From Herbidospora sakaeratensis (GTDB taxonomy: Bacteria; Actinomycetota; Actinomycetes; Streptosporangiales; Streptosporangiaceae), in NCBI RefSeq assembly GCF_001570525.1, contig NZ_BBXC01000021.1:1-64000 (forward strand): DNA of 64,000 nt, in the 5' to 3' direction. Both the position numbers and the translations under genes were made by a program. Position 1 is the stretch's first letter; each line of letters starts with the position of its first letter. This document shows, piece after piece, positions 1 through 64,000 of the stretch. The notes under the pieces were generated by a model. That model made no database searches. It had not been told where the DNA came from and saw only the letters and a list, made by a program, of their open reading frames with translations.

Positions 1-22
1 CCCATCAGCTAGCCCCGAACGT

Positions 23-65
23 CGTGGTCCCGCCGAGGTTGGGGGTCCTCCTCGGCGGGACCACG
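23..65. terminator. strong hairpin terminator at left edge
   Basis: A perfect 16-bp stem (23-38 pairing with 50-65) with an 11-nt loop lies just past the stop of the reverse-strand phosphatase gene that ends at 69. There is no clear T-tract on either strand, so it may act in both directions. Bases 1-22 hold no gene I can support; an in-frame TAG at 10-12 could be the end of a gene outside the window. Confidence 0.6.
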
Positions 66-68
66 GCC

Positions 69-1199
69 CTACACCAGGTCGAGGCCCGGATCGACGCCGG
101 GTTCCCGGCAGCGCATCAGCAACATGGCCGCGTCGTCGGTCGGAGGGCCGTCGATGTGCGCGATCAGGTCGCGGCGCAGGGACTCCAGCGCCGCCTCCGG
201 GTCGTCGTCCTTGAGCAGCGGAACCCGGTCGGCCAGCGGATAGAAGCGGCCCAGGGCGTCGCGGGCCTCGATGACACCGTCGGTGTAGAAGAGGATCTGG
301 TCGCCCGGTTCGAAGGTGATCGAGTAAGGCGCCGGCCCCTCGGGCCCCAGGACCGCCAGCCCCAGCGGGGGCACATGGTCGTCGGGGTCGGCGAACTCGA
401 TCTCCCCGCCCGCCCTGACCACCAGCGGCGCCGGGTGGCCGTAGTTGAGGAGCGTCATGGTCGTCTCCTCGATGGAGAACTCCGCCAGCACGGCGGTGAC
501 GAACTCCTCGCCCGACAGGCGCCGGTTGAGCGCCTTCTCCAGCCGGGCGCTCACCCCTTCCAGGTCCTTCTCGTCGTGGGCCGCCTCGCGGAAGGCCCCC
601 AGGACCAGCGCGGCCGTCTCGACCGCCTCCAGGCCCTTGCCCTGCACGTCGCCCACGATGACCCTGACGCCGGTGGGGGCGGTGACGACCTCGTACAGGT
701 CACCCCCGATGTGCGCCTCGGCCATGGCCGAGGTGTAGGAGACGGCCACGCGCATGTGCCCGGCGCGCCGGGGCACCGGCCGCAGCAGCACCCGCTGCGC
801 GACCTCGGCCACCGACCTGACCTGGGCCAGTTCCCGTTCCCTGCGCCGGCGGCCGACCGTCGCCAGGGCGCTCGCCGCCGTCACGCCGGCGATCGAGCCC
901 ATGGTGATGTACGCCCTGCGCAACTCCAGATGGTTGTACGCCGCCAGCCCCATCGCCAGCACCAGCGCGGTCACCCCGACGAGCATGGTCCGCCGGATCC
1001 CGCCGGTCAGCGAGGCGAAGGCCGGCCCCACCGCGAGCAGGGGCAGGAAGCCGATCTCCGGGCCCGTGCTCAGGTCGAGCACCGACACGAGCAGCATCAT
1101 CAGGAACGGCAGCACCGCCAGAGCGAGCGCCGTGCGGGCCCCGGCCGCCCGGCGCCGCCCCTTGCCCGGACGGAACGCTCCGGTGAGGCGCAACGGCAT
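69..1199 (-). CDS. membrane-anchored PP2C-type (SpoIIE family) serine phosphatase
   Basis: The 376-residue protein has about four hydrophobic segments in its first 110 residues, a short linker and a C-terminal SpoIIE/PP2C domain. Recognisable metal-binding motifs are GGDLYEVV, VGDVQGKG and, near the end, FYTDGVIEAR and DDAAMLL. Such phosphatases dephosphorylate STAS-type anti-sigma antagonists in partner-switching pathways. The start at 1199 is chosen because GAGGGG sits 9 bases upstream; an in-frame ATG at 1244 would add 15 residues, but the preferred start's ribosome site lies inside that extension. A HATPase anti-sigma protein (3253) and a STAS protein (27165) are possible partners by family only. 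Confidence 0.9.
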   Translation of the reverse strand: MPLRLTGAFRPGKGRRRAAGARTALALAVLPFLMMLLVSVLDLSTGPEIGFLPLLAVGPAFASLTGGIRRTMLVGVTALVLAMGLAAYNHLELRRAYITMGSIAGVTAASALATVGRRRRERELAQVRSVAEVAQRVLLRPVPRRAGHMRVAVSYTSAMAEAHIGGDLYEVVTAPTGVRVIVGDVQGKGLEAVETAALVLGAFREAAHDEKDLEGVSARLEKALNRRLSGEEFVTAVLAEFSIEETTMTLLNYGHPAPLVVRAGGEIEFADPDDHVPPLGLAVLGPEGPAPYSITFEPGDQILFYTDGVIEARDALGRFYPLADRVPLLKDDDPEAALESLRRDLIAHIDGPPTDDAAMLLMRCREPGVDPGLDLV

Positions 1200-1388
1200 C
1201 CGGCGAATCCCCTCTAATCCCGTCTGGTATGCGCTTGCGACCATACTTCACGATCCCGCCTGAGATGCGAAGTCACAAAAACGAGAGGCGCCCGCATCCC
1301 CCCGGATACGGGCGCTCCCTAAAACGCGTGTTCTTTGGGCAGGTTCACAGCGCGAGCCACGGCCGGCCTTCGGCCGTCCGCATCTCGC
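1200..1388. other. intergenic region with terminator and repeat
   Basis: This gap lies between the phosphatase start and the end of the secreted protease-like gene. It holds the promoter of the phosphatase, a rho-independent terminator reading leftward and one copy of a palindromic repeat (both listed separately). No gene is supported. Confidence 0.6.
1274..1319 (-). terminator. rho-independent terminator of the protease-like gene
   Basis: Read on the reverse strand, a GC-rich hairpin (arms around GAGCGCCCG and CGGGCGC, with TATCC/GGATG extending the stem) is followed by TCG and a run of five T. It sits about 70 bases downstream of the stop of the gene ending at 1389. Confidence 0.75.
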
Positions 1389-1390
1389 TT
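1338..1390. repeat. palindromic REP-like repeat, copy A
   Basis: The core at 1351-1390 is a palindromic unit with outer arms GCGAG and CTCGC and inner arms CGGCC and GGCCG around CTT. It matches 37 of 40 bases of a second copy at 56027-56066. Weaker similarity extends leftward to about 1338 (GGCAGGTTC here, GGCAGATTC in the other copy). This copy abuts and overlaps the stop codon of the protease-like gene. Confidence 0.7.
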
Positions 1391-2948
1391 AGAGAATCGA
1401 GCCGGACCAGACGTTGGCGGCCTGCTTGTAGACGCCGTAGGTCTCGCCGTCGAAGTAGGCCGACACCGAGGTGTCGATGCGCTTGTTGCCGTCACGGTCG
1501 GAGACCGCGATGGTCACGCCGTTCAGGTAGCCGAGGCGGCGGGTGTTCTTGTAGCCCGCCAGCCAGGAGGAGCCGATGGCGCCCTGGCCGGTGAACGACG
1601 ACTTGATGCCGACGAGCTCCTGGGCCTTGATCGCCGAAGCGGAGGCGGCGAAGGTCTTGCCGTACGACCACTTGAGGGTGTTGCCGGAGAAGACGCGGTT
1701 GCCGTCGGGGTGGGCGCCGCTCGGGTAGCCGAAGACGTAGTGGGCCTTGCCGAGCTTCTGGTTGTAGGCCAGGCCCTGGCCGCCGACGTTGTCGCCGAGA
1801 CGGCCGACGTCCTCGACGCCGCGGACGATGTAGTGGTCCTTGAAGTAGGCCTCGGCCACCGAGGTCTTGACCCACTTCTTCACGAACCATTCCTTCTTGA
1901 AGAACTGGTTCTGCTCGGTCTTGCGCAGCACACCCTTGAAGGCGGGGTCGGCCTTCAGCTTGTTGTAGGCGGCCTCGTCGATCGGGTATTCCTTGCCGGA
2001 ATCCGGGCCGCACCAGGTCGGGCACTTCTCGCCGTTCTTCATGGCGTTGGTGCCGGTGGGGGCGGCGTTGTAGGCGGCCTGGCTGACCGACTCGGTGGTC
2101 AGCTTCACGCCGTCGACGCCGTCGGTGTAGTACTTCTCGGCCTCGGCCTGGGTGAACGACGCCTTCGGCGGGTCGACCGGGGCGGTCACGGGCGCGAGGG
2201 TCTTCTTCCAGTAGGGGCCGCCCTCGGTGTACTTGGCCTCGAACTCCTCCTTGGTGACGACCTCGGAGAGGATCTTCTTCTGGCCTTTCCACTTGTCATA
2301 GGCCTTTTTGTCCACCTCCTTGTCACCCGTGAGCTTGACACCGTTGTAGACGGTGACGAACGCGTAGTTGCGGTCGCCGTCCTCGTAGACGTCGTAGTCG
2401 TAGTGGGTGTAGGCGGTCTTGCCGACGTAGATGCCCCAGGGGGTCTTGCCCTGGTAGTAGCCGGGCACGAAGACCCAGTTGTTCAGGACCGGCTTGTTGC
2501 TCTCGGTGTCGTAGACGCACTGGCCGGCCGTGGCCACCAGGTTGCGGTACTTCGACTGGAGCGAGGTGCCCGAGCACCAGTGGGGCTTGCCGTCGGCGCC
2601 CATGAAGAAGACCTTGCCGCTCGTGCGCGGCAGGTTCACGTTCTTCGAGGTGGAGGTCGACTTCTTCTCGTCGCCGATCGCGGGCACGGTGCCCGCCTTG
2701 GTGTCGGCGGTGGGGCCGCCCGTGGAGATGTGCTTGGCCGCGACCGTCGTCTCGACGTTGTAGGGGGTCGCGTCCTGGAGCTGCGCCTTGTCCCAGAAGT
2801 AGGCGATGGCCTGCGCCTCGCTGGAACCGGCCAGCACCTCCTTCTCGATGTACTGGGGGGCGGCTGCGGCGGGGCTCGCGACCAGCGCTGCGGCCAGCAG
2901 TCCGATGGATCCGGCGAAGGTGCTGCCGATGAGGAGGGTGCGCTGCAC
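1389..2948 (-). CDS. secreted trypsin/V8-fold protein with degenerate catalytic triad (pseudoprotease)
   Basis: The 519-residue protein begins with a Sec-type signal peptide ending near ASPAAA at residue 29. A chymotrypsin-like fold is recognisable between about residues 110 and 480. The usual TAAHC box reads TAGQC (residues 140-144), so His is replaced by Gln. The Asp box, usually D-x-A-hydrophobic, reads RNYAFV (Asn194). The GxSGG box reads GAIGSSW (about 456-462), putting Ile at the nucleophile position. All three catalytic residues therefore look substituted, which suggests a binding or structural role rather than proteolysis. The GTG start at 2948 is preferred because GGGAG lies upstream and it gives a compact signal peptide; an in-frame start at 3017 would add 23 residues. 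Confidence 0.8.
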   Translation of the reverse strand: MQRTLLIGSTFAGSIGLLAAALVASPAAAAPQYIEKEVLAGSSEAQAIAYFWDKAQLQDATPYNVETTVAAKHISTGGPTADTKAGTVPAIGDEKKSTSTSKNVNLPRTSGKVFFMGADGKPHWCSGTSLQSKYRNLVATAGQCVYDTESNKPVLNNWVFVPGYYQGKTPWGIYVGKTAYTHYDYDVYEDGDRNYAFVTVYNGVKLTGDKEVDKKAYDKWKGQKKILSEVVTKEEFEAKYTEGGPYWKKTLAPVTAPVDPPKASFTQAEAEKYYTDGVDGVKLTTESVSQAAYNAAPTGTNAMKNGEKCPTWCGPDSGKEYPIDEAAYNKLKADPAFKGVLRKTEQNQFFKKEWFVKKWVKTSVAEAYFKDHYIVRGVEDVGRLGDNVGGQGLAYNQKLGKAHYVFGYPSGAHPDGNRVFSGNTLKWSYGKTFAASASAIKAQELVGIKSSFTGQGAIGSSWLAGYKNTRRLGYLNGVTIAVSDRDGNKRIDTSVSAYFDGETYGVYKQAANVWSGSIL

Positions 2949-3064
2949 TGCGGGGGTCTCCCTTGCTCTGCCGTGGGACGTCACTCGCGCCCCATCCGTC
3001 AGTAAATGGATTGGCAAGGACGTTACATGTGACGATTCGGATAGAACCCCCTGGTCGTTATAAC

Positions 3065-3080
3065 TGTGACCCAGATCACA
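3065..3080. promoter_or_regulatory. perfect Crp/GlxR-type binding site
   Basis: TGTGA-N6-TCACA is an exact match to the consensus shared by enterobacterial CRP and the actinobacterial Crp/GlxR proteins. It lies about 117-132 bp upstream of the pseudoprotease start on the reverse strand and about 170 bp upstream of the HATPase start. The sequence match is direct; binding is inferred. Confidence 0.7.
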
Positions 3081-3103
3081 TTATTTTCAGGGAACCGGAT
3101 CTG

Positions 3104-3120
3104 ATTGGACACCGTCCAAT
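3104..3120. promoter_or_regulatory. 17-bp inverted repeat, probable repressor operator
   Basis: ATTGGAC-ACC-GTCCAAT is a perfect palindrome with 7-bp arms. Its size and spacing suit a TetR- or GntR-type dimeric regulator. No such regulator gene is adjacent, so the cognate protein is unknown. Confidence 0.6.
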
Positions 3121-3204
3121 TCGCCTGTCCACTGGTAGATCGTCGCGGCATGTAACAAGTTCGACGCCCCTGGTTCACAGGGGAGGTGTGGTGTCGTACC
3201 GTGG

Positions 3205-3225
3205 TAGAATGTGGGAGCGCTCCCA
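3205..3225 (+). promoter_or_regulatory. -10-like box (TAGAAT) fused to LacI/CebR-type operator
   Basis: TAGAAT at 3205-3210 resembles a -10 hexamer. Immediately downstream, 3212-3225 reads TGGGAGCGCTCCCA, a perfect 14-bp palindrome identical to the operator reported for the Streptomyces cello-oligosaccharide repressor CebR. A repressor bound there would cover the expected transcription start of the gene at 3253. The recognition is from memory of the CebR box and was not searched. Confidence 0.7.
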
Positions 3226-3252
3226 AATCGGACGGTGAAGGAGGACGCGGGC

Positions 3253-3678
3253 ATGAGTGTCCCTTTCGCCGTCACGGCGCTCGACGGGCTCGACGACTTC
3301 GAGACCTGGTCGGCCGAATGCCTGCTCCCCGCCGTCGGCGCCAGTGTCGCCGAGGCGCGACGCCTGGTCCGGCGTGAACTGACCGCCCGGGGTTGCGCCT
3401 CCTTCGTCGACGACTGCCAGCTGATCGTCAGCGAGCTCGTCACCAACGCCGTCCGCCACGCGGGCACGGCCTTCGCGCTCCGGCTGCGCGGCACCCGCGA
3501 ATGGGTCTACGGCGAGGTCTTCGACACCGGCGCCGCCCTGCCCCGCCCGCGCGAACCGCGCGACGACGCCACCGACGGCCGGGGCCTGCTGATCGTGGGC
3601 ACCCTGGCCGCGTCGTGGGGCCACGCGCCGGGCGTGCGCGGCGGCAAGATCGTCTGGTTCGTGCTGGGAGATTCCTAG
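3253..3678 (+). CDS. HATPase_c-type anti-sigma regulatory kinase (RsbW-like)
   Basis: The 141-residue protein is a single GHKL ATPase domain of the anti-sigma/serine-kinase type. The N box is seen in SELVTNAVRHAGT and the ATP-lid region in DDATDGRGLLIV. These proteins bind sigma factors or phosphorylate STAS antagonists. The ATG at 3253 is chosen because GAAGGAGG lies 8 bases upstream; an earlier in-frame start at 3211 would run through the operator. The upstream CebR-like operator suggests control by a sugar-responsive LacI-family repressor, which is unusual for this class. Confidence 0.9.
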   Translation: MSVPFAVTALDGLDDFETWSAECLLPAVGASVAEARRLVRRELTARGCASFVDDCQLIVSELVTNAVRHAGTAFALRLRGTREWVYGEVFDTGAALPRPREPRDDATDGRGLLIVGTLAASWGHAPGVRGGKIVWFVLGDS

Positions 3679-3752
3679 TTACGGCTCCGCCCACCCCGGC
3701 CCCGACCGCCGCCGAGGGCCAAGCGCCGCATCCGGCGCCGAGCACCGCCGCC

Positions 3753-4259
3753 CTACCGCCGGAACGCCGCCAGGACCGCCGTCGTGATCTCGTGGGGCGT
3801 CTTCGTCGCGTCGGCCACGTGGTCGGCGACCTCCAGGAACTTCGGCCGCCGTTTGTCCCGCTGCGTCGTCAGCATGTGCACCAGGTCGGGCTCGAAGTGC
3901 GGCCGGTGGCTGCCCGACAACATACGTTCGGCCAGCACCTCCACCGGTCCGTCCAGGAAGACCACGAACGACGAGGTCAGCGCGTCACGGGCGGCCGGAT
4001 CCTCGACGGTGCTGGCGGCCGCGGCCACCACCACGGCGGGCCGTGCGGCGACGGCGTCGAGCAGGACCTCGGTCTCGCGGTCGTGCAGCACGTCGGCGCC
4101 GAGGGTCTCGTTCATGCGGGCGGCCGTCTGGCCGTAGCGGGCCTCCAGGTCGCCGTCGCTGTCGCGCATCTCGCGCCCGAGCGCCTCGGCGACCAGGCGC
4201 GCGACCGTGCTCTTGCCGGCGCCCATCAATCCCATGATCACGACGGGGGTCTCGTTCAT
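3753..4259 (-). CDS. shikimate-kinase-like P-loop kinase with altered substrate motif
   Basis: The 168-residue protein has a Walker A motif GLMGAGKST at about residues 10-18 and a DSDGD segment like the shikimate-binding DxD of AroK. Arg is retained in HDRETE. The Gly-Gly-Gly substrate and Walker-B-like motif, expected near residue 79, is replaced by a run of alanines (VVVAAAAST). RDKRRPKF resembles the RPLY segment. It probably acts on something other than shikimate, or has lost activity; a gluconokinase-like role is possible. The start at 4259 is preferred because the upstream extension is low-complexity; an ATG at 4268 is an alternative. Confidence 0.75.
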   Translation of the reverse strand: MNETPVVIMGLMGAGKSTVARLVAEALGREMRDSDGDLEARYGQTAARMNETLGADVLHDRETEVLLDAVAARPAVVVAAAASTVEDPAARDALTSSFVVFLDGPVEVLAERMLSGSHRPHFEPDLVHMLTTQRDKRRPKFLEVADHVADATKTPHEITTAVLAAFRR

Positions 4260-4350
4260 GACGGGCATTCTGCCCGTGTGGTGCGGTTTTGGTCCCCCCG
4301 CGTTTGAGATTCGCTCACGGGATAGTGCACCCGTCGAAGGAGGGAACGCC

Positions 4351-4614
4351 ATGACCATCGCCGGAAGCATCATCCTGATCATGTTGGGCGCCATTCTCAC
4401 CTGGGCGGTCGAATTCACCCTCGCGGGGCTCGACATCCAGGTCATCGGGGTCATCCTCATGGTCGGCGGCCTGGCGGGGCTGCTGTTCGGCCTCTACCGG
4501 CTGAGCGCCGTCCGCCGCGCCTCCACCACCGTCACCCCGGTGGCCCCCGTGGACGAGGTGCACACCACCCAGCGTCGCGTCTACGAGGAGCGCCACTACA
4601 ACGACCCCATCTGA
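4351..4614 (+). CDS. small two-TM membrane protein, DUF6458-like
   Basis: The 87-residue protein has two hydrophobic helices (about residues 5-23 and 30-50) and a basic/polar C-terminal tail. The pattern GSIILIMLGAILTWAVEF is characteristic of a small actinobacterial membrane family that I recall as DUF6458. The start has GAAGGAGGG 7-8 bases upstream. Its role is unknown. It stands alone, divergent from the kinase gene and convergent with the lectin gene. Confidence 0.8.
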   Translation: MTIAGSIILIMLGAILTWAVEFTLAGLDIQVIGVILMVGGLAGLLFGLYRLSAVRRASTTVTPVAPVDEVHTTQRRVYEERHYNDPI

Positions 4615-4709
4615 ACCACCCACGGCACCAGGAGCCGGGCACCGAGGCCGAACCCCACGCACGTCGAGCCTCCGGCCCGGCTCCTTCGTCCGCCCGGGGC
4701 CGGACGGGC

Positions 4710-4747
4710 CCGAGGGCCGTGACCACGCCCTGTGGTCCGGCCCTCGG
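4710..4747. terminator. hairpin between convergent genes
   Basis: CCGAGGGCCG (4710-4719) pairs with CGGCCCTCGG (4738-4747), with an inner CCAC/GTGG helix in the loop. It lies between the convergent DUF6458-like and lectin genes and could terminate both. There is no T-tract. Confidence 0.5.
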
Positions 4748-4769
4748 TCACTGTCACTGTCTGCCGGGA

Positions 4770-5174
4770 TCAGGCCAGGGTGTCCTTGACCTTGATCTGG
4801 CCGGCGTCGATCACGAACTTCTGGTTGACGTGGTCGAGGCAGGTCCACAGGCGGACCTTGGTGTTGTTGGCGCGGCTGTTGGTGGTGTCGAGGCACACTT
4901 CCCGCTTGGTGCCGATGGTGTCCTTGACCTTGATCTGGCCCGCGTCGATCACGAACTTCTGGTTCACGTGGTCGAGGCAGGTCCACAGGCGCACCTTGGT
5001 GTTGTTCGCCCGGCTGTTGGTCGTGTCGAGGCACACCTCGCGGGCGGTGCCGATGGTGTCCTTGACCTTGATCTGGCCGGCGTCGATCACGAACACCTGG
5101 TTGGGGTGGTCGAGGCAGGCCCACAGGCGGACCTCGGTGTTGTTGGCCCTGCTGTTGGTGGCGTCGACGCAGAC
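4770..5174 (-). repeat. three tandem 138-bp coding repeats
   Basis: The same DNA segment recurs with a period of exactly 138 bp: the TCCTTGACCTTGATCTGG word starts at 4783, 4921 and 5059. Only a few substitutions separate the two left-hand units, so the duplication is recent or the repeats are kept alike by conversion. This is coding sequence, not an interspersed repeat. Confidence 0.9.
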
Positions 5175-5276
5175 CGGGCTCGCGGCCTGGGCGGAGGCCG
5201 AGACGGGCAGGGCCAGGCCCGCGCCGATGGTGGTGGCGAGGACGGCGGCCGACAGCGTGCGCTGAATGAACGTCAT
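4770..5276 (-). CDS. secreted ricin-B-type beta-trefoil lectin of three near-identical repeats
   Basis: The 168-residue protein has a signal peptide (about residues 1-31, ending SASAQA) followed almost entirely by three 46-residue repeats; the last is cut short by 4 residues. Each repeat has a CxD start, an NNTxVRLWxC middle, NQxFVIDAGQI and KVKDT. The Q-x-F signature and threefold repetition fit a complete beta-trefoil of the ricin-B family, which binds sugars. Repeats 2 and 3 are almost identical. It is divergent from the gene at 5418. The ligand is unknown. Confidence 0.8.
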   Translation of the reverse strand: MTFIQRTLSAAVLATTIGAGLALPVSASAQAASPVCVDATNSRANNTEVRLWACLDHPNQVFVIDAGQIKVKDTIGTAREVCLDTTNSRANNTKVRLWTCLDHVNQKFVIDAGQIKVKDTIGTKREVCLDTTNSRANNTKVRLWTCLDHVNQKFVIDAGQIKVKDTLA

Positions 5277-5417
5277 GAGGGTTTCCTTCGGAGAGGGTCG
5301 GTCAAAGCGTGATCACCATTCCTCACTCTCCGTCGTGGATCAAGCACCCTCGGTCAAACGTTGCGGCTCCGCCTCGTCAAAGCCCGCGTGTGGCCGACGG
5401 CCGGCGAGGCCGACGGG

Positions 5418-5960
5418 ATGACCATGGGACCCATGCGTTCACTCCTGTGGTCCGCCGTCGTCCTGGCCGCCGGCCTCGCCATCACGCCGGTCCAGCCGGC
5501 CGTCGCCGACGATGACATCGGCGGGGTCAGCTGCCTGTCCGGCAGCCTGCACCTGCGGTACACCCCCGGGTTGACGTTCACGGAGAAGACCATCCGGGTG
5601 CGCGGCACCGGCGACCTGAGCTCCTGCCAGTCGTCGCGGCGTCCGGGGATCACCAGGGGCGTCGTCCGGGTCAGGGCCACCGTCACGGGCAAGTGCCCGG
5701 GGCCGATCGACCCCGCCTCGGCCAAGGTCACGATCGCCTGGAACGACGGCACCCGGTCCACGGTCACGGAGTCGGCGTTCAACCGCGAGGGCAAGACGCT
5801 GCACGTCGAGGGCGACGTCGCGGCGGGGGTCTTCAAGGGCGGGGTGGTGCGCGCCGACGGGCAGGCTGCCGGCAACGTCATCGCGGCGGCCGCGGCCTGC
5901 CTGACCGGCGGCTTCACCCGCAGCTCGATCACCGTCGACCGGTTCTCGGTCGGCGACTGA
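5418..5960 (+). CDS. secreted protein of unknown function
   Basis: The roughly 180-residue protein has a signal peptide (MRSLLW start, hydrophobic core AVVLAAGLAI, cleavage near AVADD). The mature part is rich in beta-type segments and has several cysteines (SCLSG, SSCQ, GKCPG, AACL) that could form disulfides. I do not recognise a family, though the layout resembles other small secreted actinobacterial proteins with immunoglobulin-like folds. ATGs at 5418, 5424 and 5433 are all possible, none with a clear ribosome site; 5433 gives the most typical signal peptide. Confidence 0.7.
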   Translation: MTMGPMRSLLWSAVVLAAGLAITPVQPAVADDDIGGVSCLSGSLHLRYTPGLTFTEKTIRVRGTGDLSSCQSSRRPGITRGVVRVRATVTGKCPGPIDPASAKVTIAWNDGTRSTVTESAFNREGKTLHVEGDVAAGVFKGGVVRADGQAAGNVIAAAAACLTGGFTRSSITVDRFSVGD

Positions 5961-5979
5961 TGAAAGGCGACTGATGAAA
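5952..5979 (+). repeat. 14-bp tandem duplication spanning a stop codon
   Basis: GGCGACTGATGAAA occurs twice head to tail (5952-5965 and 5966-5979). The first copy contains the stop codon of the secreted protein gene, so the second adds only untranslated sequence. Confidence 0.85.
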
Positions 5980-5982
5980 CGA

Positions 5983-6007
5983 GGGCCGGGACACCACGTC
6001 CCGGCCC
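5983..6007. terminator. hairpin terminator between convergent genes
   Basis: GGGCCGGGAC (5983-5992) pairs perfectly with GTCCCGGCCC (5998-6007) around a 5-nt loop, 23 bases past the stop at 5960 and just before the end of the reverse-strand gene at 6015. No T-tract is seen. Confidence 0.6.
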
Positions 6008-6014
6008 GGTCCGG

Positions 6015-6281
6015 CTAGCCCGCCTCGGAGCGGGGCCCGCCTCCCAGCGACTTCTGGCGGCGGGTCGCGACGTACATGTCGACGCCGATCGCCGCGGCGG
6101 CCACGATGCCGATGATCATCAGCCACCACACGCCGCTGAGGCCGGCGATCACCGCCACGGCGATCGCGATCACCAGTCCGAACGACCCGAGCCTGACGTG
6201 GACGACGTCGCGCGGCGTCGCCGGCACCATGGGCTTGCCCCGGGGGTCGACCTGCTCTTCCGTCTTTCTCGGCTCTGTCAT
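6015..6281 (-). CDS. small two-TM membrane protein of unknown function
   Basis: The 88-residue protein has a polar, proline-containing N terminus (about 30 residues), two adjacent hydrophobic segments (SFGLVIAIAVAVIAGLSGVW and MIIGIVAAAAIGVDMYV) and a basic tail. It follows the HldE-like gene by about 30 bp on the same strand and may be co-transcribed with it. I do not recognise the family. Confidence 0.7.
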   Translation of the reverse strand: MTEPRKTEEQVDPRGKPMVPATPRDVVHVRLGSFGLVIAIAVAVIAGLSGVWWLMIIGIVAAAAIGVDMYVATRRQKSLGGGPRSEAG

Positions 6282-6311
6282 GATTTATCCCCTACCCTCC
6301 GATTTTGTGCG

Positions 6312-7616
6312 CTATCGCCGTTCGACGACCCGGACCTCGCCGCCGAGCTCCCGCACCAGGCGGGCCTCCGGCAGCAGGTCGGGATGGCCGCCGCCCTTGA
6401 CGTAGACGTCGGGGCGGATGAGCTTCAGCAGGGACGCCGGGGTGTCGTCCTCGATCAGCGTGATGTAGTCGACCGAGCCCAGCCCGGCCAGCACGGCCGC
6501 CCGGTCCTCGGCGGTGTTGACCACCCGGTCCGGGGCCTTCCTGCGGGCCGCGCTCCGGTCGTCGCGCACCCCCACGACCAGCACGTCGCCGAACCGGCGG
6601 GCCTGCTCCAGGCAGGTCACGTGGGCGGGCTGCAGGACGTCGAAGCAGCCGTCGGTGAAGACGATGCGGCGGCCCTGATCCCGTTCGGCGGCGACCCGTT
6701 CGGCCAGCACCTTGGCCGGCATCGCCGGGCGCGGGCCCAGCTCGGCCAGCAGGTCGGTCGCGTCGCAGACCGCCGTGCCGGGGCGGCGGGAGACCACGTC
6801 GGCGCCCGCCTGGGCCAGGTCGGCGGCGGTCGCCGGGTCGGCCCCGGCGGCCAGGGCCAGCGCGAAGACCGCGGTGAAGGTGTCGCCGGCGCCGGCGCCC
6901 ACGAGGTCGCCGGAGTTGGGCCGGGTCCGGTAGGCCGGGCGGCCCTCCCGGTGCACGACCGCGCCGTCGCCCTCGTCGGTGACGACTATCGGGGCGACGT
7001 CGTCCGGCAGCAGGTCGCAGGCGTCGTATCTGGCCAGCACGGCGGCCGGTTCGGCGGCTCGCCAGAGTTCGGGGTCGTAGGCGTCCACGACCAGCATCGG
7101 CAGGCCCGAGAGGGCCTGGCGGACCTCCTCGGTGCAGACGCCCGCACCGGAGTCGCAGACGATGACCACGTGGGCCACGTCGGCCAGCTCGCGGATCTGG
7201 TCCACCAGCTCGCGTTCGACGGGCGCGGGGATGGGGGACCGGTCCTCCTCGTCGTACCGTGCCACGATCTGCCCGCCCGACATGACCCGCCGTTTCACGG
7301 CGGTCCGGCGGCTGCGGGTGACGATGGGCCCGTCCACCTCGTGGCGGAGGAGGGCTCCGATAAGCGCCGTCCCCGCGGGGTCGGCGCCGGCGACGCCGAG
7401 CAGGTGCACCCGGGCACCCAGCGCGGCGAGATTGGCGGCGGTGTTGGCGGCGCCGCCGGGGGCGTCCTCGATCTGCTCGACGCTGACCACCGGGACCGGC
7501 GCCTCCTGCGCCATCCTGCTGGCCTGGCCCTGGAGCCACGAGTCGAGCATCACGTCCCCGACGACCACGGCCGTGAGGCCGGGGAAGCGGCGCACTGTCT
7601 CTTCCGTCATGGGCAT
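6312..7616 (-). CDS. hldE: HldE-like bifunctional heptose kinase/adenylyltransferase, degenerate second active site
   Basis: The 434-residue protein has an N-terminal PfkB/ribokinase domain (GDVMLDSW; GGAANTAANLAALGA; catalytic GAGAGDTFTA near residue 260) and a C-terminal nucleotidyltransferase domain. In the family these phosphorylate D-glycero-D-manno-heptose 7-phosphate and adenylate the 1-phosphate. The nucleotidyltransferase HxGH signature after GCFDVL reads QPAH instead of H-x-G-H, so the first His and the Gly are lost and adenylylation may be impaired. Two ATG starts are close (7616 and 7610), and one at 7664 would add 16 residues. It is divergent from a GT9 glycosyltransferase, consistent with heptose or similar sugar metabolism. 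Confidence 0.85.
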   Translation of the reverse strand: MPMTEETVRRFPGLTAVVVGDVMLDSWLQGQASRMAQEAPVPVVSVEQIEDAPGGAANTAANLAALGARVHLLGVAGADPAGTALIGALLRHEVDGPIVTRSRRTAVKRRVMSGGQIVARYDEEDRSPIPAPVERELVDQIRELADVAHVVIVCDSGAGVCTEEVRQALSGLPMLVVDAYDPELWRAAEPAAVLARYDACDLLPDDVAPIVVTDEGDGAVVHREGRPAYRTRPNSGDLVGAGAGDTFTAVFALALAAGADPATAADLAQAGADVVSRRPGTAVCDATDLLAELGPRPAMPAKVLAERVAAERDQGRRIVFTDGCFDVLQPAHVTCLEQARRFGDVLVVGVRDDRSAARRKAPDRVVNTAEDRAAVLAGLGSVDYITLIEDDTPASLLKLIRPDVYVKGGGHPDLLPEARLVRELGGEVRVVERR

Positions 7617-7721
7617 CCCTGCTGCCCGGGGGCGTGCCGGGAAAACCGCAGCGTGTTTGCTCATGGACCCCTCGGGTAACCGGGCCGGGGTACCGAAACC
7701 GAACCGATCGAAGGTCCTGCG

Positions 7722-8729
7722 ATGAACCTCATCGTCGAGAGCGTCGAGCGGATCGCCGTGCTGCGGGCCACGGCCCTGGGTGACCTGCTGCTGATCCTGC
7801 CCGCCGTGGAAGCGCTGCGCCGTGCCTATCCGGCCGCCAGAATCACTCTGCTCGGCCGGGAGTGGCAGGTGCCGTTCCTGCGCGGCCGTCCCGGCCCGGT
7901 CGACGACGTCGTGCCCGTGCCGCCCATCGAACAGTCGCCGGACGCGCCGCCCCACCTCGTGGGCCGCTTCGACCTGGCGCTCCAGATGCACGGCGACGGC
8001 CACTACGCCAACGCCTTCGTCAACCGCCTGGGCGCCCGCGTGACCGCCGGCCTGCGCGGCGACGACGCCCAGCCGCTCGACCGCTGGGTGCCCTACGTCC
8101 CCTACCAGCACGAGACGTTGCGTTTCCTCGAAGTGGCGGGGCTGGTCGGCGCGAGCTCCGAGAACGTCGAACCCCGCATGCAGGTGACCCGCGACGACTA
8201 CGCCGAGTTGCGCTCGGTCCTGGGCGAACTGCCGCGCGGACTGATCGCGGTGCACCCGGGGGGCCGCGACGCCCGCCGCCGCTGGCCGGCCGCCTGTTTC
8301 GCCGAGGCCGCCGCCCGTCTGGGGCGACCGGTCGCGGTGACCGGCGGAGAGCACGAACGCGACCTGGTGGAGAAGGTGGCCGCGCTGATCCCGAGGGCGA
8401 TCCCCGTCGTCGGGGCGCTCTCGGCGGGCGGCCTGGCCGCCCTCTACACCGCCTGCGACGTGGTGATCGCCAACGACAGCGGCCCCCGGAGGCTGGCCGC
8501 CGCGACCGGCACCCCGACCGTCGGGGTCTACTGGTGCGGCGACCTGATCAACGCCGGGCCGCTGACCCGCAGCCACCACCGTCCCCTCATCTCGTGGACG
8601 ACGCACTGCCCGACCTGCGGAGGCGCGGGCCTGCGCGAACCGGGCGGCTGCGACCACCCGGTGTCGTGGCTGACCGACGTGGGCGCCGAGGCCGTGGCCA
8701 CCCAGGCCGACGAACTGCTCAGCGCCTGA
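7722..8729 (+). CDS. glycosyltransferase family 9 (heptosyltransferase-like)
   Basis: The 335-residue protein starts with the GT9 pattern IAVLRATALGDLLLILPAVEALR and has the donor-binding motif ANDSGPRRLAAATGTPTVGVYW near residues 250-272 (usual form NDSGPxHLA, here with Arg-Arg-Leu). GT9 enzymes transfer heptose from ADP-heptose. Its divergent partner is the HldE-like gene, which would supply that donor. GAAGG lies upstream of the ATG. Its 3' end overlaps the convergent GT9 gene by 11 bp. The acceptor in this Gram-positive is unknown. Confidence 0.85.
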   Translation: MNLIVESVERIAVLRATALGDLLLILPAVEALRRAYPAARITLLGREWQVPFLRGRPGPVDDVVPVPPIEQSPDAPPHLVGRFDLALQMHGDGHYANAFVNRLGARVTAGLRGDDAQPLDRWVPYVPYQHETLRFLEVAGLVGASSENVEPRMQVTRDDYAELRSVLGELPRGLIAVHPGGRDARRRWPAACFAEAAARLGRPVAVTGGEHERDLVEKVAALIPRAIPVVGALSAGGLAALYTACDVVIANDSGPRRLAAATGTPTVGVYWCGDLINAGPLTRSHHRPLISWTTHCPTCGGAGLREPGGCDHPVSWLTDVGAEAVATQADELLSA

Positions 8730-9642
8730 CCAGGCCGTCGTTCAGCACGGCCGCCGCGGCCTTCAGCACGTCGGCGGTGGTCACGCTCGCCGGGTCGGCG
8801 TCACGGCGGAGGGCCTGGTGTCGGGGCCGCTCCCTCGGCGGGCCCCACCGTTCCGGGCGCTCCGGGCCGAAGATCGTCACCGACGGGGTGCCGTACGCCG
8901 TCGCCAGCTGGGACACCCCCGTGTCCGAGCTGATCACCAGCCGGGCTCCGGCCACGACCGCGCACAACTCCCGGAGCGACGTGCGTCCGGCCAGCACGAT
9001 CTGCGGCGGCAGCACCGCCTGCGTGGCCACCAGCAGCGCCAGCGGGCGCTCCTTGCGCGAACCGGTCACCACGACCGGCAGGTCCTCTCCCGCCATCGCC
9101 CGTGCCACCTCGGCGAACCGTTCCGGCGGCCAGCGCCGCGACAGGCCGGTGCCGCCCGGGTGGATGACCACTGCGCCGGCCGCCGGGCTCGGCGTCATCG
9201 GCGGGGGCAGCAGCAGGTCGCGGGGGTCGGCCTTCAGCCCGTACCACTCGACCAGACGGCACCACCGCCGCGTCTCGTGCTCGTCGTCGTCCCACTTCGG
9301 CCCGGGGGGATAGGCCTCCTCCGCGTACGCCCACAACCTCCGGGGCCGCAGGTCGGCCAGCAGCTCCGTGGAGCGCGGCCCCCGGCCGTGCAGGTTCACC
9401 GCGATCTCGGGGAAGAACGGCAGGTCGGAGTTGCGGTCGGTGAGCCCCGGCCACATGATCGGCTCCAGGCCGTACGCCGGGATGAGCCGGTCGACCACCC
9501 CCGTGAGGGCGGCCAGCTCGCTCAGCTCCGGCGGGCAGGCCAGGGCGATCCTGATGCCACTGCGGCGCAGGGCGCGCAGGGCGGGCACGGCCGTCAGAAG
9601 ATGGCCGATGCCCTGCGCGCGCAACACGAGTGCGGTCGTCAT
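8719..9642 (-). CDS. glycosyltransferase family 9 (heptosyltransferase-like)
   Basis: The 307-residue protein has the GT9 N terminus (LVLRAQGIGHLLTAVPALRALR, with Ile-Gly-His where Leu-Gly-Asp is usual), IHPGGTGLSRRWPPERF in the middle and SSDTGVSQLATAYGTPSVTIFG as the donor-site motif. The ATG at 9642 overlaps the stop of the upstream GT4 gene (ATGA), so the two are translationally coupled. A much longer reading frame continues upstream but only as a shadow of the GT4 gene. Confidence 0.85.
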   Translation of the reverse strand: MTTALVLRAQGIGHLLTAVPALRALRRSGIRIALACPPELSELAALTGVVDRLIPAYGLEPIMWPGLTDRNSDLPFFPEIAVNLHGRGPRSTELLADLRPRRLWAYAEEAYPPGPKWDDDEHETRRWCRLVEWYGLKADPRDLLLPPPMTPSPAAGAVVIHPGGTGLSRRWPPERFAEVARAMAGEDLPVVVTGSRKERPLALLVATQAVLPPQIVLAGRTSLRELCAVVAGARLVISSDTGVSQLATAYGTPSVTIFGPERPERWGPPRERPRHQALRRDADPASVTTADVLKAAAAVLNDGLVRR

Positions 9643-10835
9643 GCGGTCGCCTCCAACCGGACGCCGACCTCTCGATAGGCGGCGACCGTCTCCATCGCGA
9701 TCCTGTTCCAGCCGTAACGCGCCCTGGCCCGGTCGGCCCCGGCGATGCCGACCGCGGTCATCCGCACAGGGTCGGCCAGCAGCCGCTGCACCGCCCTGGC
9801 CAGCGCGTTCGGCCGCTGCGGCGGCACCAGCACGCCGGTGATCCCGTTGACCACGGTCTCCTTCTGGCCGCCCACGCACGAGGCGACCACCGGCACCCCG
9901 CAGGCCATCGCCTCCAGCGCGACCATGCCGAAGGGCTCGTACCAGGGCACCGCGACGACGGCGGCGGCCGAGCGCATCAGCCCGGGCACGTCCTCGCGGG
10001 CCACCTGGCCGGTGAAGGTCACCCGGTCGGCCACCCCGTTCCGCTGGGCCAGCCAGCGCAGCCGGGTCACCTCGGGGTCGTGGTGCAGCGCGTGCGCGGG
10101 GGGCCCGCCGGCCACCACCAGCTCGACGCCCTTGACGCCGCGCAGCGCCTCGATGATCGTCGCCACGCCCTTGCGCGGGACGAGTCGGCCGATCGACACC
10201 AGCCGGGGCCGGGCCGTGGGCGGCGCCGCGACGTGCGGGTTGAAGCGGGCCAGGTCGACCCCGCAGGGCACCACCCGGGCCTGCCGGCGGCTGACGCCCA
10301 TCCGGCGCAGCTCGTCGACCTCGTCGGTGCAGGTCGCGACGATGGCGTCGGCCTCGCGGCCGATCCGGGTCTCGGCCTCGATCCGATCGGCCGGGCTGGT
10401 GTCCTCCGAGCCCTGGTGGCGGCGCTTGACCGAGCCGAGCGCGTGGTAGGTGTGCACGACCGGGACGCCCAGGTCGCGGGCCGCGCCGAGGGCGGCCAGG
10501 CCGCTCATCCAGAAGTGGCTGTGCACCACGTCCGGCCGGTCGAACAACCACTGTTCCCGCAACCACTTCGCGAAGTGCGGCACCCACGGGAGGATGTCGT
10601 CCTTCGGGATCTTGCGCGCCGGCCCGGCGGGCACGTGCACGACGGTGACGCGCGGCGCGATCCGCACCCTCTCGGGCACCTGCTCGTCGTCGCGGCGCGT
10701 GTAGACGACGACCTCGTGCCCGAGTGCCGCGACCGCCCTGGCCAGCGCGTCGACGTGGACGTTCTGGCCGCCGGCGTCGGTGGTGCCGACGCAGGCGAGC
10801 GGACTGGCGTGCTCCGAGATCATGGCGATCTTCAT
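9639..10835 (-). CDS. glycosyltransferase family 4 (GT-B retaining)
   Basis: The 398-residue protein opens with MKIAMISEHASPL and GGQNVHVDALARAVAALGHEV, then SHFWMSG and HTYHALG. The C-terminal donor domain has GRLVPRKG and the E-x7-E motif EPFGMVALEAMACGVPVVAS. It resembles MshA/SqdX-type GT4 enzymes. GGAGGTAA sits 4-5 bases before the ATG. It is the first gene of a two-gene operon with the GT9 gene. The 275-bp gap upstream (10836-11110) presumably holds its promoter and that of the BON gene; I see no other feature in it. Confidence 0.85.
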   Translation of the reverse strand: MKIAMISEHASPLACVGTTDAGGQNVHVDALARAVAALGHEVVVYTRRDDEQVPERVRIAPRVTVVHVPAGPARKIPKDDILPWVPHFAKWLREQWLFDRPDVVHSHFWMSGLAALGAARDLGVPVVHTYHALGSVKRRHQGSEDTSPADRIEAETRIGREADAIVATCTDEVDELRRMGVSRRQARVVPCGVDLARFNPHVAAPPTARPRLVSIGRLVPRKGVATIIEALRGVKGVELVVAGGPPAHALHHDPEVTRLRWLAQRNGVADRVTFTGQVAREDVPGLMRSAAAVVAVPWYEPFGMVALEAMACGVPVVASCVGGQKETVVNGITGVLVPPQRPNALARAVQRLLADPVRMTAVGIAGADRARARYGWNRIAMETVAAYREVGVRLEATA

Positions 10836-11110
10836 GGGGTTACCTCCGGGAACGGCTGGTCCCGCTCGCGGGCGGGATCGCGAGCGAACGGGAAGCCCGA
10901 GTCCGGGGTCACGGGAGCCGGGAGGAGAGCACGCCGGTTAGACGCGGCGAAAAGGGGGGAATGTGCGGTGAGCAAGGGACCTCCGGGACGGCATGCGTCA
11001 GCGAGGGAGGTGCCTGCTTCCTAGGCACAATATTGCCTCCACTTTAACCTATAAAGCCGTCCAGCAAACATCCTGTTTCGCCGGAAAAGGGGCGGGCAGG
11101 CGTTTTCCCT

Positions 11111-11356
11111 ATGGACACACCGCACTATGTGGCCGCCCGCGTGCAGCAAGCCATCGCGGAGGACGGCCGGACCAACGAACTCGGCATCCGGGTCGACGTG
11201 CGCGGGGACCAGGTCTTCCTGCGCGGCCAGGTGACCGGCGACGACCAGCGTCACCTGCTGACCGAGGTGGCCCGGGAGGCCGCCCCCGGTCTGACCGTCC
11301 ACAACGAGGTGACGTGTGTGGAGGTCCGCGACCCCGGCGAGGAGGAGCAGCTGTGA
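11111..11356 (+). CDS. BON-domain protein
   Basis: The 81-residue protein is a single BON domain. A helix (VAARVQQAIAEDGR) is followed by the beta-rich VRGDQVFLRGQVTGDDQRHLLTEVAREAAPGLTVHNEV core, written here as the family's alternating GxVxLxGxV pattern. No signal peptide or lipobox is seen, so it is probably cytoplasmic. BON domains bind membranes or small ligands. It overlaps the phosphoesterase gene by 4 bp (GTGA). Confidence 0.85.
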   Translation: MDTPHYVAARVQQAIAEDGRTNELGIRVDVRGDQVFLRGQVTGDDQRHLLTEVAREAAPGLTVHNEVTCVEVRDPGEEEQL

Positions 11357-12072
11357 GCATCCGTGTCGCGGCCGTCGCCGACATCCACCTGGGAGAGGCC
11401 CAGCGGGGCAGCTACCGTCCCCGGCTCGAGGGCATCGAGGAGCGCGCCGACGTCCTGCTGGTCGGTGGCGACCTGACCCGCCACGGCACCCTCGACGAAG
11501 GCAAGATCGTCGCGGAGGAGTTCCGCGGCCTGCCGATCCCCGTCGTCTTCGTGCTGGGCAACCACGACTACCACTCCGACGTGGAAGCGGAGATCATCGC
11601 GGTCCTGCGGGAGGCCGGCGGGATCGTGCTCGACGACACCGCCGAGACGCTCCTCGACGGGCGGCTCGGCCTCGCCGGGGGCAAGGGCTTCGGCGGCGGC
11701 TTCGCCGGCAAGTCGGCCAGTGAGTTCGGGGAGCCCGAGACCAAGGCGTTCGTCCGGCACACGCGGGAGATCGCCGACCGGTGGCGGGTCGCGCTGAAGA
11801 GCCTCGACACCGAATACCGGGTGGTGCTCAGCCACTATTCGCCGGTCAAGGAGACGCTGGCCGGGGAGCCGCCGGAGATCTACCCGTTCCTCGGCAGCTA
11901 TCTGCTCGCCGAGGCGGTCGACGCCGAGGGCGCCGACCTGATCGTCCACGGCCACGCCCACGCGGGCACCGAGAAGGGCATGACCCCGGGCGGGATCCGG
12001 GTCAGGAACGTGGCGCTGCCGGTGCTGCGCCGGGCCTACGCCACCTACTGCCTCGGCTCGGAGGAGTGCTAG
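11353..12072 (+). CDS. calcineurin-like metallophosphoesterase
   Basis: The 239-residue protein has the ordered motifs of the family: DIHLG (D-x-H), GGDLT (GDxx), GNHDYH (GNHD/E), a His in LSHYSP and GHAHAG (GHxH), which together bind two metal ions. The substrate cannot be told from sequence. The GTG start overlaps the BON gene stop (GTGA), so the pair is translationally coupled. Confidence 0.88.
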   Translation: MSIRVAAVADIHLGEAQRGSYRPRLEGIEERADVLLVGGDLTRHGTLDEGKIVAEEFRGLPIPVVFVLGNHDYHSDVEAEIIAVLREAGGIVLDDTAETLLDGRLGLAGGKGFGGGFAGKSASEFGEPETKAFVRHTREIADRWRVALKSLDTEYRVVLSHYSPVKETLAGEPPEIYPFLGSYLLAEAVDAEGADLIVHGHAHAGTEKGMTPGGIRVRNVALPVLRRAYATYCLGSEEC

Positions 12073-12080
12073 CAACACGT

Positions 12081-12109
12081 AATGGCGGCCGGGCTTTCCG
12101 GCCGCCATT
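12081..12109. terminator. bidirectional terminator
   Basis: A perfect 12-bp stem, AATGGCGGCCGG (12081-12092) with CCGGCCGCCATT (12098-12109) around GCTTT minus the paired bases, is followed by GTCGTGTTTT on the forward strand. It lies between the convergent phosphoesterase and GPGG-peptide genes. Confidence 0.8.
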
Positions 12110-12127
12110 GTCGTGTTTTCATGATCG

Positions 12128-12277
12128 CTATACGTTGAAGATACTGACGCCGCCGGGCCCCACGAGGAACCCGAGGACGATGAGGACGATCCCCCAAAGG
12201 ATGTCCCTACGAGCGAGGATCACGTAGATCCCGGCGATGACGAGTACAACCGCGATGATCCAGAGCAAAGTAGCCAT
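12128..12277 (-). CDS. GPGG-motif small membrane protein (49 aa)
   Basis: The short gene encodes 49 residues: Met, a long hydrophobic helix (LLWIIAVVLVIAGIYVIL), a basic turn (ARRD), a second hydrophobic helix (ILWGIVLIVLGFLV) and the ending GPGGVSIFNV. The GPGGVS ending defines a known family of tiny actinobacterial membrane proteins of unknown function. GGGAGG lies about 13 bases upstream of the ATG, a little far. It is convergent with the phosphoesterase and divergent from the F420 enzyme. Confidence 0.8.
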   Translation of the reverse strand: MATLLWIIAVVLVIAGIYVILARRDILWGIVLIVLGFLVGPGGVSIFNV

Positions 12278-12339
12278 GAAGCTCGACTGCCCTCCCGAAG
12301 CGGTCATTAACGCCAGGGAACGTGGGCAGGGGAGATTTC

Positions 12340-13287
12340 ATGACACGTTTTGGTTACTTCCTCAGCTCCGAGGAGCACAGCCCGAAAGAGCTGGTCAGGC
12401 AGGCCGTGCTCGCCGAGCAGGCGGGTTTCGAGGGTCTGTGGATCTCCGACCACTTCCACCCCTGGATCGACGAGCAGGGGGAGAGCCCGTTCGTCTGGTC
12501 GGTGATCGGCGCGCTGTCCCAGGTGGTCTCGCTCCCGGTGACGACGGCGGTGACCTGTCCGCTGGTGCGCATCCATCCGGCGATCGTGGCGCAGGCCGCG
12601 GCGACCGCGCAGGTCCTGCTCGACGGCCGCTTCCATCTGGGTGTCGGTACGGGCGAAGCCCTCAACGAGCACATCTTCGGCGACCCGTGGCCCCCGGCCG
12701 GCGACCGGCAGCGCATGCTGGAGGAGGCCGTGGGGATCATCCGCGAACTGTGGGAGGGCGGCCTGGTCACCCACCACGGCGAGTTCTACGACGTCGAGAA
12801 CGCGCGGCTCTACACGCTGCCCGACGAACCCCCGCCGATCTACGTGTCGGCCTTCGGCCCCGGCTCGGCCGAGCTCGCGGGCCGGATCGGCGACGGCTTC
12901 GTGTCGGTGATGCCGGACGCCGACCTGCTGGAGGCGTACCGGAAGGCCGGGGGAGCGGGCAAGCCGGCGCAGGCCGGCCTGAAGGTCTGCTGGGGCACCG
13001 ACGAGGACGACGCCCGCCGGCTGGCCCACCGCCTGTGGCCGACCGAGGGCATCGACGGCGAGGCCAACCAGCTGCTCCCGCTGCCGCGCCACTTCGAGCA
13101 GCTGGCCACGCTGGTCCGGCCCGACGACCTGACCCTCCCGGTCGGTCCCGATCCCGAGGTGCACGTCGCCGCGATCCAGCAGTTCGTCGACGCCGGATAC
13201 GACGAGATCTACATCTCCCAGATCGGCCCCGACCAGGAGGGCTTCTTCGAGTTCTACGAGTCGGCGATCCTGTCGCGGTTCCGCTGA
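12340..13287 (+). CDS. F420-dependent luciferase-like oxidoreductase, G6PDH-type subfamily
   Basis: The 315-residue TIM-barrel protein carries FGYFLSSEEHSPKELVRQAVLAE at the N terminus, GLWISDHFHPWIDEQGESPFVWSV as the F420-binding region and FHLGVGTGEALNEHI. These features are typical of F420-dependent glucose-6-phosphate dehydrogenase relatives (TIGR03557-like). The real substrate may not be glucose 6-phosphate. The ATG at 12340 has CAGGGGAGA upstream. Its 3' end overlaps the convergent DUF6328-like gene by 34 bp. Confidence 0.9.
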   Translation: MTRFGYFLSSEEHSPKELVRQAVLAEQAGFEGLWISDHFHPWIDEQGESPFVWSVIGALSQVVSLPVTTAVTCPLVRIHPAIVAQAAATAQVLLDGRFHLGVGTGEALNEHIFGDPWPPAGDRQRMLEEAVGIIRELWEGGLVTHHGEFYDVENARLYTLPDEPPPIYVSAFGPGSAELAGRIGDGFVSVMPDADLLEAYRKAGGAGKPAQAGLKVCWGTDEDDARRLAHRLWPTEGIDGEANQLLPLPRHFEQLATLVRPDDLTLPVGPDPEVHVAAIQQFVDAGYDEIYISQIGPDQEGFFEFYESAILSRFR

Positions 13288-13760
13288 AGCGTGATCAGCG
13301 GCTGCACGAACCACAACCAGGTGCTCAGTAAGACCACTCCGGCCGCGATCAGGATGGCCGGGGTGGCGCCCAGGTAGACCTCGACGACCAGCCCGGTCGA
13401 GCACGTCATCGAGATCGCCAGGGCGATCCCCCCGACCACCGCCAGTTCGTTGGCCCGGTGGAGCATGATCTCCTTCAGCCCCGAACGGAACAGGATCCGG
13501 TTCTGCACGGCGGGGGCCAGCAGGCAGATCGACGCCACCGCCGCCGACACCAGGGCGGCGTAGAAGAGCCACTTGCCGAACTCGTCGACCCGGCTGAACC
13601 CGGCGGAGAAGGGGAGCGTCAGCAGGAACGCGAACAGCACCTGCACCCCGGTCGACTGGACGCGCAGGCCTTGGAGGAGTTCACCCAGCTCACGGTCGAC
13701 CCGTTCCTTGGGGTTCTCCTCGGGGTTGGTCAGCAGGATGCGGTGCTCTTGCTCGGTCAT
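13254..13760 (-). CDS. four-TM membrane protein, DUF6328-like
   Basis: The 168-residue protein has a charged N terminus, the conserved segment ELLQGLRVQSTGVQVLFAFLL and four hydrophobic helices. This pattern matches the actinobacterial DUF6328 family as I remember it; the function is unknown. The ATG overlaps the stop of the upstream DUF1360-like gene (ATGA), so the two form a coupled operon. Confidence 0.8.
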   Translation of the reverse strand: MTEQEHRILLTNPEENPKERVDRELGELLQGLRVQSTGVQVLFAFLLTLPFSAGFSRVDEFGKWLFYAALVSAAVASICLLAPAVQNRILFRSGLKEIMLHRANELAVVGGIALAISMTCSTGLVVEVYLGATPAILIAAGVVLLSTWLWFVQPLITLQRNRDRIADS

Positions 13761-14251
13761 TTCGCCACCTTGATCATTTTCGAGTACGCCAGCTGTAACC
13801 AGTCGGACACCGCCACCGCCGTCATCGTCGCGCCCACCATGCGGGTCACCCGGGGCGCGAAGACCATCCCGGCCGCGTAGCCGGTCGCGATCCACTGCGC
13901 CAGGCAGAACGGGCAGCTCAGCAGCTCGCCCACGGCGTGGCGATGGCCCTCGCCCCGGACCTCCTCCTTCAGTTCGGAGGGCCCGGAGACGCCGACGTAC
14001 CGCGTGAAGGGCGCCCTGAGCGGGCTGGTGACGGTGTCCTTCGCGATCGTCCGGGAGAGGCGGTGGGTGGCCATCGACATCAGGGCGAGGTCCATGGGGG
14101 TCACCCGGTCGGGTGCCTCGCGCCCGGTCAGCTTTCCGGCGGCCAGGAGGGCGGCGACGGCGGTGCCGTACACACCGAGGACCCTGGCGTAAGAAGCCAA
14201 AGGGCGCTCCTTGGAGTACGCGTCGTTGATCTCTCTGAGGGTCTCGGTCAT
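13757..14251 (-). CDS. DUF1360-family membrane protein
   Basis: The 164-residue protein has hydrophobic segments near both ends, THRLSRTIAKDTVTSPLRAPFT in the middle and a CPFCLAQWIATGY motif. The HRLxRxIxxDxVTxPLRxPF and CPFCxAxW pair is the hallmark of DUF1360, a family linked to spore-associated or membrane proteins of unknown role. The start at 14251 skips a basic upstream extension. It is coupled to the DUF6328-like gene. Confidence 0.85.
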   Translation of the reverse strand: MTETLREINDAYSKERPLASYARVLGVYGTAVAALLAAGKLTGREAPDRVTPMDLALMSMATHRLSRTIAKDTVTSPLRAPFTRYVGVSGPSELKEEVRGEGHRHAVGELLSCPFCLAQWIATGYAAGMVFAPRVTRMVGATMTAVAVSDWLQLAYSKMIKVAK

Positions 14252-14309
14252 GGCGCGACGTATTACCCCGGATTGTTTGGGTCGAACGTTCCGGGGCAAA
14301 CGGTGCGGC

Positions 14310-14906
14310 GTGGGTAGTCACAGTCACGAGGTAACCGACGCCATCCTGGACACGCTCAAGCGCGCGGGGTCCGGCCTCAAAGAGGTGGGCGTGCGCTTCG
14401 CCCTGGCCGGCGGCTGCGGCGGATACGCCAGGGGAGCGGCCCCTTCCCTGCACGACGTCGACTTCGCGCTGGTCGAAGAGGACGTCCCCCTGGCGCTGAA
14501 GACGCTGGAGAACATGGGCTTCCGGACCGAACGGCCGCCGGAGGACTGGCTGGTCAAGGCGTTCGACGAAGAGGGCGTGCTGGTCGACCTGATCTTCCAG
14601 CTGGCCGACCGGCCCGTCACCCCCGAGATGATCGGCCGCGCCACGATGATCAACACCGCGGCGCTGAGCCTGCCGGTGCTGGAGGCCACCGACCTGGTGA
14701 TCTCGTGGATCCTGCCGCTGTCGGAGCACAGTTGCGACTACTCGGGGCTGCTGCCGACCGTCCGGGCGATGCGCGAGCAGGTCGACTGGGACCGCGTGGC
14801 GGGCGTCGTGGAGTCCTCGCCCTACGCCTCGACGTTCCTGGTGCTGCTGGAGCGCCTCGACGTGATCGGCAAGCCGACCCCGGTGCCGGTCGAGCGCTGG
14901 CCCTAG
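14310..14906 (+). CDS. nucleotidyltransferase-fold protein
   Basis: The 198-residue protein contains FALAGGCGGYARGAAPSLHDVDFALVEED, a variant of the pol-beta-like nucleotidyltransferase motif (GG/GS, then DxD) with Asp residues in HDVDFA. Later residues (EGVLVDLIFQL) supply the third acidic position. It may be an antitoxin-type or minimal nucleotidyltransferase; the substrate is unknown. The GTG at 14310 is the likeliest start, without a clear ribosome site. It is divergent from the DUF1360 operon across 58 bp. Confidence 0.75.
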   Translation: MGSHSHEVTDAILDTLKRAGSGLKEVGVRFALAGGCGGYARGAAPSLHDVDFALVEEDVPLALKTLENMGFRTERPPEDWLVKAFDEEGVLVDLIFQLADRPVTPEMIGRATMINTAALSLPVLEATDLVISWILPLSEHSCDYSGLLPTVRAMREQVDWDRVAGVVESSPYASTFLVLLERLDVIGKPTPVPVERWP

Positions 14907-14917
14907 AACCCGGAGAC

Positions 14918-14947
14918 AGGCCCCGCCCCCATGGAGGGACGGGGCCT
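14918..14947. terminator. rho-independent terminator between convergent genes
   Basis: AGGCCCCG (14918-14925) pairs with CGGGGCCT (14940-14947), followed by TTCTCCTTT on the forward strand. It ends the nucleotidyltransferase gene and lies 8 bases from the end of the reverse-strand PRC-barrel gene. Confidence 0.75.
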
Positions 14948-14954
14948 TTCTCCT

Positions 14955-15263
14955 TTACGGGATCCCGTACGGGAACCGGTCGGCGTAGGGCCGCCGGGGC
15001 GGGTCGCCGGCCGTGATGAAGTCGGGCGCGTCGCTGATCTCCTGCTGGGTGCGGTCGACGTAGATCTTCCGATGTGAGGCGTCGACCTGCGTGATCACGC
15101 TGGCGGGCAGCATGACCCGGTGCCCGAAGATCCACGGTCCGGTGTCGATGACGAGGTAGCCCTCGCCGATCTCGTCGCTGACGGCGTCGACGGTGCCGAT
15201 CCGGCCGTCGACGGCCTCGACGTGATAGCCGATGAGGTTCACGGTGAGTCCGTTTTCGTCCAT
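14955..15263 (-). CDS. PRC-barrel domain protein
   Basis: The 102-residue protein has the PRC-barrel pattern LIGYHVEAVDGRIGTVDAVSDEIGEGYLVIDTGPWIFGHRVMLPAS split over residues 10-55, then VDASHRKIYVDRTQQEISDAPDF. This is a beta-barrel found in photosynthetic reaction centres and RNA-metabolism proteins. Free-standing actinobacterial members have unknown roles. It follows the oxidoreductase gene by 9 bp on the same strand. Confidence 0.85.
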   Translation of the reverse strand: MDENGLTVNLIGYHVEAVDGRIGTVDAVSDEIGEGYLVIDTGPWIFGHRVMLPASVITQVDASHRKIYVDRTQQEISDAPDFITAGDPPRRPYADRFPYGIP

Positions 15264-15272
15264 CGGCTTCCC

Positions 15273-16163
15273 CTACCCGGCAATCAGCACGACCTTCCCC
15301 CGACCGTGCCCCGATTCCACGTCGGCGTGCGCCTTCGCGGCCTCCTCCAGCGGGTACGCCGCCCTGACGGTCACCCGCAGCTCGCCCGAGGCGACCAGAT
15401 CGAGCAGTTCGGCCAGCCTGGCCCGGTTCCGGTCGCTGCCGATCCACCGGCAGCCGAGCTCCCGCGCCAGCTCCCAGTCGGCGATCGAGCCGATCCGCGA
15501 GCGGTCGGAGACCAGCTCCACCGCGGTGCGCAGGTTCCCGTGCCCGGCCGCGTCGAGCACGGCGTCGAAGGGCCCGGCCTCCCTGAGCCGGTCGAGCTCC
15601 CCCTGGCCGTACACGACCGGAATGGCCCCGAGGCTCCGCAGATGGTCGTGGTTGGCGGCGCTCGACGTGCCGACGACCCGGACGCCCCGCCGCACGGCCA
15701 GCTGGGTGAGCATCGTGCCGACCCCGCCGGCCGCGCCGTGCACGAGCAGGGTCTCGCCCTTCCGGAGGTCCAGCTGTTCCAGAGCGGTGTGCGCCGTCTG
15801 CCCCGACGCCGACAGCGCCCCCGCCGCCGCCCAGTCGACCCCTTCGGGTTTCGGCACGACCTGCGTCTGCGGCGCCACCACGTATTCGGCGTGGCACCGC
15901 ATCACCCGGAACCCGACCACCTCCTCGCCGGTGCCCTCGACCACCCCGGCGAACTCGTTGCCGGGGACGACCGGGAACTCCGCCGGCGGGGCGCCCGGCG
16001 GCAGCCAGCCCGACCGCACCGCCACGTCGGCCGGCTGCACCCCGGCCGCCCGCACCCGGACCAGCACCTCACCCGGCCCCGGCACCGGCCGGGGCACCTC
16101 CACGATCCGGACCTGGTCCGCCGGCCCGAACTCGGCCACTCCGGCCGCCCGCATGATTGCCAT
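15273..16163 (-). CDS. MDR-family NAD(P)H:quinone oxidoreductase-like enzyme
   Basis: The 296-residue protein is a zinc-less medium-chain dehydrogenase/reductase. It has a GroES-like N-terminal half (PGPGEVLVRVRAAGVQPAD; VVPGNEFAGVV) and a Rossmann half with LLVHGAAGGVGTMLTQLA. These enzymes reduce quinones or enones with NADPH. The gene is divergent from soxR with a SoxR-type box between them, so it is probably the direct target of that redox sensor. The start at 16163 (MAIMRAAG) is preferred over 16190, which would read through the box. Confidence 0.88.
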   Translation of the reverse strand: MAIMRAAGVAEFGPADQVRIVEVPRPVPGPGEVLVRVRAAGVQPADVAVRSGWLPPGAPPAEFPVVPGNEFAGVVEGTGEEVVGFRVMRCHAEYVVAPQTQVVPKPEGVDWAAAGALSASGQTAHTALEQLDLRKGETLLVHGAAGGVGTMLTQLAVRRGVRVVGTSSAANHDHLRSLGAIPVVYGQGELDRLREAGPFDAVLDAAGHGNLRTAVELVSDRSRIGSIADWELARELGCRWIGSDRNRARLAELLDLVASGELRVTVRAAYPLEEAAKAHADVESGHGRGKVVLIAG

Positions 16164-16180
16164 GGGTAGAGTCCACTTCA

Positions 16181-16194
16181 TCAAGCGCACTTGA
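16181..16194. promoter_or_regulatory. SoxR box
   Basis: TCAAG-CGCA-CTTGA matches the core of the SoxR operator (TCAAG-N4-CTTGA as at E. coli soxS). It sits between the divergent oxidoreductase and soxR genes, 18-31 bp upstream of the oxidoreductase start and 21-34 bp upstream of the SoxR start. Confidence 0.8.
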
Positions 16195-16214
16195 CGTCAA
16201 CGGGGGAGACGAGG

Positions 16215-16658
16215 GTGATCGATCCCGACGCGGTCTGGCTCCGGCCCGGCCAGGTCGCCGAACGCGCCGGGGTGGCCGTCTCGGCCCTCCACTACTACGA
16301 GAGCCTCGGCCTCATCGAGAGCCGCCGCACCGCCGGCAACCGGCGCGAATACCGCCGCGACGTGCTGCGGGTGATCGCCTTCATCCGGGTGGCCCAGCGG
16401 GTCGGCGTCTCGCTGGAGCGCATCAAGGAGGCCCTCGACCGCCTCCCGGCCGAGGGCGTGCCGGGCAAACGCGACTGGGCCAGGATCAGCCGCGAATGGC
16501 ACGACGACCTGACCCGGCGCATCGAGGAGCTGACCGCGCTGCGCGACAACTTCTCCAACTGCATCGGCTGCGGCTGCCTGTCACTGGTGTCGTGCCCCTA
16601 CTCGAACCCCGGCGACGTCCTGGGCCGGAAAGGTCCGGGTCCGCACCGGTTCCCGTAA
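16215..16658 (+). CDS. soxR: SoxR, redox-sensing MerR-family regulator
   Basis: The 147-residue protein has a MerR helix-turn-helix (QVAERAGVAVSALHYYESLGLI), a coiled-coil dimerisation helix and the [2Fe-2S] motif CIGCGCLSLVSCPYSNPGD near residues 115-133, with the CxxCxC(x5)C spacing of SoxR. In actinomycetes SoxR responds to redox-active metabolites and controls a few oxidoreductase genes. The GTG at 16215 is chosen because GGGGGAG lies 6 bases upstream; a TTG at 16191 lies within the operator. Confidence 0.93.
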   Translation: MIDPDAVWLRPGQVAERAGVAVSALHYYESLGLIESRRTAGNRREYRRDVLRVIAFIRVAQRVGVSLERIKEALDRLPAEGVPGKRDWARISREWHDDLTRRIEELTALRDNFSNCIGCGCLSLVSCPYSNPGDVLGRKGPGPHRFP

Positions 16659-16727
16659 AGGCTCGGCCCGGTCGGCGTCGCGGCCGGGCCGGCGGGCCAT
16701 GACTACGGGTGGGGAAAGGAGCCTCGC

Positions 16728-17951
<1,224 letters not shown>

Positions 17952-18379
17952 GGTCGCGGCCAGATAGATGTAGTCGCCGGACCCCCAGGTCAGCGCGAGG
18001 ATGAACTTGTCTGGCTCGGTGACCCCGCTCAGGTCGGGGTTGTCGGGCTGCGCGTTCTTGGCGGTGACCTGGAAACCCTGGTCCTTCCAGAAGTCGGCGA
18101 CCTGGCGGGAGACCACCATGTGCTGGTTGCGGCCGACGCCGCGCAACCAGTAGGCGCGGCTGACCACGATCTTCTGCAGCGACTCGCTCTTGTCGAGGCA
18201 GGCCGTCGGGGTCACCGACACCGGGATCAGTTCGAGCTGCGGCTGGGGCGTCAGCGCCTCGGCCGTGTCGCGGACCAGTTTCTCCACCCGGTCGGTCGCC
18301 CGCAGCTCGCGCAGTTCTTCGTCGTCGGACATGCCACACCCCGTGAGCGTGAGAAGGAAGCAGAACGCGAGCGCGGTCT

Positions 18380-19807
18380 TCATCGGGGCCCCGATCCGTT
18401 GACGATGGTGGCCACGTCGCGCAGGGCGGCCGACTCCGGCCGCCAGTCACCGTCGCCCTGTCCGAGGAGGATCACGTCGTCGGCCAGCCAGCCCCGGCCC
18501 GCCAGGGCGCGGTGGACGGTCAGCGCCCCGTCGCCGTGCCCGATCAGCACGTTCCTGGCCGTCGCCGACGGCGTGTGCGCGGCCCGCAGGCCCAGGCAGA
18601 ACGCGGTCAGCGCCTGGCCGCCGAGCGCGGCGTTGCGGTCGGGGGTGAAGGCGCCGAAGTCGACCAGCGGGCTGTCGTAGCCGTCCCAGGTGACGCAGGC
18701 CACCGGGGCGCCGGCCATGGTCGAGGCCTGCCGCCACAACAACTGGGCGCGGGTGACGCTGGTCGTCGCGTCGGCGAGGCCGGTGTTCAGGCCGTGGACG
18801 AAGATCACCGTGGTCTGCGCGGTGTCGGGGTCGCCCCACGAGACGGTCAGCCGCCCCTGGCCGGTGACGTCGAAGCCGAGCAGCATCGGATCGGGGTAGC
18901 CGGGCACCGGCGCCGTCACCGACCTGATCTTCTCCAGGCGTTTCAGCTGGACGTTCACCCGGTCCCAGCTGCGCGGCAGGTCGCGGTCGGACTGCCACAT
19001 CACCGACGCGCCGAGCCGGTGGAGGTCATGGGTGAGCAGGCCGTGCTCGACCCGGAGGAACTCCTTGTTGGCGGAGTCGCGCACGACCGCCGGAAGGCCG
19101 TGCAGGCCGCCGAACGCGGGCAGGCCCAGCGAGGTGGCGCGGACCGCCGCGTGCTGCACCGTCCACCAGGCGTGCACCCGGCCCCCGAGGCCGGGGTCGG
19201 CGCCGCGGTGCTGGAGACCCAGCAGGGCGTCGACCGCCGCCGGGTCGCCCTCGGTGACCCTGCTGAGCAGGGCGTCGGCCCCGGCGGCGTCGCCGGCGTG
19301 GGCGCCGAACACGCCGTAGGCGGCCAGGGCGGCGGGCAGGGTCGTGCCCGGGGGCAGTTCGAGCAGCCGGGCGCGGATGTCCCTGGCCTGCTCGCCGGAC
19401 CAGAACGCGAGGTCGGCGATGACCCGCGCCGGGCGGTCGGACACCCCGGCCGCTTTCAACTCCTGTGACAGGAATACGGCGATTTCTTCAAGGTTGCGGG
19501 AGGCGGCGCACAATTCACCGGCGAGGGTCGGCAGCACGTTCCGGGAGAAACCCGCGAACGTGCCCTTCGGCCGGGGGAGTTCGGGTATTCCGGCGGCGGG
19601 TTCGGGCGTACCGGAAAAAAGGGAAATCGATTCGGAGAGGGCCGCGTGGAGAGTGGTGCGCTGCTCGGTGAGCAGGTCGGCGAACGCCGAGGCGCCACCG
19701 CCGGTCCAGGCGATGGCGTGCACCAGGCGGGTCGCCTGATCGAGTGCCGTGCGGTGCTCGGCGGCGATGGCGGTGACCCGTTCGAGGGAGGCAGTCTGGT
19801 CCACCAT
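18380..19807 (-). CDS. DUF1023-type alpha/beta hydrolase with nucleophile serine replaced
   Basis: The 475-residue protein has a helical N-terminal half and a C-terminal alpha/beta-hydrolase domain of the DUF1023 type (TVIFVHGLNTG; a long VACVTWDGYDSP segment). The nucleophile elbow, GHSYGS in typical members, reads GHGDGA here, so the catalytic Ser position is Gly. It may be a non-catalytic hydrolase fold. It is the first gene of a coupled pair with the lipoprotein. Part of the N-terminal coding region (about 19440-19640) is less GC-rich than the rest. Confidence 0.78.
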   Translation of the reverse strand: MVDQTASLERVTAIAAEHRTALDQATRLVHAIAWTGGGASAFADLLTEQRTTLHAALSESISLFSGTPEPAAGIPELPRPKGTFAGFSRNVLPTLAGELCAASRNLEEIAVFLSQELKAAGVSDRPARVIADLAFWSGEQARDIRARLLELPPGTTLPAALAAYGVFGAHAGDAAGADALLSRVTEGDPAAVDALLGLQHRGADPGLGGRVHAWWTVQHAAVRATSLGLPAFGGLHGLPAVVRDSANKEFLRVEHGLLTHDLHRLGASVMWQSDRDLPRSWDRVNVQLKRLEKIRSVTAPVPGYPDPMLLGFDVTGQGRLTVSWGDPDTAQTTVIFVHGLNTGLADATTSVTRAQLLWRQASTMAGAPVACVTWDGYDSPLVDFGAFTPDRNAALGGQALTAFCLGLRAAHTPSATARNVLIGHGDGALTVHRALAGRGWLADDVILLGQGDGDWRPESAALRDVATIVNGSGPR

Positions 19808-19917
19808 GACCGAGACAGGATCGCAGTCCGCTTTGCTCCTGGTCAGGCGCTTGTCGCTTCACCCACATTCATCCGAATAATCCGCGCTAAGATCGTCGCT
19901 TTGCGACCGGAAAACGG

Positions 19918-20700
19918 ATGAATGACATGTCAAAATTGTTAGTTGCGGCAATTGTCGGCATTTACGGTGCGGTGCTGGTGTTCTTCGCGATCACCGGCGA
20001 GGTCCGGGCGCTGCACGCCGCGGCGACCATGAACGGCTGGTGGGACGAGGACGCCGGCGGGTGGGCGCTGATCCCCGGCCTCGTGCTGATCGGCGCGCTG
20101 CACGGCTGCCTGCTCTGGGCCCTGCTGCGCATGCCGCCGCTCACCGTGCACCGGGGGGTGCGCCAGGCCCTCATCGCGCTGGCACTGTGCCTCACCCTGC
20201 TGTGGGCGGTGCTGGCGGAGCTGCCCGGCCTCCTGGTCGCGCTGATCCCGACCATCTTGATCGTCGCCGTGGTGGTCCTGCTGCCCGGGGTGTTCGGGGA
20301 GCTGCCCTGGCAGGCGCGGATCGTGCTGGTGATCCTGGGACTGATCGGCTGGTTGCTGAGCCCGCCGTTCACGACCGTCCTCGTCATCTGGTGGGGGCTG
20401 ATCCTTACGCTCCAGTTCTACGACGGGCGGTGGAGCGCCGCCACCCTGGCGGCCGGGCTGCTCGCCGCCGCGACCACGCTGCTGAGGCAGGTCGTGCCGA
20501 TGCCGCCCGGGATCCTCGTCGACGGCGACCCCGACTGGGCGGCCTACGGGGTCCTGCTCGACGCCACGCTGGTGGCCGACGCGCTCTGGATGGTGCTCAC
20601 CGCCCGTGAGCTGACGACGGTCTCCCCACTGCTGCCGGTGGTGACTCCGCATAGAAGTCGATCACTCGCACCACGGCCCGCTTTCCGAGCGGCCGGGTGA
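19918..20700 (+). CDS. polytopic membrane protein of unknown function, TTA codon near start
   Basis: The 260-residue protein has about seven hydrophobic segments and no recognised enzymatic motif. Codon 8 is TTA (19939-19941), rare in high-GC actinomycetes and usually linked to bldA control. The first 20 codons are noticeably less GC-rich than the body. The last 104 bp overlap the convergent membrane-protein gene, so the C-terminal 30 or so residues, which are basic and low-complexity, may not be functionally important. It is divergent from the DUF1023-like gene. Confidence 0.75.
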   Translation: MNDMSKLLVAAIVGIYGAVLVFFAITGEVRALHAAATMNGWWDEDAGGWALIPGLVLIGALHGCLLWALLRMPPLTVHRGVRQALIALALCLTLLWAVLAELPGLLVALIPTILIVAVVVLLPGVFGELPWQARIVLVILGLIGWLLSPPFTTVLVIWWGLILTLQFYDGRWSAATLAAGLLAAATTLLRQVVPMPPGILVDGDPDWAAYGVLLDATLVADALWMVLTARELTTVSPLLPVVTPHRSRSLAPRPAFRAAG

Positions 20701-21181
20701 CCGTGATCGGCTCGCGGAGGGTGACGCGGGTGTTGGTCTGCGACCCGACCGGCACGATCAGCCGCTCGCCGTCGACCTTCAGCGACGACTCGTAACCGCG
20801 GACCGTGCCGGTGCTCTCGATCAGGCCGGCCGGCACGCGCACGTCGAGGTAGTGGCCGAGCCGGACGCGCAGCTCCCCGTCGCCGACGAGATGGGGCCTG
20901 ACCACGCCCGAGGCGATCATGCCGCTGACCATGACGGTTCCGTAGACGCCCAGCGCCAGCAGCGGGAGGCGCACCGCCTCGGGCACGCCGAGCCCCCGCA
21001 GCAGCAGCTCCACGCCGATCGTCTCGACCACCTGGATCACCAGGAATACCGTGAGGAGCGGGTTCTGCCCCTTCGCGTAGGGCACCGCCACCGCCCCGGC
21101 CGGCACGTCGGGCCGCCGCAGCAACCACCGGCCGACCGACACCAGCCCGTCGACCTCGAACCGCAACAGCCGCACGATCAT
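20597..21181 (-). CDS. membrane protein of unknown function
   Basis: The 194-residue protein has two or three hydrophobic helices (PLLTVFLVIQVVETIGVELLL and RLPLLALGVYGTVMVSGMIASG) and a soluble beta-rich C-terminal half of about 90 residues. The ATG overlaps the stop of the MerR gene (ATGA), so it is coupled to that regulator and probably regulated by it. The family is not recognised. Confidence 0.7.
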   Translation of the reverse strand: MIVRLLRFEVDGLVSVGRWLLRRPDVPAGAVAVPYAKGQNPLLTVFLVIQVVETIGVELLLRGLGVPEAVRLPLLALGVYGTVMVSGMIASGVVRPHLVGDGELRVRLGHYLDVRVPAGLIESTGTVRGYESSLKVDGERLIVPVGSQTNTRVTLREPITVTRPLGKRAVVRVIDFYAESPPAAVGRPSSAHGR

Positions 21182-21879
21182 CGGTTCTGCTCCCTCGCCA
21201 TCGCCATGACCTGGTGGAAGACCGCCGCCTGGGCGGGGGAGACCTCGACGCCGAGCTCGCCGAGCCAGCGTTCCCCGGCCTCCTCGCCGAGCCCGCCGAC
21301 CATCGAGGCGGGCAGCACGCCGAGGAGGTCGGCGGCCAGCGCGGCCACCCGGGGGTCGTCTGGCGCGGCGTCGTGGAGGGCGTCGAGGCGGGCGTAGAGG
21401 TCGGCCGCGCCCTCGACCATGGGGCCCAGCTCGGCCAGCACGTCGGGCGGGAGCAGCGACATCATCTCGCGGTCGAACCGGGCGAAGCCCTCGCCGGGCA
21501 GGGCGCGCAGCACGTCGGCCATTTCCGGAGAGACCACCGCGTCGGCGCTCAGATCACCCTCGATCGCCAGCAACACGGACAGGCGCGCTCGTTTCGCCGC
21601 GAGGGCCTGCTGTTCGCGGGCCAGGTCGGCGTCGAGCTCCAGCAGCACCTCGCGCAGCTCCCGGCCCTCGTCGTCGGCCAGCACGTCGCGGATCTCGTCG
21701 AGCGACAGGCCGAGCTCGGCCAGCCGCCGGATGCGCGCCAGCACGACGGCGTCGCGCAGCCGGTAGTCGCGGTAGCCGTTGGCCCGCCGGGTGGGCTCGG
21801 CCAGCAGGCCCATGTGGTGGTAGTGCCGGATGGCCCGGGTGGACACCCCGGCGATCTCGGCGAGTTCCCCGATCCGCAT
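21178..21879 (-). CDS. MerR-family transcriptional regulator
   Basis: The 233-residue protein begins with a typical MerR DNA-binding domain (MRIGELAEIAGVSTRAIRHY; GYRDYRLRDAVVLARIRRLAELG), then a coiled-coil and a helical C-terminal domain of about 110 residues. There is no cysteine cluster, so a small-molecule effector like those of the BmrR/TipA type is more likely than a metal. It is coupled to the downstream membrane-protein gene. Confidence 0.88.
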   Translation of the reverse strand: MRIGELAEIAGVSTRAIRHYHHMGLLAEPTRRANGYRDYRLRDAVVLARIRRLAELGLSLDEIRDVLADDEGRELREVLLELDADLAREQQALAAKRARLSVLLAIEGDLSADAVVSPEMADVLRALPGEGFARFDREMMSLLPPDVLAELGPMVEGAADLYARLDALHDAAPDDPRVAALAADLLGVLPASMVGGLGEEAGERWLGELGVEVSPAQAAVFHQVMAMAREQNR

Positions 21880-21902
21880 GCCTCCGATTAGAAACGTTGC
21901 CG

Positions 21903-22373
21903 CTACGTCATGGTCAACAGCGGCGTGATCGCGGTCGTGGCGGAGTGCTGGAAGACGACCAGGGTCCGGAAGCTGACCGCCTCCTTGCGCTTGGCCAGGT
22001 GGTCGATGAGGAACCCGTGCAGGCGCTCGTTGTCCTGGACGGCCACCCGGATCAGGAAGTCGTCGCCGCCCGCCACGACCAGCACCTCCAGCACCTCGGT
22101 CCGGGACTGGGCCCAGTCGCGGAAGCTGTCGATGACGGTCCGGCTCGACGGCCTGACCTGCGCCGCCACGAGCGCCTGGACACCGCGGCCGATCTTCGAC
22201 AGGTCGAGCCGGGCGTGGTAGCCGGTGATGACGCCGCGCTCGTGCAGGCCGCGGACCCGCTCCAGGCAGGTCGAGGCGGCGATGCCGACCCTGCGGGCCA
22301 GTTCGCGGTTCGACTGCCGTGCGTCGAGCTGCAATTGGGCGATGATCGCCGAATCTATGTCGTCCAAATCCAT
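21903..22373 (-). CDS. Lrp/AsnC-family transcriptional regulator
   Basis: The 156-residue protein has the Lrp helix-turn-helix (LDDIDSAIIAQLQLDARQSN; RVGIAASTCLERVRGLHERGVI) and a C-terminal RAM/AsnC ligand-binding domain (VLVVAGGDDFLIRVAVQD). These sense amino acids. The start at 22373 (MDLDDID) is preferred; 22397 would add eight residues. It is divergent from the DUF2000 gene across about 100 bp and may regulate it. Confidence 0.88.
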   Translation of the reverse strand: MDLDDIDSAIIAQLQLDARQSNRELARRVGIAASTCLERVRGLHERGVITGYHARLDLSKIGRGVQALVAAQVRPSSRTVIDSFRDWAQSRTEVLEVLVVAGGDDFLIRVAVQDNERLHGFLIDHLAKRKEAVSFRTLVVFQHSATTAITPLLTMT

Positions 22374-22474
22374 GGATTCGACGCTATCGCCGATCAAACG
22401 TTCGGTGAGACCGGTTTCGAGTGGAGCGATTGCCTAAAGTCGGCCATCGGAACCACTCGATTGATCGGAGTCCG

Positions 22475-22876
22475 ATGCAGACCAAACTCGTCATGGTGCT
22501 CCGCGACGACCTGCCCACCGGCCTGGCCGTGAACGCCGCCGCCGTGCTGGCCCTCAGCCTCGGCGACGAGCTGGCCGGCTGGCTGGGCGCCGACGGCAAG
22601 GACGCCGACGGCAACCTCCACCCCGGCCTGAACACCCACCCCGTGCCGATCCTGACCGCGTCGGGCGGCGAACTGCGCGAGCTCAACGACGCCGCGCCCG
22701 ACGACGTCAGGGTGGTCGGCTTCACCGAGGTCGCCCGCCGGGCCCGCGAGTACGGGGAGTACCTGCGGACCCTGGCGGAGACCCCGGCGGCCGAGATCGA
22801 CTACGTCGGCCTGGTCGTGTTCGGCCCGAAGGCGCCGGTCTCGAAGCTGACCAGACGCCTGGCCCTGATGCGTTAG
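22475..22876 (+). CDS. DUF2000-family protein
   Basis: The 133-residue protein matches the DUF2000 pattern: KLVMVLRDDLPTGLAVNAAAVLALSLG, then HPVPILTASGGELREL and DYVGLVVFGPKAPVSKLTRRLALMR. The fold resembles peptidyl-tRNA hydrolase 2, but the function is unknown. Divergence from an Lrp-type regulator is a recurring arrangement. The stop overlaps the convergent alginate-lyase-like gene by 4 bp. Confidence 0.85.
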   Translation: MQTKLVMVLRDDLPTGLAVNAAAVLALSLGDELAGWLGADGKDADGNLHPGLNTHPVPILTASGGELRELNDAAPDDVRVVGFTEVARRAREYGEYLRTLAETPAAEIDYVGLVVFGPKAPVSKLTRRLALMR

Positions 22877-24030
22877 TTCGGGTTCTTCGCGTGGGTGAGC
22901 GTCTCCCAGGCGACGAACAGGTAGTTGGTGCCGGCCGGGCGCTGGCGTTCGGTGAGGGTCTGGGTGTTGGTCATCGCGATGCCCATGCGGGTGTTCAGCG
23001 CGTTGAAGCCGACCTCGGTCACCGGGCCGAGGCCCAGCTTGAGCGAGCCGCCGCAGAGCCACGACGGCGCGGCGGTGCCGAGCTGGTACTTCGCGTGGAA
23101 GCCGAGGGCGTGCCGGAGCCGGTCGGCGAGCTCGGGGTAGAGGTCCTGGCCCTGGATGCGGCTGGTCTCGGCGACGTGCGAGATCGCGCTGAGGCCGTAG
23201 CCGGTGTGGGTGAAGTCGCGGCAGGTCTCCTGGCTCAGGCCGTCGACGAAGGTGGTCTGGCCGTGCCAGAAGCTCACCAGCTCGCCGTAGGTGTCGACGC
23301 TCCCCACCGGCGGATACTTCGGCTGGGGGCCGTCGGCGGCGACGTACAGGAAGGCGGCGGCGCGGGCCCGGAAGCGGGCGACGGCGCGGTCGTAGACGGC
23401 CTTGTCCTCCAGGAAGACCGCGATGCCGATGGCCGCCTCCATCATCGACAACTCCCAGTTGCCGTTGCTGGACGACCCGTTGACCACCTCGGGCAGGTAG
23501 ACGGTGCGCAGCATGGTGGCGAAGCGCTGCATGTTGGGCCAGCCGCCGGTGTAGGTGTACCGGATGATCTCCGCGGCCCTCGGCCACGTGGAGGCGGCCC
23601 AGGCCGACTGGAGCGGCGCGTTGCTGTTGGTGTGGTCGCGCAGCACGGCCGACCAGGCGTCCATGATCGAGATGGCCTTGGTCGCGTAGCGCGCGTCACC
23701 GGTGATGTACCAGCGCAGAGCCAGCGTGTACGCCGCCAGCGCGTCCTGCCGCTCGTCGGTGCACCCGATGTTCGGGTTGGAGTAGGAGCCGCACTCGACG
23801 ACCGCGCGGGGCGTCGGGTTGCGCGTCAGCGACGCGAACGGCGAGGCCGCCATCTGGTCGAACGCGGCCTTCCACGGCTGGGCGTTCGCCGCGACCCGGC
23901 CTTTGACGAAGTCGAGCTGGGCCCGGCTGACCATGACGCCCGGATGGGCGAACACCGCCGGGGCGGCCTGGGCGGGCGTGGCGACGAGGGCGGACAAGAG
24001 CACCAGAAGTGCGCATAACGAGCGTGCCAT
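22873..24030 (-). CDS. secreted alginate-lyase-family polysaccharide lyase
   Basis: The 385-residue protein has a signal peptide (about residues 1-22, ending PAQAA) and an alpha/alpha-barrel domain like the alginate_lyase family. Recognisable parts are FAHPGVMVSRAQLDFVKGRV, ALRWYITGDARYATKAISIMDAWS, NGNWELSMMEAAIGIAVFLED and GQTTFVDGLSQETCRDFTHTGYGL. The His and Tyr in RDFTHTGYG are candidate catalytic residues. The substrate is an acidic polysaccharide by family. Two palindromic operators lie upstream, suggesting sugar-responsive repression. Confidence 0.85.
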   Translation of the reverse strand: MARSLCALLVLLSALVATPAQAAPAVFAHPGVMVSRAQLDFVKGRVAANAQPWKAAFDQMAASPFASLTRNPTPRAVVECGSYSNPNIGCTDERQDALAAYTLALRWYITGDARYATKAISIMDAWSAVLRDHTNSNAPLQSAWAASTWPRAAEIIRYTYTGGWPNMQRFATMLRTVYLPEVVNGSSSNGNWELSMMEAAIGIAVFLEDKAVYDRAVARFRARAAAFLYVAADGPQPKYPPVGSVDTYGELVSFWHGQTTFVDGLSQETCRDFTHTGYGLSAISHVAETSRIQGQDLYPELADRLRHALGFHAKYQLGTAAPSWLCGGSLKLGLGPVTEVGFNALNTRMGIAMTNTQTLTERQRPAGTNYLFVAWETLTHAKNPN

Positions 24031-24065
24031 CGGCAGACTCCGTACAGAAAAGAGACGGGTGGGAC

Positions 24066-24083
24066 GAGCGCTCTTGAGCGCTC
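24066..24083. promoter_or_regulatory. tandem GAGCGCTC palindromes
   Basis: GAGCGCTC occurs at 24066-24073 and again at 24076-24083, 2 bp apart and 36 bp upstream of the alginate-lyase-like start. The second is embedded in TGAGCGCTCA. The CG-centred core is typical of LacI-family operators. Confidence 0.6.
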
Positions 24084-24118
24084 ATCAAACACAGTCCTGA
24101 CTGCCGGGGTCAATATGG

Positions 24119-24135
24119 TTAGGAAAGTTTCCTAA
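24119..24135. promoter_or_regulatory. 17-bp perfect palindrome, ROK-type operator
   Basis: TTAGGAAA-G-TTTCCTAA is a perfect inverted repeat about 90 bp upstream of the alginate-lyase-like gene. Very similar sequences are found upstream of secreted glycan-degrading enzymes in actinomycetes and are usually attributed to ROK-family repressors; that link is from memory. Bases 24136-24231 hold nothing I recognise. Confidence 0.6.
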
Positions 24136-24231
24136 GAAATGTGAGGCACGAAGAAGGCCCCGGGAGGCGTCGTGCCTGCCCGGGGCCGGGGTTGGAAGCG
24201 GGGCGTCCGCCTGGTCATCGGGGCCTCCTCC

Positions 24232-24726
24232 CTACGCGAGCACCTTCGCGACGAAGTCGTCGAGGTTCACGACCAGCCGGGCGATCCGGTCGTCGAGCGT
24301 CAGGGTCTCGCCGCCCGCCAGCCGGTCGGTGGCCTTCTTGCCCCGGACGTAGAGGGAGCAGGCCAGGTCGGAGCACAGGTAGGCGCCGACCGTGTTGCCC
24401 TGCCGCCCGGCCGCGCCGACGCGGGGCGCCACGAACAGCGCCACGCCGGTGCCCCCGTGGGAGGTCACGCAGACCGAGCAGACGGTCGTCTTGACGACGC
24501 TGCGCTTGACGCCCTGCGGGAACCGCATGACGATCCCCGTCGGCCGTCCGCCGTGGTCGGCGACCAGATAGCCCCGCTCGGGGGACTGCGGGTCGCGCCA
24601 GCCCAGGAAGTCGAGCGACTCCCAGTCGAGCTCACGCAGGTCGCGCGGGAGGTTGAGGCGCGAGGCCTCACCTTTGGAACAGTTCACGAACGAGGCACGG
24701 ATCTCTCGTTCTACCAGCGGAATCAC
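24232..24726 (-). CDS. FBP-type (FusB/EF-G-binding-like) zinc-finger protein
   Basis: The 164-residue protein has a helical N-terminal part and a C-terminal domain with four cysteines in two pairs (CSVC near residue 82 and CSDLAC near residue 118), as in the treble-clef zinc finger of FusB/FBP proteins. FusB binds EF-G and rescues it from fusidic acid; actinobacterial homologues are widespread and their role is unclear. It is single, 44 bp from the next gene upstream. Confidence 0.85.
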   Translation of the reverse strand: MIPLVEREIRASFVNCSKGEASRLNLPRDLRELDWESLDFLGWRDPQSPERGYLVADHGGRPTGIVMRFPQGVKRSVVKTTVCSVCVTSHGGTGVALFVAPRVGAAGRQGNTVGAYLCSDLACSLYVRGKKATDRLAGGETLTLDDRIARLVVNLDDFVAKVLA

Positions 24727-24769
24727 CCGGTGACGCTACCCAACCCGCTGGGGTGTTTCACCTGGTTTA

Positions 24770-25177
24770 TCAGCGCCGGATCACCTCGGTGCGCTCCGGC
24801 AGGGTGATGTGATAGCGCACCGAGCAGCCGAGGCAGCCGCCGGTGTCGATGGTCAGGGTCTGGCCGTCCCACGACTGCGACTGGTCGGGCCGGTCGCGGC
24901 CCCACGTGGTCTCGCGCTCGATGATCACCCGGTCGCCCGGGCCGTGTTCGATGTGGACCGGCACGGCCGGGCCGGCGTGGTCGACCAGCACGAACCGCGA
25001 CGTGAAGAGCAGGTATTCGTCGCGGACGGTCTCGGTCGTGCGGGTGTCCGTCAGGGCCGTCGGGACCCCCGGTTCGTCGAGCACGGCCGTGGCGAAGCCC
25101 GCCGTGCCGAGCACCAGGACCCCAGCTGTGAAGACCGCGCCGGCGATGCGCCAGCGCAGGCGCGCCGCCGCGTTCAC
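24770..25177 (-). CDS. membrane-anchored protein, third gene of two-component operon
   Basis: The 135-residue protein has an N-terminal membrane helix (IAGAVFTAGVLVLGTAGFATAV) and a beta-rich extracellular part ending TLPERTEVIRR. It resembles the first half of DUF4097-type putative adhesins, which normally run about 100 residues further, so it may be truncated. The GTG start overlaps the stop of the response regulator (GTGA), so it is coupled to the two-component genes. Confidence 0.7.
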   Translation of the reverse strand: MNAAARLRWRIAGAVFTAGVLVLGTAGFATAVLDEPGVPTALTDTRTTETVRDEYLLFTSRFVLVDHAGPAVPVHIEHGPGDRVIIERETTWGRDRPDQSQSWDGQTLTIDTGGCLGCSVRYHITLPERTEVIRR

Positions 25178-25818
25178 GAGACCCTCAGGAAGCGGAGCAC
25201 GGCCAGCACGCGCCGGTGGTCCTTGTCGTCGCCGGACAGGTCGAGCTTGGCGAAGATGTTGTTGATGTGCTTGCCCACGGCGCTCTCCGAGACCGACAGG
25301 GCCTCGGCGATGCCGGTGTTGGAGCGGCCTTCGGCGATCAAGGCCAGCACCTCCTTCTCTCGGCGGGTCAGACGGTCGAGCGGGTCGCTGTGGCGGCGGA
25401 CCAGGAGCTGGGCGACGACCTCGGGGTCGAGGGCGGTGCCGCCCGTGGCGACCCGGCGCAGCGCGTCGAGGAACTCGGGCACGTCGGCCACCCGGTCTTT
25501 GAGCAGGTAGCCGACCCCGGTGGTGGTCGTGGACAGCAGGGTGGCGGCGTAGCGCTCCTCGACGTACTGCGAGAGCACCACGATCGACAGGCCGGGCCAC
25601 TGCCGCCGGAGCACCAGGGCGGCGCGCAGGCCCTCGTCGGTGTGGGACGGCGGCATGCGCACGTCGGTCACGACCAGGTCGGGCCGGTGCTCCTCGGCGG
25701 CGCGCAGCAGCCCTTCGGCGTCTTCGACGGCCGCCACGACCTCCATGCCGGCCGACCGCAGCACCCAGACGAGGCCCTCGCGGAGCAGCACGGAGTCTTC
25801 GGCGAGCACTACCCGCAC
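25174..25818 (-). CDS. NarL/LuxR-family response regulator
   Basis: The 214-residue protein has a receiver domain (acidic VVLAEDSVLLREGL; phospho-acceptor in DLVVTDVRMP; Lys in YLLKDRV) and a LuxR-type C-terminal helix-turn-helix (LTRREKEVLALIAEGRSNTGIAEALSVSESAVGKHI, residues about 150-185). The GTG at 25818 overlaps the end of the kinase gene by 10 bp. It is the partner of the adjacent kinase. Confidence 0.92.
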   Translation of the reverse strand: MRVVLAEDSVLLREGLVWVLRSAGMEVVAAVEDAEGLLRAAEEHRPDLVVTDVRMPPSHTDEGLRAALVLRRQWPGLSIVVLSQYVEERYAATLLSTTTTGVGYLLKDRVADVPEFLDALRRVATGGTALDPEVVAQLLVRRHSDPLDRLTRREKEVLALIAEGRSNTGIAEALSVSESAVGKHINNIFAKLDLSGDDKDHRRVLAVLRFLRVS

Positions 25819-27053
25819 GGCAGATCGGCCCGGATCGTCGTCGGCCCGCCCTCGGGGCTCAGGATGGTGATCACGCCGTCGACCGAACCGGCCCGCTGGA
25901 TCAGGCCGCGCAGGCCCGAGCCCTCTGCGGGGTCGGCGCCGCCCCGGCCGTCGTCGAGCACCTCGACGATGAGCCGGTCGCCCTCGCGCCGCACGGTCAC
26001 GAACGCCTCGTGGGCCTCGGCGTGCTTGGCGACGTTGGTCAGCGCCTCGGACACCACGAAGAACGCCACCGCCTCGATCGTCGGCGACGGCCGCCGGACG
26101 ACGTCGACCGTCAGCCGCACCGGCACCGGCGAGCGCGCCGCCACCCCCGACAGCGCGGCGTCGAGGCCCTGCTCGTCGAGCACCGCCGGGTGGAGCCCGC
26201 GCACCAGGTCGCGCAGCTCCTTCAGCGCCAGCTTCGCCTCGTCGTGGGCCTGCGCGATCACCTGCCGGGCCGGTTCGGGCAGGTCGGTGAGGGTGGTGCG
26301 GGCCATGCCGAGGTTCATCGCCAGCCACACCAGCCGGCGCTGGGCGCCGTCGTGGAGGTCGCGTTCCATGCGGCGGCGCTCGGCGTCGGCCGCGTCGATC
26401 ACCTCGGCGCGGCTCTCGCGCAGGCTCTCGACGCGCTCGGTCAGCACGTCGGCCGCGCTCGGCCCGAGCAGCGACACGGCGGCCACCTCGTCGACCGAGC
26501 AGATCAGCCGCGCCGCCCAGGGCCCGGCCACGGCCAGCGCCCCGGCGAGCGTCAGCATCAGCCAGCCCTCGACCTCGGCGGCGGTCCGGTCGGTCCAGTA
26601 GTTGATCGCCACCGTGAGGGCCGCCAGCGCCCCCGACCAGGCCACGATCATGGCGAACAGCCCGACGCCGGTGATGAGGGGGGCGAGCAGGTGGTAGGCC
26701 AGCTGCCGCCAGGTGCGGGGGTCACGGATCTCGGAGTAGAGGAACCGGATGGGGTTGCGGGTGCCCGGCCGGGGGCGGGCCGCCGGGATCTCGATCGACA
26801 GGAACGCCGCGAAGCGCCCGCGCTGCAGCCCGGTCAGCCGCGGCAGCAGCCAGAACAGCAGCGGCAGTGCGACGAGCGGGACCACGATCGTCCAGATGAA
26901 GATGATCGAGACGGCGGCCAGGCCGCCGATCACGGCCAGCGCCAGCAGCGCGACCGGCGCCCCGGTCACCACGTGGACGGTGCGCAACCAGGCCGGGGCG
27001 GCCCAGTGGGACCGCAGCCGGTCCCAGGGGGTGAGCGTCTGGGTGAGGGCCAT
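25809..27053 (-). CDS. NarX/DesK-type sensor histidine kinase
   Basis: The 414-residue protein has two blocks of membrane helices (about residues 25-85 and 115-185), then a HisKA_3 domain with the phospho-accepting His in RRRMERDLHDGAQRRLV and an HATPase domain (SEALTNVAKHAEA; DDGRGGADPAEGSGLRGL). No large extracytoplasmic sensor loop is visible, so it may sense membrane state or a drug. The promoter lies in the 111 bp shared with the divergent STAS gene. Confidence 0.92.
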   Translation of the reverse strand: MALTQTLTPWDRLRSHWAAPAWLRTVHVVTGAPVALLALAVIGGLAAVSIIFIWTIVVPLVALPLLFWLLPRLTGLQRGRFAAFLSIEIPAARPRPGTRNPIRFLYSEIRDPRTWRQLAYHLLAPLITGVGLFAMIVAWSGALAALTVAINYWTDRTAAEVEGWLMLTLAGALAVAGPWAARLICSVDEVAAVSLLGPSAADVLTERVESLRESRAEVIDAADAERRRMERDLHDGAQRRLVWLAMNLGMARTTLTDLPEPARQVIAQAHDEAKLALKELRDLVRGLHPAVLDEQGLDAALSGVAARSPVPVRLTVDVVRRPSPTIEAVAFFVVSEALTNVAKHAEAHEAFVTVRREGDRLIVEVLDDGRGGADPAEGSGLRGLIQRAGSVDGVITILSPEGGPTTIRADLPCG

Positions 27054-27164
27054 GGGGACAACCGTAGAGACCGGGCGGGGGCTGCCACCATCCACGAGGT
27101 ACCCGGGAAAAAGGTGGTGCTGGCACCACCCCCGGGTCCGGCGCCGAAGTGGCGGGCGCCGGGG

Positions 27165-27710
27165 ATGAGTGAAAGAGTGGGGATTGTGGAGGATCATCGT
27201 CGTGCCGCCGAGCGTGTCCGCCAGGACCAGCGGCAGCGCGCCGCTCACCCGGCCGAACGCCGCTACGCCGCCGCCTATCATCTGGCGCATCTGGCGGAGT
27301 GGCGGGGCGGGGCGGACCTCCGCGAAGCCGCGCGGGCCGTTCTGGAGAGAGAGCGCGAATTGACGGCGGAAGACGACGGCGAGCCCGGTCTGGCGGGCCG
27401 CACCTTCCAGGTGACCGCCCACCGCCGAGGTGGCGACGTGATCATCGTGGTCCGGGGCGAGATCGACGCCCTGGCCGAACCGGCGTTCCACGACTACGTC
27501 CGGGAGCGTTCCGGCGCCCGCGTGGTCTTCGACCTCGCGGACCTGACGTTCATCGACAGCGCGGGCCTCCAGGTCCTCCTCGACGCCCACCGCCGGGGCC
27601 CGGCGGCCTACTGCGGCCTGACACCCCGGGTGGCCCGCCTGTTCGACCTGCTGGGCCTGCGCACCCGCCTGAAGGTCTACGACTCGGTCGACGACGCCTT
27701 CACCGGGTAG
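27165..27710 (+). CDS. STAS-domain anti-sigma factor antagonist with N-terminal extension
   Basis: The 181-residue protein ends in a STAS domain (TFQVTAHRRGGDVIIVVRGEID; DLADLTFIDSAGLQVLLDAHRR) with the phosphorylatable Ser in DSAG. The first roughly 80 residues are charged and helical and are not part of STAS; I do not recognise them. Such antagonists release sigma factors when dephosphorylated by SpoIIE-type phosphatases, of which one is encoded at 69-1199. The ATG at 27165 is a weak choice; GTGs at 27177 and 27186 are alternatives. Confidence 0.82.
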   Translation: MSERVGIVEDHRRAAERVRQDQRQRAAHPAERRYAAAYHLAHLAEWRGGADLREAARAVLERERELTAEDDGEPGLAGRTFQVTAHRRGGDVIIVVRGEIDALAEPAFHDYVRERSGARVVFDLADLTFIDSAGLQVLLDAHRRGPAAYCGLTPRVARLFDLLGLRTRLKVYDSVDDAFTG

Positions 27711-27715
27711 GGCGC

Positions 27716-28108
27716 TCAACCCTGCCGCACGATCTCCTCCAGGGCGGTCCGGTAACGCCGCGCGTCGGCCTCCGGCAGGCCCTTGGAGATCCGGAGCAGG
27801 ACGTTGCCCACCTGGTAGGCGTGTTCCGGGGGCTGCGTCGCCGCGACCTCCCTGGCGTGTCCGGCCGCCGCGTTCTCGTCCGAGAAGACCTGGATCAGGC
27901 CGCCGGTCGCGAAGTCGGCCGAGCCGCCGCCCGTGATGGCGATCGCGTCGGCCTGGAAGGAAGCGCCGCTGAGGCCCTCCTCCTGGTAGGTCGCCCTCAG
28001 GTTGGCGTCCACGCCGTGCGCGGGCAGTTCCCCGACGACGTCGGCGGCCCGCAGGCGGCGAGCACGAGCACGGTGGCCGCGGAGCCGAGGGCGCGGAATC
28101 GGGTCACC
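27716..28108 (-). pseudogene. lipoprotein gene split by a one-base frameshift
   Basis: A GTG at 28108 opens a frame encoding a lipoprotein signal peptide with lipobox (VLVLAAC, then G), but after about 22 codons it continues as nonsense and stops. The neighbouring frame then carries a well-formed 98-residue sequence (VDANLRATYQEEGLSGASF to EEIVRQG), and its upstream part (AADVVGELPAHG) reads as a natural continuation of the lipobox frame. One additional G in the GGG run after the lipobox Cys would join them. This is either a real frameshift or a homopolymer sequencing error. The function is unknown. Confidence 0.65.
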
Positions 28109-28170
28109 TCACAGGCGTACAACCCGGGACGGTCCTCCGCAGCCCGATCGCCGCATTCCGGCGCGAAGGG

Positions 28171-28200
28171 AAAAGCCCCATGACCGCCGTCATGGGGCTT
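28171..28200 (-). terminator. rho-independent terminator of the cutinase-like gene
   Basis: AAGCCCCATGAC (28173-28184) pairs perfectly with GTCATGGGGCTT (28189-28200). Read on the reverse strand, the stem is followed by TTTTCCC. It lies 11 bases past the stop at 28212. Confidence 0.85.
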
Positions 28201-28211
28201 CTCCGGCTCGG

Positions 28212-29090
28212 TCAGACCGGGCAGGTGCTGCGGTACTCCTCGATCGCCAGGCCGCTCGGGCCGGGGCAGATGAACTGGCTGTAGCGGGTGTCCTCGTCGA
28301 CCCAGCGCTTGAGCCAGGCGACGAACTGCTTGGCGAACGGGGTGTTGGTCGACTGCGGGAAGAAGTGGCTGGCGCTGTTCAGTTCCAGGTACGCCTTCTC
28401 CGTCTGGCTGATGCTGTTGTAGAACGGGCTGGCGTGCGTCGTCGGGGAGGCGATGCTGTCGCTCTCGCCGGCCACGATCAGGGTCGGGACGCGGACCGAG
28501 CCCCACGTCTTGTCGGTGTTCCACGGCGCGATCGGCACGGCGGCCTTGAGGGAGGGGCGGTCCTCGGCGGCGTGGAGGGTGCCGCCGCCGCCCATCGAGT
28601 GGCCGGCGACCGCGAGGCGGTTGCGGTCGATGCGGCTGCGTACCGTGGTGGAGCTGCTGTTGACCAGGTAGTCGAGGGCGGCCAGGAGCTGGTTGCCGCG
28701 GCTGGCGGGCTGGTCGAGGGTCGAGTTGGTCTCGATGCCGATGACGACGAAGCCGTGCGAGGCGATGCGCGGGCCTAACCACTCGAGGCTCGACCACCGG
28801 GCGGTGTAGCCGGGGGAGATGGCGATCGCGCCGAAGGTGCCCTGGCTGGTGTCGGTCGGGTAGTAGATGGTGCCGCCGCCGAAGCCCGAGACGAGCGACG
28901 AGACGCTCGCGGTGGCGACGGAGAACGGGCCGCGCGAGGCTTCGAGGATCGCGCTGGTGGGGTTCGGGCCGCGCTCGAACCCGGCGGCCTGCGCCGAGGG
29001 GGCGAGGGTGACGGCGGTCCCGGTCGCCAGGGTGAACGCGAGGGCGGCGGTGGCGATGCGGGACAGACGGGACCAGAAGTGGGGTCGCAA
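28212..29090 (-). CDS. secreted cutinase / PET-hydrolase-like polyester hydrolase (type I)
   Basis: The 292-residue protein has a signal peptide ending near PSAQA and a mature alpha/beta-hydrolase closely resembling TfCut2, LCC and IsPETase. It shows [26 protein letters not shown] (oxyanion and substrate aromatic), [10 protein letters not shown] with the nucleophile Ser, PWNTDK with the conserved Trp, Asp in GESDSIA and His in SASHFFP. Residues matching PETase 159, 214, 218 and 238 are His, His, Phe and Phe, the cutinase (type I) set. Two C-terminal Cys (ICPG, STCPV) fit the conserved disulfide. The TTG at 29090 is chosen because GGGAG lies 9 bases upstream; an ATG at 29213 would add an odd 41-residue basic leader. 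Confidence 0.88.
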
Positions 29091-29262
29091 GGGGGGTGTC
29101 TCCCGGTTCTCGGAAGAGCCGCTGGTGTTGCGGGCGCGTTTCCGGCTCCGCACGACGGCCCTGTCGGAATTGCTGACTGCGTCATAGTCAGGAGCGAACC
29201 GGGGGTGGCGCATCGGCGAAATCACCGGTCGGGTCACGCCGGATGCGGGCAAAGAAAAAGGA

Positions 29263-29327
29263 GCTATCCTGGTGAGTTGCGGCCCCTTGTGCTGCGCAAA
29301 TCACATAGCTCCGTTGGAGAGGATAGC
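29263..29327 (+). promoter_or_regulatory. leader inverted repeat masking a ribosome site
   Basis: GCTATCCT (29263-29270) is exactly complementary to AGGATAGC (29320-29327), 49 bases apart. The right arm overlaps the only purine-rich ribosome site (GGAGAGG, 29316-29322) before the GTG at 29334, so pairing would hide it. The loop contains another near-palindrome (TTGTGC-T-GCGCAA). A translational switch is inferred, not shown. Confidence 0.5.
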
Positions 29328-29333
29328 ACTCGC

Positions 29334-31448
29334 GTGGCCAATCGTCAAGTGCTCGAATTGGAGCAGAGCCGGATCACCCAGCTCTACGACCGGCTCGACG
29401 CCGTCCGGCGCCGGACGGCCGAGGCCCTGAAGGCCGAATACGCCAAGGGCGCCTCGGGCGGCACCCACCAGGCGCGGGTCGAGCGCGAGGTGTCGGCCAA
29501 GGAGCACGCCCGGCGGCTCGCGCAGCTCAACGGGGTCGAGCGCGGCCTGTGCTTCGGGCGCATCGACGACGTCCTGGAGGAGACCCTCTACATCGGCCGC
29601 GTCGGGCTGCGCAACGACGACCACGAGACGATCCTGGTCGACTGGCGGGCCCCCGCCGCCCGGCCCTTCTACGCCGCCACCCCCTCCTACCCGGGCACCC
29701 TGGTGCGCCGCCGCCACCTGCGGACCAAGGGCCGCACCGTGGTCGGCGTCGACGACGAGGTCTTCGACCTCGACCGCGAGGACGTCGACGGCGGCTTCGT
29801 CGGCGAGGCCGCCCTGCTGGCCGCCCTGCGCCGCCGGCGCACCGGCCGGATGGGCGACGTCGTGGCCACCATCCAGACCGAGCAGGACCGGGTGATCCGC
29901 TCGGGCCTGCACGGCGCGCTCGTCGTCCAGGGCGGGCCGGGCACCGGCAAGACCGTCGCCGCCCTCCACCGCGCCGCCTATCTCCTGTACGCCTACCGCG
30001 AGACCCTCGAACGCCGCGGCGTCCTGGTCGTCGGCCCCAACACCACCTTCCTGCGCTACATCAGCCAGGTGCTGCCCTCGCTGGGCGAGACCGACGTCGT
30101 GCTGGCGGGCGTCGGCGACCTGTTCCCGGGCGTCACCGCCACGGCCGACGACGAGCCGTTCCAGGCCGTCATCAAGGGCGACCTCGGCATGGTCGACGCG
30201 GTCGCGCGGGCGGTCGCCGACCGGCAGCGGGTGCCCGAGGGCGACCTGGAGATCCACGTCGACGGCCTGGACCTGGCGGTCCCGCACCACCTCTGCGTCG
30301 CGGCCCGCGACCGGGCCCGCCGGTCGGGCCGCCCTCACAACGTGGCCCGCAAGCTGCTGGTCCTCGACCTGCTGCGCGCGCTCGCGATCGACGAGACGGC
30401 CAAGCTCGACCGGCCCGCCGACGCCGACGAGCTGGCGTACATCAGGAAGGTGTTGTGGCACGAACCCCCGGTCAGGGCGGCGATCGACGCCCTGTGGCCG
30501 GTCGTCACCCCGCAGGAGCTGGTGCGCGGGATGCTCGGCAAGGCGCCCGGCGACCCGTGGACGACCGGCGACGTCCCCCTCCTGGACGAGGCCGCCGAGC
30601 TGCTCGGCGAGGAGCCCGCCCCGGCGCGGCGCGACGACGACCGGGCCGAGCAGGAGCTGTTCGCCCGCGAGGTGCTCACCGTCACCGGCGTCGAGGAGGT
30701 CGAGGCGGCGCTGCTGGCCGACTGGAACGCCACCCCCGGCGAGGAGGTCACCACCGCCCAGCGGGCCGGGCGCGACCGCAAGTGGATCTACGGCCACGTG
30801 ATCGTCGACGAGGCGCAGGAGCTCTCGGCGATGGCCTGGCGCATGATCATGCGGCGCATCCCCACCCGCTCGATGACCATCGTCGGCGACATCGGCCAGA
30901 CCGGCTCCCCGGCCGGGGCGACGAGCTGGGGCGAGATGCTCGACCAGTACGTCACCTGGCGCGAGGAGCGCCTCACGGTCAACTACCGCACCCCCAAGGA
31001 CGTCATGGACGCCGCCGCCGAGGTCCTGAAGGAGGTGGCCCCCGACCAGGAACCCCCGATTTCGGTACGGCCCGCCGAGGAGCCGCCCCGCGTGGTCCGG
31101 GCCGCCGGGGCGGAGCTGAACGACGTGCTCAGGGCGGAGATCGCCGCCGCGGCCGGCGACCTGCTCGCCGACGGGGAGGGGCGGCTGGCCGTCATCACGT
31201 CCGGTGAACGCTATGCGGAAGTCGCGTCGTTGGTCCCGGAAGCCGTTACGCTCGATCCGCTGGACTCCCCGGTGGCGCTCATGACCGTGACGACCTCAAA
31301 AGGGCTCGAATTCGACGGCGTCATCGTGTTGTGGCCCGAGGAACTGGCCGGTCGCGACCTCTACGTGGCGATGACCAGGGCGACCCGCCGCCTGGTGCTG
31401 ATCCATGAGCGTGAGCTGCCGCCGCCGCTCGCCGGGCTCGCTAAATAA
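29334..31448 (+). CDS. HelD/HelR-type RNA polymerase-recycling helicase
   Basis: The 704-residue protein has an N-terminal coiled-coil, then superfamily-1 ATPase motifs: Walker A GGPGTGKTVAALHRAAYLL near residue 200, Walker B VIVDEAQELS, GDIGQTGSP, VNYRTP, TSKGLEFDGVIV and YVAMTRATRRL. HelD-type proteins remove stalled RNA polymerase; the HelR subgroup in actinomycetes protects it from rifamycins. Which applies here cannot be decided, and I did not find a clear rifamycin-associated promoter element. The GTG at 29334 follows an unusual leader. It is divergent from the cutinase gene. Confidence 0.85.
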   Translation: MANRQVLELEQSRITQLYDRLDAVRRRTAEALKAEYAKGASGGTHQARVEREVSAKEHARRLAQLNGVERGLCFGRIDDVLEETLYIGRVGLRNDDHETILVDWRAPAARPFYAATPSYPGTLVRRRHLRTKGRTVVGVDDEVFDLDREDVDGGFVGEAALLAALRRRRTGRMGDVVATIQTEQDRVIRSGLHGALVVQGGPGTGKTVAALHRAAYLLYAYRETLERRGVLVVGPNTTFLRYISQVLPSLGETDVVLAGVGDLFPGVTATADDEPFQAVIKGDLGMVDAVARAVADRQRVPEGDLEIHVDGLDLAVPHHLCVAARDRARRSGRPHNVARKLLVLDLLRALAIDETAKLDRPADADELAYIRKVLWHEPPVRAAIDALWPVVTPQELVRGMLGKAPGDPWTTGDVPLLDEAAELLGEEPAPARRDDDRAEQELFAREVLTVTGVEEVEAALLADWNATPGEEVTTAQRAGRDRKWIYGHVIVDEAQELSAMAWRMIMRRIPTRSMTIVGDIGQTGSPAGATSWGEMLDQYVTWREERLTVNYRTPKDVMDAAAEVLKEVAPDQEPPISVRPAEEPPRVVRAAGAELNDVLRAEIAAAAGDLLADGEGRLAVITSGERYAEVASLVPEAVTLDPLDSPVALMTVTTSKGLEFDGVIVLWPEELAGRDLYVAMTRATRRLVLIHERELPPPLAGLAK

Positions 31449-31480
31449 GACTATCCTTGTAGGAAATACCGGGAGGCGAC

Positions 31481-32788
31481 ATGGGGCGGATGGAATCCGA
31501 CACGCCGGTCACCGCGGCGATCCACGCCGCCCGGTGGATCCGCGAGGCCGCCGTCGACGACGACCACGGCCACCACTGGCTCGCCAACCCCGACCCCGGC
31601 GGCCGTTCCGCCAATGCCGGACACTCCGCAACCCTCTATTCGGGCGCCGCCGGGATCGTCCTGTTCCACCTCGAACTGGCCGCCGCGACCGGCGACCAGT
31701 CGTATCTCGACGAGGCGCTCGCCGGCGCCGACCACCTGGTCACCGTCTCGGGCACGATCACCGACCCGACCTTCTACCACGGCCTGATGGGCCTGGTCTT
31801 CGCGCTCACCGAGTCCTACTGGGCCACCGGCGACGCCACCCACCAGGTCGCGGCCGAGCGCATCGCCGAGCGGGTGCTCGCGTCGCAGCGGCCGTCCAGA
31901 GAGGGTCTGACCTGGACCGGCGACGTGTCGCAGCGCGGCGACGGCGGCATCGCCCTCGGCCTGCTCCACATCGCCGGCATGCTCGGCCGCGACGACTTCG
32001 AAGAGGTCGCCATCATGACCGGCCGCACCATCGCCGGCCAGGTCGTGCCCGGCCACCAGTTCGGCGGCGAGGGCGGCGACCTCCCGGTCGACGCGGTGAC
32101 CCCCGGCTTCCTGTCCGGCACGGCCGGATCGGGTTTCCTGATGGCGCGGCTCTACGGCGTGACCGGTGACGGCATGTTCCTCGCGGCGGCCCGCCGGGCG
32201 GCCGACTTCGTCCGGATGGTCAGCTCGGTCAGCGACAAGTGCGCGCTGGTGCCCCACCACGTGCCCCACGCGCGGGCGCTCAACTACCTGGGCTTCTGCT
32301 CCGGCTCGGCCGGGGTGGCCCGGCTGTTCCACGAGCTCTACCGGGTGACCGGCGACCCCGGCGACCTCGACTGGGTCGAGCGCCTGGCCCGCGGCGTCAT
32401 CAACAGCGGCGTGCCCGAACGCCGCAGCGAGGGCTACTGGAACGTGGCATGCCAGTGTTGCGGCGCGGCCGGGCTGGTCGAGTTCTTCGTCGGCCTGTGG
32501 GCGGCCACCGGCACCTCCGAGTACCTCGACGTGGCGACCGAACTGGGCGACGACCTGATCGAGCGGGCCACCCGCGACGACGGGCGGGGCATGCGCTGGT
32601 ACCAGGCGTACCGGCGGCTGCGGCCCCACGAGATCACCGCCGACACCGGATACATGGTGGGCGCGGCGGGCGTCGGCGCGGCGCTGCTGCACCTGGCGGC
32701 GGCCCGCGACGGGCGCGACGCCCGGCGGGTGATCCTGCTGCCCGACAACCCGTTCCCGGCGATCCCGGTCCCAGCCGACTCGCTCTAG
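31481..32788 (+). CDS. orphan LanC-like protein
   Basis: The 435-residue protein is an alpha/alpha-toroid of the LanC family with repeated GxxG motifs (SGAAGIVLF, HGLMGLVF, SGTAGSGFL, CSGSAGVARLF, CCGAAGLVEFF, VGAAGVGAALL). Zinc ligands would be Cys in NYLGFCSG and Cys-Cys in CQCCGAAG; the usual Cys-His pair is Cys-Cys here. LanC enzymes form thioether rings in lanthipeptides, but no LanB/M dehydratase or precursor peptide gene is nearby. Homologues also act on other thiols. GGGAGG precedes the ATG. It follows helD by 32 bp on the same strand and may be co-transcribed. Confidence 0.82.
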   Translation: MGRMESDTPVTAAIHAARWIREAAVDDDHGHHWLANPDPGGRSANAGHSATLYSGAAGIVLFHLELAAATGDQSYLDEALAGADHLVTVSGTITDPTFYHGLMGLVFALTESYWATGDATHQVAAERIAERVLASQRPSREGLTWTGDVSQRGDGGIALGLLHIAGMLGRDDFEEVAIMTGRTIAGQVVPGHQFGGEGGDLPVDAVTPGFLSGTAGSGFLMARLYGVTGDGMFLAAARRAADFVRMVSSVSDKCALVPHHVPHARALNYLGFCSGSAGVARLFHELYRVTGDPGDLDWVERLARGVINSGVPERRSEGYWNVACQCCGAAGLVEFFVGLWAATGTSEYLDVATELGDDLIERATRDDGRGMRWYQAYRRLRPHEITADTGYMVGAAGVGAALLHLAAARDGRDARRVILLPDNPFPAIPVPADSL

Positions 32789-32798
32789 ACGCGTGTTG

Positions 32799-32837
32799 AC
32801 GCCCGGGGGGAGGGGCGTCCTCCCTCCTCCCGGGCGC
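32799..32837. terminator. terminator between convergent genes
   Basis: A 13-bp stem (GCCCGGGGGGAGG at 32801-32813 with CCTCCTCCCGGGC at 32823-32835, one G-T pair) lies between the LanC-like gene and the convergent secreted enzyme gene. There is no T-tract. Confidence 0.65.
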
Positions 32838-32854
32838 CGGTCACGTGGTCCGAG

Positions 32855-35698
32855 CTAGGAGCCGTACACCTCGAACTCGGACAGTTGCGCCGCCGGCCAG
32901 CCGGTGTTGCCGGTGACGTTCAGGCGCAGGTAACGCTGACTGCTCGCGGTGAAGGTGATGGTCACCGTGTTGCCGCTCGCGGGGTTGAAGACCCGGCCGG
33001 CCGAGGCCGACAGGGTGCTCCACGTCGCGTTGTCCGGCGAGCCGAGGACCGACAACGTCTGGGTGCGGGTCGCCCAGGCGCTCGCGGGGGGCAACTTCAG
33101 GACGACGCGGCCGACCGTGCGGTTCTGGCCGAGGTCGACGGTGATCGTCTGGGGGAAGGCGTTGTTGGTGCTCTCCCAGTACGAGTTGGCGTTGCCGTCG
33201 ACCGCGTTGCCGGGGCCGTAGTTCTGCGCGACGCCGCTGGCGGTGGCCGGTCGGCCCTGGGCCAGGTTCCCCACCGGCTGCGGCGAGGGCGACGGCGACG
33301 GGGAGGGCGAGGGGGACGGCGACGGGTTCGTGCCCGGGGTGCCGAAGACCTCGACCGACGAGAGTTGCGCGGCCGGCCAGCCGGTGTTGCCCGTCACGAC
33401 GAGGCGCAGGTAACGCACCGTCGCGGCGGTGGTGTTGATCGACACCGTGTTGCCGGTCGCCGGGTTGAAGGTGCGGCCCGCGCCGGCCGACAGGGTCGTC
33501 CACGTCGAGTTGTTGGCCGAGCCCTCGATCGCGATGGTCTGGGTGCGGGTGTTCCAGGCCGTCGCGGGCGGCAGCCTCAGCTCCACGCGCTGGACGTTGA
33601 CCGGGGCGCACAGGTCGACGGTCAGCGTCTGCGGGAAGGCGTTGTTGGCGCTCTCCCAGTACGTGTCGGCGTTGCCGTCGATCGCGTTCTGCGGCGTGAA
33701 CGACTGGTTCTGGCTGGTCGCCGTGGCCGTCCTGGTGCACGGCGACGGGCTGGGCGAGGGACTGGGAGACGGGCTCGTGGGCGGTGACGGGCTGGGCGAG
33801 GGGCTGGGGTTGCCTCCGCCGCCGCCCGGATAGATGTAGTTCGGGTTCGGCCAGGTCCCGGTGCAGGTGGTGCTGCCCGGCGACCAGCCCGAGTTGCCGC
33901 CCAGGTCGGTCAGCGTGAACGCGCCGCCCACGCAGTTGTGGATCGCCGTCCCGGCGCCGAGGTAGCTGGCCCGCACGTTCTCGAACGTCGTCCGGGCGCC
34001 TGACTGGGCCTGGATCATGTACGTGCCCGTGCCGGCGATGTTGACGTTCTTGAAGTTGACCGTCTGGGTGCTGCCCTCGATGAAGTGGATGGCGGCGTAC
34101 GAGCTGTCGATGATGTCGGTGTCGGTCACGTTGATCGTGGCGTTGACCGGCTCGTTGAGGCCGGAGAACCAGATCGCGCCGACGCCGAAGCGCCAGTTGT
34201 AGTCGTTGTTGCCGGTCCGGATCAGGGTGTTCCTGGCGACCGTGTGGGTGCCCGCGACCGCGGTGCCCTGGCCGGAGTTGACCCCGGGATAGCGGTTGGC
34301 GATGTGGATGCCGCCGCCGTTGGTCAGCGTGTCGGAGACCACGTTGTCGGTGATCTTTATGTCGCGGCCGCCGTAGGTGACGATGTTGTTGGCCAGGATC
34401 GGCGCGATCACCGTGTTGAAGCTGAAGGTGTTGTTGACGTTCGCCATCCGGTCGGGCCACATGGCCAGGCCGTCGTCGCCGCTGTTGCGGACGAAGGTGT
34501 TGGTCACCGTCGAGTTCGTCACGCCGGTGTGGAAGTTCACGCCGTCGGCGATCTGGTCGACGATCCTGCTGTTGCGGATGACGAAGTTGTTCATGGGGCC
34601 GTCCATCCAGGCCCCGACCTTGGTGTTCTCCATCCAGACGTTGTCGACGACCGAGTCGGTCATCGCGCCGCCCATGGCGTTCACCTGGTCGTCGTCCACC
34701 CGCTCGCGGATGTCGCCGTGGATGTGCAGGTCGCGGACGACCACGTTGCGGCTCGGGCCGCCGGCCTCGTGGGCGCGGACGCCGCCCTGGTAGCCGCCGC
34801 CGGCGACGTACTTGCCGTAGATGCCGACCGCGCGGTTGCGCTGGGTCGGGTGGCGGCCGGTCAGCTTGGTGTACCAGGGGCCGGCGCCGCGCAGCGTGAC
34901 GCCGTCGACGACGACGTGGTCCCAGAGGGTGTACGTGCCCTCGGGGACGTACACCTCCTTGCCCTGCGCCTTGCCCGCGTCGACCGCGGCCTGGAAGGCG
35001 GCGGTGGAGTCGGTCGACGAGTTGCGGGCGGCACCGAACTCGTCGACCGACAGCGAGCCGGCCGGCCTTCCGATCGCCCCGGGGGCGACCTCGAAGTCGG
35101 CCACGTCCACCGTGATGGGGGTGTTCGACTGGGCCTGGACGCGGATCTTCGTGCCGGCCTGGTAGGTCTGGCCGAGCAGGGTCTGGGTCTCGTCGTAGAA
35201 GTGGTGGGGGTTGGTGTCACCCGGGTTGTTGTTGAACGGGTAGCCGCCGTAGAACCAGCTGTACACCGAGGTCAGGGAGATGTCCTTGAGCTTGGCGCCG
35301 CCGACGCGGATGTCGGCGTTGATGGTCTGGCCCTGGCCGCCGTTCGCGTCGGGGATGCTGTAGCGCACCGTCATCGCGTTGGCCGGCTTGGTCAGGGTGA
35401 ACTCGACGTACTCGCCCGGGGCGTCGATCGTCACGGCCCGGCGGCCGGAGGCTTCGGAGGGCAGCGTCGTGTAGATCCGGCTGGGCCCGATGACGGTGCC
35501 GGTGTGGGCGACGTCCTCGGCCTCGAACTCGGTGAAGGGGACGGTCGCGCCGCGACCGGGGATGCCCCACACGGAGTCGGCGGTGGCGGCGGAGGCGGTG
35601 CCGGTGAGAGCAGGGAGGGCCACCACGCCCGCCGCGATCAGGGCGGCGCTCGCGAGGGCGGCGGACAGGCGACGTGAGCGGATTACCGATTCAGGCAT
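32855..35698 (-). CDS. secreted beta-helix glycanase (GH87-like) with two discoidin-type binding domains
   Basis: The 947-residue protein has a signal peptide (about residues 1-38), a CBM35-like N-terminal domain (FEAEDVAHTG), a long right-handed beta-helix (about 220-630), and two F5/8-type carbohydrate-binding domains (about 660-790 and 815-945). These are joined by two PSPSPS linkers. The helix contains DGVNFHTG and NSGDDGLAMW; the adjacent Asp pair resembles the catalytic Asp pair of GH87 alpha-1,3-glucanases. The two binding domains each start at an A-x-D-G-N-x-x-S/T-Y-W-E pattern and are clearly duplicates. It may attack alpha-glucans such as mutan. Neighbouring alpha-glucoside uptake genes support that reading. 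Confidence 0.82.
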   Translation of the reverse strand: MPESVIRSRRLSAALASAALIAAGVVALPALTGTASAATADSVWGIPGRGATVPFTEFEAEDVAHTGTVIGPSRIYTTLPSEASGRRAVTIDAPGEYVEFTLTKPANAMTVRYSIPDANGGQGQTINADIRVGGAKLKDISLTSVYSWFYGGYPFNNNPGDTNPHHFYDETQTLLGQTYQAGTKIRVQAQSNTPITVDVADFEVAPGAIGRPAGSLSVDEFGAARNSSTDSTAAFQAAVDAGKAQGKEVYVPEGTYTLWDHVVVDGVTLRGAGPWYTKLTGRHPTQRNRAVGIYGKYVAGGGYQGGVRAHEAGGPSRNVVVRDLHIHGDIRERVDDDQVNAMGGAMTDSVVDNVWMENTKVGAWMDGPMNNFVIRNSRIVDQIADGVNFHTGVTNSTVTNTFVRNSGDDGLAMWPDRMANVNNTFSFNTVIAPILANNIVTYGGRDIKITDNVVSDTLTNGGGIHIANRYPGVNSGQGTAVAGTHTVARNTLIRTGNNDYNWRFGVGAIWFSGLNEPVNATINVTDTDIIDSSYAAIHFIEGSTQTVNFKNVNIAGTGTYMIQAQSGARTTFENVRASYLGAGTAIHNCVGGAFTLTDLGGNSGWSPGSTTCTGTWPNPNYIYPGGGGGNPSPSPSPSPPTSPSPSPSPSPSPCTRTATATSQNQSFTPQNAIDGNADTYWESANNAFPQTLTVDLCAPVNVQRVELRLPPATAWNTRTQTIAIEGSANNSTWTTLSAGAGRTFNPATGNTVSINTTAATVRYLRLVVTGNTGWPAAQLSSVEVFGTPGTNPSPSPSPSPSPSPSPQPVGNLAQGRPATASGVAQNYGPGNAVDGNANSYWESTNNAFPQTITVDLGQNRTVGRVVLKLPPASAWATRTQTLSVLGSPDNATWSTLSASAGRVFNPASGNTVTITFTASSQRYLRLNVTGNTGWPAAQLSEFEVYGS

Positions 35699-36242
35699 CG
35701 GCGGACCCTTCTGTCAGGTGCGGGCCCGGGCCGCCGCCGGGGGGTCGGCGGGTGACACGGGCCTGAGGGGTGCTCGTCACTTCCGTCGCGATCGGCGGTG
35801 TCGAGATGAGCACACCATAGGATGGCCAACAGAAGTCCGCAATATTTCAACTTGATTTCGCAAAAGGTATGGTCTGGGGCCGTCTGACAGGACCTGACCT
35901 CTGCGGTCATGGCGTGCGGGCCGTGCCACGTGCCCCTGTTTGCTCTCTCCCAGCCCCGCTGAGCTGGTCTTATGAGTAGTTCGAAGGGCCGCGTGCGCAA
36001 ACTTTCGCCCGGCCGGTCAATGGGGTCGTGTGTGTAACGTTCATGTGTCCCGGCCTCGGCGTAAGGAACACGTAAGCGCGCGTATCTCCTCGCAAACGAT
36101 CGTTTTCCGGTCACGACCTGGACCGTTGGCCGTTGCGAGGGCGTTCCATGATCGTGCCCCGATGGGTGGAAAACGCTCTCATGGCGAGATGGCATCGGGG
36201 GAATGCAAGCAGGTTGCGTTCCTTGGGCGTATGATTTGCGCT
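35699..36242. promoter_or_regulatory. divergent regulatory region with LacI-type half-palindromes
   Basis: This 544-bp gap lies between the divergent glycanase and LacI-family genes and is AT-richer than its surroundings. I see no gene. Two palindromic elements lie close to the regulator: GGAAAACGCTCTCA at 36168-36181 (CG-centred, 4 of 6 paired) and GAATGCAA-N5-TTGCGTTC at 36201-36221 (7 of 8 paired). The second resembles operators of Streptomyces MalR/AglR-type regulators and would allow autoregulation. Confidence 0.6.
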
Positions 36243-37274
36243 GTGACACGTCGACTTGCAGAAGTGGCGAAGAAAGTCGGAGTGAGCGAGGCGACCGTCA
36301 GCCGAGTGCTGAACGGCAAGCCGGGCGTCTCCGACGCGACCCGCGCGGCCGTGCTGACCGCCCTCGATGTCCTCGGCTACGAGCGCCCGACGCAGCTCCG
36401 GGGGGAGCGCGCCCGCCTGGTCGGCCTGGTCCTGCCCGAACTGGGCAACCCCATATTCCCGGCGCTGGCCGAGGTCGTCGGCGGCGCCCTGGCGCAGCGC
36501 GGCTTCACCCCGGTGTTGTGCACCCGCACGGCGGGCGGCCTCTCCGAGGCCGACTACGTCGAGATGCTCCTGGAGCAGCAGGTCTCCGGGGTGGTCTTCG
36601 CGGGCGGCCACTACATGGAGGCCGACGCCCCCCACGAGCACTACCTCCGGCTGCTCGACATCGGCCTGCCGGTCGTGCTGGTCAACGCCGCCAGCGACAA
36701 CCTCGACTTCCCGCGCGTCTCCACCGACGACGCGGTCGCCGTCGAGCAGGCCTTCAGCCACCTGGTCTCGCTCGGCCACGAGCGGCTCGGGATAGTGCTC
36801 GGCCCCGACGACCACATCCCCTCGCGGCGCAAGCTGGCCGCGATCAACGCCGCCGCCGAGAAGGCCGGCCTCGCCGAGGTCGCGGTCGAGCACGCCATGT
36901 TCTCGCTCGAAGGCGGCCAGGCCGTCACCAACCGGCTGATCCGGCTCGGCGTCACCGGCATCATCTGCGCCTCCGACCCGCTGGCGCTTGGAGCGATCCG
37001 GGCGGTCCGCCGCATGGGCATGTCGGTGCCCGAAGACGTCTCGGTGGTCGGCTTCGACGACTCGAACTTCATGAACTGCACCAACCCGCCGCTGACCACG
37101 GTGCGCCAGCCGATCGAGGCGATCGGCCGCGCCGCCGTCACCCTGCTGGTGAACCAGATCGACGGCACCCCCGTCACGGCGGAGGAACTGCTCTACGAAC
37201 CGGAGCTGGTCGTCCGGGGCTCCACCGGCCCCGCCAGGATCGGCGCCGGGGTCGGCGTCGGAGTCGCGGTCTGA
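36243..37274 (+). CDS. LacI-family regulator of alpha-glucoside use (MalR/AglR-like)
   Basis: The 343-residue protein has a LacI helix-turn-helix (RRLAEVAKKVGVSEATVSRVLNGKPGVSD) and a periplasmic-binding-protein-like effector domain (LVGLVLPELGNPIFPALAEVV; GIICASDPLALGAIRAVRRMG; DVSVVGFDDSNFMN). The GTG at 36243 matches the usual start of Streptomyces MalR-type proteins; an ATG at 36231 would add four residues. It lies upstream of a sugar ABC importer and an alpha-glucosidase on the same strand, so it most likely represses them with an alpha-glucoside as inducer. Confidence 0.9.
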   Translation: MTRRLAEVAKKVGVSEATVSRVLNGKPGVSDATRAAVLTALDVLGYERPTQLRGERARLVGLVLPELGNPIFPALAEVVGGALAQRGFTPVLCTRTAGGLSEADYVEMLLEQQVSGVVFAGGHYMEADAPHEHYLRLLDIGLPVVLVNAASDNLDFPRVSTDDAVAVEQAFSHLVSLGHERLGIVLGPDDHIPSRRKLAAINAAAEKAGLAEVAVEHAMFSLEGGQAVTNRLIRLGVTGIICASDPLALGAIRAVRRMGMSVPEDVSVVGFDDSNFMNCTNPPLTTVRQPIEAIGRAAVTLLVNQIDGTPVTAEELLYEPELVVRGSTGPARIGAGVGVGVAV

Positions 37275-37294
37275 CCCCTCCCGCCCGGTAACCC

Positions 37295-37327
37295 GAAGCC
37301 CCGCCTTCCTCGGAAGTGCGGGGCTTC
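37295..37327 (+). terminator. terminator of the LacI-family gene
   Basis: GAAGCCCCG (37295-37303) pairs with CGGGGCTTC (37319-37327), followed by TGTCATGT. It separates the regulator from the importer operon. Confidence 0.75.
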
Positions 37328-37752
37328 TGTCATGTCCGGGCGCCGAAAGCCACGTCGTTCCAGTTCATCTGATCGTCGACTCCGTGCGTGCTGACGAGAG
37401 CTTGTTTGCGGTCGATCACCGGTGTTTGACTGGAACGGTCACGCCTCTGTCAGACGTGCTCTCAAGCCTGACAGCGCCGTGGAAACGACCCTGGCAGCAG
37501 GCCATCTCTGTGACCTGCGGGTTCGTGTTTCACCGGCGTGCGCTGCGTCGCACTGTCACTTTTTTGCATCTTGAGTACATGACTCTTGCTAGCCCTTGTT
37601 CGTCTCTGTATGTTTCTCGCAACCGGTAACACGAAGCGGACTCGTAACTCCACCTTCATCGATCGGGCCTTCGGGGGGCTCGTTCCGGAACTTGCCAGAC
37701 GGACAGGTGCTCTCAAGGTGTCGTGGTTGGCCACGGCAGGAGGGAATCATTG
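37328..37752. other. AT-richer leader/promoter region of the sugar importer operon
   Basis: These 425 bp precede the binding-protein gene. Composition is clearly lower in GC than coding DNA, with TTTTTGCATC and similar stretches around 37560. Short reading frames on both strands here (37384-37629 forward, 37462-37734 reverse) have no family features and I reject them. Promoter and operator presumably lie here, but I cannot point to a convincing motif. Confidence 0.5.
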
Positions 37753-39138
37753 ATGCAATCCCGTAAAATCGCGACGTTGCTGGCCGTGGCGGGGCTTACC
37801 CTCGCCGCTGCGGCGTGTGGCACGGAGGACACCCCGGCCCCGGCCGCGAACCCCTCTGCCGGTGGTTCGGCCCCGGCCGCCGCCGAGAACGCCCCCGTGA
37901 CGATCAGCGTCGGCTGTCAGCCGCCGAAGACGAACCCGAAGGAGCGCGCGCAGTGGGACGCGGACGTCACCGCGTTCCAGGCGAAGTTCCCCTACATCAC
38001 GATCGAGAGCAAGGACGCGTTCCCCTGCATCGTTCCTGAGACCTTCCAGGCGAAGCTCGCCGGCGGCCAGATGGAAGACCTGTTCTACGTCTACTACACC
38101 GACGCCGCCCGCATCATCGGGGCCGGCCAGGCCGCCGACATCACGCCCTACCTGAGCGAGGCCCCGCACTTCGCGGAGATCCGCCCCGACGTGAAGGGCG
38201 TGTTCGAGTCGGGCGGCAAGACCTACGGCGTGCCGCGCACCAACTACGCCACCGGTCTGGTCTACAACCGCGCGCTGTTCACCCAGGCGGGCCTCAACCC
38301 GGACATGCCGCCCAAGACCTGGGCCGAGGTCCAGGACGCCGCCAAGAAGATCGCCGGGCTCGGCAACGGCTACGTCGGCTTCGGCGAGTACTCCGCCGGC
38401 AACACCGGCGGCTGGCACTTCACCTCGTCGATCTACGCCCGCGGCGGCGCGATCGTGAGCGAGGACGGCAAGATGGCCGCCTTCAACAGCGAGCAGGGCA
38501 AGGCCGTGCTGGAGAACCTCCGCAAGATGCGGTGGGACGACAACAGCATGGGCACCAAGCAGCTGCACCGCTGGGAAGACCTCATGCGGATGATGGGCTC
38601 CGGCAAGCTCGGCATGATGATCGGCGCCCCCGACGTCGTCCAGGCCGTGAACAACGACTTCAAGGGCAAGTTCGAGGACTACGGCGTGACCGCGCTCCCC
38701 GAGTCGACCCAGTCGCTGTCCGGCGGCGACGGCTACATGTTCAACGCGAAGGCCACCCCCGACCAGATCAAGGCCGGTCTGAAGTGGCTGGAGTTCAAGT
38801 TCCTCACCCCGGGCCAGGGCCAGTTCGACTACGCCCGCAACAAGGCCGACGGCCTGCCCACCGGCCTGCCCCTCACCGACCTGTACGGCTCCGCCGCCCC
38901 CGGCGCGCAGATCCAGACGGACCGTGAGACCAACGCGAACGTCCCGACCGAGCACTTCGCCCCGTACGTCGAGGGCACCAAGTCGGTGACCTTCAAGCTG
39001 GAGCCGCCGAAGGCCCAGGAGATCTACGCCATCCTCGACACCCCGATGTCGGCGGTCCTGACGCGCCAGGACGCCAACATCGACGAGCTGCTGGCGGACG
39101 CGGAGGAGAAGGTCAACAAGCTGCTGGCAGCGGGCTGA
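37753..39138 (+). CDS. ABC transporter sugar-binding lipoprotein
   Basis: The 461-residue protein has a lipoprotein signal (AAAACG, lipobox at about residues 19-22), a Pro/Ala linker, and a solute-binding fold of the maltose-type family 1 (ITISVGC; VPRTNYATGLVYNRALF; PKTWAEVQDAAKKI; GKLGMMIGAPDVVQAV). It captures oligosaccharides for the two permeases downstream. AGGAGGG lies 8 bases before the ATG. Context (LacI regulator, GH13 enzyme) points to an alpha-glucoside such as maltose, trehalose or isomaltose. No ATPase is encoded here; these systems use a shared MsiK-type ATPase elsewhere. Confidence 0.92.
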   Translation: MQSRKIATLLAVAGLTLAAAACGTEDTPAPAANPSAGGSAPAAAENAPVTISVGCQPPKTNPKERAQWDADVTAFQAKFPYITIESKDAFPCIVPETFQAKLAGGQMEDLFYVYYTDAARIIGAGQAADITPYLSEAPHFAEIRPDVKGVFESGGKTYGVPRTNYATGLVYNRALFTQAGLNPDMPPKTWAEVQDAAKKIAGLGNGYVGFGEYSAGNTGGWHFTSSIYARGGAIVSEDGKMAAFNSEQGKAVLENLRKMRWDDNSMGTKQLHRWEDLMRMMGSGKLGMMIGAPDVVQAVNNDFKGKFEDYGVTALPESTQSLSGGDGYMFNAKATPDQIKAGLKWLEFKFLTPGQGQFDYARNKADGLPTGLPLTDLYGSAAPGAQIQTDRETNANVPTEHFAPYVEGTKSVTFKLEPPKAQEIYAILDTPMSAVLTRQDANIDELLADAEEKVNKLLAAG

Positions 39139-39146
39139 CCTGAAGT

Positions 39147-39176
39147 TCGGGGGCCGGTCGCAGGGCCGGCCCCCGA
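39147..39176 (+). terminator. intercistronic hairpin (partial terminator)
   Basis: TCGGGGGCCGG (39147-39157) pairs with CCGGCCCCCGA (39166-39176) around an 8-nt loop, between the binding-protein and first permease genes, without a T-tract. Such hairpins often raise binding-protein yield relative to permeases by stabilising the upstream message. Confidence 0.65.
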
Positions 39177-39207
39177 TAGTCACGTTTGAGATTGTGAGCG
39201 CAAACCG

Positions 39208-40119
39208 ATGACGACTCTCTCCGCGAAGGACCGGCGGCAACACCCCGGAGCCCTGCGACGCTCGGTGAGCCGGAACCTCACGGCCTACGGCTTCCTCTCC
39301 GGGGCGCTGATCTGCTTCGCGTTCTTCTCCTGGATCCCGATGGTCCGGGAGTTCATCCTCTCCTTCCAGAAGACCAACTTCGTGAACTCCACGGAGTGGG
39401 TCGGCCTGGAGAACTTCCGCACCGTCCTGGACGACCCGGCGTTCATCTCCGCCTGGGTCAACACCGCGATCTTCACCCTGCTGGCGCTGGTCTTCGGCTA
39501 CATCGTGCCGTTCGTGTTCGCGGTCGTCCTGAACGAACTCCGGCACGCCCAGGGCTACCTCCGGCTGATCGTCTACCTGCCGGTGATGCTGCCGCCCGCC
39601 GTGGCGGTGCTGCTGTTCAAGTGGTTCTACGACCCGGGCGCCGGCCTGTTCAACCAGGCCCTCGGCGTGGTCGGCATCCCCCCGCTGAGCTGGCTCGACT
39701 CGACCACGACCGCTCTGCCCTCGCTCGTCATCGTCTCCACCTGGATGAACCTCGGGACCGGCACGCTGATCTACCTCGCGGCCCTCCAGAGCATCCCCAG
39801 CGAGCTCTACGAGGCGGCCGAGCTCGACGGCGCGGGCCTGTTCAAGCGCGTGTGGCACATCACGATCCCGCAGACGCGGCTGATCCTGCTGGTCATGCTG
39901 CTGCTCCAGATCGTGGCGACCATGCAGGTCTTCATCGAGCCCTTCCTGCTGACCGGCGGCGGCCCCGAGAACGCGACCGTGACGGTGGCCTATCTCATGT
40001 ACCAGTACGCCTTCAGCTTCGGGAACTTCGGCGGCGGCGGCGCCCTCGGGCTGATGCTGATGCTGGTCCTCATCGTCTTCTCCGCCTTCTACCTGCGCGT
40101 CTCGCGCGACCGTACCTAG
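39208..40119 (+). CDS. sugar ABC transporter permease (MalF-type)
   Basis: The 303-residue protein has six membrane helices and the EAA loop as ELYEAAELDGAGLFKRVWHITIP near residue 200, which docks the ATPase. It pairs with the next gene. No strong ribosome site is seen before the ATG. Confidence 0.92.
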   Translation: MTTLSAKDRRQHPGALRRSVSRNLTAYGFLSGALICFAFFSWIPMVREFILSFQKTNFVNSTEWVGLENFRTVLDDPAFISAWVNTAIFTLLALVFGYIVPFVFAVVLNELRHAQGYLRLIVYLPVMLPPAVAVLLFKWFYDPGAGLFNQALGVVGIPPLSWLDSTTTALPSLVIVSTWMNLGTGTLIYLAALQSIPSELYEAAELDGAGLFKRVWHITIPQTRLILLVMLLLQIVATMQVFIEPFLLTGGGPENATVTVAYLMYQYAFSFGNFGGGGALGLMLMLVLIVFSAFYLRVSRDRT

Positions 40120-40147
40120 CCGAGACCGGCAGAGAGGAGGAACACCG

Positions 40148-41122
40148 ATGTCGCAGAGCACCGTCCAGCGGCCCGCCCGGGCCGTGAAGGACAGCGCGCC
40201 CCCGCCCAAGCACGCGCGGCGGCGCCGCAAGACGAAGGAACGGCCCCAGCAGTTCCGCGGCCTGGTGTCGCCCCACACCCTGACCACCCCGCGGGGCAAG
40301 ATCGTCTACTGGACCGTCCTGACGTTCGTCGTCGTCGGGTTCACGCTCGCCTTCGTGTTCCCGCTGTACTGGATGGTCACCGGCGCGATGAAGTCGCCGG
40401 ACGAACTCGTCGCGGTGCCGCCGAGCTTCTTCCCCGAAGAGCTGAACTTCGCGGTGTACGCCGAGGCGTGGGACCTGCTCGACCTCGGCACCTTCCTGAA
40501 GAACACCCTGATCTACGCGGCCGGCGCCTGGTTCTTCACGCTGACCTTCGACGTGGCCGCGGCCTACGCGTTGTCGAAGTTGCGGCCGGTGTTCGGCAAG
40601 GTGGTCCTGGCGCTGGTGTTGTCGACGCTGATGATCCCGCCGATGGTGATCCTGCTGCCGGCCTACCTGAGCGTGGTGGAGCTGCCGATATTCGGATGGA
40701 ACCTGCTGAACACCCCGTGGGCCATCTGGTTGCCCGCGGCGGCCAACGGGTTCTTCATCTTCCTGCTCAAGCGGTTCTTCGACTCGATCCCGCGTGAGCT
40801 GCTGGAAGCCGCCCAGATCGACGGCGCGTCGCCGATGCGTATCCTCTGGTCGGTGGTTCTTCCGGTGTCCCGGCCGATCCTCGGGGTGGTCTCCATCCTG
40901 GCGGTGGTCAACGTCTGGAAGGACTTCGTCTGGCCGCTGCTGGTCCTGCCGGACAGCGAGAAGATGTCGATCAGCGTCGGCATCTCCTCACTTTCGGCCC
41001 AGATGCCGCAGAACGTCCTGATCGCGGCTCTCGTCATCGCGAGCATCCCGGCGATCCTGGTGTTCCTGGTGTTCCAGCGCAGCATCATGGCCGGTCTGAC
41101 GGCGGGAAGCCTAAAAGGCTGA
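40148..41122 (+). CDS. sugar ABC transporter permease (MalG-type)
   Basis: The 324-residue protein has a long basic cytoplasmic N terminus (about 50 residues, many Lys/Arg), six membrane helices and the EAA loop as ELLEAAQIDGASPMRILWSVVLP. GAGAGGAGG precedes the ATG by about 6 bases. It completes the importer with the MalF-type protein. Confidence 0.92.
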   Translation: MSQSTVQRPARAVKDSAPPPKHARRRRKTKERPQQFRGLVSPHTLTTPRGKIVYWTVLTFVVVGFTLAFVFPLYWMVTGAMKSPDELVAVPPSFFPEELNFAVYAEAWDLLDLGTFLKNTLIYAAGAWFFTLTFDVAAAYALSKLRPVFGKVVLALVLSTLMIPPMVILLPAYLSVVELPIFGWNLLNTPWAIWLPAAANGFFIFLLKRFFDSIPRELLEAAQIDGASPMRILWSVVLPVSRPILGVVSILAVVNVWKDFVWPLLVLPDSEKMSISVGISSLSAQMPQNVLIAALVIASIPAILVFLVFQRSIMAGLTAGSLKG

Positions 41123-41166
41123 CCCTGCCGCCCACTCTCCAATAAAGCCTAAGGAGTTGTTCCAGC

Positions 41167-42702
41167 ATGCCCGAAACGTGGTGGCGGGGGGCCGCGATCT
41201 ACCAGGTCTACCTGCGCAGCTTCGCCGATGGAAACGGCGACGGCATCGGCGACCTCGCCGGCCTGCGCAGCCGCCTGGCCTACCTCGCCGACCTCGGTGT
41301 CAACGCCCTGTGGCTCAACCCCTGGTATCCGTCCCCGATGGCCGACGGCGGCTACGACGTGGCCGACTACCGGGCCATCGAGCCGTCGTTCGGCGATCTG
41401 GCGGAGGCCGAGAGGTTCATCGAGGAGGCCCACGAGCTGGGCATCAAGGTGATCATCGACGTCGTCCCGAACCACCACTCCGACCAGAGCGAGTGGTTCA
41501 AGGCGGCGCTGGCGGCCGGTCCCGGATCGCCCGAGCGGGAGCGCTTCTGGTTCCGCGACGAGCCCGGCGACTGGAAGTCGATCTTCGGCGGCCCGGCGTG
41601 GAGCCAGGTGCCCGACGGCCAGTGGTACCTGCACCTGTTCGCGCCCGAGCAGCCCGACTTCAACTGGACCAACCCGGAGGTCCACGAGGAGTTCCACGAC
41701 GTGCTGCGGTTCTGGTTCGACCGCGGCGTCGACGGCATCCGGATCGACTCGGCGGCCGTGCTGGTCAAGAACTTCGAGGGCGGCGACCCCGACGGCTACA
41801 CCGACCTGCCCGAGGTGCACGACGTCTACCGGGGCTGGCGGCGGCTGGCCGACACCGAGTACACCGACCGGATCTTCATCGGCGAGGTGTGGTTCCCCGA
41901 CCAGGAGCGGTTCGCCCGCTACCTGCGCCCCGACGAGCTGCACACCGCCTTCAACTTCGACTTCCTGGCCGCCCCCTGGGAGCCGGCCGCGCTGCGCGCC
42001 TCCATCACCACGACGCTGGAGACCCACGCCCCGCTGGGCGCGCCGGCCACGTGGGTGTTGTCGAACCACGACGTGACCCGCGTGGTGACGCGTTACGGCC
42101 GCGAGATCACCTCCTGGGACCACGGCGCCCGCCGCGACGGCCACCCGTCTGACCTGGAGCTCGGCTACCGCCGGGCCAGGGCGGCGGCGCTGCTGGCCAT
42201 GGCCCTGCCCGGTGGCGTGTACATCTACCAGGGCGAGGAGCTGGGCCTGCCGGAGGTCGACGACATCCCCGGCGAGCTGCGCCAGGACCCGATGTGGCCG
42301 CGCTCGGGGCACACCGTGCCGGGCCGCGACGGCTGCCGGGTGCCGCTGCCGTGGTCGGGTCAGGAGAAGCCGTTCGGCTTCGGCGCCGGCGAGCCGTGGC
42401 TCCCCCAGCCCGCCGACTGGAACAAGCTGACCGTCGAGGCGCAGAACGAGGACCTCGGCTCGATGCTGAGCCTCTACCGCTCCGGGCTGAAGCTGCGCCG
42501 GGAACTGCTCGGCGACGGCACCCTGACCTGGTGCGCGTCGCGCGACGACGTGCTCGCCTTCCAGCGCGACTCGGGCCTGGTCTGCGTCGTGAACCTGGGC
42601 GCCGAGCCCGCGCCGCTGCCCCCGCACACCGAGGTGCTGCTGGCCAGCGGTCCCCTGGAGGGCGACGAACTGCCCTCCGACACGGCCGTCTGGCTGCGCT
42701 GA
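41167..42702 (+). CDS. GH13 alpha-glucosidase (AglA-like)
   Basis: The 511-residue protein has the GH13 motifs in order: region I DVVPNHHSD, region II DGIRIDSAA with the nucleophile Asp, region III FIGEVWFP with the acid/base Glu, and region IV LSNHDVTR. No signal peptide is present, so it hydrolyses imported oligosaccharides in the cytoplasm. Length and YQVYLRSFADGNGDGIGDLAGL fit the oligo-1,6-glucosidase/alpha-glucosidase group. It is the last gene of the importer operon. Confidence 0.92.
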   Translation: MPETWWRGAAIYQVYLRSFADGNGDGIGDLAGLRSRLAYLADLGVNALWLNPWYPSPMADGGYDVADYRAIEPSFGDLAEAERFIEEAHELGIKVIIDVVPNHHSDQSEWFKAALAAGPGSPERERFWFRDEPGDWKSIFGGPAWSQVPDGQWYLHLFAPEQPDFNWTNPEVHEEFHDVLRFWFDRGVDGIRIDSAAVLVKNFEGGDPDGYTDLPEVHDVYRGWRRLADTEYTDRIFIGEVWFPDQERFARYLRPDELHTAFNFDFLAAPWEPAALRASITTTLETHAPLGAPATWVLSNHDVTRVVTRYGREITSWDHGARRDGHPSDLELGYRRARAAALLAMALPGGVYIYQGEELGLPEVDDIPGELRQDPMWPRSGHTVPGRDGCRVPLPWSGQEKPFGFGAGEPWLPQPADWNKLTVEAQNEDLGSMLSLYRSGLKLRRELLGDGTLTWCASRDDVLAFQRDSGLVCVVNLGAEPAPLPPHTEVLLASGPLEGDELPSDTAVWLR

Positions 42703-42709
42703 GAGACTC

Positions 42710-42747
42710 GGGTCCGTGACCGCTCGTGGGAAGGCGGTCACGGACCC
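42710..42747. terminator. long perfect hairpin after the sugar operon
   Basis: A perfect 14-bp stem (42710-42723 with 42734-42747) with a 10-nt loop follows the alpha-glucosidase stop by 8 bases and precedes the ABC exporter operon. It has no T-tract. It marks the boundary between the sugar locus and the biosynthetic locus. Confidence 0.7.
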
Positions 42748-42771
42748 GCGCCAAGAGACGGGGGTCTTCAC

Positions 42772-43689
42772 ATGGCACTGATCGAGGCCGAAGGGCTGGA
42801 GAAGCGTTATCCCGGGACCGACTTCACGGCGGTCGCGGGCATCGGGTTCCGGGTGGAACGGGGAGAAGCCTTCGGGTTCCTGGGGCCGAACGGGGCCGGG
42901 AAGTCGTCCACGATGCGGATGCTGGCGTGCGTGTCGCAACCGAGCGGCGGCAGTCTGCGCATCCTGGGCGACGATCCGGTCGTCCACGGCCGGGCGTTAC
43001 GGGCCCGGCTCGGCGTCGTCCCGCAGGACGACGCGCTCGACCTGCAGCTCACCGTCCGCGAGAACCTGATCGTGTACGGCCTGTACTTCGGCCTCTCCCT
43101 GAAGCACATGCGGGCCAAGAGCGCCGAACTGCTGGAGTTCGCCCAGCTCGCCGACAAGGCGGGGGAGCGGGTCGAGCACCTGTCCGGCGGCATGCGGCGC
43201 CGCCTCACGATCGCCCGCTCGCTGGTCAACGACCCGGAGATCCTGCTGCTCGACGAGCCGACCACCGGCCTCGACCCGCAGGCCCGGCACATCCTGTGGG
43301 ACCGCCTGTTCCGCCTGAAGAGCGCCGGCGTGACCCTCATCCTCACCACCCACTACATGGACGAGGCCGAGCAGCTCTGCGACCGCCTGGTCATCATGGA
43401 CAAGGGCCTGATCGCCGATGAGGGCACCCCGCGCGAGCTCATCGACCGCCACGTCACCCGCGAGGTCGTGGAACTGCGGTTCCCGCCCGGGGAGCAGGAG
43501 CAGGCCGCCGAGAAGCTGGGCGGCGACGTGGAGGTGCTGCCCGACCGCCTGCTCTGCTACGCCGACGACGGCGACGCGGCCCTGGCCCGCGTGACGGAAG
43601 CGGGCCTGCGCCCGCTGACCGCTCTGGTGCGCCGGGCCACGCTGGAGGACGTCTTCCTCCGCCTCACCGGCCGATCGCTGACCGACTGA
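42772..43689 (+). CDS. ABC exporter ATPase (DrrA/NodI type), TTA codon
   Basis: The 305-residue protein is an ATP-binding subunit with Walker A GPNGAGKSSTMRM, signature LSGGMRRRLTIAR, Walker B ILLLDEPTTGLDP and the H-loop TTHYM, plus a C-terminal regulatory domain. It is of the DrrA/NodI class that works with ABC-2 permeases, which follow. Codon 76 is TTA (42997-42999). The operon converges on the NRPS-associated cupin gene, and this is the likely export or self-protection system of the biosynthetic cluster. Confidence 0.92.
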   Translation: MALIEAEGLEKRYPGTDFTAVAGIGFRVERGEAFGFLGPNGAGKSSTMRMLACVSQPSGGSLRILGDDPVVHGRALRARLGVVPQDDALDLQLTVRENLIVYGLYFGLSLKHMRAKSAELLEFAQLADKAGERVEHLSGGMRRRLTIARSLVNDPEILLLDEPTTGLDPQARHILWDRLFRLKSAGVTLILTTHYMDEAEQLCDRLVIMDKGLIADEGTPRELIDRHVTREVVELRFPPGEQEQAAEKLGGDVEVLPDRLLCYADDGDAALARVTEAGLRPLTALVRRATLEDVFLRLTGRSLTD

Positions 43690-44441
43690 TGACCCGCGCG
43701 CTGGCCTACTGGCTGTTCCGGTACCGCCGGACCTGGCAGGGCACCGTCGTCGTCTCGGTCGCCAACCCGCTGCTGTTTCTGCTGGCCATCGGGGCCGGGC
43801 TCGGCTCCCTGGTGCGGGGCGACGTCGAGGGCGTGCCCTACCTGGAGTTCTTCGCGCCCGGCATGCTGGCCGCGGCCGCGTTCCAGAACGCGTTCATCGA
43901 CGCCGGGTTCGGGGTGGCGTCGGCACGGGGACGGGAGCGGGTCTACCAGACCGCCGTCGCGACGCCGCTGTCGCCGGGCGAGGTGATGGGCGGGCACCTG
44001 CTGTTCGTCGGGCTGCGGGTGTTCGTGGGAGCGCTCGCGTTCGTCGCGGTGATGGCGGGGTTCGGGCTCTTCTCCTCGTCCGGCACGGCCGTCGCGGTCC
44101 TGCTGGCCGCCACGCTCACCGGGATCGCGCCCGCGGCCGTCGTCGCGGCCTGGGCGGTGACCGTGACCGACTTCCCGCGCCTGAACACGGTGTTCCGGTT
44201 CGTCGTCATGCCGATGTACCTGTTCTCCGGCACGTTCTTCTCCGTCGAGCAGCTGCCCGCCGCCCTCCAGACGATCATGTACGCCCTCCCGCTCTGGCAC
44301 GGCGCCGACCTGTGCCGATCGCTGGCCCTCGGCACCGCCACCCCCGGCACGACCCTGCTGCACGTCGCCTACCTGGGCGTCATGGCGGTCGCCGGGGTCC
44401 TGATCGGGCGGGTCACCTTCCGGAAGGTGCTCTATGTCTAG
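43689..44441 (+). CDS. ABC-2 type transporter permease
   Basis: The 250-residue protein has six hydrophobic segments and the ABC-2 pattern (NPLLFLLAIGAGLGSLV; FFAPGMLAAAAFQNAF; MPMYLFSGTFFSVEQLP). Its ATG overlaps the ATPase stop (TGATG), so it is translationally coupled. It forms the membrane part of the exporter together with the next gene. Confidence 0.9.
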   Translation: MTRALAYWLFRYRRTWQGTVVVSVANPLLFLLAIGAGLGSLVRGDVEGVPYLEFFAPGMLAAAAFQNAFIDAGFGVASARGRERVYQTAVATPLSPGEVMGGHLLFVGLRVFVGALAFVAVMAGFGLFSSSGTAVAVLLAATLTGIAPAAVVAAWAVTVTDFPRLNTVFRFVVMPMYLFSGTFFSVEQLPAALQTIMYALPLWHGADLCRSLALGTATPGTTLLHVAYLGVMAVAGVLIGRVTFRKVLYV

Positions 44442-45210
44442 GCTCCCGGCCGCCGGCGGCGCCCACCTGGTCATGCTGCGCAACGTGTGGGTGCACAAGG
44501 GCGGCACCCCGTGGACGATGGCCCTGTACTCCGTGTACGAGCCGATCCTCTACCTGCTGGCCCTCGGCGTCGGCGTGGGAGCGCTCGTCGGGCGGGTGCC
44601 CGGCGTCGACGTCCCGTACGCCGCCTTCGTCGCCCCCGCCCTGCTCGCGGTGGCCATGATGAACAGCGCCCTGGAGGAGACCACCAACACGGTCTACGGC
44701 AAGCTCACCTTCGACCGCTTCTACCACTCGCTGCTGGTCACCCCGATGACCGTGCGCGGCATGGTCGCCGGGGAACTCCTCTGGGCGGCGGCCCGCGCCC
44801 TGGTCACCGGCGTCGGCTTCCTGGCCGTGATCGCGGCCTTCGGGCTGGTCAGGTCGCCGTGGGCGGTCATGGCCGTGCCGGCGGGCCTGCTGACCGCGTT
44901 CGCCTTCGGCGCGTTCGGCCTGGCGGCGGCGGGCTACGCCCGGGGCTGGCACAGCTTCCAGTACGTCCAGCTCGTGATGTTGCCCATGTTCCTGTTCGCG
45001 ACGACCTTCTACCCCGTCACCGTCTACACCGACTGGGTGCGGCTGCTGGTGGAAGCGCTCCCGCTCTACCACGCGATCGAGCTCTCCCGGGGCCTGGCGC
45101 TGGGCGAGGTCGGGCCGGGTCTGCTGCTGAACGCCGCCTACCTGCTCGTTTTCGGCGGCGTGATGCTGACGGTGGCCCAGTCGCGCTGGGCCACCCTGAT
45201 GTCCAGGTGA
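44434..45210 (+). CDS. ABC-2 type transporter permease (NodJ-like)
   Basis: The 258-residue protein is homologous to the preceding permease (FVAPALLAVAMMNSALEETTNTVYGKLTFDRFYHSLLVTPMT; LPMFLFATTFYPV) and overlaps it by 8 bp. Having two different permeases suggests a heterodimeric exporter. It ends only 6 bp from the convergent cupin gene at 45217. Confidence 0.9.
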   Translation: MSRLPAAGGAHLVMLRNVWVHKGGTPWTMALYSVYEPILYLLALGVGVGALVGRVPGVDVPYAAFVAPALLAVAMMNSALEETTNTVYGKLTFDRFYHSLLVTPMTVRGMVAGELLWAAARALVTGVGFLAVIAAFGLVRSPWAVMAVPAGLLTAFAFGAFGLAAAGYARGWHSFQYVQLVMLPMFLFATTFYPVTVYTDWVRLLVEALPLYHAIELSRGLALGEVGPGLLLNAAYLLVFGGVMLTVAQSRWATLMSR

Positions 45211-45216
45211 CGCGGG

Positions 45217-45534
45217 TCAGATCCCGGTGACCGTGGTCAGCAGCACGACGGAGTCCTCCACCGCTCTCAGGCTGTGACGGCGGTGCGGGATGGGGGCCAG
45301 CGCGCCGCTGTGGTGCGTGGTCCCGTCGAGGACGACCGATCCGGTCAGGACCTGCAGGCTGGCCGCGGGCGGCGCTTGGTGCTCGGCCAGTTCGGAGCCG
45401 GCGGTCAAGGCGATCAGCGTTTGACGCAACGGGCCATCGTGGAGCACCAGATGGGCGTCGCGGCCGTGGGCCGAGCTTCGTGCCTTCTCCAGGCACTCGC
45501 CCGCGCCGGTTGTCAGATCGACGTCGGAGTTCAT
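45217..45534 (-). CDS. small cupin-fold protein linked to the NRPS cluster
   Basis: The 105-residue protein has the two-part cupin pattern (LTAGSELAEHQAPPAASLQVLTGSVVLDGT; LAPIPHRRHSLRAVEDSVVLLTTV). Metal-binding His positions are only partly kept (EHQ and HRRHSL), so it may be non-catalytic. The ATG overlaps the stop of the A-PCP-C synthetase (ATGA), so it is coupled to it. Possible roles are tailoring, binding of an intermediate or regulation. Confidence 0.78.
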   Translation of the reverse strand: MNSDVDLTTGAGECLEKARSSAHGRDAHLVLHDGPLRQTLIALTAGSELAEHQAPPAASLQVLTGSVVLDGTTHHSGALAPIPHRRHSLRAVEDSVVLLTTVTGI

Positions 45535-48455
45535 TCCGTGGCCGTTCCCCGGCCGGCGTCGACGACACCCGTGATCCGCCGGACGAAGTCGGCGGCCAGG
45601 GCGGCGATGGCGGACGCCTCGTAGGCGTGGCGGTTGTAGATGAGCTGGCCGCGCAGCGTCCCGTCGTGCGACTCGCTGATCAGGATCTCCGGCGGGTGCA
45701 GGTCGGGGTCGTCGTCGGGGAGCGTCCACTCCATGATCGGGCCGGCCGGGACGTCGAACTCCTCCGACGGCACCCCCGGCAGGTGGGCCGGGTGTCCCCA
45801 GCTCTCGAACCGGAAGTACGCCGGGAACGGCACCGCCGCGTGCAGGTGGCCCCAGTCGTGGAACTGGCGCTCGGCGGCCGCCAGCGACTCGCGCCTGACG
45901 TGGTCGACCACGTCGGGCAGCGCGCCCGTCCCCGGCACCGTGATCAGGTTCCAGCGGAACAGGCAGCCGACCGCGTTCTCGAACCCGGGCTTCGACCGGC
46001 CGCTGACCGGGGTGGCGACCACGAGCTCGGGGGCCCGCGCCCAGGAGCCCAGGGTCAGCGCCCAGGCCGCCGCCAGCGTCATCGACACCGTGGCGCCCCG
46101 CGAGCGGGCCAGCTCGCGCACGTCCGGGACGTCGAAGGGAAACGCGTCGGCCAGGTAGCGGCGCACGTCGCGGGCCCGTCCGGGGAGGCGCTCCAGAGAC
46201 GCCGGAGCGCCCTCCAGCGTGGCCTCCCACCAGGGGCGGTGCCGCGTCCATTCGAGGCGTTCCCACGCGACCACATCGCCGTAGGAGACCGCCGGGGGCA
46301 GCGGCGAGGGGGCGCCGTGCCGGAAGGCGGAGTAGAGCACGCCGAGCTCCCGCAGCAGCACCGTGGCCGAGCCGCCGTCGAAGACCAGGTGGTGGACGGA
46401 GACGACCAGCACGCACCCTCGCGGCAGCTCGATCACCTCGACCCGCAGCAGCGGCCCGGCCTCGACGTCGAACGGCGCCCGCACCCGCTCGGCCGCCAGC
46501 ATTGCGGCCTCCGCCTCGGTCTCCCGCCGGTGGACGCCGATCGGCACGTCGAGCGAGTCGAGCACCGGCCCCACGCCCGGGTCGCGGAAGACCGTCCGGA
46601 GGCTGTCGTGCCGCCGGACGAGCTCGGCCACCGCCCGCGCCAGCACGCCGAGGTCGAGCCCGCCGGGGACCCGGACCGCGACGTGCACGGGCGGCATGTG
46701 ACGCCGCTCTCCGGAGGCGTGCATCCACCGCCACCAGTGGGCCTGCACTCCGGAGAGGGCGCCGTCCGCCAGAACCACGTCGTCGCCGCCGGAGACGGTG
46801 GCGACGGCGTCCCGGATCTGGGCGGCCTGGCGGCCCAGCACGGGCCGGTCGAACACGAACGTCCCCTCGACGGGGACCCCGAACCTCTCGGCCACCCGGG
46901 CGGCGAGCTGGGCGGCTCTGAGGGAGTCCCCGCCGAGGGCGAAGAAGTCGTCGTCCGCGCTGGTGGCGGGCACCCCGAGCACACCCGTCCACAACCGGGC
47001 CAGGGCCCGCTCCTCGGCCGACTCCAGCGGCCGGCCGGCCGGTCCGGCGACCGTGAACAACGCCCGGACCTCGGCCTTGACGACCTTCCCGAGCTCGTTG
47101 CGCGGCAGCGCGTCGACGAAGACGTAACGCGAGGGCACCTCGTTGCGGGCCAGCCGCTGGTGCAGGAAGGTTCGCAGCCGGTCGGCGGTGAGCTCCGCCT
47201 GTCTCCGCACCACGGCGGCGGCGATCATCTGGCCCATCGTGGCGTGCGGCAGGCCGACCACGGCCGCGTCGGCGACCGACGGGTGCTCCCGGACGGCCGT
47301 CTCGACCTGCGGCAACGAGATCTTGAGGCCGCCCGACTTCACCACGTCGCTCTCCCGGCCGACCAGGTAGAGGTAGCCGTCGGCGTCGAGGCGGCCCAGG
47401 TCGCCCATCCGGGTCCAGCCGTTCCTGAAGGTCTTCGCGCTGGTCCCGGCGTCGCCGTAGTAGGTCCGCTGGGCGGCGGGGGCCCGTAGCCACACCTCGC
47501 CGACCTCGCCGGGGGGCAGCGGCGTGCCCGCCTCGTCGGCGATCTTCAGGTCGCCGCGGGCGGTCGCGCGGCCGACCGAGTCGGGGCGGCGGGGGTCGAC
47601 GATCATCGTCGTCTGGGCCGGGACCGCCTCGGTCGAGGTGTAGTAGTTGACGATCGTGGCCCTCGGGAACGCCTCCGGCAGGCCGGCCGCCACGCGGGGC
47701 GGCAGCGCGTCGGCCGACGAGCTCAGCAGTACCACGCTCGACAGGTCGTGGTCGCGCCAGGCCCCCGAGTCGAGCAGTTCGGTCGCCATCGCGGGCACCA
47801 CGAAGACCGTTCCGGCGCGGAACTTCTCGATCAAGCCGCAGAACTCCGCCGCGTCGAAGCGGGCCGCCGCGACGGCGATGGGATGCGCCGTCAGGGTGTT
47901 GACCAGCATCATCTGCCCGGCGTTGGTGCCGATCGGGAACGCGTGCAGGAAGTGCGCCGAGTGGCCGAAGGCCCGGAAGGGCGGGTTCGGCGCGTGTCCC
48001 CAGGCCAGGTTGGCGTGGGTGGCCAGCACGCCCTTCGGTTTCCCGGTGGTGCCGGAGGTGTAGAGGATCTGGGCCGGGTCGCCGGGGGAGAGGTCGACGT
48101 CGGGCACCCCCGAGCCCGACGGCGCCTCGCTCAGCACCCACTGCGCTTCGCAGTCGTCGGTCATCACCTGGAGCGTGGCCGCCGACTGCCGGGCGGACAG
48201 TGGCACGGCGACGCCACCGGCCCGCAAGACGGCCATGCAGGCGATGGCGAAATCCACCCATCGATCGTTATCGAAGAGCAAGCCGACCCGATCGCCGCGT
48301 TGCAAGCCCTTGCCGAGCAGCGCGCACGCCCCGGAGTCGGCTCCCGCGTCCCATTCGCCGAACGTCAGCTCTCGCCCGTCTGTGCTGATCAGGGCGGTTC
48401 TGTCCGGTTGTTCGACGGCCCTCGCTCGAAGTAAGTGGGGGAGGGTCGCGGTCAT
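45531..48455 (-). CDS. NRPS protein A-PCP-C with acyl/aryl-type adenylation domain
   Basis: The 974-residue protein has an adenylation domain (about 1-500: LYTSGTTGKPKGV, NYYTSTEAVP, NELGKVV with the catalytic Lys), a carrier domain (FFALGGDSL near residue 535, Ser attachment site) and a C-terminal condensation domain (HHLVFDGGS near residue 690 with the HHxxxDG motif). The substrate Asp at the position matching GrsA Asp235 is missing (FPIGTNAGQMM), so the substrate is probably a carboxylic acid without a free alpha-amine. The order A-PCP-C, transcribed divergently from three C-A-PCP modules, leaves one condensation domain more than a linear pathway needs. AGAGGTGG precedes the ATG. Confidence 0.88.
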   Translation of the reverse strand: MTATLPHLLRARAVEQPDRTALISTDGRELTFGEWDAGADSGACALLGKGLQRGDRVGLLFDNDRWVDFAIACMAVLRAGGVAVPLSARQSAATLQVMTDDCEAQWVLSEAPSGSGVPDVDLSPGDPAQILYTSGTTGKPKGVLATHANLAWGHAPNPPFRAFGHSAHFLHAFPIGTNAGQMMLVNTLTAHPIAVAAARFDAAEFCGLIEKFRAGTVFVVPAMATELLDSGAWRDHDLSSVVLLSSSADALPPRVAAGLPEAFPRATIVNYYTSTEAVPAQTTMIVDPRRPDSVGRATARGDLKIADEAGTPLPPGEVGEVWLRAPAAQRTYYGDAGTSAKTFRNGWTRMGDLGRLDADGYLYLVGRESDVVKSGGLKISLPQVETAVREHPSVADAAVVGLPHATMGQMIAAAVVRRQAELTADRLRTFLHQRLARNEVPSRYVFVDALPRNELGKVVKAEVRALFTVAGPAGRPLESAEERALARLWTGVLGVPATSADDDFFALGGDSLRAAQLAARVAERFGVPVEGTFVFDRPVLGRQAAQIRDAVATVSGGDDVVLADGALSGVQAHWWRWMHASGERRHMPPVHVAVRVPGGLDLGVLARAVAELVRRHDSLRTVFRDPGVGPVLDSLDVPIGVHRRETEAEAAMLAAERVRAPFDVEAGPLLRVEVIELPRGCVLVVSVHHLVFDGGSATVLLRELGVLYSAFRHGAPSPLPPAVSYGDVVAWERLEWTRHRPWWEATLEGAPASLERLPGRARDVRRYLADAFPFDVPDVRELARSRGATVSMTLAAAWALTLGSWARAPELVVATPVSGRSKPGFENAVGCLFRWNLITVPGTGALPDVVDHVRRESLAAAERQFHDWGHLHAAVPFPAYFRFESWGHPAHLPGVPSEEFDVPAGPIMEWTLPDDDPDLHPPEILISESHDGTLRGQLIYNRHAYEASAIAALAADFVRRITGVVDAGRGTATE

Positions 48456-48589
48456 GGGCCCACCTCTTCCGCGTCCGGCAGACGGTCGGAAGGGGAGTAA
48501 ATCAGACCAGACGAATCCTCACAAGTATCTAGCAAGTGAATGCAATTTCTGGTCATACTCACGAAATAAGCGAAGCGTTGGGGCAGGCA
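48456..48589. promoter_or_regulatory. divergent promoter region of the NRPS cluster
   Basis: This short gap holds the start regions of the A-PCP-C gene and the large forward operon. It is clearly AT-richer than the flanking genes (48500-48590). I see no strong palindrome. A GTG at 48536 in the frame of the forward gene is an alternative start. Confidence 0.6.
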
Positions 48590-51517
48590 ATGTCACGAGT
48601 ACCACTTTCGGTGCCGCAGAGCGGCATCTGGTTCAACGAACGTCTCGGCGGCGCGGGGGCCGTCCACCACATGCCTTTCGCGATCCGGTTCTCCGGTGAC
48701 CTCGATGTGGACGCGCTGCGCCACGCCTGCGCGGGCGTGGCCACCCTGCACCCCGCCCTGCGGGCGGCGGTCCGCGAGGAGGCCGGGGCTCCCTACCAGG
48801 TCGAGGGGCCGCCGCCGCCCTTCGAGATCATCGAGACCGATCCCGACCGATTAGCCGGCGCGCGGCGGGAGGCGATCCTGCGGCCCTTCGACCTGGCCGC
48901 CGGGCCGCTGACCCGGATCACGCTGTTCCGGCTCGGCCCGGCCGAGCACGAGCTGCTGGTCGTGGCCCACCACCTGGTCTTCGACGGCCAGTCGACCGAC
49001 GTCTTCGTCGCCGACCTGGCCCGCCTCTACGGGCAGGCCGTGCCGGTCGAGGCGCCGGAGTCGTTCGACGTCGCCGCCGAGGCCCGCCGGGTCGCCGAGG
49101 GGCTGCCGGCCGCGCGGGCCTACTGGTCGGGGCGGCCGACCGAGTTCCCCGACGTCGTGCTGCCGGGCCTCGACCGGCCCGACGACGCGGTCCAGCCGGG
49201 GGAGTCGGTCGAGTTCTTCCTGACCGAGCCGATCCTGGAGAAGGCCGCCGCCCAGCTGGGGGTGACCCGCTTCGAGCTGGTCGTGGCCTCGGTGCACGCG
49301 CTGCTGTTCCGGTACGGCAACAGCCGGCCCGTCACCGCCCTCGACCTCGGCACCCGCCAGGCCGAGGCGGGCGAGCGCATCGGCGTCCACGTCAACGAAC
49401 TGCCGTTCACGTCGGACCCCCGGCCCGAGACCCCCTTCACCGACCACGCCCGGCAGGTCAGGGCCGGGCTGCGCGAGCTCTACCGGGTGCGCGAGGTGCC
49501 CCTCGGCCGGGCCGCCCCCGGCACCAGGCCCGGCGTCGCGCTGGCCCCCGTCTCCCTCACCTACCGGCGGCGTATCGCGCCCCCCGAGTTCCCCGGCCTG
49601 CGGACCGAGGTGACCTGGGTGGCGTTCAACCACGTCGCCCGCAACGCCCTGCGGTTCCACCTGGTCGACGGCCCCGACGGGCTCGGCGTGATGCTCCAGT
49701 TCCCGCCCGCGTCGATGCCGCGCCCGGACGCCGAACGCGTCGCCGCCCACCTGCTCGACGTGCTCCGGCACGTCACCGACGACCCGGCGACGCCGCTGGC
49801 CGCGCTGCCGGTCGGCGAGGATCCGCCCGGCCTGTGGTCCCCGCGCGCCCACCCCGGCGCGGCGGCGGTGCCCGACCTGGTGGCGGCCCAGGCCACCCGG
49901 ACCCCGGACGCCGTGGCCGTCATCGGCGACCGCAGGCTCACCTACCGCGAACTGCTGACCGAGGCCGACGCGGTCGCGGCCCGGCTCCAGCGGGCGGGGG
50001 TCCGCCCCGGCGACCTCGTGGCCGTCTCGGCGGCGCGGTCGGAGCGGCTGGTCGCGGGTGTGCTGGGCATCTGGCGGGCGGGCGCGTCCTACCTGCCGCT
50101 CGACCCGGCCTATCCGGCCGACCGGCTCGACTACGTGCTGGCCGACAGCGGCGCGAGCGCGCTGCTGGCCGACGCGACGGCCGGTCTGACCGGCCCGGTG
50201 CGCGTCTCCCTCGACGGAGACGGACCCGAGGGTCACACCCCCGGACCACCCGGCGACCGGGCCTACGTCATCTACACCTCCGGGTCGACCGGACGGCCCA
50301 AGGGCGTCGAGATCGGGCACGCCGCGCTGACGAACCTGCTGTTGTCGATCCGCGACGAGACCCGGTCCGACCCCTCGGCCACCTGGCTGGCCGTCACGTC
50401 GTTGTCGTTCGACATCTCCGGGCTCGAACTGTGGTTGCCGCTGATCACCGGCGGCCGGGTGGTGATCGCGACCGAGGCGCAGGCCGCCGACGGCGACGCG
50501 TTGCGGGCGCTGGTCTCGGCCCACGGCGTCACGCACGTCCAGGCCACGCCCTCGACCTGGCGGCTGCTGGCCGACGCCGGGTTCGAGGCGCCCGTCACCG
50601 CCCTGGTCGGCGGCGAGGCGCTGCCGTTGCCGCTGGCGGCGCGGTTGCGGCCGAGGGTGGCCCGGTTGTTCAACGTCTACGGGCCGACCGAGACCACGAT
50701 CTGGTCGGCCATCGCCGAGGTGCCGCCCGACCCGGCGCGGATCTCGATCGGCGGGCCGCTGGCGGCGACCGGGCTGCTGGTGCTCGACGACGACCTGCGG
50801 CCGGCGCCGACCGGGGTGCCCGGCGAGTTGTACATCACCGGGGCCGGGCTGGCCCGCGGCTATCTCGGCCGGCCCGCGCTGACGGCCGAACGGTTCCTGC
50901 CGTGCCCGTTCGGCGACGCGGGGGCGCGCATGTACCGGACCGGCGACCGGGTCCGGGTCAGGGACGGCGGGCTGGAGTTCCTCGGGCGCACCGACGACCA
51001 GGTCAAGGTCCGGGGGCACCGCATCGAGCTCGGCGAGATCGAGGCCGTGCTGCTCGGGCACGCCCAGGAGGCGGCGGTGGCCGTCCACGACGAGGAGCTC
51101 GTCGCCTACACGGTCGGCGCCGTCGGCGACCTGCGGCGCGAGGCGGCGCGGGTGCTGCCCGCCTACATGGTGCCGAGCGTGTTCGTGGCGCTCGACCGGA
51201 TGCCGCTGACCCCGAACGGCAAACTCGACCGGGCGGCGCTGCCCGCGCCCGAGATGTCGGCCGAGGACGGAATCGGGGCGGCCACCGACGACACGGCCGA
51301 GGTCGTGCGGGAGATCTGGGAGGAGGTCCTCGGGCTCGACCACATCGGCGACGACGAGAGCCTGTTCGAGCTCGGCGGCCACTCGCTGACCATCGCCAGG
51401 ATCGCCGCCCGCATCCACGACCGGCTCGGCGTCGACGTGCCGTTCTACGTGTTCTTCGACGTGCCGACCGTGGCCGGGATCGCCGCCGACGTGGCCGATC
51501 GCCGGGCCGAACTGTGA
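48590..51517 (+). CDS. NRPS module C-A-PCP, glycine-like adenylation domain, TTA codon
   Basis: The 975-residue protein has a condensation domain (about 1-420, HHLVFDGQS), an adenylation domain (about 435-880: YVIYTSGSTGRPKGV, FNVYGPTETTIW, YRTGDRVR, NGKLDR) and a carrier domain (FELGGHSLTIARI). Reading the ten specificity positions by eye gives D-I-L-Q-V-G-V-I-W-K, close to glycine-type codes (DILQLGxIWK). Codon 88 is TTA (48851-48853). The start at 48590 sits directly before the first C-domain motif (VPLSVPQSGIW); a GTG at 48536 would add 18 residues. It is the first gene of a coupled eight-gene operon. Confidence 0.9.
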   Translation: MSRVPLSVPQSGIWFNERLGGAGAVHHMPFAIRFSGDLDVDALRHACAGVATLHPALRAAVREEAGAPYQVEGPPPPFEIIETDPDRLAGARREAILRPFDLAAGPLTRITLFRLGPAEHELLVVAHHLVFDGQSTDVFVADLARLYGQAVPVEAPESFDVAAEARRVAEGLPAARAYWSGRPTEFPDVVLPGLDRPDDAVQPGESVEFFLTEPILEKAAAQLGVTRFELVVASVHALLFRYGNSRPVTALDLGTRQAEAGERIGVHVNELPFTSDPRPETPFTDHARQVRAGLRELYRVREVPLGRAAPGTRPGVALAPVSLTYRRRIAPPEFPGLRTEVTWVAFNHVARNALRFHLVDGPDGLGVMLQFPPASMPRPDAERVAAHLLDVLRHVTDDPATPLAALPVGEDPPGLWSPRAHPGAAAVPDLVAAQATRTPDAVAVIGDRRLTYRELLTEADAVAARLQRAGVRPGDLVAVSAARSERLVAGVLGIWRAGASYLPLDPAYPADRLDYVLADSGASALLADATAGLTGPVRVSLDGDGPEGHTPGPPGDRAYVIYTSGSTGRPKGVEIGHAALTNLLLSIRDETRSDPSATWLAVTSLSFDISGLELWLPLITGGRVVIATEAQAADGDALRALVSAHGVTHVQATPSTWRLLADAGFEAPVTALVGGEALPLPLAARLRPRVARLFNVYGPTETTIWSAIAEVPPDPARISIGGPLAATGLLVLDDDLRPAPTGVPGELYITGAGLARGYLGRPALTAERFLPCPFGDAGARMYRTGDRVRVRDGGLEFLGRTDDQVKVRGHRIELGEIEAVLLGHAQEAAVAVHDEELVAYTVGAVGDLRREAARVLPAYMVPSVFVALDRMPLTPNGKLDRAALPAPEMSAEDGIGAATDDTAEVVREIWEEVLGLDHIGDDESLFELGGHSLTIARIAARIHDRLGVDVPFYVFFDVPTVAGIAADVADRRAEL

Positions 51518-51524
51518 GTGCACG

Positions 51525-54410
51525 GTGAGTGCGCTGTCGGCCGGGCAGCGGCGGCTCTGGTTCCTGCAGCGCCTCGACCCGGCCGACGCGTCGTACAACA
51601 TGCCGGTGGCCCTGCGGATCCGGGGCCGCCTCGACGAGGCGGCGCTGGAGGCCGCGCTCACCGCGCTCACCCTGCGGCACGACGTGCTGCGCGGCCGGTA
51701 CGCCGAGGACGGCGACGGCGACCCGGTCCGGCTGGTCACCCCTGACGGGCCGGCGCTGGAGCGGATCGAGACCGGCGATCCACTGGCGGCCGTGGCCGAA
51801 CGCGCCAACCGGCCGTTCGACCTGGCCGCCGGGCCGGTCGCCCGGTTCACCCTGATCACGGTGGCCCCCGACGACCACGTGCTCTGCCTGGTCGTCCACC
51901 ACATCGCGGCCGACGGCTGGTCGGTCGACGTGCTGCTGCGCGAGCTCGACGTGCTCTACCGGGGCGGCGTGCTCCCCCCGCTGCCGATCACCTTCGCCGA
52001 CCACGTCGCGCGCGGCGAGCGCTCCCATCCCGACTACTGGGCCGAGGAGCTGCGCTGCCTGCCGGTCCTCGACCTGCCCGGCGACCGGCCCCGCGCGACC
52101 GGCGAAGGCGGCCAGATTTTCGCCACCCTGCCGCCGGAGCTGGTCGGCGGGCTGGAGGCGCTCGCCAGGGCGGAACGCGGCACCCTGTTCATGGTGCTGC
52201 TGGCCGCCTTCCAGGTGTTCCTGGCCCGGCACGCCGCCCAGCGCGACGTCTGCGTCGCCGTGCCGGTGCTCGGCCGCGACCGCGTCGACACCGAACCCCT
52301 GGTCGGCTACTTCACCGGCCTGGCGATGCTCCGCGCCGACCTGGGCGACGACCCGCCGTTCACCGAGGCGCTGCGCCGCGCGCGGGGCGCCGTGCTGCGC
52401 TCGTTCGACCACGGCGACGTGCCCGGCGGGGTGCGGTTCCAGGCGATGTTCCAGTACACCCGGACCACGACCCGGCGCCCCCGCCTCGGCGACCTCGACG
52501 TCGAGATCTACGACTCGGGCCTCGCCTCGGCCAAGTGCGACCTGTCCCTCGACGTCTACCAGGGCCCGGCCGAGACCGGGCTGGTGCTCACCTACGACAG
52601 GGGCCGTTTCGACCGGGCCACGGCCGAGCGTTTCGCGCGGCGGTTCCAGGCGCTTTTGGACGACATCGCGAAGCGCCCCGGCGAACGATGCGGCGACCTC
52701 GACCTCTTCTGCGCCCTGGACACCGCGACGACCCCGCCGGAACCGGCGGTCGGCCCGCCGCCCGAGATCGACCCCGATTCCCCGGCCGTCGCCTGCGACG
52801 GCGCCGAGCTCACCTATCGGGAGCTGGGTGAACGCGTCGAGCGTATGGCGTCGGGACTGGCCGCGCGCGGGGTGCGGCCCGGTGACGTCGTGGGGGTGAG
52901 CCTGCGGCGGACCCTCGACCTCGTGCCGGTCCTGCTCGCCGTCTGGCGGGCCGGGGCCGCCTATCTGCCGGTCGATCCGGCATTCCCGGCGGCCCGCATT
53001 TCGACCTTGCTCCGAGACGGGGACGCGCGCATTCTGGTGGCCGACGCGGCGTTCGTGCAGGGAATTGCGGCCGTGCGCCCCGGGGATTTGAGCGGGCCCT
53101 CTCTGACAGAAATCTCCGACCATTCCTTACCCGCGTATGTGCTTTACACATCGGGGTCAACCGGTCTGCCAAAAGGTGTCATGATCGATCGCCAAAGCGT
53201 ATCGGAACGCGTTTCCTGGATGCGCATGGCCTATGACCTGCAGCCCGGCGACCGTGTGGCGCAGTTTTCTGAACTGGGATTCGACGCCCACGTGGAAGAG
53301 ATCTTCCCATCCTTGGAAGCGGGGGCTACGGTCGTGATGCTGCCCAATGGCGGGCGCACCCTGCCGGATTTCCTGACCACTTCCGAAGGGGCGCGAGTAA
53401 CCGTGCTCGATTTGCCGACCTCCTTTTGGCATGCCCTCGTCGAGGAGATCGACGAGATCGCCTGGCCGCCGAATCTTCGGCTCGTCATCCTCGGCGGCGA
53501 CCCCGTCGCGGCCTCGGCGGTCAAGCGCTGGCGCAGCCGTTTCGGCGATCGGGTCCGCCTCGTCAACACCTACGGGCCCACCGAGGCCACCGTGATCGCC
53601 ACGGCCGCCGACCTCGGTGACGGCAAGCCGTCGATCGGCCGCCCGATCGCGGGCTCCACGGTCGCCGTGCTCGACTCCGCCGGCCGGGAGGTGCCGCCGG
53701 GCGTGCCCGGCGAACTCGCCATCGGCGGCGCCGGCGTCGCGTGGGGCTACCTGAACCGGCCGCGCCTGACCGCCGAACGGTTCGTGCCCGCGCCGAACGG
53801 CCGCCGCTACCTCACCGGCGACCGCGCCCGCGTCCGGGCCGACGGCGAGCTGGAGTTCCTCGGCCGCCTCGACGACCAGGTCAAGATCAGGGGCGTCCGC
53901 GTCGAGCCCGGCGAGGTCGAGGCCGCGCTGACCGCCTTCCCCTCGGTGCGGAGCGCCGCCGTGATCGCGCTCGACGGCTCGCTGGCCGCCTACGTCACGG
54001 GCGACCCCGACCCGGCCGATCTGCGCGCCCACCTGCGGCGCACCCTGCCCGAGCACCTGGTGCCGGGCCACATCGTCCCGCTGCCCGAGCTGCCGCTGAC
54101 CCGGAACGGCAAGCTCGACAGGGCGGCGCTGCCCGCCCCCGGCGTGGCCGGAGAGGCGTACGTCGCCCCCCGGACCGACGCCGAGGAGCTGGTCGCACAG
54201 ATATTCGGCGAAGTGCTCGGGGTGCCCCGCGTGGGGGCCGCCGACGACTTCTTCGCCCTCGGGGGGCACTCGCTGCTCGCCACCCGCGTGGTGGCGCGCA
54301 TCCGCCGGGCCGTCGACCTGGTCGTCCCGGTGCGCACCCTGTTCGCCAGCCGTACGGTCGCCGAGTTCGCGGCCGCGGTCGACGAGATCCTGGAGGAGGC
54401 CGAGCGCTGA
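51525..54410 (+). CDS. NRPS module C-A-PCP, mosaic adenylation domain, TTA codon
   Basis: The 961-residue protein starts directly at the first C motif ([11 protein letters not shown]). It has a condensation domain with [10 protein letters not shown], an adenylation domain (about 425-865: [41 protein letters not shown]) and a carrier domain ([14 protein letters not shown]). Specificity positions read D-A-E-D-L-G-T-V-I-K; acidic residues at two pocket positions suggest a basic amino acid such as lysine or ornithine, but this is weak. DNA from about 52975 to 53470 is much less GC-rich than the rest of the gene and holds the TTA codon (53127-53129, codon 535). The GTG start follows the previous stop by 7 bp with no ribosome site of its own. 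Confidence 0.9.
52975..53470 (+). other. composition-shifted segment inside an adenylation domain
   Basis: Over this roughly 500-bp stretch many codons end in A or T (TCA, CCA, AAA, GTA, TTT, GAA, TTG, AAT), while upstream and downstream almost all end in G or C. It covers the region from just before the P-loop motif (TSGSTG) through the substrate-pocket part (FDAHVEEIF and VLDLPTSFW). The edges are approximate and judged by eye. Confidence 0.7.
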
Positions 54411-55696
54411 TGCGCGACGACCTGAACATCCATTTCGCGGTGGTCGGTGCGGGGCTGGCAGGTTCACTGCTGGCCGTGTACCTGGCCGGGCAGGGCCACC
54501 GCGTCGACGTCTACGAACGCCGGGCCGACCCCCGGGTCGCGCCGCCCGACGAGGGCCGGTCGATCAACCTGGGCCTGTCGGCCCGGGGCATCGGCGCCCT
54601 GCGCAAGGCCGGGTTGTGGGACGCGGTGCGCACCCACACCGTCCCGATGCGCGGCCGCTACGTCCACCCGAGGGAGGGCCGGCCGTTCTTCCACCCGTAC
54701 GGGCGCGACCCCGGCGAGATCCTCCACTCGATCCGGCGCGACGCCCTCAGCCGGACCCTGGTCGAGCACGCGGAGAAGCTCCAGGGCGTGCGGTTCTTCT
54801 TCGGCACCCCGGTCACCGAGATCGACCGGGACGCCCCGTCGTTCCGGGCGGGCGGCGAGACGATCACCCCCGATGTGATCGTCGGCGCCGATGGAGCGTT
54901 CTCGGCGGTGCGTGCCGAACTCCTGCGCGGCCGGCCGGCCGACTTCCGGCAGGAGTTCCTGCCGTGGGGCTACAAGGAGCTGCACCTGCCGTTCACCGAA
55001 CGGCTGGAGGCGCTGCACGTCTGGCCCGGAGACCAGGGCCTCATGGTCGCCCACCCCAACGTCGACGGGTCGCTGACCTGCACGTTGTTCATGGACCACC
55101 ACGATCTCGCCCGGCCCGACCTGGCGGCGTTCGTGAAGAGCGTGCTGCCGGCCGCCGACCTGCCCGACCTGGCGGGGCAGCTGGCCCGCAACCCGGTCGG
55201 CCACCTGGTCACCGTGCGGACCTCCAAGTGGCACGAGGACGGCCGCGCGGTGCTGATCGGCGACGCCTGCCACGCCGTCTACCCCTTCTACGGGCAGGGC
55301 ATGAACTCGGCGTTCGAGGACTGCGTCGTCCTCGCCGAGTGCGTCGAGGCCCGGCCCGGCGATCTCGGCGCGGCGTTCGCCGCGTACCAGCGGCGCAGGA
55401 AACCGCACACCGACGTGCTCGCCGACCTGTCGGCGGACAACTTCCTGGAACTCCGCGACCGGCTGCGCTCCCCGCTCCACCTGGCCCGCAAGCAGGTGGA
55501 CACCGTGCTCAGCCGGCTGCTGCCCGACAGGTGGCGACCGCTCTACACGATGGTCAGCCACACCACCATGCCGTACGGGGAAGCGCTGCGGCGTGCGCGA
55601 ACGCAGGACCGGATCGTCCGCGCGGGAGGGATGACGGCGGCCGTGGGGCTGGCGGCCGCGCTCCTCTGGCGCCGCGACAGGAGGCACCCCAAGTGA
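54410..55696 (+). CDS. kynurenine 3-monooxygenase-like FAD monooxygenase
   Basis: The 428-residue protein has the FAD Rossmann motif GAGLAGSLLAVYLAGQG, then the strongly KMO-like SINLGLSARGIGALRKAGLW and PMRGRYVHPREG. It also has GADGAFSAVR and the second FAD motif LIGDACHAVYPFYGQGMNSAFEDC. KMO hydroxylates kynurenine at C3. A C-terminal hydrophobic stretch (TAAVGLAAALLW) resembles the membrane tail of KMO. No kynureninase or tryptophan dioxygenase gene is in the window, so the product may be 3-hydroxykynurenine itself or another aromatic. The ATG overlaps the upstream stop (TGATG). Confidence 0.85.
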   Translation: MRDDLNIHFAVVGAGLAGSLLAVYLAGQGHRVDVYERRADPRVAPPDEGRSINLGLSARGIGALRKAGLWDAVRTHTVPMRGRYVHPREGRPFFHPYGRDPGEILHSIRRDALSRTLVEHAEKLQGVRFFFGTPVTEIDRDAPSFRAGGETITPDVIVGADGAFSAVRAELLRGRPADFRQEFLPWGYKELHLPFTERLEALHVWPGDQGLMVAHPNVDGSLTCTLFMDHHDLARPDLAAFVKSVLPAADLPDLAGQLARNPVGHLVTVRTSKWHEDGRAVLIGDACHAVYPFYGQGMNSAFEDCVVLAECVEARPGDLGAAFAAYQRRRKPHTDVLADLSADNFLELRDRLRSPLHLARKQVDTVLSRLLPDRWRPLYTMVSHTTMPYGEALRRARTQDRIVRAGGMTAAVGLAAALLWRRDRRHPK

Positions 55697-56396
55697 TCAC
55701 CCACCCCGACGAGCCGACCCTGCGCCTCTTCGACGTCAAGGACGTCGAGAGCGGGCGCCCCCTCCACCCGCTGGGCGCCATGTACATCCGCCAGCTCCGC
55801 ACCGTGACGGCCTGGGCGCGCGAGTACCTGTGCCGCCCCCACCCGGAACTGGGCCGCCGCGGGCCCGTCTGCCCGTACGCCCAGGGCTCCATCGACCGGG
55901 GCCGGTTCCTGCTCGCCATCCGCCCCGGGCGGCCCAAGACCGTCGAGGAGGTGGTCGCCGCCGTCGAGCCCTACCGCCAGTGGTTCGGCGAACTCGCCCC
56001 GCGTTCAATTGAGGCAGATTCCCCGGCGCGAGCCACGGTCGGCCTTCGGCCGCCCGCGTCTCGCTTGATCGCCGACTCCATGCACACGGCCGTGCTGGTG
56101 CTGTTCCCCGACGCGGGCCGGCGGCTCGACCTGATCGACGGCGCCCAGGAGATCCTCAAGGACCGGCACGTGCCCGCCGGGGTCATGGTCGGCGAGTTCC
56201 ACGACGGCCCGCCCGACAAGGGCGGCCTGTGGAACCCGCTGCTGCGCCCGCTGGAGGCGCCGGTCCCGATGCTCGTCGTGCGGCACATGGTCAGCACCGA
56301 CCTGCCGTTCCTGACCTCGCGCGACCAGCACGTGTCGGCGTACCGCGCCATCTTCGGCGACCGGATCCCGGCCCATCTGCGGGACGTGGTGCCCTC

Positions 56397-56400
<4 letters not shown>
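55693..56400 (+). CDS. DUF6875-like protein with an in-frame repeat insertion
   Basis: The 235-residue protein has GRRGPVCPYAQGSIDRGRFLLAI, VEPYRQWFGELAP, VLVLFPDAG, VMVGEFHDG and PVPMLVVRHMVSTDLPFL. This pattern matches what I recall as DUF6875, a family of unknown function often found near biosynthetic genes. About 18 residues (SIEADSPARATVGLRPPASR) between GELAP and the VLVLFPD strand are encoded by a palindromic repeat rather than by family sequence, and lengthen that loop in frame. It may still be functional. It overlaps the flavoenzyme and the next NRPS gene by 4 bp each (GTGA). Confidence 0.78.
56013..56066. repeat. palindromic REP-like repeat, copy B, inside a coding sequence
   Basis: The 40-bp core at 56027-56066 matches the copy at 1351-1390 in 37 of 40 positions. 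Weaker similarity upstream begins near 56013. The element is palindromic (outer GCGAG/CTCGC, inner CGGCC/GGCCG). It keeps the reading frame open, and the few bases just before it (TTCAATTGAGGCAGATTC) are AT-rich compared with the gene. Confidence 0.75.
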
Positions 56401-60433
<4,033 letters not shown>

Positions 60434-60449
<16 letters not shown>

Positions 60450-61732
60450 GATTCGGCATCGTCTGGTTGTCGTCGCTGGTCTCCGGCGTCGGATCGAGCC
60501 TGACGGGCTTCGTGCTGGGCGTCTGGGTCTACCAGAACACCCAGTCGACCACCCTGTTCGCGCTGGTCATGTTGTCGGGGCTGCTGCCCGCGATCCTGGT
60601 CGGCCCGTTCGCCGGGGTGATCGTCGACCGGTTCGACCGGCGGCGCGTCCTGATCATCAGCGACTGCGTCGTGGCGGCCAGCACCGGCGTGCAGGCGCTG
60701 CTGCTCTACAACGACGCGCTCCAGGTGTGGCACATCTGCCTCGGCTCGCTCGTGGGCGCGATCTGCGGCACCCTGCACCTGACGACCTACCAGGCGATGA
60801 CCCCGCTGCTCATCCCCGAACGCCACCTCGCCCGCGCCAACGGCCTGATGCAGATCACCATGGCCACCCAGATCGCCGCCCCGCTGGCGGCCGGGGCGCT
60901 GCTCGGCGCGATCGGCATGACCGGCGTGCTGGTGCTCGACCTGGTCACCTTCGCGCTGGCGGTGACCACGCTGCTGGTGGTCAAGCTGCCCGCCTCGGTG
61001 GTGAAGGCCCCCGGGGCCGGCTCGGCCAGGGCCCCGCTGGCCGATCTGTCGTACGGCTGGCACTACCTGCGGCGGCGGCGCGACCTGATGTCGCTGACGC
61101 TGACGTTCACGGCGTACAACTTCTGCTTCGCCGTCGCCGGGGTGCTGGTGCAGCCGCTGATCCTGTCGTTCGGGTCGCCGGCCGTGCTGGGCGCGCTGAT
61201 GTTCGCCGGCGGGTCGGGGGTGTTCCTCGGCGGCCTGGTGATGGGCGTGTGGGGCGGCCCGAAGAAGCGCGTGCGCGGCATGGGCGTGTTCATGCTCCTC
61301 GGCTCGCTCTTCCTGGTGCTGCACACGGTGCGGCCCGACCCGTGGGTGGTCGCGTTCGCGGCGGCGGCGTTCCTGTTCACGCTGCCGGTGGTGCAGGGCT
61401 CGGGCAACGCGGTTCTCCAGTCGGGCATCGAGCCCGACAGCCTCGGCCGGGTGCTCGGCACGGTGCACTCGATCGGCGGCATCGCCTCCCCGTTCGCCTA
61501 CCTGCTGGCCGGCCCGCTGGCCGAGCACGTGGCCGGCCCGCTGATGCGGCCCGACGGGGCGCTCGCGTCCAGCGCGGGTTCGCTGATCGGCACCGGCGAG
61601 GGCCGGGGCATCGCGCTCGTCATCCTGGCCGACGCCGTGATCCTGCTGCTGGTCGCGGTACGGGTGCTGTTCCTGCGCGAACCCGCGCCGAAGAAGACCG
61701 AGGAGGCGCCCGATGCCGTTGCCACCGCATGA
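60434..61732 (+). CDS. MFS transporter (enterobactin-exporter EntS-like)
   Basis: The 432-residue protein has about 11-12 membrane helices and the MFS loop GPFAGVIVDRFDRRRVLIISD between helices 2 and 3. The type resembles EntS and macrolide exporters. The GTG at 60434 overlaps the NRPS stop by 16 bp and has GGAGG 5 bases upstream. Its place in the operon suggests it exports the NRPS product, in addition to the ABC exporter. Confidence 0.9.
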
Positions 61733-62642
61733 CCCCGGCCCGTCGACCGACCTGATCGGCGCGATGTCCCTCTACGCCGCCGACGCGGCGGCCCGGCTGG
61801 GCGTCTTCGACGCGCTCCCCGGCGCGCCGGCCGAGCTGGCCAAGGAGACCGGCGCCGACGAGGAGGGCCTGGCCCTCCTGCTCGACCTGCTGACGACGAC
61901 GGGCTACCTCGTGCGCTCCGACGACGTCTACACGGCGTCGCCGATGTGGACCGACTCCGGCTGGGACACCCCCGTCCGCCTGTGGGCGGCCATCGTCGGC
62001 GAGTTCTGGCGCGACCTGTACGACGGCCTGGCCACGGGCCGCCCGCGCGCCGACTTCTACCGCTGGTTGTCGTCGCGGCCCGAGCCGCTGGCCGTCTTCC
62101 ACCGGCTGCAGTCGGGCCTGGCGGCCTGGCTCGCCGAAGAGGTCGTCGGCCTGGTCCCGATGACCGCCGGGCGGCTGGCCGACGTCGGCGGCGGCCACGG
62201 CGTCTTCGCCAAGGCGTTCATGGACGCCACCCCCGGCCTGGACGCGGTGGTCGTCGACCTGCCCGGCACGCCCAGCGTGGTCCCGCTGGTGGCGGCCGAC
62301 CTGGCGGAGCCGCTGACGCTGGCGGGCTACGACCACGTGCTGCTGTTCAACGTCGTGCACGGCTTCTCCCGCGAACGGGCCCGGGGGCTGGTGCGCGAGG
62401 CGGTGGCGTCGGGAGCCGACGTCCACATCCTGGAGACCACGACGACCCCGCGCGGCGGCGTGGCCGACCAGGCCTTCACCGAGGGCTTCGCGCTGAACCT
62501 GTGGCTCACCCAGGGAGGCCGCCTCTACACGGCCGGCGAACTGGAGGGCTGGCTCCGCGAGGCGGGCGCCGCCGACGTCACCCGAACCGACCTGACCCGT
62601 TCCCCCACGCACACCCTCATCACCGCAAGGAGCACGTCGTGA
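61713..62642 (+). CDS. SAM-dependent O-methyltransferase (COMT-like)
   Basis: The 309-residue protein has an N-terminal helical dimerisation domain ([18 protein letters not shown]) and a Rossmann domain with the SAM motif [15 protein letters not shown], the family-2 O-methyltransferase layout. [12 protein letters not shown] and [12 protein letters not shown] follow. The catalytic-type His is in VVHGFS. A phenolic hydroxyl such as one made by the flavoenzyme is a plausible target. The start overlaps the transporter by 20 bp. Confidence 0.9.
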
Positions 62643-62812
62643 CCCACCTGGTCGTCCGCAACGACGAGGAGCAGTACTCCCTCTGGCCCGCGGGCCGCGA
62701 GATCCCCGACGGCTGGCACCCGGACGGTTTCGAGGGCACCCGCGAGGAGTGCCTGGCCCACATCGAGGAGGTCTGGACGGACATGCGCCCCAAGAGCGCC
62801 CGCCCGGCCTAA
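62639..62812 (+). CDS. MbtH-like protein
   Basis: The 57-residue protein has the MbtH core: [10 protein letters not shown] (usually NxEGQYSLWP), [27 protein letters not shown] in parts. These small partners activate NRPS adenylation domains. It is the last gene of the operon, overlapping the methyltransferase stop (GTGA). Three adenylation domains in the operon are possible clients. Confidence 0.92.
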
Positions 62813-62821
62813 CGAGACGCG

Positions 62822-62856
62822 CGTCCGGGCGGGCCTAGCGCCGGCCCGCCCGGACG
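62822..62856. terminator. bidirectional terminator at the end of the NRPS operon
   Basis: A perfect 14-bp stem (62822-62835 with 62843-62856) with a 7-nt loop is followed by TGTTCCTG. It lies 9 bases past the MbtH stop and 8 bases from the end of the convergent small gene at 62865. Confidence 0.8.
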
Positions 62857-62864
62857 TGTTCCTG

Positions 62865-62978
62865 CTAGTGAGCCGAGTGGTCGTGGCAGTGGCCGGGACC
62901 ACAGGCGGCCTCGGCGCCGCAGTCGAGCTCGTGCTCGTGGTCGGCGTCCTCGTGGTCGTGATGCGGGTGGTCGTTCAT
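62865..62978 (-). CDS. His/Cys-rich microprotein, probable metal binder (37 aa)
   Basis: The 37-residue peptide contains 10 His, 3 Cys and many Asp/Glu, in the order HPHHDHED, DHEHELDC, ACGPGHCHDH and a final SAH. There is no hydrophobic segment. GGAGGGG lies 6 bases upstream of the ATG, a near-ideal ribosome site, which makes it a credible gene despite its size. The composition suggests binding of Zn, Ni or Cu. It is convergent with the NRPS operon and separate from it. No metal transporter is adjacent. I do not know a named family. Confidence 0.7.
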   Translation of the reverse strand: MNDHPHHDHEDADHEHELDCGAEAACGPGHCHDHSAH

Positions 62979-63059
62979 CGATGTCCCCTCCGTCTGAACG
63001 ATGATGGTTACGGAGAGTTATCGACGGTTCGCCCATCGATCAAACGTCTGAGCAAGTAT

Positions 63060-63932
63060 TCACATGTCATGGGCGCGCGCCGAGCCGCGTAGGACGCGGT
63101 GGTCCGACAACCAGGGCAGCCAGCCCCCGCCGCTCGCCGTGAAGTGCGAGAAGTGGCCGCTCAGCAGGATGTAGTCGATCTTCAGGTCCTGTTCGGGAAA
63201 GGTCACGCGGGCTCTCGGGTCGATCTCGTGGAGCCGGCGGTAGAGGTTGCGGATCGGCAGGGTGCCGGGGCTCAGGTTGAGGTCGCCGCCGATGACGAGC
63301 GGGCCGGTCCAGCCCTTGATGATCGTGTCGATGTAGTTGACGTGCATCTCCCGGTTGCGGCCCTTGTAGTCGACGTGGGTCGTGCACAACCGGGTCGGGC
63401 GGTGGGCGAGGACCGCGTCGACGCAGAGGAGGGCGCGGGGTTCGTCGCCGTGCGGGTTCGGCAGCGTCCAGACCGCGCTGGCCAGGGGCGGGCCCTTCAC
63501 GAACACGGCGATGCCGAAACGGCGGTCGCCCCAGTTCCGGGCGCAGGCCTTGTTCCTGCGGACGGTCACCACGTATTCGGCGTGGTATCGGCCGGACAGC
63601 CGCTTGCGGAGGGCCTCGAACTGCCGGCCGCACAGTTCCTGGAGGAAGAACGCGTCGGCGTTCTCGGTCTCGCGCCGGAGGAACGACGTCCAGCCGGAAA
63701 GGGAGAAGTCGTTTTCGCACAACCCTCCGCAGACGTTGAACGTCAGGAATCGCAACTGTTCGCCGACGGGCTCGGGAACGGGCGCGGGAACGGGCGCGGG
63801 GACGGGAACCGGCGTGGTCACGGGCGCCGGTGCCGGTACCGCGAGCACGGGTGGCGGCGGCACCGGTGTGGCCGCCGGTGTCGACGCTGGAGTCGACAAA
63901 AGCCCCATTATGGTAATTACTCGTGTTATCAC
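63060..63932 (-). CDS. endonuclease/exonuclease/phosphatase-family protein
   Basis: The 290-residue protein has a low-complexity Pro/Val/Ala-rich N terminus (PVP and PAP repeats, about residues 20-58) and a DNase-I-like domain: RFLTFNVCGG, FFLQELCG with the metal-binding Glu, GGDLNLSP, KIDYILLSG and LSDHRVLRG with the catalytic His. The leader resembles the linker of secreted or surface proteins, though a typical signal peptide is not obvious. The substrate could be nucleic acid or a phosphorylated small molecule. The GTG at 63932 has GGGGGAGG 6 bases upstream. Bases 63933-64000 hold only its upstream region. Confidence 0.85.
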   Translation of the reverse strand: MITRVITIMGLLSTPASTPAATPVPPPPVLAVPAPAPVTTPVPVPAPVPAPVPEPVGEQLRFLTFNVCGGLCENDFSLSGWTSFLRRETENADAFFLQELCGRQFEALRKRLSGRYHAEYVVTVRRNKACARNWGDRRFGIAVFVKGPPLASAVWTLPNPHGDEPRALLCVDAVLAHRPTRLCTTHVDYKGRNREMHVNYIDTIIKGWTGPLVIGGDLNLSPGTLPIRNLYRRLHEIDPRARVTFPEQDLKIDYILLSGHFSHFTASGGGWLPWLSDHRVLRGSARAHDM

Positions 63933-64000
63933 GCTTTACCTCCCCCAAAGGCACTTCTAATGGTACAGAAGTGCTTTTTCGTTCCAGTGGGAAGGTGTGC

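What the first reader, a model, noticed from the sequence alone, without database searches (positions are those of the whole stretch)
42772..62812. Apparently complete NRPS cluster for a capped tripeptide aldehyde or imine
A divergent A-PCP-C protein, three C-A-PCP modules with the last ending in a reductase, a KMO-like flavoenzyme, an O-methyltransferase, MbtH, an MFS exporter and an ABC exporter form one locus with strong terminators at both ends. The domain order is seen in the sequence; the aldehyde release is known for R domains; the product class is inferred. I cannot match this gene set to a named metabolite.
Basis: partly seen in the sequence, partly recalled or inferred. Interest (0 to 1): 0.9.

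Follow-up and report, generated by a model that had tools for sequence, protein, structure and literature searches.

The report
Peptide-aldehyde cluster with modified-tryptophan cassette
This is a real bacterial gene cluster that probably makes a small capped peptide ending in an aldehyde, and its last building block looks like an unusual oxygen-decorated tryptophan-type amino acid made by a set of enzymes that recurs in other bacteria; I found no known product for it.

Summary
It holds four NRPS proteins: A-PCP-C on the minus strand, two C-A-PCP proteins, and C-A-PCP-R. With them are a KMO-like flavoenzyme, an O-methyltransferase, MbtH, an MFS exporter and an ABC exporter.

Comparison shows why this gene matters. 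The KMO-like gene is in 7 of 7 held genomes of the genus. A KMO-like / DUF6875 / C-A-PCP-R core, usually with the methyltransferase, recurs in 23 loci, one of them in a betaproteobacterium. The terminal A-domain code is identical in 21 of 22 readable copies (DAGDMGHVC). All 23 KMO-like proteins keep the residues that hold the amino-acid end of kynurenine but share four substitutions in the substrate pocket; none of 69 other KMO-family proteins has any of the four.

Best reading: DUF6875, the KMO-like enzyme and the O-methyltransferase build a dedicated oxygenated tryptophan-pathway amino acid. The last module loads it, and the reductase releases acyl-Gly-(basic?)-X as an aldehyde. Product, residue and chemistry are inferred. 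I found no named product in the papers searched; MIBiG was not available. This is a new variant of NRPS reductive-release clusters.

The parts
42709..42748 (.). perfect 15-bp hairpin, left end
   Evidence: not called as a terminator
42772..43689 (+). abcA, ABC ATPase
   Evidence: PF00005; found near the cluster in six further genus genomes and in G033
43689..44441 (+). abcB, ABC-2 permease
   Evidence: PF01061
44434..45210 (+). abcC, ABC-2 permease
   Evidence: PF01061; orthologues above 70% identity only in G000, G003 and G033 among 41 family genomes, all with the cluster; no match in G001
45531..48455 (-). N1: acyl-ligase-like A, PCP, C; probable loader of the N-terminal cap
   Evidence: PF00501, PF00550, PF00668; no Asp at the 235 position in 10 of 10 aligned copies, window included
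48456..48589 (.). divergent intergenic and leader region, nearly identical in 7 genus genomes and partly kept in another genus; probable shared promoter/leader
   Evidence: the GTG at 48536 is missing in 2 of 8 (G001, G033), the ATG at 48590 is kept in 8 of 8
48590..51517 (+). N2: C-A-PCP, code DILQLGVIW (Gly-like, recalled)
51525..54410 (+). N3: C-A-PCP, code DAEDIGTVI (basic residue, Lys-like, recalled)
54410..55696 (+). KMO-like FAD monooxygenase with remodelled ring pocket
   Evidence: PF01494; solved KMOs, best E 1.7e-75; diagnostic residues
55693..56400 (+).
   Evidence: PF21780 E 2.6e-57; invariant Cys60; model resembles the heme enzyme AglA
56007..56066 (+). 60-bp in-frame insertion in the DUF6875 gene, seen only in this strain
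   Evidence: absent in 20 of 20 relatives aligned
56397..60449 (+). N4: C-A-PCP-R, code DAGDMGHVC, reductive release
   Evidence: PF00668, PF00501, PF00550, PF07993 and TIGR01746; code nearly invariant in the family
60446..61732 (+). MFS exporter
   Evidence: PF07690
61713..62642 (+). O-methyltransferase with dimerisation domain
   Evidence: PF00891, PF08100
62639..62812 (+). MbtH-like protein
   Evidence: PF03621
62822..62856 (.). perfect 14-bp hairpin, right end
   Evidence: not called as a terminator

Best explanation
The cluster makes an N-acylated tripeptide (acyl-Gly-basic-X) whose last residue X is a dedicated oxygenated amino acid from the tryptophan pathway, released by the reductase domain as an aldehyde. 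Proposed steps: (1) DUF6875, a heme-thiolate oxygenase, hydroxylates the ring of L-Trp or a close derivative (inferred from family reports and fold). (2) The KMO-like flavoenzyme hydroxylates that free amino acid again; it keeps the residues that hold the amino-acid end in KMO but has a changed ring pocket (pocket changes shown, reaction inferred). (3) The O-methyltransferase caps a phenol (inferred). (4) The N4 A domain, whose code is nearly invariant in the family, loads X (conservation shown, identity inferred). (5) N1 supplies an acyl cap, N2 Gly and N3 probably a basic residue (codes shown, meanings recalled). (6) The R domain reduces the thioester to an aldehyde (domain shown, product inferred), which may cyclise. 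MFS and ABC pumps export it (inferred).
Confidence: 0.55

Rival explanations
1. Kynurenine route: host enzymes turn Trp into kynurenine, the cluster KMO makes 3-hydroxykynurenine or a relative, DUF6875 adds a second oxygen and the OMT methylates; N4 loads a kynurenine-type residue whose aldehyde may close onto the aniline nitrogen.
For: KMO family membership and amino-acid-end residues are kept; Trp dioxygenase is matched in 23 of 23 genomes.
Confidence: 0.22
2. The oxygenases and OMT act late, on the carrier-bound or released peptide, and N4 loads plain Trp or another common aromatic residue.
For: Flavin enzymes often tailor after assembly (general knowledge); the timing is not shown by sequence.
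Against: The residues that hold a free amino-acid end in KMO are kept in 23 of 23; the N4 code has an Asp and a His at unusual places (recalled comparison) and is nearly invariant.
Confidence: 0.12
3. An ordinary peptide-aldehyde protease inhibitor with an Arg- or Lys-type end; the flavin and heme enzymes modify the cap.
For: Small peptide aldehydes made by NRPSs are a known class in Streptomyces (PMC10548850, start of abstract in the listing); the N3 code looks basic (meaning recalled).
Against: The cassette travels with N4, not with N1: KMO-like, DUF6875 and N4 remain in loci where no N1-type A domain is seen.
Confidence: 0.08

Closest known systems
Zigralone cluster (zigI DUF6875 + zigH methyltransferase), PMC13307353
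   Same: A DUF6875 protein and a methyltransferase are needed for the methoxy group on a Trp-derived ring
   Different: No NRPS and no KMO-like enzyme in the gene list given; a diterpenoid quinolone pathway
Kynurenine 3-monooxygenase (Pf-KMO, solved structures)
   Same: Sequence family, FAD-binding domain, R84/Y98/N369 kept
   Different: Ring-pocket residues A56, I106, L226 and M373 changed in all 23 family members; sits in an NRPS operon, beside DUF6875 in 22 of 23
Small peptide aldehyde NRPS clusters with a terminal R domain
   Same: C-A-PCP-R ending, short peptide
   Different: Dedicated oxygenase/methyltransferase cassette and a nearly invariant terminal code
AglA / YqcI-YcgG heme hydroxylases (PMC12866846)
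   Same: Closest solved fold to the DUF6875 model; Cys-ligated heme hydroxylase acting on an arginine residue
Saframycin-type clusters (recalled, not compared here)
   Same: Acyl start, Gly module before a C-A-PCP-R module, modified aromatic residue made by a heme hydroxylase and an O-methyltransferase
   Different: Tyr-derived residue with C-methylation; here DUF6875 and a KMO-like enzyme

Membership tests
NRPS with reductive release | Complete C-A-PCP modules with core motifs | tested here: met
NRPS with reductive release | Terminal thioester reductase domain with NAD(P)-binding and Tyr/Lys motifs | tested here: met
   TIGR01746 244.7 bits against cut-off 213.35; GATGFLG, YNQTK
NRPS with reductive release | Aldehyde (or alcohol, imine) product | not testable with these tools
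   needs chemistry
Kynurenine 3-monooxygenase | Sequence family and residues holding the amino-acid end (Pf R84, Y98, N369) | tested here: met
Kynurenine 3-monooxygenase | Conserved ring pocket (Pf A56, I106, L226, M373) | tested here: not met
   G, L, H, L in 23 of 23
Kynurenine 3-monooxygenase | Hydroxylation of kynurenine | not testable with these tools
   needs enzyme assay
DUF6875 / 'cytochrome P422' | Pfam PF21780 over its cut-off | tested here: met
   194.2 bits against 24.5
DUF6875 / 'cytochrome P422' | Cys-type heme site as in AglA | tested here: inconclusive
DUF6875 / 'cytochrome P422' | L-Trp oxidation | not testable with these tools
   reported for the family in PMC13307353
Ureido peptide aldehydes (antipain/MAPI type, recalled) | First A domain activates an alpha-amino acid (recalled criterion) | tested here: not met
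   no Asp at the 235 position in 10 of 10 N1-type A domains, window included
Saframycin-type tetrahydroisoquinoline NRPS (recalled) | C domain acting as Pictet-Spenglerase on a Tyr-derived residue | not tested
   no SfmC sequence compared

The most novel reading that the evidence does not exclude
A transferable 'warhead' cassette, found in several actinobacterial genera and in a betaproteobacterium: a heme-thiolate DUF6875 oxygenase and a KMO retargeted to hydroxytryptophan (usually with an O-methyltransferase) make a twice-oxygenated tryptophan, one C-A-PCP-R module with a nearly invariant code loads it and releases it as an electron-rich tryptophanal, and different N-terminal assembly lines are plugged onto it.
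Probability: 0.35. Interest if true: 0.75.

Novelty: new variant of a known kind. Interest (0 to 1): 0.6.

Why it matters
If right, it names a testable route to an amino acid for which I found no pathway in print, gives a function to a flavoenzyme subfamily that sequence searches file under KMO and to a DUF6875 branch, and links 23 clusters without a product that I could find to one shared reactive end group that can be hunted by aldehyde trapping.

Tried and rejected
Trp dioxygenase as a test between Trp and kynurenine routes: matched in 23 of 23 genomes, so it does not discriminate. Neighbour genes in relatives as chemical clues: glycosyltransferase, sulfatase, sulfotransferase, B12 radical SAM and stand-alone C domains, none diagnostic for Trp; I had hoped the radical SAM protein was a TsrM-type Trp methylase, but its best NCBIfam matches are far below their cut-offs and the PDB matches are weak. 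The 9-letter code was not found in print. DUF6875 profile against PDB sequences: best E 0.024, nothing meaningful. Sequence between abcC and N1 in G001, G004 and G005: no further cluster gene recognised by eye; not family-searched. The hypergeometric value treats positions as independent and was computed after seeing the data. Weak KMO hits L015-L023 were not used. G033's N4 is cut by its contig end and is left out of the code count. The A-domain finder (a motif pattern) missed some domains, among them N3 of G002 and G006. In one search only 12 candidates per genome were scored, so 10 of 246 may be low.

Full report
Observation. The locus was re-read from sequence and typed against Pfam and NCBIfam. 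N1 (45531-48455, minus) is A-PCP-C, N2 (to 51517) and N3 (51525-54410) are C-A-PCP, and N4 (56397-60449) is C-A-PCP-R. Core motifs are intact in all four. The gene between the flavoenzyme and N4, 55693-56400, was missed: it is DUF6875, PF21780, E 2.6e-57. Perfect hairpins of 15 and 14 bp flank the locus, but the terminator scan calls neither. The tRNA call at 50597-50689 lies inside N2 and is probably false.

Distribution. A whole-genome search with the KMO-like protein found an orthologue of at least 92% identity in 7 of 7 held genomes of the genus, this one included. The six others have N1 to MbtH in full; the ABC genes stand 3-6 kb from N1 in G001, G004 and G005, and in G001 abcC and more than half of abcB gave no match. 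G033, another genus, has the same arrangement up to its contig end (NRPS, KMO-like and DUF6875 at 50-70% identity, ABC genes at 66-80%). G034 and G021 keep KMO-like, DUF6875, OMT, MFS and N4 with other or no upstream modules seen. A scan of genome contigs gave 13 further loci in Nonomuraea (2), Rhizohabitans, Actinokineospora, Virgisporangium, Salinispora, Micromonospora, Amycolatopsis, Streptomyces (3), Streptosporangium and Rugamonas rubra, a betaproteobacterium. With the window that makes 23 loci. DUF6875 lies within 10 kb in 23 of 23 and next to the KMO-like gene in 22 of 23; in Virgisporangium the only copy seen is a distant one about 9 kb away. N4 is present in 23 of 23, cut in G033. An OMT homologue is seen in 18 of 23, one of these cut by the end of its locus; in G033, L049, L050 and L051 the stretch or contig ends soon after the MFS gene or earlier, and in Rugamonas none was found. 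In an even draw of 246 genomes of the class, DUF6875 was found in 10 at E up to 1e-15; 2 of those (this genome and G021) show the KMO-like/N4 cassette, and in the stretches of up to 20 kb read from the other 8 it does not appear.

Terminal specificity. The nine code positions of N4 are DAGDMGHVC in 21 of 22 readable copies and DAGDLGHVC in Micromonospora. The Rugamonas and S. griseus copies are only 47% identical to the window's A domain, hardly closer than the nearest A domains with other codes (44-46%). Conservation of the pocket over that distance suggests that all these clusters end in the same residue X. Upstream codes vary; a DILQLG code (Gly-like, recalled) occurs in 13 of 23 loci. In the window N2 reads DILQLGVIW (Gly-like) and N3 DAEDIGTVI (basic, Lys-like); these meanings are recalled. 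The N1 A domain has no Asp at the position that binds the alpha-amino group in 10 of 10 aligned copies, so it should load an acyl cap. Positions were assigned by motif alignment, not on a structure.

The flavoenzyme. Its nearest solved relatives are KMOs (best E 1.7e-75). Against 69 other KMO-family proteins, 14 positions are diagnostic for the 23 cluster copies. Four of them, G55, L105, H215 and L348, are Pf-KMO A56, I106, L226 and M373 by the printed alignment; none of the 69 has any of these four residues. PMC5477544 (passages) names A56, I106 and M373 as lining the kynurenine ring and L226 as part of a water-filled pocket. R84, Y98 and N369, which hold the amino-acid end of substrate or inhibitor there, are kept in 23 of 23. 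Four of 13 named pocket positions among 14 diagnostic ones has hypergeometric P 4e-4 (post hoc, positions treated as independent). In 8 of 10 genomes searched with both queries a KMO 44-46% identical to the query lies about 1.3 kb from a Trp dioxygenase (coordinates; G001 has the two on different contigs, no such pair was listed for G021, and G033's copy is read with one stop). I read the cluster enzyme as a second KMO retargeted to a different, more polar aromatic amino acid.

Mechanism. Shown: gene content, domain order, motifs, conservation, pocket changes. Inferred: DUF6875 hydroxylates Trp; the KMO-like enzyme hydroxylates the product again; the OMT methylates a phenol; N4 loads X; the R domain releases an aldehyde. 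If DUF6875 puts the oxygen on C7, as expected for ZigI, this is the carbon that becomes C3 of kynurenine, the one KMO oxidises (general chemistry), so the KMO-like enzyme would need a new target, which fits its changed pocket. The aldehyde may remain, be reduced or cyclise. One C domain, probably that of N1, is in excess; its role is open.

Novelty. Searches of the open full-text library gave no NRPS cluster with this cassette and no product; MIBiG and most subscription journals were not available. Each enzyme class is known; I know of no description of the combination or of its conserved terminal specificity, so I file it as a new variant of a known kind.

Noticed in passing
window 56007-56066: The DUF6875 gene of this strain carries a 60-bp in-frame insertion (20 residues) absent from 20 of 20 relatives aligned; the model has its lowest-confidence block there. 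It may affect activity in this strain.
   Followed up: partly
window 45217-45531 (minus): A small cupin-like ORF (by eye; no Pfam hit) next to N1 gave no match in the cluster stretches of relatives but occurs elsewhere in two of six other genus genomes at 90-93% identity: probably a recent local insertion.
   Followed up: partly
window 48456-48590: The divergent intergenic and leader region is nearly invariant in the genus and strongly kept in G033 although the flanking N1 and N2 proteins there are 52-63% identical; possible regulator binding site. N2 probably starts at 48590.
   Followed up: partly
L147 8429-18480; L148 1-13088: Other NRPS loci with DUF6875, MbtH and MFS (and a weak OMT match in L147) but no KMO-like match share the code DPWDFGQID in the one A domain read from each: perhaps a second DUF6875-linked NRPS family.
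   Followed up: no
L052 1699-7027; L054 2654-4513: Streptomyces versions of the cassette sit beside a B12-type radical SAM protein; in L052 also a sulfotransferase, a sulfatase-like protein and another MFS transporter, which could mean a sulfated phenol.
   Followed up: partly
L038 14927-16612; L071 1668-3148: In G034 (L038) a C-PCP protein without an A domain lies upstream of the cassette, so its PCP must be loaded in trans; L071 shows a C and a PCP without A in two overlapping frames.
   Followed up: no
window 50597-50689: ARAGORN calls a tRNA-Gly inside the N2 coding frame; probably a false positive.
   Followed up: no
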